Shown: positions 1 through 20,618 of the stretch, in pieces
How the letters are laid out: each line of letters starts with the position of its first letter
Position numbering within the stretch: the stretch's first letter is position 1
Origin: a virus
Length of the DNA: 20,618 bases
Virus record (IMG/VR): IMGVR_UViG_3300042863_002170
Coordinates: 1 to 20,618 of that record
Reading direction: 5' to 3' (one strand)
The notes under the pieces: model-generated
What the model was told of the DNA's origin: nothing
Seen by the model: only the letters and a program-made list of their open reading frames with translations
Database searches by the model: none
Made by a program: the position numbers and the translations under genes

Positions 1-1
1 G

Positions 2-124
2 TATCTGCAGATTGCCCAAAAATATCCAGATCGTAGTGTCTGGATTGAAGTGTCCGAAGATGGTGAAAACGGAGCACTTGTCAAGTATGAAACTCACCGG
101 CCCCATCAATCTATCAATATCTAA
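2..124 (+). CDS. C-terminal end of an unrecognised protein (5' truncated by window edge)
   Basis: The frame starting at base 2 is open from the window edge to TAA at 122-124. It gives a 40-residue tail containing YLQIAQKYPDRSVWIEVSED and ending in SINI. The start lies outside the window. The gene is followed after 11 bases by the next start, on the same strand and in the same dense style, so it probably belongs to the same operon. There are too few residues to assign a family. Confidence 0.6.
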   Translation, partial: YLQIAQKYPDRSVWIEVSEDGENGALVKYETHRPHQSINI

Positions 125-135
125 TAGGAGCCATC

Positions 136-363
136 ATGGCCAAATTGTCTTTTAAACCCAACCCCCGTGTGGCTGAGATCTTCAATGATCTGGAAGCGTA
201 TCTGGAATTTTGCCAGGACTACGGATATCGCTACAATGAAAGCGACCTCTACAACTTCAAGAGTTATGCCTGGCAACAGTTCAACAAGTGGCACCAAGGC
301 AAGAATGCCAGAAACATGTGGCACGAGGACACTCGTCGACTCGCAGGATTTCGCCCAGCATGA
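136..363 (+). CDS. small conserved phage-type protein, unknown function
   Basis: A 75-residue protein starting MAKLSFKPNP. It is rich in aromatic and charged residues (several YN, FN and KW pairs), with no signal peptide or membrane segment. The ribosome site AGGAG at 126-130 is 5 bases before the ATG, which supports this start. Its TGA overlaps the next ATG (ATGA at 360-363), which implies translational coupling. I do not recognise a domain. The look is that of the small accessory proteins of T4-like phages. Confidence 0.75.
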   Translation: MAKLSFKPNPRVAEIFNDLEAYLEFCQDYGYRYNESDLYNFKSYAWQQFNKWHQGKNARNMWHEDTRRLAGFRPA

Positions 364-761
364 GCGGGTCTCGAGAGAAAGATTTGGCAGACTTTGACCT
401 TGAGCGTTTTGTTGACATGTTCGACGAAGCTATGACCAGTCAAGATCCGCGTGTGATGGATGCGCTGCGCGGTCTCATGATGATAGTGCTACTGACTCGT
501 CCTGAAATCAAAACAGAACACAGTCGCAACCATGGACCTCTGAGAAGATTGTTCGAAGACATGAATCATCTAAATAGACGTATGCATGACATGGAAGACA
601 AAGTCAATAACATGGGTCGATCTAGTGATTCGGCTGAAAAATATGCATACACCCATTATCCTGACAAAAAGTATGCCATGACTGCTACACAGGCAATGGC
701 CGCGCAAATTGATCGAGATGTATTGAACCGAGTACAAGGACTAAATGAACGAGAAGATTAA
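360..761 (+). CDS. unknown helical protein with coiled-coil-like region
   Basis: A 133-residue protein starting MSGSREKDLADF. An upstream in-frame ATG at 288 exists, but ATG 360 forms an ATGA overlap with the previous stop and is the more likely start. The N-terminal half looks helical (DLERFVDMFDEAM, then a hydrophobic LRGLMMIVLLT stretch near residues 41-51). The middle (RLFEDMNHLNRRMHDMEDKV) has heptad-like spacing consistent with a coiled coil. The last 17 bases overlap the next gene. No family is recognised. It could be a structural or scaffold-like accessory protein, but nothing proves it. Confidence 0.75.
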   Translation: MSGSREKDLADFDLERFVDMFDEAMTSQDPRVMDALRGLMMIVLLTRPEIKTEHSRNHGPLRRLFEDMNHLNRRMHDMEDKVNNMGRSSDSAEKYAYTHYPDKKYAMTATQAMAAQIDRDVLNRVQGLNERED

Positions 762-1032
762 ACAATTTGCCGAACAGGCTAAAAAATATGCTCTTGATGC
801 TATGATTAAAATCACAGACCGAGAACAAGCATTGAAAGTGTATTCGGAATCTTATGATACAAAGTTCGCCGAGTTGATTGTGACGGAATGCTTGCGGCAG
901 GTTGAAGAACAATACAAACCTGTGTTGGAAGATGAAGTCATGATGAAGGACACGCATTGGGGTGGATATGTCCAATGCGGTGTTGATAGTTATGTGGCCA
1001 TTAGAGAACATTTTTTTGGAGTTGAAGAATGA
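745..1032 (+). CDS. small conserved phage protein, unknown function
   Basis: A 95-residue soluble protein starting MNEKIKQFAEQAKKYALDA. Proteins with the same MNE-hydrophobic-AEQA opening are common as short unknowns in T4-like phages (recollection, not a search). It overlaps the previous gene by 17 bases in another frame, and its TGA overlaps the next ATG (ATGA at 1029-1032). A central acidic stretch (VLEDEVMMKD) is followed by an aromatic, glycine-rich HWGGY segment. No catalytic motif is visible. Confidence 0.75.
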   Translation: MNEKIKQFAEQAKKYALDAMIKITDREQALKVYSESYDTKFAELIVTECLRQVEEQYKPVLEDEVMMKDTHWGGYVQCGVDSYVAIREHFFGVEE

Positions 1033-2231
1033 GAAAACTATTTTATTGTGGTTTGGAGTCGTATGAAGCAAGGTACACTCTACAACTCACAGAGTGGAAC
1101 CGTCGTGTGTTTGATCGTCGCGGCCTTGATGTGGTATATGTGCCTGGCGAAACCCTAGACAACAGCAAGAGCATTGTGGTAGGTCAGGTGCTGGACGCAC
1201 ATGGTCGCAGTTATTTTGGCATGAGCCAAATGATGAATCTGGTTCGAATGATGCGTGAAGGCGAAGTCACCAGTGAAGATGTGATCTACTTTGAAGACAT
1301 GTTCCAACCAGGCATTGAGAGTTTGCCATACATCATGGACCAAATTCCCGCTAACATGCGACCACGTGTGTATGTACGTTGTTTGGCACAGGCAATTGAT
1401 CCTGATGACTTTGTTCATGTATGGGGCATGGAAAAGTGGATGGGCTTGTATGAAAAAATGGTCAATGAGTTTGTGACCGGTGTGCTTGCTACCAACGAAG
1501 AAATGGTTGCTCACATGCGTATTGCAGGTTGGACTGCTCCTATCTACAACATCTCAGGCTTAGCATTTGGCAAGGCTGAAGTTCTGGAACGCATTGGTGG
1601 TGCAGAAAAAGTCCGACCATTTGAAGAACGCAAGCGGCGTGTGGGCTTTGCAGCACGTTTTGATCAAGAAAAGCAGCCGGGCTTCTTCATGGATCTGATT
1701 GAGATGTATGGTGAACTTACTAACGAGCCTTGTGAGTTTGCCATCTACTCCGGCGGCGCATTGCGCAGCAACAATCCTGAATTTGTGACCCGTGCTAGAC
1801 GAATGGAAGCAGCCGGCAAGTTAAAAATCTACGACAACATCACAAAAAATGATTACTACTCTCACCTTAATGATACTCGTGTGCTGTTTAATTGCGCCCT
1901 GCAAGATTGGGTTTCCAACACAGTCAGTGAAGCAGATACTCTTGGCTGTAATGTTCTATACCCTGCTTATAGGTCTTTCCCTGAAACTTTTTCTAATGAC
2001 CCTAACAGGCTCTATGTTCCTTGGAGCATAGATGATGCTTATCACAAGATGCAGAACTTGTTGCGTGAACCACATCACAACATGGGCTTGATCAGTAACT
2101 GGAACAACGGCACAGTTGATCGCGTAATCGATATCATTGAAGGCCATGGTGAACAATGGAATCGTGCTGGCAATCGATATCGTGATCATGTGGCACAAGA
2201 CAAATATCATGTGAGAAAGATTGAATCATGA
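1029..2231 (+). CDS. GT-B type glycosyltransferase (family GT4-like)
   Basis: A 400-residue protein that likely transfers a sugar from a nucleotide-sugar donor in the cytoplasm. The N-terminal half is a Rossmann-like acceptor domain ending in an ATNEEM segment near residues 156-161, the usual place where GT-B enzymes recognise the target. The C-terminal half starts with VGFAARFDQEKQPGFFMDLI near residues 205-224, the classical G-x-hydrophobic-x-R-x2-x-K-x3-x-hydrophobic donor-domain opening. It then has FAIYSGG and VLFNCALQDWVSNTVSEADTLGCNVLYP, which resembles the GT4 segment with an acidic residue contacting the donor (here SEAD). The start overlaps the upstream stop (ATGA), and the stop overlaps the start of the epimerase gene. 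The donor and acceptor are unknown. Confidence 0.75.
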   Translation: MRKLFYCGLESYEARYTLQLTEWNRRVFDRRGLDVVYVPGETLDNSKSIVVGQVLDAHGRSYFGMSQMMNLVRMMREGEVTSEDVIYFEDMFQPGIESLPYIMDQIPANMRPRVYVRCLAQAIDPDDFVHVWGMEKWMGLYEKMVNEFVTGVLATNEEMVAHMRIAGWTAPIYNISGLAFGKAEVLERIGGAEKVRPFEERKRRVGFAARFDQEKQPGFFMDLIEMYGELTNEPCEFAIYSGGALRSNNPEFVTRARRMEAAGKLKIYDNITKNDYYSHLNDTRVLFNCALQDWVSNTVSEADTLGCNVLYPAYRSFPETFSNDPNRLYVPWSIDDAYHKMQNLLREPHHNMGLISNWNNGTVDRVIDIIEGHGEQWNRAGNRYRDHVAQDKYHVRKIES

Positions 2232-3172
2232 ACATAGTAATAACAGGTGCAGCCGGTTACATTGGCGGGCAAATTGCCTTACAGCTCAAGGATGCAGGGC
2301 ACGCCATAACAGGGATTGATCGTAGACCCCTGCCAACGCATCTTACAGGTGTTATGGATTTTGTGCAAGCAGACTTTGACTGTAATGAATCCTTCAGGAA
2401 ACTGCTTGATGTCAGGCCAGATGCTGTTGTACACTGTGCTGGTTCCAGCCTGGTTGGCCCCAGCATGAAAACTCCCAGCGACTACTATCACAACAACATG
2501 GCCAGAACCATGCACCTGTTGGACTTTGTGTTGGCAGCCATGCCACAGACTAGAATTATTTTTAGTTCAAGCGCCGCGGTGTACGGTGAGCCAGTTATGG
2601 CTAATTGTCACGAAGTTGATCCCAAAGAACCTATCAGTCCTTATGGCGAAAGCAAGCTGATGATTGACTGGATGCTGGAAGCATACCGACGTGCGTATGG
2701 TCTTGATTATGTCAGCTTTCGTTATTTCAATGCGTGTGGAGCTGATGCTCAAAAGCGACATGGTCAAGAACCTGGTGCTACTCACATTATTGCGCGAGTT
2801 TTAGAATGTTTGCGTGATGACGCTGAGTTCACACTGAATGGCACCAACTATCCCACGCCGGATGGCACCTGCATTCGCGACTATGTACATGTGGAAGACA
2901 TTGCTCGAGCTCATGCTCTTGCTCTAGATCGTGCTGTGCCAGCTGGAGTATATAATCTAGGTTCTGGTACAGGCATCAGCAACCGAGAAATCATTGCTGC
3001 GGCAGAACGCATCACTGGCAAAGAACTAAAAATTATATCCGGTAAACAACGTGACGGTGATCCTCCGTTGTTAACCGCCAGTGCAGGCAAGTTTAATTCA
3101 GTAGCAGATCAGTGGCAACAACATGATCTTGACGCCATGATCGGTCATGCCTGGGCTTGGTATGTTCGATAA
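2228..3172 (+). CDS. galE: NAD-dependent sugar epimerase, UDP-glucose 4-epimerase (GalE)-like
   Basis: A 314-residue extended short-chain dehydrogenase. The NAD-binding GxxGxxG motif is in TGAAGYIGGQIA (residues 6-17). The SSSAAVYGEP segment provides the catalytic Ser region, and Tyr139 and Lys143 form YxxxK in SPYGESK. RYFNACGAD and the C-terminal CIRDYVHVEDIARAH and YNLGSG segments are typical of GalE. The length is slightly below the usual 330-340. It probably interconverts UDP-hexoses and supplies a donor for the flanking glycosyltransferases. It starts inside an ATGA overlap with the glycosyltransferase and overlaps the next gene. GalE and related epimerases cannot be separated by eye, so the exact substrate is open. 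Confidence 0.85.
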   Translation: MNIVITGAAGYIGGQIALQLKDAGHAITGIDRRPLPTHLTGVMDFVQADFDCNESFRKLLDVRPDAVVHCAGSSLVGPSMKTPSDYYHNNMARTMHLLDFVLAAMPQTRIIFSSSAAVYGEPVMANCHEVDPKEPISPYGESKLMIDWMLEAYRRAYGLDYVSFRYFNACGADAQKRHGQEPGATHIIARVLECLRDDAEFTLNGTNYPTPDGTCIRDYVHVEDIARAHALALDRAVPAGVYNLGSGTGISNREIIAAAERITGKELKIISGKQRDGDPPLLTASAGKFNSVADQWQQHDLDAMIGHAWAWYVR

Positions 3173-3749
3173 GATTCTAAAGTTTGAACATGCGCTGGCA
3201 GAGTTCACTGGCGCACCGTATGCAATCATGACTGATTGCTGCACACATGCCATTGAACTTTGTCTACGTTATGATCGGATCCGAAGCTGTAGCTTTACTG
3301 CATTTACCTATCTGAGTGTGGCCATGACCATGCACAAGCTGGGCATCAAATACAGCTTGGAAAATGAAGACTGGACTGGTGAGTATCACATTCATGACAC
3401 TCGAATCTGGGACAGTGCTCGACGACTGGAAAAGAACATGTATCGACCTGGTGCCATGCAGTGTCTGAGTTTTGGCCACGGTAAACCATTACACATTGGC
3501 CGAGGTGGTGCTATCTTGTTGGATGACCCAGCCGCATACAAGACCATGATCCGTCAACGCTATGATGGTCGCGATCTTGATATCACACCCTGGCAAACAC
3601 AACACACATTTCAAGTTGGCTACCACTACAAGCCCACACCCGAAGAAGCTGTTCAGGGTCTCGAACTGTTAAAAGGTATCAAAGAAACCAATCCTGATCC
3701 TGTGCATGTTGTGTATCCAGATTTAAGAAACATTACCATAGTAGATTGA
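3162..3749 (+). CDS. short DegT/DnrJ/EryC1/StrS-type PLP-dependent sugar aminotransferase homologue
   Basis: From ATG 3162 this is a 195-residue protein; an in-frame ATG at 3147 is possible but lies further inside galE. It keeps the fold-I order of sugar aminotransferases. EHALAEFTGAPYAI and DCCTHAIELCL correspond to the cofactor-phosphate segment, and IWDSARRLEK to the aspartate segment. Lys108 in SFGHGKPLHIGRGGAILLDD is the candidate PLP-binding lysine. The family is usually about 370 residues, and the C-terminal small domain is mostly missing here. It is either a minimal phage version or a degenerate enzyme. The product would be an amino-sugar nucleotide, consistent with the upstream galE and glycosyltransferase genes. 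Its stop overlaps the -35 element of the folE promoter. Confidence 0.7.
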   Translation: MFDKILKFEHALAEFTGAPYAIMTDCCTHAIELCLRYDRIRSCSFTAFTYLSVAMTMHKLGIKYSLENEDWTGEYHIHDTRIWDSARRLEKNMYRPGAMQCLSFGHGKPLHIGRGGAILLDDPAAYKTMIRQRYDGRDLDITPWQTQHTFQVGYHYKPTPEEAVQGLELLKGIKETNPDPVHVVYPDLRNITIVD

Positions 3750-3774
3750 CTTTGCGGTCTAAATACTATACAAT
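3746..3774 (+). promoter_or_regulatory. sigma70-type promoter for folE
   Basis: TTGACT (3746-3751), a 17-bp spacer, then TACAAT (3769-3774). Each hexamer is one mismatch from consensus. The predicted start is near 3781, leaving a leader of about 35 bases before folE. The spacer contains CTAAATA (3759-3765), which resembles the late-promoter motif of T4-like phages. The -35 overlaps the stop of the upstream gene. Confidence 0.6.
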
Positions 3775-3815
3775 TAACAAAACGCAATCCACTGCGTCAA
3801 CATCGGAGAACATAA

Positions 3816-4655
3816 TTGACAAAAGAATTTGTACCAGAAAAAATATTACGCAACACAGCCAAATTTGCGCCAGATACACTACTACATCCTGTAGCCGAAT
3901 CAAAAACACATAACAATATCATTGCAGGTGCAGAGCAACAAGGCGATGACGATAAAGATTATAAAGAAGCATACCTAGGTGATCATCTTCGCTTCAAGAT
4001 GAAACGTGAAGGCAAACGTTTCTGGGCAGGCGATAACATCAGCGAATATGTCACAGAAGAAAATAAAGAACGCTTGATCGACGAAGCAGCCGAAGCATTT
4101 GAAACAGTGCTGGATCGACTGCTTATTGATCGAGAAACAGATCCCAACTCAAAAGGCACAGCAAGGCGCCTGGCCAAAATGTATTTTAAGGAGATCATGG
4201 AAGGTAGATATGAACCAGCACCAGACGCAACAGCGTTCCCAAATGATAGTGAAGACCGTTATGAAGGTATGCTTGTTGTTCGAAGCGAGCTTCGTTCTAT
4301 GTGTAGCCATCATCATCAACCCGTTAGCGGCGTTGCTTACATTGGTATTATTGCTGCTAATAAACTTATTGGTCTGTCTAAGTATACTCGCATTGCTCAG
4401 TGGTGTGCTCGCCGGGGCACACTTCAAGAAGAACTGTGTAATGACATTGCCCGAGAAATCTCCAAAGCTACCGACAGTGAAAACGTAGCAGTGTATATTC
4501 AGGCCACACATGGCTGCTGTGAGAATCGCGGCATCATGGCACATTCAAGTCTAACACAGACCACAGTGCTCAAAGGCGCATTCAAGGAAGACCAAGGTGT
4601 CAAGAAAGAATTCTTTGACAATATCAAACTACAACAGGACTTTGCACCACGATGA
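3816..4655 (+). CDS. folE: GTP cyclohydrolase I (FolE), first step of 7-deazaguanine synthesis
   Basis: A 279-residue enzyme converting GTP to dihydroneopterin triphosphate. It starts with TTG at 3816, preceded by a GGAGA ribosome site at 3805-3809. The catalytic domain carries SMCSHHHQPVSGVAYIG, with Cys163 and His166 matching the E. coli zinc ligands Cys110 and His113. It also carries GLSKYTRIAQWCARR and THGCCENRGI, with Cys234 matching Cys181. The N-terminal extension of about 70 residues is longer than in E. coli (222 residues). The gene has its own promoter and shares an ATGA with the HIT gene. With queD and queE in the window, the product most likely feeds preQ0 synthesis rather than folate. 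Confidence 0.93.
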   Translation: MTKEFVPEKILRNTAKFAPDTLLHPVAESKTHNNIIAGAEQQGDDDKDYKEAYLGDHLRFKMKREGKRFWAGDNISEYVTEENKERLIDEAAEAFETVLDRLLIDRETDPNSKGTARRLAKMYFKEIMEGRYEPAPDATAFPNDSEDRYEGMLVVRSELRSMCSHHHQPVSGVAYIGIIAANKLIGLSKYTRIAQWCARRGTLQEELCNDIAREISKATDSENVAVYIQATHGCCENRGIMAHSSLTQTTVLKGAFKEDQGVKKEFFDNIKLQQDFAPR

Positions 4656-5047
4656 CTGATTTAGAACAAGCAATGCAGGACAAAATTGCTCCCTGGAACT
4701 TGGAAGTCTCTGAGTTAACAGATTTTCATGTGGCTGTGTTTCAGGATCGATATCCGGTGACTCCGGGTCACTTGTTGTTTGTACCCAAATACAATACTGC
4801 GGGAGTGATCCAGGATTGTTTTGAATCTGCCATGGCCGAAGGCAACCGAATGGTCGCAGCCGGCGAATGCGATGCATTCAACGTGGGTATGAACTCGGGT
4901 GCTGCTGCTGGACAAACAGTGATGTATCCGCATATACATCTGATTCCCAGGCGTACAGGCGACTGCACAGATCCTGTGGGCGGTGTGCGTGGTGTTATTG
5001 CAGGCCAGGCCAACTACAAACAACCCGGCTATCAACAGCCGTCATAA
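4652..5047 (+). CDS. HIT-family (histidine triad) nucleotide hydrolase/transferase-like protein
   Basis: A 131-residue protein of normal HIT length. It has the family order: FQDRYPVTPGHLLFVPK near the N-terminus, NVGMNSGAAAGQTV before the active site, then PHIHLIPRRTGD. The canonical HxHxHxx triad is here YPHIHLI, so the first His is Tyr while the second and third His are kept. This is a variant triad whose activity cannot be assumed. HIT enzymes act on nucleoside phosphates such as AMP conjugates or Ap4A. The gene starts inside folE (ATGA at 4652-4655), so it is translationally coupled to folE. A nucleotide-related role beside the pathway is an inference. Confidence 0.85.
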   Translation: MTDLEQAMQDKIAPWNLEVSELTDFHVAVFQDRYPVTPGHLLFVPKYNTAGVIQDCFESAMAEGNRMVAAGECDAFNVGMNSGAAAGQTVMYPHIHLIPRRTGDCTDPVGGVRGVIAGQANYKQPGYQQPS

Positions 5048-5080
5048 GTAATGATCAAGCGGTCTTGGTGTCATTCCCGC

Positions 5081-5109
5081 TTTACAAACTCTGCCACCTA
5101 TGCTATAAT
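5081..5109 (+). promoter_or_regulatory. sigma70-type promoter for queD
   Basis: TTTACA (5081-5086), a 17-bp spacer and a perfect TATAAT (5104-5109), preceded by TG at 5101-5102 (extended -10). The start is predicted near 5116, so the mRNA would begin almost at the ribosome site AGGAG (5115-5119) upstream of ATG 5126. Confidence 0.7.
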
Positions 5110-5125
5110 CACATAGGAGAAAAAC

Positions 5126-5677
5126 ATGGCAAACTCATCAGCTGACTTAATCCGTCACTTCGAAGAAAACTTACAAAACACTAGACCAGTGAACTATAGG
5201 TACACCAGCACCAAAGAGTATCACGATTCTTTTCCCTGCGCTTATCGTCAATGGCGTGCTGATAGTCACTGTAATCTAATACACGGCTACAGTTTCAACA
5301 TGAAGTTTTACTTTGGTACCAATGATCTAGATGCTCGTAACTGGGCTGCTGACTACGGCGGACTTAAAGAACTCAAAGGTGTACTGGAAAGTCAATTTGA
5401 TCACACCTTGCTGGTGGCCGAAGACGATCCTGAACTGGCCTTTTACAAAGAGATGGAACGGCGCAAGTTGGCCAAACTGACCATCCTACCCAAACTGGGC
5501 TGTGAAGGTCTAGCTGATCAGTTGTACAAATATGTGAATGGCGTTTACATTCCCGACATGTGGGGCCAAGCTGAATCCAAACGCCTGTGGTGCTATCGTG
5601 TGGAAGTTCGCGAGACACAAAGCAACATGGCTTTCCGAGAAGGACATCGTGAGTGGAATGAAGATTTATTTGAATAA
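5126..5677 (+). CDS. queD: 6-carboxy-5,6,7,8-tetrahydropterin synthase (QueD)-like protein
   Basis: A 183-residue protein of the T-fold PTPS/QueD family. The pathway step is dihydroneopterin triphosphate to 6-carboxytetrahydropterin. The catalytic Cys49 (SHCNLIHGYSF), Asp92-His93 (QFDHTLLV) and Glu127 (GCEGLADQLYKYV) are all present, as is the VEVRET strand. Aligned to E. coli QueD, two of three zinc-ligand positions differ: FEAAHR is FPCAYR (Tyr40) and LHGHSF is IHGYSF (Tyr55), with only His53 kept. The start is fixed by AGGAG six bases upstream. Its own strong promoter sets it apart from the upstream HIT gene. It is longer than E. coli QueD (about 120 residues). Confidence 0.88.
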   Translation: MANSSADLIRHFEENLQNTRPVNYRYTSTKEYHDSFPCAYRQWRADSHCNLIHGYSFNMKFYFGTNDLDARNWAADYGGLKELKGVLESQFDHTLLVAEDDPELAFYKEMERRKLAKLTILPKLGCEGLADQLYKYVNGVYIPDMWGQAESKRLWCYRVEVRETQSNMAFREGHREWNEDLFE

Positions 5678-5686
5678 GAGGACATG

Positions 5687-6511
5687 ATGGATTTCAAGTA
5701 TGATATTGCAATGCTGCTGGCCACCCGTGGCAGAACAGAAAGTCTAGGTCGTAGTATTCGTAGCCTGGTTGAGCAAGCTGAAAATATTGAACGAGTGCAA
5801 CTTATGTTTGCATTTGATCGAGATGACGATGTTGGCACCACGTACTTTGCAACAGATCTGCAACCTTGGCTGGATGTAAGAGACATTGCATATACTGCAA
5901 TGAAGTTTGATCGTATGGGCTATATTGGTCTGCACAAATACAACAACGCCATGGCAGCACAAACCAGTGCCAAGTGGTTGTGTATCTGGAATGACGATGC
6001 TGTGATGGAGACTCAGGGTTGGGACACCGAGATCATGAAGTATGACGGTGAGTTCAAGCTGCTGAGCTATTGTACTCACAATCTACATCCATACAGCATT
6101 TTTCCTATTGTGCCGCGAAAATGGTATGATCTGCTGGGCTACATCAGTCCGCATCCCACACAAGACGGATGGGTTAGTCAACAGGCATATATGTTGGATA
6201 TCTACGAGCGTATTGCTGTGGATGTGCTGCACGACAGATATGATCTAACAGGCAACAACAACGACGAAACATTTCGCAATCGCCCCATGCTGGAAGGCAA
6301 ACCAGACGATCCTAGAGATTTTCACAGCAAACAAATGTTGGAATTACGGCACCGAGACTCGGCCAAACTGGCTACATACATGCGGTCCATTGGAATGAGC
6401 ACAGTGTTCTTTGAAAATGTTTTCAAAGGCACACAAGATCCCTGGGAAAAGCTGGCCAAAAACGATGTCAACAAACTTATGGTTCAGTTTGCCAATCCGC
6501 ATAGTAAATAA
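5687..6511 (+). CDS. GT-A type glycosyltransferase (family 2-like)
   Basis: A 274-residue protein opening MDFKYDIAMLLATRGRTESLGRS, the usual beta1 and R-x-R/K start of GT2-like enzymes. It is followed by VQLMFAFDRDDD and an acidic metal-site candidate in WLCIWNDDAVM (DxD-like NDD). A second ATG lies at 5684. ATG 5687 is preferred because the GAGGA site at 5678-5682 is too close to 5684. There is no membrane segment, so it likely acts in the cytoplasm. It sits between queD and the radical SAM gene with 3-9 base gaps, so it is probably co-transcribed from the queD promoter. The acceptor (virion protein, host glycan or modified base) is not indicated. Confidence 0.75.
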   Translation: MDFKYDIAMLLATRGRTESLGRSIRSLVEQAENIERVQLMFAFDRDDDVGTTYFATDLQPWLDVRDIAYTAMKFDRMGYIGLHKYNNAMAAQTSAKWLCIWNDDAVMETQGWDTEIMKYDGEFKLLSYCTHNLHPYSIFPIVPRKWYDLLGYISPHPTQDGWVSQQAYMLDIYERIAVDVLHDRYDLTGNNNDETFRNRPMLEGKPDDPRDFHSKQMLELRHRDSAKLATYMRSIGMSTVFFENVFKGTQDPWEKLAKNDVNKLMVQFANPHSK

Positions 6512-6514
6512 TCA

Positions 6515-8494
6515 ATGACACACAAAATTGCCTGGGTACAACCCAATTTCCAACAAGGTCCCAAAGAACTCAATGCTCACTACTTGCCATATTCAGCAGG
6601 TGTGATATGGAGTTATGCCATTACAGACCCAGAGATCAAACAAAACTTTGAACTCACTGAGTGGGTGTGGCGTAGAGATGAAGTTGAACCTGTTGTACAA
6701 CGATTAGCTCAAAATGATATTGTGGCGTTTAGCACCTATGTATGGAATCACAATTACAATTATGAGCTTGCCCGACGAATCAAAGAGATCAACCCTGATA
6801 TATTAACAGTGTTTGGCGGCCCTGAACCTGCTATCACTGACCCTGATCTGTTTCGCAAAAATCCTTTTATGGATGTGGTTATCACATTTGAAGGTGAAAT
6901 AACCTTTCGTCGATTACTGCAAGCCTACGAAAGTCGTAGCTTTGCACACATTCCCGGACTGCTGCTAAATCAAGATGGCGAGGCCGTAAACACTGGCGAA
7001 GCCAAACGCATTGAAAGTCTTGAAGAAGTTGTGAGTCCGTATCTTGCTGGAGTGTTTGACCAGTTGATTGAAGACAATCCTGGCATCATGTGGCAAGGCA
7101 CACTGGAAACCAGTCGAGGCTGCCCGTTTGCTTGCACATTCTGTGACTGGGGCAGCTTGACCTACAACAAGGTCAAGAAGTTTGAACTGGAGCGTGTGTT
7201 TGAAGAACTGGAATGGATGGCCAAAAGAAACTTTGACTTTATCTCTATCACCGACGCTAACTTTGGCATGTTTGCCGAACGCGACAGCTTGATTGCAGAC
7301 AAGATTATTGAGTGTCAAGAAAAGTACGGATCACCCCGAACATTTTCTGTGGCCTGGGCCAAGAATCAAAAGAAGGAAGTGGTTGATATTGTTAAAAAAC
7401 TTCTGGATGCACGTGGCTTCAATCAAGGACTGACACTGAGTGTGCAAAGTCTGGATCTTGATGTGCTGGAAAATATTCGTCGCAAGAACATGGAAATGAA
7501 CAAGCTGAATGAAGTGTTTGAATTGTGTGAGCAACGCAATATTCCCACATACACAGAACTGATTCTGGGACTGCCAGGCGAAAGTCTTGAGTCTTGGAAA
7601 AAGAACTTCTGGACCTTGTTTGAAATGGGCAACCATACTGGACTCACAGTGTTTCAAGCACAGTTGCTGGAAAATGCTGAAATGAACCTGCTGCAAAAGA
7701 AACTGTTCAAGATCTCCAGTCAGCCTGTGACTGACTACTTCTCGGGCAGCTACAGCAACGAACACGTGGAGGAAAGCATTGACATTATTACTGGCACCAA
7801 AGACATGCCGTTTGACATCATGCTGGATGCACATGTGTTTTCATGGTTCATCAACACATTCCACATCAATGGGGTGAGCACCTTGTTGAGCCGCTTGATG
7901 TTCAAATACAGCAAGGTGCCTTACAGTGATTTCTACGATGAACTGTTTGAATTCATGCAACAAGATGAGTGGCTGCATCGTGAGCAAGAAGAAGTTCGCG
8001 AATACTATCGCAGCTGGATGACCACAGGCAAGATCAATCACCCCAACATTGGTATTGAAATACACGGCTGGAATCTAATCCACAGAACCATACTAAACAT
8101 GCATGTGGAAAAACAATACAACGGAATTTTTGACATGCTGGAAAGGTTCATGGCACGGTACAACCTGCCGGCAGACCTGTTGAACAGCATCATGAGATTC
8201 CAACGTAGGTATCTGGTAGCATATGATGCCATGAACACCTATCCTGAAAATCTTGAGCTAGACTACAACATCTGGGAATATCTCAGCTTTGATCATGACT
8301 TGGTGCATGCACCTACTGTGTATCAACTGGAGTTTCCAGAAGACAAAACCATGAGCTTTCCCAAGTTCCTGGAACTGTTTTATTTTGCACGGCGACGAAA
8401 CTTTGGCAAAGCCATGGTAGAACGAATTGGTCAAGACTCAAATGGAGCACGGCGTGGCGACGGTGCTAGTCGTGCCAAAATCACAGTAGAATGA
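6515..8494 (+). CDS. B12-binding-domain radical SAM enzyme
   Basis: A 659-residue protein. The N-terminal 140 residues look like a cobalamin-binding Rossmann domain (WVQPNF opening; VAFSTYVWN; TVFGGPEPA; VVITFEGE). The radical SAM core follows with Cys203, Cys207 and Cys210 (RGCPFACTFCDWG), the CX3CX2C motif for the 4Fe-4S cluster that cleaves S-adenosylmethionine. A GLPGES segment lies later in the barrel. A long C-terminal extension of about 200 residues has no motif I know. Such enzymes methylate or rearrange unreactive carbons in cofactors, lipids and sugars. The flanking glycosyltransferase and SGNH genes suggest a glycan or small-molecule substrate. The classic B12 DxHxxG motif is not seen, so cobalamin use is uncertain. 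The start is 3 bases after the previous stop. Confidence 0.82.
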   Translation: MTHKIAWVQPNFQQGPKELNAHYLPYSAGVIWSYAITDPEIKQNFELTEWVWRRDEVEPVVQRLAQNDIVAFSTYVWNHNYNYELARRIKEINPDILTVFGGPEPAITDPDLFRKNPFMDVVITFEGEITFRRLLQAYESRSFAHIPGLLLNQDGEAVNTGEAKRIESLEEVVSPYLAGVFDQLIEDNPGIMWQGTLETSRGCPFACTFCDWGSLTYNKVKKFELERVFEELEWMAKRNFDFISITDANFGMFAERDSLIADKIIECQEKYGSPRTFSVAWAKNQKKEVVDIVKKLLDARGFNQGLTLSVQSLDLDVLENIRRKNMEMNKLNEVFELCEQRNIPTYTELILGLPGESLESWKKNFWTLFEMGNHTGLTVFQAQLLENAEMNLLQKKLFKISSQPVTDYFSGSYSNEHVEESIDIITGTKDMPFDIMLDAHVFSWFINTFHINGVSTLLSRLMFKYSKVPYSDFYDELFEFMQQDEWLHREQEEVREYYRSWMTTGKINHPNIGIEIHGWNLIHRTILNMHVEKQYNGIFDMLERFMARYNLPADLLNSIMRFQRRYLVAYDAMNTYPENLELDYNIWEYLSFDHDLVHAPTVYQLEFPEDKTMSFPKFLELFYFARRRNFGKAMVERIGQDSNGARRGDGASRAKITVE

Positions 8495-9150
8495 CCCGAC
8501 TGTTTGCATTTGGTTGTAGTTTTACTAACTATCGCTGGAGCACATGGGCAGACTGTTTGGCACCAGAATTTGATAGTTTTGAGAACTGGGGACAGAGCGG
8601 GGCAGGCAACGAATTCATATTTAACAGCGTAATGGAGGCCGATCAGCGTCAGCAATTTGAGCCGCAAGATACTGTGATAGTGTGCTGGACCACTGCCACC
8701 CGAGAAGACAGATATGTCAATGAACGTTGGCACACACTGGGAAATATGTTTAGTTGCCCGATATATAACAAAGACTACCTTGCCACACACATTGATGAGC
8801 GAGGACTACTAATAAAAACCCTAGCTTATATCAAGGCAGTAAAAACACTGTTGGAAAAACGACAAGTGCAATGGAAGTTTTTATCCATGGATCATTTTGA
8901 TTCTCTAAATATCTATCAAGATGTAGTTGATTGTATTTTGCCTAGTTATCGAACTGTGCTGTTCAAAGACGGATGGCCCAACAGAAACGGTGACCCTCAT
9001 CCCAGTCCTGCAGAGCATTTGGCCTATTTGGATGAAGTGTTGCCGGGCTGGGTGACAACACAATCTACTCGTGTTATAATGCAACAAGAAAGTATCAATC
9101 TAAATAAAGATCCCCGCAAGTCGGGAATGACAAAGGTAACAAGACTATGA
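8491..9150 (+). CDS. SGNH/GDSL-type hydrolase-like protein
   Basis: A 219-residue protein with block I LFAFGCSFT (Ser10 as nucleophile candidate), a glycine/asparagine block NWGQSGAGNE near residues 32-41, and a block V-like DPHPSPAEH near residues 169-177, giving Asp and His of a Ser-Asp-His arrangement. This is the standard order of SGNH esterases and acyl-modifying enzymes. No signal peptide is seen, so it acts in the cytoplasm or is carried by the virion. ATG 8491 overlaps the radical SAM stop (ATGA). Its 3' end contains the promoter for queE, and its stop overlaps the queE start. The substrate is unknown; deacetylation or acylation of a sugar fits the neighbours. Confidence 0.72.
   Translation: MTRLFAFGCSFTNYRWSTWADCLAPEFDSFENWGQSGAGNEFIFNSVMEADQRQQFEPQDTVIVCWTTATREDRYVNERWHTLGNMFSCPIYNKDYLATHIDERGLLIKTLAYIKAVKTLLEKRQVQWKFLSMDHFDSLNIYQDVVDCILPSYRTVLFKDGWPNRNGDPHPSPAEHLAYLDEVLPGWVTTQSTRVIMQQESINLNKDPRKSGMTKVTRL
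9052..9080 (+). promoter_or_regulatory. sigma70-type promoter inside the SGNH gene, driving queE
   Basis: GTGACA (9052-9057), a 17-bp spacer and a perfect TATAAT (9075-9080). The start is predicted near 9087, giving a leader of about 60 bases to queE ATG 9147. The leader holds CTAAATA (9100-9106) and a short CCCG/CGGG hairpin at 9113-9125. Confidence 0.62.
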
Positions 9151-9992
9151 AACTTAAAATTAGCGAACTATTTTATTCTGCACAAGGCGAAGGCCGTTAT
9201 ATTGGTGTACCCAGTGTGTTCTTGAGAACATTTGGATGCAACTTTACCTGTTCAGGATTTGGATGCAAACCTGGCGAAGTCAGCAAAGAGGCTGATGAGG
9301 TTGCAAAAACAGTTGAACTGTACAAAACATTTGAAGAACTTCCGCTGGTGAGCACAGGCTGCGACAGCTATGCCAGCTGGCATCCAGACTTCAAACATCT
9401 AAGCCCCACATTCACTCCTGAGCAATTGGTAGAAAAAATGGCTGCACTGCTACCAAACGGCAACTGGCAACAGCCCAATGGCAATCCGGTCCACTTGGTT
9501 ATCACTGGTGGTGAACCATTGCTGGGTTGGCAACGTGCTTATCCAGAACTACTGGACCTGTTGCACGAACGTGGACTACGGCACATCACATTTGAAACCA
9601 ATGGCACCCAAGATCTCACTAGAGACTTCAGAAACTATCTTGCAAACTGGCACGGTGAAATTACATTTAGTGTAAGTCCCAAGCTATCGGTATCAGGCGA
9701 AACCTGGGCAGATGCTATCAAGCCCAACATTGTGCTTGATTACGAAACTCACGGAGTCACATACTTGAAGTTTGTGGTTGAAAAAGTCACAGACTTTGAC
9801 GAACTAGATCGTGCTGTTGATGAATATCGACTAGCAGGTTTTGCTGGTCCTGTGTTTGTGATGCCAGTAGGCGGTGTAGTTAGTGTGTATGATGGCAACA
9901 GAATTCATGTTGCAGACGAAGCACTCAAACGAGGTTACTGGTATAGTCCACGGCTGCATGTGGACTTGTGGGGAAATGGTTGGGGGAAATAA
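9147..9992 (+). CDS. queE: 7-carboxy-7-deazaguanine synthase (QueE), radical SAM, atypical cluster motif
   Basis: A 281-residue QueE that ring-contracts carboxytetrahydropterin to 7-carboxy-7-deazaguanine. Family marks are SELFYSAQGEGRYIGVPSVF (residues 6-25), LRTFGCNFTC, VITGGEPLL and FETNGTQ. Canonical enzymes have CX3CX2C. Here Cys31 and Cys35 are followed by an insertion, and the GCDSY segment that matches the usual YCDT places the third ligand at Cys72, giving CX3CX36C. Cys40 inside the insertion is an alternative ligand. The insertion makes it longer than the E. coli enzyme (about 220 residues). ATG 9147 overlaps the end of the SGNH gene; a promoter lies 60-90 bases upstream. Confidence 0.92.
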   Translation: MKLKISELFYSAQGEGRYIGVPSVFLRTFGCNFTCSGFGCKPGEVSKEADEVAKTVELYKTFEELPLVSTGCDSYASWHPDFKHLSPTFTPEQLVEKMAALLPNGNWQQPNGNPVHLVITGGEPLLGWQRAYPELLDLLHERGLRHITFETNGTQDLTRDFRNYLANWHGEITFSVSPKLSVSGETWADAIKPNIVLDYETHGVTYLKFVVEKVTDFDELDRAVDEYRLAGFAGPVFVMPVGGVVSVYDGNRIHVADEALKRGYWYSPRLHVDLWGNGWGK

Positions 9993-9993
9993 C

Positions 9994-10425
9994 ATGTTTG
10001 ATTGGTTCAAGAAAAAAACAAAAGCCAATGTTCGGCCGCCGGCTTCGGTGCCATGGGGAGACGAAACTCCTGTGCCCAAAGTCAAAGCAGCCAAGCTCAA
10101 AGAACCTGACAAAACAGCCAAACAGCTGGCCACAGAAAAAGGCGAGCCTTACATTGCTGTGTTGGGCATAGATGTGGATCCCAACAACCTGCACCAAGGT
10201 GCATTTGAATTAGACTGGAATGAGATCTTTGTAAATCGATTGATCAAGGCTGGATACATGCTCAAAAAAGAAGATCCAGATTCTGAAATTGTAGATCGGT
10301 GGTTCCAAAATGTATGCCGACACGTGGTCATGGAAACCTGGGAACAAGAGCAAGCCATTATCAAGGGTGCAGGGCAGTATGTGAATACTCGAGACATTGG
10401 CAACGGACGCAGCGAAGTATCATGA
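9994..10425 (+). CDS. conserved phage protein of unknown function
   Basis: A 143-residue protein. The lysine-rich, low-complexity N-terminus (MFDWFKKKTKANVRPP and an AKLKEPDKTAKQLA stretch) is followed by a compact domain. That domain contains GEPYIAVLGIDVDPNNLHQGAFELDWNE, then IVDRWFQNVCRHVVMETWEQEQA. I recall similar proteins as conserved unknowns in T4-like phages of aquatic bacteria. There is no catalytic motif or membrane segment. ATG 9994 follows a G-rich stretch (9982-9986), one base after the queE stop, so it is likely translated from the queE transcript. Its TGA overlaps the next ATG. Confidence 0.78.
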   Translation: MFDWFKKKTKANVRPPASVPWGDETPVPKVKAAKLKEPDKTAKQLATEKGEPYIAVLGIDVDPNNLHQGAFELDWNEIFVNRLIKAGYMLKKEDPDSEIVDRWFQNVCRHVVMETWEQEQAIIKGAGQYVNTRDIGNGRSEVS

Positions 10426-10898
10426 TTTTCAATCACATCAAACAACTCAAAGCCGACGGCAAAAAGATTGGCATCACCTTCTCCACCTTTGACATGTTGC
10501 ATGCAGGCCATATTGCCATGCTGTCAGAAGCCAAGAATCACTGTGACTATTTGATATGCGGCTTGCAAACTGATCCCACAATTGATAGACCTGAAACTAA
10601 AAACAAACCCATACAAAGCATTGTGGAGCGACAAATACAGTTGGCCGCTTGTCGCTATGTGGACGAAGTTGTGGTGTATCAAACTGAACAAGATCTTGTT
10701 GACCTCTTGCTAATCCTACCATTGGATGTTCGTGTGCTGGGTGTAGAATATCAAGATAAAGAATTTAGTGGTCAGCATGAATGCTATCAACGTGACATTG
10801 AACTTGTGTTCAATGGCAGAGATCACAGCTTCTCCAGTTCAAGTCTTCGCAAACGTGTGGTAGCTGCCGAAACTGAAAAAACACTGCTGGCAAAATGA
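10422..10898 (+). CDS. HxGH nucleotidyltransferase (cytidylyltransferase/adenylyltransferase-like, TagD/RfaE type)
   Basis: A 158-residue protein with the nucleotidyltransferase fold. His27-Ala-Gly-His30 (TFSTFDMLHAGHIAML) binds the NTP phosphates. The second motif SFSSSSLRKRV, near residues 137-147, matches the ISSTxxR motif. Enzymes of this size include glycerol-3-phosphate cytidylyltransferase and the RfaE/HldE C-terminal domain, which activate polyol or heptose phosphates as CDP or ADP derivatives. This would add an activated donor to the glycan genes here. The start is in an ATGA overlap with the previous gene, and the stop overlaps the next ATG. Which nucleotide and which sugar cannot be read by eye. 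Confidence 0.82.
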   Translation: MIFNHIKQLKADGKKIGITFSTFDMLHAGHIAMLSEAKNHCDYLICGLQTDPTIDRPETKNKPIQSIVERQIQLAACRYVDEVVVYQTEQDLVDLLLILPLDVRVLGVEYQDKEFSGQHECYQRDIELVFNGRDHSFSSSSLRKRVVAAETEKTLLAK

Positions 10899-11632
10899 TC
10901 TTGTATGTGAATGGTGATAGCCATGCGGCCGCAGCAGAGTGTGTGAATTCTCATGCCTGGGCTCTTGACGACGGAGTGTTCTGGGGACTAGGGCAACAAC
11001 CGCATCCCGACAATGAACGAGCCAGCTTTGGTTGCGAACTTGCCAACTGGCTATATGCGGTGCTTTACCTAGACGCACAGGCAGGTTGCAGCAACGCTCG
11101 CATCATGCGTACCACGCGAGAGTGGATTGCTGCCAATCCTGATGCTGTTCAAGACTGCTTTATGGTAATACAGTGGACTACCTGGGAGCGACAAGAGTGG
11201 TGGCACAACGGCAAAGATTATCAAGTCAACGCCAGTGGCATCGATCACGTGCCACCAGAACTGCAAGATCGATACCGTCAATTTGTGCTGGATATAGACT
11301 GGCATCAGTGCCGTCAACAAGCACATGACGAAATTTGGACATTTCATAACGAACTCAAGCAGGCTGGAATCCGGCATGTGATGTTCAACGGCAATAACCA
11401 TTTTGAAGATTTGTCTACACATTACGATTGGGGCACAAGTTACATTGACCCTTACAATGCAACAAAAACGTACGATTTTGTACTAAGACAACAAGGGTTT
11501 GCCACAGTTACGCCAGATAGTTGGCATTTTGGGCCTGAAGCTCATTGCTTTTGGGGCGAATATCTGTTACAATACATTAAACACAACCAACTACTAGGCA
11601 CCAATGAAATACCTGCTAATCGACACGTCTAA
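10895..11632 (+). CDS. second SGNH-like hydrolase domain protein
   Basis: A 245-residue protein with an N-terminal LYVNGDSHAAAA (Ser9 in GDSH, block I), a CSNARIMRTT segment matching the later Asn/Gly blocks, and a C-terminal DSWHFGPEAHCFWGEYLL with Asp and His of block V near residues 208-216. It differs strongly in sequence from the other SGNH gene (8491-9150), so it is not a recent duplicate. It is rich in Trp and His. There is no signal peptide. It overlaps both neighbours: ATGA at 10895, and about 29 bases shared with the exonuclease gene. A role in trimming or acylating a glycan is inferred from context only. Confidence 0.7.
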   Translation: MILYVNGDSHAAAAECVNSHAWALDDGVFWGLGQQPHPDNERASFGCELANWLYAVLYLDAQAGCSNARIMRTTREWIAANPDAVQDCFMVIQWTTWERQEWWHNGKDYQVNASGIDHVPPELQDRYRQFVLDIDWHQCRQQAHDEIWTFHNELKQAGIRHVMFNGNNHFEDLSTHYDWGTSYIDPYNATKTYDFVLRQQGFATVTPDSWHFGPEAHCFWGEYLLQYIKHNQLLGTNEIPANRHV

Positions 11633-12647
11633 CATGTTCTTTCGTGCCAGGCATCAAGCACACCGTGCTGCTGACACCTGGACCAAGCTGGGCTTTGCAC
11701 TGCATTTGACTATCATGAGTGCAAACAAAGTGGCACGTGATCTTGGATGCGACCATGTGGTATTTGCCTTGGAAGGACGCAGCTGGCGCAAAGATCACTA
11801 CAAACCCTACAAGGCCAATCGTGCTGAAGCCCGTGGTGCCATGACTGAAACCGAAGCAGAAGAAGACAAACTGTTCTGGGAAACCTATGATGAGCTGACT
11901 AAATATTTGTCTACCCGAACAAACTGTAGCGTGATTCGATGCGCCACAGCAGAAGCAGACGATGTGATCGCAAGATGGATAGCCTTGCATCCACAAGATC
12001 AACACACAATTGTCAGCACAGATTCAGATTTTGTGCAATTGGTGGCCCCCAATGTGCAACTTTACAATGGTGTAAATGATCACTTGTTCAGTGTGGATGG
12101 TGTTCGTGATGGCAAGGGCAAGAGCTTGAGTTTTGAAATCAAAAGCAACAGCAAGATCAAAGTGAACAAGCATGATCCTAAATTTGTGTTGCCCAAAGAC
12201 TATCAAAAGTGGGTGCTGTTTTTGAAATGCATGCGTGGCGATCCTGGAGACAATGTGTTCAGTGCATACCCTGGTGTGCGTATCAAGGGCACCAAAAAGG
12301 CAGTGGGACTCACCGAAGCATTTGAAGATCGAAACAAAAAAGGCTATGCCTGGAACAATCTCATGCTTCAGCGTTGGACCGACCACAATAAAAAAGAACT
12401 GCGTGTGCTGGACGAATATGAACGCAATTGCACCTTGATTGATCTCACTGCACAACCGCAGGAGATCAAGGACGTGGTAGATGCCGCTATTCGCGAACAA
12501 ATAAGCCACAAGGACGTGGGCATGGTTGGTGCGCAGTTCTTGAAATTTTGTGGCAAGTACGAACTGACCAAACTCAGCGATCATGCTGACGCGGTTGGTC
12601 GTTGGATGAATCAGACATACCAAGGAACTCTGAATGATATTAGCTAA
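11604..12647 (+). CDS. 5'-3' exonuclease / flap endonuclease (T4 RNase H-type FEN)
   Basis: A 347-residue FEN/PIN-fold nuclease. It removes RNA primers and 5' flaps during phage DNA replication. Metal-ligand motifs run in family order: LLIDTSNMFFRAR (Asp7), VVFALEGRSWRKDHYKPYKANR (the helical-arch entrance with basic residues), ATAEADDVIARW, IVSTDSDFVQL and MRGDPGDNV (helix-hairpin-helix edge). The length is close to T4 RNase H (305) and T5 exonuclease (291), with a somewhat longer C-terminus. ATG 11604 lies inside the preceding gene. This is the only clear replication gene in the window. Confidence 0.9.
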   Translation: MKYLLIDTSNMFFRARHQAHRAADTWTKLGFALHLTIMSANKVARDLGCDHVVFALEGRSWRKDHYKPYKANRAEARGAMTETEAEEDKLFWETYDELTKYLSTRTNCSVIRCATAEADDVIARWIALHPQDQHTIVSTDSDFVQLVAPNVQLYNGVNDHLFSVDGVRDGKGKSLSFEIKSNSKIKVNKHDPKFVLPKDYQKWVLFLKCMRGDPGDNVFSAYPGVRIKGTKKAVGLTEAFEDRNKKGYAWNNLMLQRWTDHNKKELRVLDEYERNCTLIDLTAQPQEIKDVVDAAIREQISHKDVGMVGAQFLKFCGKYELTKLSDHADAVGRWMNQTYQGTLNDIS

Positions 12648-13068
12648 ACCGGTGATTGCAGATCGCTACTGGATCTTGAAAAAAGACAACCACAAGGTTG
12701 GTGAAATTGAAGTAGACGATGATGGTGTGGTTGTAAAAATACAAAACACTGTGAAACGCTACACCACTATCAAGATGCTGGGCAGAGAGTCAGGCATTGA
12801 GTTTGTGCCAGCGGCAACCAGCACAGTGGTACACGGCAATCAGGCCTATGGCTACGATACTGGCACTCCAGTGTTCAATGTGTTGTGGGATGTCAAACAC
12901 AAACTACCGCTGTTTACCAAAGAAGACAAAAGCAAGTCTTGGTTTGCAGCAGGTTGGTATCGTGTTAAACAACATCGTAACTGGAAAACAGTTCAGAATC
13001 CCAAACTCATTACCTTGCAACGCTACACCTACCAAGGTCCTTTCCATACCAAAGAACAAGCAAAATGA
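12634..13068 (+). CDS. conserved phage protein of unknown function
   Basis: A 144-residue protein starting MILAKPVIADRYWILKKDNHKVGEIEVDDD. The alternation of short hydrophobic strands and turns suggests a mostly beta protein. A similar WIL-x-KD-N-KVG opening occurs in short unknowns of T4-like phages (recollection). It overlaps the exonuclease gene by 14 bases, and its stop overlaps the next ATG (ATGA at 13065-13068). No catalytic motif was found. Confidence 0.78.
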   Translation: MILAKPVIADRYWILKKDNHKVGEIEVDDDGVVVKIQNTVKRYTTIKMLGRESGIEFVPAATSTVVHGNQAYGYDTGTPVFNVLWDVKHKLPLFTKEDKSKSWFAAGWYRVKQHRNWKTVQNPKLITLQRYTYQGPFHTKEQAK

Positions 13069-13433
13069 CCAATCCATTTAGAGATCAAGAAAAGTTCATG
13101 CGAGCATGCGATCAGAAAACTGATGCGTATGCAATTTCTCAGTACAAGATGTATCTGAATCTAATAGACGAAGAGCATGCTGAACTCAAACAAGCAATTG
13201 CGGACGATGACATGACTGAACAGTTGGATGCCTTGATTGATATCCTGGTGGTCACAATTGGTGCTATTCACAGTGCTGGCTTTGACGGTGAAGGCGCATG
13301 GAAAGAAGTCATGAGCACAAACTTTGCCAAGATTGATCGAGAAACCGGCAAGGTGCGCAAGCGTGAAGACGGCAAGGTACTCAAACCAGTGGGCTGGAAG
13401 TCTCCAGAGTTGAGCGGTTTTTTAAAGAAATAA
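13065..13433 (+). CDS. MazG-like / all-alpha NTP pyrophosphohydrolase
   Basis: A 122-residue protein of the all-alpha NTP-PPase superfamily. The metal-binding helix IDEEHAELKQAI (EExxE type) is followed by DALIDILVVTIG, giving the second acidic pair. The C-terminal STNFAKIDRETGKVRKREDGKVLKPVGWKSP is the usual tail of phage members. These enzymes hydrolyse non-canonical or excess nucleoside triphosphates to monophosphates, which would affect nucleotide pools in a phage that makes a modified guanine. ATG 13065 lies in an ATGA overlap. Confidence 0.82.
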   Translation: MTNPFRDQEKFMRACDQKTDAYAISQYKMYLNLIDEEHAELKQAIADDDMTEQLDALIDILVVTIGAIHSAGFDGEGAWKEVMSTNFAKIDRETGKVRKREDGKVLKPVGWKSPELSGFLKK

Positions 13434-13439
13434 TATACC

Positions 13440-13595
13440 ATGCGACTGGTTCATGATGAACGCAACGACTGCTGGGTCTGGGTGGAAGATCACAACGAAG
13501 ATCTAGAACTCAGCCCGCATTTTGACTACGAAGAAGACGCAATTCAGTGGCGTGATCAAATGAGACAAGAACCAAGCCATGTCAAAAACTCGTGA
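13440..13595 (+). CDS. small acidic protein, 51 residues, unknown
   Basis: ATG 13440 to TGA 13593-13595 gives a 51-residue protein starting MRLVHDERNDCWVWVEDHNE and ending KNS. It starts 6 bases after the previous stop and overlaps the next gene by 17 bases, as in the rest of this tightly packed run. It is strongly acidic and rich in Trp and His. No family is recognised. The codon-like composition and position support it, but no independent evidence of translation can be seen. Confidence 0.55.
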   Translation: MRLVHDERNDCWVWVEDHNEDLELSPHFDYEEDAIQWRDQMRQEPSHVKNS

Positions 13596-13808
13596 ACAAA
13601 TTATAACCAGCATGTGCTACACCTGGCGACATGACTACGGACTAGATCGCCAAGAACATGATGGGCTAGGCGGCCTGATCAGCAGCGCAAAGCACTGTGG
13701 CAACAAATGGCACAAATTTTTGATAATAATATTGCACCCAACATGACTATAAAGCAACCCGTACCGTACGCACACGACTCCTCTAGAACAGACTGGATTG
13801 AACCATGA
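13579..13808 (+). pseudogene. frameshifted conserved small phage protein (apparent 1-nt deletion)
   Basis: The frame from ATG 13579 reads MSKTREQIITSMCYTWRHDY and then runs to TGA 13744-13746 with a basic, nonsense-like tail. The -1 frame, open from 13662 to TGA 13806-13808, continues the expected protein: QRKALWQQMAQIFDNNIAPN followed by MTIKQPVPYAHD and a TDWIEP end. Its stop makes an ATGA overlap with the next gene, the usual junction here. The whole span is 230 bases, one short of 77 codons, so a single missing base near 13677-13690 would restore a 76-residue protein. The cause is a real mutation, a programmed shift or a sequencing error. I recall T4-like phages carrying such proteins intact. 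Confidence 0.75.
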
Positions 13809-14020
13809 GCCTGCACATCAATCGTTTTGTTGACAATATCAAAGCACACGAATCACGTGGACAAAAAGACTTTAGCATGAGCATGCGTGATGCCAAAGAT
13901 TTGCACAGTGACATTACCAAACTGTTGATGACTCTGGAGCAGTTGCACAATAAAAGTGCTCCGCAAAAAGACGAAGTGATCACCATAGAACTCACAGGCG
14001 GTGGTTTTAAAAGTGCATAG
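13805..14020 (+). CDS. small helical phage protein, unknown function
   Basis: A 71-residue protein starting MSLHINRFVDNIKAHESRGQ. It is mostly helical with a central SMRDAKDLHSDITKLLMTLEQLH segment and an acidic/hydrophobic end VITIELTGGGFKSA. The start overlaps the stop of the frameshifted upstream gene (ATGA at 13805-13808), which itself argues that the upstream gene is normally read in that frame. No catalytic motif. Confidence 0.72.
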   Translation: MSLHINRFVDNIKAHESRGQKDFSMSMRDAKDLHSDITKLLMTLEQLHNKSAPQKDEVITIELTGGGFKSA

Positions 14021-14040
14021 TTTATGTGATAAATAAATGT

Positions 14041-14337
14041 ATGAGCAGACCCAAACCTCAAGTGTTGATTGAGAACACAAACAAGCAGACCTACAAAACT
14101 GAGCAGGTGCTGGCCAGCGAAGGTGTATGGGCAGTGTTTTATGATTCAAAGCCCATCAATTTAAAAACTTCAAACATGCTGACACAGTATCCTGGGCCCA
14201 AGTATAAAAAAGTATCTTTTTCAAATCCAGGACATGCTATCAATTTGGCTCGCAAACTTAATACTCAGTTCAAAACAGACAAGTTCTCTGTGGTATTGCT
14301 GACACAGGGAGCCCAAGTGTTCCCAAATGCTGTCTAA
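14041..14337 (+). CDS. small conserved protein, unknown function
   Basis: From ATG 14041 this is a 98-residue protein, MSRPKPQVLIENTNKQ onward. A GTG in frame at 14026 is less likely. A central AVFYDSKPINLKTSN is followed by SNPGHAINLARKLNTQFKTDKFSVVLL. There is no clear ribosome site. A TGATAAATAAATG stretch lies just upstream. The end overlaps the next gene by 11 bases. The function is not recognised. Confidence 0.68.
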   Translation: MSRPKPQVLIENTNKQTYKTEQVLASEGVWAVFYDSKPINLKTSNMLTQYPGPKYKKVSFSNPGHAINLARKLNTQFKTDKFSVVLLTQGAQVFPNAV

Positions 14338-14692
14338 GCTAGATTATACCAAACACACGCTGTCGCTGTTGCCCGGCGATCATGGCTTGAATTTGGAAAT
14401 AGCCCTGAAAGATTGGTGGCAAGATATTCGCTCTGTTGGTGGCCTACGTCTGAGTCTGGAAGGCTATCGAGTGTTCAAACATCTGGGTATCGAAAGCTAC
14501 GAGTTTGATATACCACCAGGTACCACAGCACATGCTGGTCACTTGGTTACACTGAACAAACACTTGACTCATCCATATTTTATACAACTGGGCAAAAAGC
14601 CTCGCCTGGTATTTTTTGACGGTCAAGAAGCCAGCATGTTTGCACTGTATGGAGACATTGTTAAATTTACCCGGGGTCTAAATAGAGGTTGA
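14327..14692 (+). CDS. conserved T4-like phage protein of unknown function
   Basis: A 121-residue protein. WWQDIRSVGGLRLSLEGYRVFKHLGIESYEFD, then LVTLNKHLTHPYFIQLGKKPRLVFFDGQEASMFALYGDIVKF, is the pattern of a small unknown protein that I recall as common in T4-like cyanophages (a GLRL-x-GF/Y-x-F motif and a final LYGD/S). It is probably a compact alpha/beta protein. Its end contains the GGTCTAAATA motif and touches the -35 of the next promoter. Confidence 0.75.
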   Translation: MLSKLDYTKHTLSLLPGDHGLNLEIALKDWWQDIRSVGGLRLSLEGYRVFKHLGIESYEFDIPPGTTAHAGHLVTLNKHLTHPYFIQLGKKPRLVFFDGQEASMFALYGDIVKFTRGLNRG

Positions 14693-14717
14693 CCAAAAAT
14701 CCCAGATCGCTTATACT
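14689..14717 (+). promoter_or_regulatory. sigma70-type promoter for the 14759 gene
   Basis: TTGACC (14689-14694), a 17-bp spacer and TATACT (14712-14717). It is nearly a copy of the promoter at 15011-15039: 28 of 34 bases are the same from GGTTGACC onward. The predicted start near 14724 leaves a 35-base leader. Confidence 0.65.
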
Positions 14718-14758
14718 GTAATTGTAGTAGTTGATAACCCAGGCAAAAGGAGCTCAAA

Positions 14759-14947
14759 ATGGCAGAAGTCAAACTTTCCACACTGTACAAAGTCACAGTG
14801 ACAGAATATGACTGTGGTGTGCAACGAGTTGATCCCGAAGACACCAGGTATTTTACCACCCTAGAAGAAGCCGAAGCCTACAAATATCGCCAAGATTGCG
14901 GCGGCCCCGAGTGCTACTGGCGTGCTAGCATTGAAAAAGTTGCATAA
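14759..14947 (+). CDS. small protein, 62 residues, unknown
   Basis: Starts MAEVKLSTLYKVTVTEYDCG. The ribosome site AAAGGAG (14746-14752) is ideally spaced before ATG 14759. It is acidic, with a TLEEAEAYKYRQDCGGPECYWR segment containing two of its three Cys residues; the third is in the YDCG segment. It has its own promoter and is followed by a long hairpin, so it is a single-gene transcription unit. No family is recognised. Single-gene units with strong promoters are typical of early host-takeover proteins, which is an inference. Confidence 0.78.
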   Translation: MAEVKLSTLYKVTVTEYDCGVQRVDPEDTRYFTTLEEAEAYKYRQDCGGPECYWRASIEKVA

Positions 14948-14967
14948 CAGCAACACTTTTTGGGGTA

Positions 14968-14996
14968 AAAAGTAGTACTTTTGTAGTACTACTTTT
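14968..14996 (+). terminator. 11-bp hairpin with flanking A and T runs (likely terminator)
   Basis: AAAAGTAGTAC (14968-14978) pairs perfectly with GTACTACTTTT (14986-14996) around a 7-base loop. The A run on one side and T run on the other allow termination on either strand, though the trailing T run is only 4 long. It separates the 14759 gene from the next promoter. Confidence 0.5.
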
Positions 14997-15010
14997 CATG
15001 TGAACACCGG

Positions 15011-15039
15011 TTGACCAAAAACGCAAGATCGGTTATAAT
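15011..15039 (+). promoter_or_regulatory. sigma70-type promoter at the GIY-YIG gene
   Basis: TTGACC (15011-15016), a 17-bp spacer and a perfect TATAAT (15034-15039). The expected start, 6-8 bases after the -10, falls on ATG 15046, so the mRNA would be leaderless. Near duplicate of the 14689 promoter. Confidence 0.68.
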
Positions 15040-15045
15040 ATACAC

Positions 15046-15384
15046 ATGGACACAAAAACAGTAACCCGTAAAAAACGTACCGATCGCACCCACATCATTT
15101 ACATGATTGAGTCGGGTGCAGATTTCTACATTGGCGTTACTGCCAAAACAATGAGCACTGTGAAGAAGTCAGTGATTACTCGTTGCCGCAAGCACTTTTA
15201 CCGCATGCGTTCTGAAGACAAGAGCTGGATGCTGTACGAGACCATGCGAGCTCGTGGTGTTGGTGAATTTACTGTGCGTGTTCTGTCTGTGGTGCGCGGC
15301 AAGTCCGAAGCCCACAATTTAGAGCGTGGTTTGATCCGCGATATGAAACCCAACCTGAACACAGATGTTCGTGGTGTTGCATAA
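15046..15384 (+). CDS. GIY-YIG endonuclease domain protein
   Basis: A 112-residue protein. The GIY-YIG core is HIIYMIESGADFYIGVT (residues 16-32), where IYM...FYIG replaces GIY...YIG. It is followed by a RCRKHFYRM basic helix, and SEAHNLERGLIRDMKPNLNTD carrying the catalytic-type Glu and the final Asn. It is a stand-alone domain without an obvious DNA-binding tail, similar in size to small phage Seg-type or repair-type nucleases. The basic N-terminus (TRKKRTDR) may bind DNA. There is no ribosome site, and the promoter suggests a leaderless mRNA. It could be a homing endonuclease or a host-DNA-degrading enzyme. Confidence 0.8.
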   Translation: MDTKTVTRKKRTDRTHIIYMIESGADFYIGVTAKTMSTVKKSVITRCRKHFYRMRSEDKSWMLYETMRARGVGEFTVRVLSVVRGKSEAHNLERGLIRDMKPNLNTDVRGVA

Positions 15385-15393
15385 GGAGTTGAA

Positions 15394-15621
15394 ATGACAA
15401 AATTCGTACACATTGTTCAAGTCCACCCCGTAGAACTGGGTGAGCCTAACCTGCACAAGGTTAAGGCAGAGCGTGAGTTTGGAACAAAGGGCGAAGCCCT
15501 GCGTTGGGTAGAGTATTACAATACCCTCGGCGATAACATGCGTAAGCAAGGCGCAGTCTTGCCCGATCAGAAGGCAGTCTACTACGGCTGTGTCAACGAT
15601 GCTACAGGAGAATTGATATGA
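15394..15621 (+). CDS. small protein, 75 residues, unknown
   Basis: Starts MTKFVHIVQVHPVELGEPNL. The AAGGAG site (15383-15388) sits before ATG 15394. It contains EREFGTKGEALRWVEYYNTLGD, an acidic helix with aromatic residues, and ends ATGELI. The TGA overlaps ATG 15618 of the next tiny gene. Likely co-transcribed with the GIY-YIG gene. No family is recognised. Confidence 0.72.
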   Translation: MTKFVHIVQVHPVELGEPNLHKVKAEREFGTKGEALRWVEYYNTLGDNMRKQGAVLPDQKAVYYGCVNDATGELI

Positions 15622-15752
15622 GCATGTTTAGAGGGGGCAAGACAGGTGCCGAGCCCGGACTCTTGCAGGACGATTCGAGGGCTCTGTTCCGCTGGTTTGC
15701 CAGCAGAATGGATAGCCGTTGGACGCTTCGTAGGGTCTTGACAGGTCTGTAA
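15618..15752 (+). CDS. tiny basic protein, 44 residues
   Basis: ATG 15618 (ATGA overlap with the previous stop; AGGAG at 15606-15610) to TAA 15750-15752. It starts MSMFRGGKTGAEPGLLQDDS and has an arginine- and tryptophan-rich end (FRWFASRMDSRWTLRRVLTGL, residues 24-44) that could form an amphipathic helix. The last codons run through the -35 and spacer of the next promoter. Its function is unknown, but its start signals are good. Confidence 0.6.
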   Translation: MSMFRGGKTGAEPGLLQDDSRALFRWFASRMDSRWTLRRVLTGL

Positions 15753-15766
15753 AACTGTGTTATAAT
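15738..15766 (+). promoter_or_regulatory. perfect-consensus sigma70 promoter
   Basis: TTGACA (15738-15743), 17 bp, TATAAT (15761-15766): both hexamers match consensus exactly. The predicted start is near 15773, about 19 bases before ATG 15792. This should be the strongest promoter in the window. Confidence 0.8.
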
Positions 15767-15791
15767 ACATTCATTGCAACAAGGAATCATC

Positions 15792-16010
15792 ATGGAAAAA
15801 ATTACTATTGTGGTTGGTGCAGTTTTTGGTGGCATTCTAGGCATCCTGCTACTGAGCTTTTTGCTGAGTTGGCCTGTATACATGCTGTGGAACGGTTGCT
15901 TGGTTGGCGCTGTGGCAGGTGTCTCTGAGGTGACCTGGTTGCAGGCCTGGGGTATCACTGTGCTGTGCGGGTTCTTGTTTAAAACCTCTATCCACAACTC
16001 AAGCAAATAA
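15792..16010 (+). CDS. small membrane protein, two transmembrane helices
   Basis: A 72-residue protein starting MEKITIVVGAVFGGILGILL. ATG 15792 with AAGGAA nine bases before it is chosen over the in-frame TTG at 15774. Hydrophobic residues about 5-31 (ending LSWPVYMLW) and about 48-64 (LQAWGITVLCGFLF) form two membrane segments. The sequence between them (GVSEVTW) is short, and the C-terminus is polar (TSIHNSSK). It would sit in the host inner membrane. A holin-like, superinfection-exclusion or host-takeover role is possible, but nothing distinguishes these. It is driven by the perfect-consensus promoter. Confidence 0.78.
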   Translation: MEKITIVVGAVFGGILGILLLSFLLSWPVYMLWNGCLVGAVAGVSEVTWLQAWGITVLCGFLFKTSIHNSSK

Positions 16011-16025
16011 TCAAAAGGAATCATC

Positions 16026-16199
16026 ATGGCCGGCAAAGCAAAATCAATCTATCTCACAATCTTGCCCAAGGGCAAACACTTGAGCGTGTTTAAAAAAGTG
16101 TTTTTTGAAGCCAAGACCTACAATGAATATGTCAAAACAGATGAGTTCAAGGCACAATGGCCTGCTGATCAGTTTGACATTGTAAAAGAAACCTACTGA
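16026..16199 (+). CDS. small basic protein, 57 residues, unknown
   Basis: ATG 16026 to TGA 16197-16199. Starts MAGKAKSIYLTILPKGKHLS and ends IVKETY. The 15-base start region AAGGAATCATCATGG (16015-16029) is identical to that of the preceding membrane-protein gene (15781-15795), which supports this start. Lysine-rich with an aromatic centre (FKKVFFEAKTYNEY). It shares TGATG with the next tiny frame. No family is recognised. Confidence 0.65.
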   Translation: MAGKAKSIYLTILPKGKHLSVFKKVFFEAKTYNEYVKTDEFKAQWPADQFDIVKETY

Positions 16200-16309
16200 T
16201 GTACATTGCCAATCACAGCAACACCATACAGTTGCCCTGGGAGCCAGGTCTGTTGGAATGGCTGCAGGAGACTTATCCTTATTCCAGGTACAGGATTGTG
16301 ACATTGTGA
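16199..16309 (+). CDS. possible tiny protein, 36 residues
   Basis: ATG 16199 overlaps the previous TGA (TGATG), and the frame runs to TGA 16307-16309: MYIANHSNTIQLPWEPGLLE and a WLQETYPYSRYRIVTL end. The amino-acid composition is protein-like, and the stop/start overlap fits the phage style. There is no other evidence, and it may be untranslated. Confidence 0.4.
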   Translation: MYIANHSNTIQLPWEPGLLEWLQETYPYSRYRIVTL

Positions 16310-16367
16310 TTGCTGAAAAAAACTGCCAGTACATAAACATGGTTATATACACATGCAAGGAGACAAC

Positions 16368-16622
16368 ATGACTGATATTGACCAAAAAGTAATTGCAATT
16401 ATTGCCAAAGAACTCAAGCTCAAGGAACTGCCCAGTGCCACAGACGAGCTGGCAAAATTTGATGCTGACAGCTTGGACCGTGCTGAAATTATTTTTAGTT
16501 TAGAAGATGAGTTTGGTATTACAATTAATATTCCAGACAAAGAAACTGCACGTAAAATCTTTACAACAGTGCAGGGTGTTATTGATCTAATTACTGAGCA
16601 AATTGCAGAGAACAAAGGTTGA
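16368..16622 (+). CDS. acpP: acyl carrier protein (ACP)
   Basis: An 84-residue acidic four-helix protein. The 4'-phosphopantetheine site is Ser35 in FDADSLDRAEIIFSLEDEFGI, the DSL motif of ACPs. The recognition helix after it is typical, including EDEFGITINIPD. AAGGAG at 16358-16363 supports ATG 16368 over the in-frame ATG 16353. ACP carries acyl chains as thioesters. A phage copy could divert acyl groups to an acyltransferase, for example with the SGNH proteins, or modulate host lipid synthesis. No ketosynthase or acyltransferase is visible nearby. Confidence 0.9.
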   Translation: MTDIDQKVIAIIAKELKLKELPSATDELAKFDADSLDRAEIIFSLEDEFGITINIPDKETARKIFTTVQGVIDLITEQIAENKG

Positions 16623-16623
16623 T

Positions 16624-17037
16624 ATGGAATTTTTACCTGTACTGGAACTGATTGACCGACTGTGTATTGCACGTATCAAATACGAACGCACTAAAGGTGC
16701 CAATCAAGATGAATTGGATTGGTACGAAGACAAATATAGTCAGCTGGTCAAGACTTTGACCACAAACCAGCGTGAGACTCTGGATCACAACATCCAAGAG
16801 ATCACTGTGATCCATAATCAGATCTGGGATCTAGAATGGCAGTTGAAATCTGGAGTAGAGCATTTATTGCCCTTGGACGAGATTGGCCGCAGAGCCATTG
16901 CTATTCGTGACTGGAACAATCGACGTATCACCTACAAGAACTCCATTGCCGAGTTGTTCAGTCTCAAAATGCGCGAGATCAAAACTGATCATCTCAGCGA
17001 TCCCGAGCAGTTGTTTAAAACTGTTGACACTAAATAA
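16624..17037 (+). CDS. unknown helical phage protein
   Basis: From ATG 16624, two bases after the ACP stop, this is a 137-residue protein starting MEFLPVLELIDRLCIARIKY. It is predicted all-helical, with GANQDELDWYEDKYSQLVKTL and a QEITVIHNQIWDLEWQLKSG stretch, then RAIAIRDWNNRRITYKNSIAELF. I recall similar short proteins in T4-like phages without a known role. Its last codons hold the -35 of the tRNA promoter. Confidence 0.75.
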   Translation: MEFLPVLELIDRLCIARIKYERTKGANQDELDWYEDKYSQLVKTLTTNQRETLDHNIQEITVIHNQIWDLEWQLKSGVEHLLPLDEIGRRAIAIRDWNNRRITYKNSIAELFSLKMREIKTDHLSDPEQLFKTVDTK

Positions 17038-17052
17038 CGTTCCTGTTAGAAT
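17024..17052 (+). promoter_or_regulatory. sigma70-type promoter of the first tRNA pair
   Basis: Consensus TTGACA (17024-17029), a 17-bp spacer, TAGAAT (17047-17052) with TG at 17044-17045. The start is predicted at about 17059, just before tRNA-Met at 17061. CTAAATA (17030-17036) lies in the spacer. Confidence 0.6.
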
Positions 17053-17060
17053 ATAATTTA

Positions 17061-17137
17061 GGGACCTTAGCTCATTAGGTTAGAGCAGCAGACTCATAAT
17101 CTGTTGGTGGAGTGTTCGAATCACTCAGGTCCTACCA
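17061..17137 (+). tRNA. tRNA-Met (CAU)
   Basis: A 77-base cloverleaf with encoded CCA. Acceptor GGGACCT/AGGTCCT, D stem GCTC/GAGC, anticodon stem GCAGA/TCTGT with loop CTCATAA (anticodon 17095-17097), T arm GAGTG-TTCGAAT-CACTC. The first pair is G-T. It is an elongator-type Met tRNA, or Ile2 if the C34 is lysidine-modified. Confidence 0.95.
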
Positions 17138-17142
17138 AACAA

Positions 17143-17217
17143 CTGGCGTTCGTATAATGGATAATACAGGGGATTTCTACTCCCCTAATAGCAGTTCGAT
17201 TCTGTTACGCCGGACCA
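17143..17217 (+). tRNA. tRNA-Arg (UCU)
   Basis: A 75-base cloverleaf with encoded CCA, 5 bases after tRNA-Met. Acceptor CTGGCGT/ACGCCGG, D stem GTAT/ATAC, anticodon stem GGGGA/TCCCC with loop TTTCTAC (anticodon 17176-17178), T arm AGCAG-TTCGATT-CTGTT. It reads AGA/AGG codons, which are rare in many proteobacteria. Confidence 0.95.
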
Positions 17218-17233
17218 GAATATAAGTAATGGT

Positions 17234-17698
17234 ATGGAGCAAAAATCAAATCTAGTCAAAGGCAAAGACAGTTACGACTCTACATCAACTGGCGGATTGA
17301 TTCCATTTTTTAATCGCAATGTAACACCTTATCCAACTGAAGCAGGTGGTCATAAGTTTGAACTGGTGCCGGTCACCCAGCAAAAAGATCTCATGATCAA
17401 CCATGCCAGGATGTATGCACAACAAGAACACGATCGTATCATGGAACTGGTTGCAGTGCTGGAAAAACAAGCACAAGCAATCAAACGTAGATTAGATGTT
17501 ACAGATGCAGTGCATGCCGCAGTGTATCAATTTCAACCTGTTATGGGACAACATTATTGGTTGGTATGGAACAGGCGTCGACAACATACCTTGCTGACCC
17601 ATAATGGACCCAACGATTGGTCAAGTAGTGCTCCTGAAGATTACGAATACCAAACACAAGTAAAGTATATGGGTGACCATACATGGTTAGAAATTTGA
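17234..17698 (+). CDS. DUF2452-like conserved protein
   Basis: A 154-residue protein. The PYPTEAGGHKFELVPV segment, the helix AQQEHDRIMELVAVLEKQAQAIKRR and the C-terminal half (AAVYQFQPVMGQHYWLVW, a PNDW turn, and final QVKYMGDHTWLEI) match the DUF2452 pattern as I remember it: a helix followed by a beta domain ending in a DHTW motif. No activity is known for the family. It lies between tRNA genes with no good ribosome site before ATG 17234. It may be read from the tRNA promoter transcript. Confidence 0.72.
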   Translation: MEQKSNLVKGKDSYDSTSTGGLIPFFNRNVTPYPTEAGGHKFELVPVTQQKDLMINHARMYAQQEHDRIMELVAVLEKQAQAIKRRLDVTDAVHAAVYQFQPVMGQHYWLVWNRRRQHTLLTHNGPNDWSSSAPEDYEYQTQVKYMGDHTWLEI

Positions 17699-17732
17699 AT
17701 TAATGTAGAAATTACAACAGAAAAAGATTATC

Positions 17733-17819
17733 GCGAGTATGGTGAAATAGGTAGACACAAGAGACTTAAAATCTCTCGCTCGAAAGGGCATGCCGGTTCG
17801 ATTCCGGCTACTCGCACCA
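17733..17819 (+). tRNA. tRNA-Leu (UAA)
   Basis: An 87-base class II tRNA with encoded CCA. Acceptor GCGAGTA/TACTCGC, anticodon stem AGAGA/TCTCT with loop CTTAAAA (anticodon 17767-17769), a long variable arm, T arm GCCGG-TTCGATT-CCGGC. The A of CCA is also the A of the next gene's ATG. Confidence 0.95.
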
Positions 17820-18412
17820 TGAAAGAACACATGATTAGCTCCAGTCCAGATCGTTACACTTTCCAGAAAGAAAAATACATTGAGCGTTGCCTAGAAGAAG
17901 GTCGCGATCTTGATGATCCCAACGTCCAGGCCTTGATCCGTCTCTACGATGATGCTAGAGACCGGGCTGAACAACATGCCCAGGATCCTGAGTGGCAAAA
18001 ACACAATCTGGAGTTTGATCTGCGTGTCACTGACTGGATGGTTGCCAAGGTCCGTGACAGCAGAGTGTATGCTCAAAATCTCTATGCTGCCTTGTGCAAC
18101 AACGAATTCCAGAAACAAGAAGTATGGCCCATACTGAAAGATCAAACATGGTCATGTTCGTGGCGATATGCCGGAGGCATTGTGGCTGACATGCAGGGCC
18201 AGGGCGACTACATTGACTGGTACTGTAGTGGCATTAGAGATATCACTCCCATGGAACAATCAGAATGGGACATGCTGAGTCAGGAGCAACAGATTTTTCA
18301 CCTGGAAAGTCTTGCATATGTGGGCGAAAGCACAGTGACTGATGACATCCGTGAAGACCTGGCTCGTCTGGGTTGGTCGGTGTGTCAGGAAGTTGACAGT
18401 TCTCCCACATAA
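17819..18412 (+). CDS. unknown phage protein starting at the 3' end of tRNA-Leu
   Basis: A 197-residue soluble protein starting MKEHMISSSPDRYTFQKEKY. Contains RDLDDPNVQALIRLYDDARDRAEQHAQD (helical, acidic), then TWSCSWRYAGGIVADMQGQGDYIDWYCSGI, and ends with a small helical domain (TVTDDIREDLARLGWSV). I recall similar proteins in T4-like phages with no known role. ATG 17819 shares its A with the CCA of tRNA-Leu, and there is no room for a ribosome site. ATG 17831 is an alternative start. After tRNA 3' processing the mRNA would start within one base of the start codon. Confidence 0.75.
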   Translation: MKEHMISSSPDRYTFQKEKYIERCLEEGRDLDDPNVQALIRLYDDARDRAEQHAQDPEWQKHNLEFDLRVTDWMVAKVRDSRVYAQNLYAALCNNEFQKQEVWPILKDQTWSCSWRYAGGIVADMQGQGDYIDWYCSGIRDITPMEQSEWDMLSQEQQIFHLESLAYVGESTVTDDIREDLARLGWSVCQEVDSSPT

Positions 18413-18420
18413 ATAACTGC

Positions 18421-18597
18421 ATGAAACTCAATGTCAGCATGCAAAATCGTCTCTGGGAAACTTTGGAAGTGCCAGGACCGGGCTACAATGTGGTAGAGAT
18501 CCTGGACTCTATACAGAGTGCTCGAGCAGCAGGGCAGATTGTATGGGTAGATTGGGATCAACCTTTACGGCTTGACATTCAAATAGTTGAGCAGTAA
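18421..18597 (+). CDS. small protein, 58 residues, unknown
   Basis: ATG 18421 to TAA 18595-18597: MKLNVSMQNRLWETLEVPGP followed by GYNVVEILDSIQSARAAGQI and an end VWVDWDQPLRLDIQIVEQ. The composition and the 8-base gap to the previous stop support a real gene. Its 3' end holds the tmRNA promoter. No family is recognised. Confidence 0.65.
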   Translation: MKLNVSMQNRLWETLEVPGPGYNVVEILDSIQSARAAGQIVWVDWDQPLRLDIQIVEQ

Positions 18598-18600
18598 AAT
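18572..18600 (+). promoter_or_regulatory. sigma70-type promoter of the tmRNA gene
   Basis: Consensus TTGACA (18572-18577), 17 bp, TAAAAT (18595-18600). The start is predicted near 18607, just upstream of the acceptor half of the permuted tmRNA. Confidence 0.7.
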
Positions 18601-18671
18601 ACAAGTTAAGACTGTATGAAGTAGACAGAAAAGGATTCTGGACGCGGGTTCGACTCCCGCCAGGTCCACCA

Positions 18672-18744
18672 TAAAACACATTGTCCTAGGCTGTGACCTA
18701 GTCCATCAGAAGTCCGAAGAGACAGAAGCAGTGTGTTTTATAAT
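18672..18744 (+). other. intervening segment of the permuted tmRNA
   Basis: It joins the CCA end of the acceptor half to the 5' end of the coding half. ATAAAACACA (18671-18680) pairs with TGTGTTTTAT (18732-18741), 10 bp, extending the acceptor stem. Inside is a CTAGG/CCTAG hairpin. It is expected to be removed by RNase P and 3' processing to give two RNA pieces. Confidence 0.8.
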
Positions 18745-18929
18745 GGGCCTGCCATGGTTTCGACAGGGTCACAAGTACGGAAATGGACAGTCCGGCAATG
18801 TAGAAGCCGTTAGGGTTGGGGAAGCTCGGCCGTAGACACAAAAAAAGTAAAAGCAAACGACTCACAGTTCGCATTGGCTGCTTGAAAAAGCAACCTAGGG
18901 TAAGACATACCTCGTAACAGAAACTCAAG

Positions 18930-18952
18930 AAAGCACTCTCGGGTGCTTTTTT
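18930..18952 (+). terminator. intrinsic terminator of tmRNA
   Basis: AAAGCAC (18930-18936) pairs with GTGCTTT (18943-18949), followed by T residues to 18952. Confidence 0.75.
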
Positions 18953-18968
18953 ATTGGTAAATATTTTT

Positions 18969-19532
18969 ATGAAAAATTGGTGTCGTATTGATATTCCCGG
19001 ATGGCAGGAGCATCAAGCTCAATTGCAACAGTGTGTGTTGGCCAAGGTCCGCAACAGCAAACAGGTCTACAACTACATCTCCTTGGAGGATTTTAGATCC
19101 GAATGTGCAGCGTTGGCACATCTGCTGGAAACTCAATTTGGTGAATTGGAAAGACTGGTAATCTTCAAAATGGATCATGACTCCATGCAAAGATTGAAAG
19201 ATCGGGCTATTCATGTGGACAGCGGCCCAAAGCCCGCTAGACTAAACTGGCCTGTGTTGAATCCTGCCAGCGTGATAACAAAGACCTTTGAACCAACGTC
19301 ACAAAACTACCAACCCACCAGGCACTTGATCAATCCGCCATACAAGGACTACATAGACATCTATGATCCTGCACACTGCAAACAAGTTGACTCAGTGTGC
19401 GTTGATCAGCCCACTGTGTTCAACATACGCAAACCACATGGCATGTTTGTGAATGGTGATGTCTGGCCCAGAGTCATGGCCAGCTTCAACTTCCAAGATC
19501 CAGCTGTTCTGGTAAAATATCTTGAAGAATAA
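18969..19532 (+). CDS. putative 2OG-Fe(II) oxygenase (aspartyl/asparaginyl hydroxylase-like fold)
   Basis: A 187-residue protein from ATG 18969; an in-frame TTG at 18954 would lie on the tmRNA terminator. The second half reads like a double-stranded beta-helix: IHVDSGPKPARLNWPVLNPA with His82 and Asp84 as an HxD metal pair, then KPHGMFVNGDVWPRVMASFNF with His157 and Arg168 as the distal His and the 2-oxoglutarate-binding Arg. This spacing fits small Fe(II)/2OG hydroxylases seen in phages. The substrate is unknown; protein or nucleic-acid hydroxylation is possible. The gene begins 17 bases after a terminator, so it needs read-through or an unseen promoter. Confidence 0.62.
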   Translation: MKNWCRIDIPGWQEHQAQLQQCVLAKVRNSKQVYNYISLEDFRSECAALAHLLETQFGELERLVIFKMDHDSMQRLKDRAIHVDSGPKPARLNWPVLNPASVITKTFEPTSQNYQPTRHLINPPYKDYIDIYDPAHCKQVDSVCVDQPTVFNIRKPHGMFVNGDVWPRVMASFNFQDPAVLVKYLEE

Positions 19533-19544
19533 TGCAGAAAAAAG

Positions 19545-19573
19545 TTGACTTTTTAATCAAAGGCATATATACT
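19545..19573 (+). promoter_or_regulatory. sigma70-type promoter of a structured RNA
   Basis: TTGACT (19545-19550), 17 bp, TATACT (19568-19573). The start is predicted at about 19580, at or next to an ATG triplet run. Confidence 0.62.
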
Positions 19574-19579
19574 ACACTA

Positions 19580-19724
19580 TGATGATGCAAACTGTACTCA
19601 CACCCAATCTAATACCAACCAGCTATGAGCTGGCCTATGAGAGCGATTGTCTTCAGGGTCTTTGCCGGTGTAGTTAACAAGAGTACTACATTCACAAAGA
19701 CCCGCTAACTAGGCGGGTTTTTTT
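19580..19724 (+). ncRNA. unrecognised structured RNA with its own promoter and terminator
   Basis: About 145 bases. Hairpins: CCAGC/GCTGG (19619-19633). GGGTCTTTG (19656-19664) pairs with CAAAGACCC (19695-19703), 9 bp, enclosing TGTAGT/ACTACA (19669-19674 / 19685-19690). The terminator follows. The 9-bp stem and the terminator share CCC 19701-19703, so they compete, as in an attenuator. The RNA also contains a 32-codon frame (19579-19677) starting MMMQTVLTPNLIPTSYELAY whose stop lies in the hairpin loop. No known RNA class is recognised. It could be a small regulatory RNA or a leader controlling the RNA genes downstream. Confidence 0.6.
19701..19724 (+). terminator. intrinsic terminator of the 19580 RNA
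   Basis: CCCGC (19701-19705) and GCGGG (19713-19717) around a 7-base loop, then seven T residues (19718-19724). A textbook Rho-independent terminator. Confidence 0.88.
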
Positions 19725-19734
19725 ATGGCGCTGG

Positions 19735-19763
19735 TAGACACAAAATTGCACCAGTGCTATAAT
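19735..19763 (+). promoter_or_regulatory. sigma70-type promoter of the second structured RNA and tRNA cluster
   Basis: TAGACA (19735-19740), 17 bp, perfect TATAAT (19758-19763), with TG at 19755-19756 (extended -10). It lies 11 bases after the terminator. The predicted start is near 19770. Confidence 0.65.
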
Positions 19764-19828
19764 ACACACATAACAGCAGCAAACGATCGAGTAGCTGAGT
19801 AGAATTCTTTAAAAATTTACTGATATTT

Positions 19829-19980
19829 TTTCTTGCTACGGCAAGAAATTATATTGAAACACATTTTCAATCTGAATTGACAGATACAAACAACCAAGGG
19901 GATCCGCTGGACTTGAGCCAGGTGCATTCTGAATTGACAGAAATAAGGTTGTAAGGAGAGCCGAGTGTGTTTCAATATAA
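19829..19980 (+). ncRNA. unrecognised structured RNA: 8-bp hairpin stacked on a 15-bp long-range stem
   Basis: TTTCTTGC/GCAAGAAA (19829-19848) closes a UACG tetraloop. It is followed at once by TTATATTGAAACACA (19849-19863), which pairs perfectly with TGTGTTTCAATATAA (19966-19980). Inside the 102-base enclosed part are two copies of TCTGAATTGACAGA (19871-19884 and 19928-19941), a CAACC/GGTTG pair around the second copy, and a CTGG/CCAG hairpin (19907-19920). No open frame fits. It precedes tRNA-Glu by 7 bases and is probably on the same transcript. I do not recognise the class. The stretch 19764-19828 before it holds nothing I can name. Confidence 0.6.
19871..19941 (+). repeat. two 14-bp direct repeats inside the structured RNA
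   Basis: TCTGAATTGACAGA occurs at 19871-19884 and 19928-19941, start to start 57 bases. Each copy can form a small CTG/CAG hairpin with a 6-base loop. Confidence 0.8.
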
Positions 19981-19987
19981 CAAATTT

Positions 19988-20062
19988 GGAGCATTCGTCT
20001 ATCGGTTAGGACAGTGGGTTTTCAGTCCACTAAGAGCGGTTCGATTCCGCTATGCTCTACCA
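19988..20062 (+). tRNA. tRNA-Glu (UUC)
   Basis: A 75-base cloverleaf with encoded CCA. Acceptor GGAGCAT/ATGCTCT, D stem GTCT/GGAC, anticodon stem GTGGG/TCCAC with loop TTTTCAG (anticodon 20021-20023), T arm AGCGG-TTCGATT-CCGCT. Confidence 0.93.
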
Positions 20063-20069
20063 TGTTTTT

Positions 20070-20156
20070 GGATGTGTAGGAAAATTGGTAACCCCAGGAG
20101 ACTGTAAATCTTCCGTCGTAATGGCATTGTTGGTTCAAGTCCAACCTCATCCACCA
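20070..20156 (+). tRNA. tRNA-Tyr (GUA)
   Basis: An 87-base class II tRNA with encoded CCA. Acceptor GGATGTG/CTCATCC (one T-T mismatch), anticodon stem GGAGA/TCTTC with loop CTGTAAA (anticodon 20104-20106), a long variable arm as expected for bacterial Tyr, T arm GTTGG-TTCAAGT-CCAAC. Confidence 0.92.
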
Positions 20157-20265
20157 AATATTTCTCGTCAGAGCCCTAATGCAAATCCTGTGGGCGATGA
20201 ATTAACAAGGCTGCATAGATGCTTGCAGTATATTGTCGGTGAAGTTCCGACCGGGAAAGAGTTTA
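20157..20265 (+). ncRNA. structured inter-tRNA segment, not a recognisable tRNA
   Basis: 109 bases between tRNA-Tyr and tRNA-Asp. Three hairpins are visible: TCGTC-aga-GCCC against GGGCGATGA (20165-20200), CAAG/CTTG (20206-20225) and GTCGG/CCGAC with loop TGAAGTT (20235-20251). The last resembles a T arm in shape but lacks the TTCRA loop. No acceptor stem or CCA is seen. It may be a spacer folding into processing signals or a decayed tRNA. Confidence 0.4.
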
Positions 20266-20340
20266 GGTGCGTTCATATAACGGTCATTATCCGGGATTGT
20301 CTATCCCGAGACGGGAGTTCGACTCTCCCACGCATCGCCA
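20266..20340 (+). tRNA. tRNA-Asp (GUC)
   Basis: A 75-base cloverleaf with encoded CCA. Acceptor GGTGCGT/ACGCATC, anticodon stem CGGGA/TCCCG with loop TTGTCTA (anticodon 20299-20301), T arm GGGAG-TTCGACT-CTCCC, discriminator G. Confidence 0.93.
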
Positions 20341-20347
20341 AGTTTTT

Positions 20348-20424
20348 GCCCCGGTGACGGAATTGGTATACGTGTTGGTCTTAGAAACCAAATTTTAGGA
20401 GTTCGAGTCTCCTCTGGGGCACCA
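20348..20424 (+). tRNA. tRNA-Leu (UAG) with a short variable loop
   Basis: 77 bases with encoded CCA. Acceptor GCCCCGG/CTGGGGC, anticodon stem TTGGT/ACCAA with loop CTTAGAA (anticodon 20382-20384), T arm AGGAG-TTCGAGT-CTCCT. The variable region is only ATTTT (5 bases), whereas bacterial Leu tRNAs have a long variable arm, so the charging identity is less certain than the anticodon. Confidence 0.85.
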
Positions 20425-20427
20425 AGT

Positions 20428-20480
20428 TTAAGAGTTCGTCTAGAAACCGGTAAATTGTAGTTTGGTCTACAAGCTCTTGA
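20428..20480 (+). ncRNA. small tRNA-like hairpin RNA lacking a T arm
   Basis: TTAAGAG (20428-20434) pairs with CTCTTGA (20474-20480), 7 bp with one G-T, like an acceptor stem. It encloses TTGTAG/CTACAA (20455-20460 / 20467-20472). There is no T arm and no CCA. It may be a tRNA remnant or a processing element. Confidence 0.35.
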
Positions 20481-20489
20481 TTAGTTTAT

Positions 20490-20582
20490 GGCGTTATAGG
20501 ATGTAACGGGGTGCGGTTTGCCTCAACCTTGAATGATCATCAAGGTTTTCTTGCGTGGGTTCGAATCCCACATGATGCCCCA
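20490..20582 (+). tRNA. aberrant tRNA-like gene (His-like ends, possible GAU anticodon)
   Basis: 93 bases with encoded CCA. GCGTTAT (20491-20497) pairs with ATGATGC (20572-20578). An extra 5' G faces C73, the histidine-tRNA signature. The T arm GTGGG-TTCGAAT-CCCAC is perfect. The anticodon-like arm is 8 bp (AACCTTGA/TCAAGGTT, 20525-20547) with loop ATGATCA, which would read GAU (Ile). A GGGG/CCTC D-like stem sits after a 10-base linker instead of 2. Either a degenerate tRNA, a mis-folded prediction or an unusual functional RNA. The remaining 36 bases of the window show nothing I can name. Confidence 0.5.
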
Positions 20583-20618
20583 AGTTATGCAGTTTTTGTC
20601 TGGAGTAATATTCCTGGA

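Follow-up and report, generated by a model that had tools for sequence, protein, structure and literature searches.

The window analysed here, a linear fragment of 20,618 bases that forms one IMG/VR virus record, carries near its right end what reads as a tmRNA gene in two pieces, and so raises the questions of whether this is a genuine permuted gene of a phage, where such a gene came from and what the long segment between its halves might be. We judge it quite probable that the locus is a functional-looking, beta-type permuted tmRNA of a large phage, with a spacer drawn from a family of phage hairpins whose usual place is against tRNA CCA ends and whose members are exchanged as cassettes.

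The gene occupies positions 18572-18953 of the forward strand, in the order promoter, acceptor half, spacer, coding half and terminator. ARAGORN called it as a permuted tmRNA (tmRNA*) with the tag ANDSQFALAA, together with seven tRNAs elsewhere in the window. Both permuted models of Rfam agreed: tmRNA_permuted (RF04321) matched with 114.6 bits (E 4e-22) over positions 1-213 of 213, and beta_tmRNA (RF01850) with 108.8 bits (E 1e-32) over positions 1-331 of 331, above their gathering cut-offs of 47 and 84 bits respectively. In both alignments the acceptor half precedes the coding half and the model is covered end to end. The first-pass annotation of this DNA had described a two-piece gene with this tag and with its acceptor half first, and had named covariance models as the means of checking it; the two models bear that description out.

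A sigma-70-type promoter, TTGACA-17-TAAAAT, lies at 18572-18600 (+) with 11 of 12 consensus matches, and the RF01850 alignment starts at 18558. The acceptor half (18610-18671, +), as placed by ARAGORN, the Rfam models and helix counts, consists of a leader strand beginning GACTG, the T arm, the acceptor 3' strand CAGGTCC, an A and an encoded CCA (18669-18671). It is followed by a spacer of 73 nt (18672-18744, +), predicted to be removed on maturation and recognised by comparison as a member of the tRNA-end hairpin family, with hairpin arms at 18661-18683 and 18729-18751 (+) and a variable core in between. The 5' part of the coding half (18745-18852, +; Rfam alignment and helix counts) contains the acceptor 5' strand GGGCCTG with G3-U70, a D-loop-like segment, the P2 strand and, at 18788-18792 (+), the strand CAGTC that pairs with the leader. 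The tag reading frame, ANDSQFALAA and a TGA stop (18853-18885, +; gene positions 275-307 by ARAGORN), gives the tag a hydrophobic Ala-Ala end. The gene closes with the terminator hairpin AAAGCAC-TCTCGG-GTGCTTT and a T-rich run (18930-18953, +), seen in sequence and fold, a palindrome that the consensus scan reported on the minus strand only; the MFE fold of the whole gene likewise ends in a terminator-like hairpin and then U's. The two halves jointly form the acceptor stem, CAGGUCC with GGGCCUG, of 7 bp with G-U as the third pair, and the spacer stem AUAAAACACA/UGUGUUUUAU has 10 bp. These pairings, and the promoter and terminator of the gene's own, were already part of the first-pass annotation and stand as it gave them; the reading of the spacer as a shared, exchangeable hairpin was absent from it.

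That annotation had left room for the contig to be bacterial chromosome, and it proves to be of phage origin by the virus record, by its jumbo-phage-like proteins and by a gene order held in common with a 214-kb viral contig, in which the succession of QueE-like gene, exonuclease and tmRNA is kept and the tmRNA stands at the same place. The phage-type exonuclease/RNase H of the window has its best isolate matches in jumbo phages, and MazG-like and acyl-carrier proteins are also encoded. Two further contigs (L236 and L313) have the same neighbourhood as the window, each with its own tmRNA, and a third (L305) combines neighbouring genes common with the window and a permuted tmRNA. At 3816-9992 lie FolE- and QueD-like proteins and a QueE-like radical SAM protein, whose likeness suggests a deazaguanine DNA-modification pathway; a 659-aa B12-binding radical SAM protein adjoins them. 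No close relatives of the downstream protein were confirmed in IMG/VR, and no close phage isolate was found by tmRNA DNA, the coverage of the query being at most 17%; we speak of a 'freshwater-type' phage on the strength of its relatives. The window also contains sigma-70-like promoters with at least 10 of 12 matches, 14 of them forward (coding strand) and 3 reverse, and, at about 20490-20583, a candidate long-variable-arm tRNA (possibly Ser, anticodon TGA) that received no ARAGORN call.

In 37 aligned phage relatives, picked by their 3' acceptor strand, the third acceptor pair is U-G in all 37; the P2 helix between leader and coding half is 100% paired, with both-sided changes in 4 of its 6 pairs, and pairing of the outer leader helix amounts to 53% of cells across this diverse set. 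The fold of the window gene has a z-score of -3.4, and none of 100 shuffled sequences was equally stable. SmpB was detected in the positive controls and in 0 of 20 related phage contigs, the window's own genome being a fragment, so that host SmpB is presumably used; SmpB encoded in the same genome is usual for bacteria, and is unnecessary where that of a host serves. The missing SmpB is what might lead one to regard the window tmRNA as a decayed or non-functional passenger, which we think extremely unlikely given that promoter, stems, tag frame and terminator are all intact, that the helix joining the halves covaries across phages and that relatives keep the locus at the same place.

By analogy with the tmRNA family, a single transcript from the gene's own promoter would fold into a tRNA-Ala-like domain, and processing would remove the spacer to leave a CCA-ended acceptor piece base-paired to the coding piece. 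G3-U70 is the alanine acceptor pair, through which host AlaRS would charge the tmRNA; host SmpB would then permit the rescue of stalled ribosomes, with ANDSQFALAA added to proteins as an LAA-ended degradation tag. The window tmRNA plausibly acts in ribosome rescue and tagging in this manner.

A permuted gene in a phage genome had been thought rare in the first-pass annotation, and this we cannot uphold. A single strict DNA pattern retrieved from IMG/VR at least 109 stretches of this gene's layout, nearly all of the retrieved loci being confirmed as permuted by ARAGORN (the phage tmRNA sample was limited to genes whose CCA is encoded and whose spacer is bounded). Among the 133 unique tmRNAs of phage isolates in PMC9004378, 53 are two-piece, with 50 from marine or aquatic phages. 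The tmRNA database holds 79 bacteriophage sequences (PMC11915505). Two-piece tmRNA in phage was thus already known, and the new part is the hairpin family of the spacer, which is apparently undescribed. Tags differ among these genes: phage permuted tmRNAs with long tags of 20-31 aa, such as ANADTFDFSAMSFTGNTVRGAANESRFALAA, occur in L004, L009, L014, L015, L037, L075 and others, and some long phage tags end in FAV, not LAA, and are possibly non-degrading. In the syntenic tmRNA of G003 (214 kb; L102, 2172-2617) the tag, ANANTKGEVAINARGVKIARRAAVLA, is long, differs from that of the window and lacks the LAA end; the tRNA domain is about 81% identical to that of the window.

The first-pass annotation had further proposed that the gene was captured from a host with permuted ssrA. 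The match of the window gene to the beta-type model and the closeness of ANDSQFALAA to host tags such as ANDEQFALAA would agree with this; as a recent event we nevertheless consider it very unlikely, because in a tRNA-domain tree the window gene clusters with phage genes only (support 1.00), save one phage-like MAG contig, with Burkholderiales permuted genes apart from its clade, and because the acceptor stem GGGCCUG/CAGGUCC, found in 64 of 111 phage-set entries, is present in 0 of 25 Burkholderiales permuted genes, a result that stands although bacterial loci, L151, L152 and L160 at least, had entered the 111-entry set. Comparison with bacterial ssrA, also suggested at that stage, points the same way: similarity to the window gene over its full length was confined to phage or phage-like contigs, and the best matches in 399 Burkholderiales genomes were short pieces, mostly of the T-arm. 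A permuted gene over the cut-off was found in 3 of 120 sampled Burkholderiales and in 26 of 61 genomes of one family. The bacterial AND-x-QFALAA genes found were one-piece, except two on phage-like MAG contigs, which speaks against recent capture as well; identification of the host by its tag was rejected on the same grounds. Two short MAG contigs with permuted tmRNA and tRNA arrays (L116 and L121) have the appearance of phage sequence that was assigned to bacterial bins. An ancient capture from a host may have taken place.

The spacer follows a course separate from that of the gene around it. Across phage tmRNAs, the identity of spacers correlates with that of coding halves at r 0.12, versus r 0.62 for leader and coding half; spacers 100% identical are combined with coding halves that share no more than 43-71% identity, the converse also occurs, and 42 pairs combine a spacer identity of at least 90% with a coding identity of at most 72%. 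No such exchange was seen among 19 bacterial permuted genes. Spacer length has a median of 63 nt in the phage set and ranges from 4 to 48 nt in bacteria. The 23-nt core of the window spacer recurs in nine other viral contigs, in none of the nine within a tmRNA; the copies stand mostly directly after a tRNA CCA (Lys, Glu, Gln, Arg and others) and are 92-99% identical to the window spacer over 66-69 nt, that of L234 lying behind another hairpin of the same family. L236, syntenic with the window, has a different tmRNA spacer and bears the window's element behind tRNA-Glu instead, and four more tmRNA spacer types match the cores of tRNA-end hairpins. The core gave no match in 50,697 phage records of an isolate collection. 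Spacer and tRNA-end copies gave no significant match beyond tmRNA and tRNA among 4227 Rfam families, and a known ribozyme or RNA family was rejected for the spacer accordingly. All sequence data are metagenomic DNA; near-identical combinations turn up in separate metagenomes (e.g. L039, L057 and L093), which argues against assembly chimeras, though not against all of them, and some chimeric assembly at conserved tRNA blocks may have occurred. In four contigs (L059, L068, L081 and L083) the tmRNA spacer is without the usual stem and contains a small frame, MILPSVLGLVIFVLLIVFL, preceded by AAGGA, a spacer pattern restricted to these four.

Members of the hairpin family share the arms CCA|TATNNAAACACATT ... 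AATGTGTTTNNATATGG and vary in their cores. Another hairpin of the window, at 19849-19980 (+), repeats the arms of the spacer hairpin (TTATATTGAAACACA / TGTGTTTCAATATAA); it lies just before tRNA-Glu (19988) and has no CCA preceding it. A scan of viral contigs for the arms only (AAACACATT ... AATGTGTTT), a pattern that holds no tRNA and by which part of the hairpin sample is thus arm-selected, returned 81 elements; tRNAs were present in 80 of 80 loci, and 63 of the 81 elements begin exactly 6 or 7 nt past a tRNA end. An inverted arm taking in the CCA was found for 134 of 1315 phage tRNAs, versus 1 after shuffling, and the outer arm positions vary yet stay complementary: pairing holds in 115 of 128 cells, where shuffled arms averaged 89 and reached 102 at most. 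Empty and filled sites with matching flanks were found in three pairs of contigs (L258/L299, L305/L313 and L283/L242), the insertions starting right after CCA and ending ...ATATGG. Among loci chosen for their tmRNA only, a hairpin follows tRNA-Lys(UUU) in 6 of 8 cases versus 6 of 139 for all other tRNAs (Fisher p 2e-6). In the tRNA arrays L244-L315, a tail hairpin is found preferentially behind tRNA-Lys(UUU), Glu(UUC) and Gln(UUG), which are the three known for modified 2-thio-U34. Tail hairpins also extend to one of two CTA-anticodon tRNAs (possible amber suppressors) that lie near permuted tmRNA in jumbo-size phage contigs (L136, 16016-16090, which bears the hairpin, and L138, 7561-7636).

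The cores are not uniformly strong RNA folds, an idea rejected on a mean fold z of only -0.5 over 106 cores, so that evidence for a conserved fold applies to some cores only, such as one family of 13 members, mostly on Lys, with covariation in two hairpins and in a loop that is self-complementary (TCCGGA, CCCGGG, GCCGGC). The Lys/Ser hairpin core in L259, L261, L270, L273, L286 and L298 has this covarying loop, as in kissing-loop dimers. Our literature search found no description of tRNA-end hairpins or of tmRNA spacer elements. Fifteen element-bearing contigs, most probably incomplete, contained neither a reverse transcriptase, for which reason a retroelement primed at CCA was rejected, nor a Y1 transposase, for which reason an REP/RAYT or IS200-type element was rejected; mobility would then proceed by no known agent.

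Taken across these sites, the hairpins are, as judged by sequence comparison, gained, lost and exchanged as cassettes, and we infer that the exchange is recent and phage-driven. The route that we favour would be phage-driven exchange or insertion of a non-autonomous hairpin at CCA ends: large freshwater-type phages would carry undescribed, mobile, structured hairpins that insert precisely behind tRNA CCA with a preference for Lys-UUU, Glu-UUC and Gln-UUG, with the CCA-complementary TGG right end as part of the targeting and the permuted tmRNA spacer as a further landing place. To this full reading we give an even chance. The hairpin would sit in the tmRNA spacer because in a permuted gene the tRNA-like CCA end is adjoined by a segment that is thrown away, an intron-like safe place; the spacer is probably cut out and therefore tolerated. 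A quite possible alternative, to which we give slightly less than even chances, is that the hairpins, the window spacer included, are RNA processing signals, in which a long helix that includes the CCA end directs where polycistronic tRNA precursors and the permuted pre-tmRNA are cut, and that exchange reflects homologous recombination at conserved tRNA blocks, not transposition. This would account for the distance of exactly 6 nt between tRNA end and hairpin, for arms whose covariation runs on through CCA/TGG, for the presence of hairpins where processing is needed and for the similar short stems of bacterial permuted tmRNAs, and selected hairpins that only recombine would give a similar picture. 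Such a signal sits less easily with the roughly 90% of examined phage tRNAs that have no hairpin, despite loci partly selected for it, with clean empty sites between identical flanks, and with long variable cores, one of them with its own covarying fold, that a mere cleavage site would not need.

The bacterial stems bear on a further possibility, which we find rather doubtful: that the spacer belongs natively to permuted tmRNA as its intervening segment and that the tRNA-end copies arose by secondary spread of tmRNA spacers. The arms of Burkholderiales permuted genes, for example AAGCGCATT...AGTGTGTTT, come close to those of the phages, whereas cores of tens of nt are a feature of the phage set, most core families are known from tRNA ends alone and 300 Burkholderiales genomes gave no match to the arm pattern. 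Given the similar short stems in bacterial spacers, permuted tmRNA may have had the stem as its own from early on, and phages would then have added or exchanged the cores.

The spacers of phage two-piece tmRNAs have so far been treated as filler. By way of a common hairpin family with empty sites, the spacer described here connects the tmRNA with the large tRNA arrays that phages carry, and the family offers a testable route for the shuffling of phage tRNA and tmRNA genes. One may then ask whether such hairpins are the reason that permuted tmRNA has its layout, or that it has persisted, and the tRNA preference opens a test of hairpins in processing versus counter-defence.

Set beside known systems, the window gene resembles the beta-type permuted tmRNA (RF01850, RF04321) in its order of halves, G3-U70, T arm and tag frame ending ALAA, and differs from it by a phage-specific acceptor stem, an encoded CCA and a long spacer that is a shared hairpin element. 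Phage-borne permuted tmRNA is also known from phage Melnitz and other aquatic phages, for which the available text of PMC9004378 likewise proposes rescue or tagging during infection; the Melnitz gene is described there as alpha-type and linked to a glutamine riboswitch, whereas the window gene matches the beta model, and that text contains no description of spacer exchange. REP/MITE-like mobile palindromes have in common with the phage hairpins that they are small and non-coding, with empty sites and many copies; the phage hairpins differ in lying at the tRNA CCA end, in keeping their arms while their cores vary and in having no Y1 transposase in the 15 contigs. The intervening segment of bacterial permuted tmRNA, unlike the phage spacer in its short loop and in the lack of exchange among the 19 genes, shares with it a stem right after the acceptor 3' end and a TGG at the right end.
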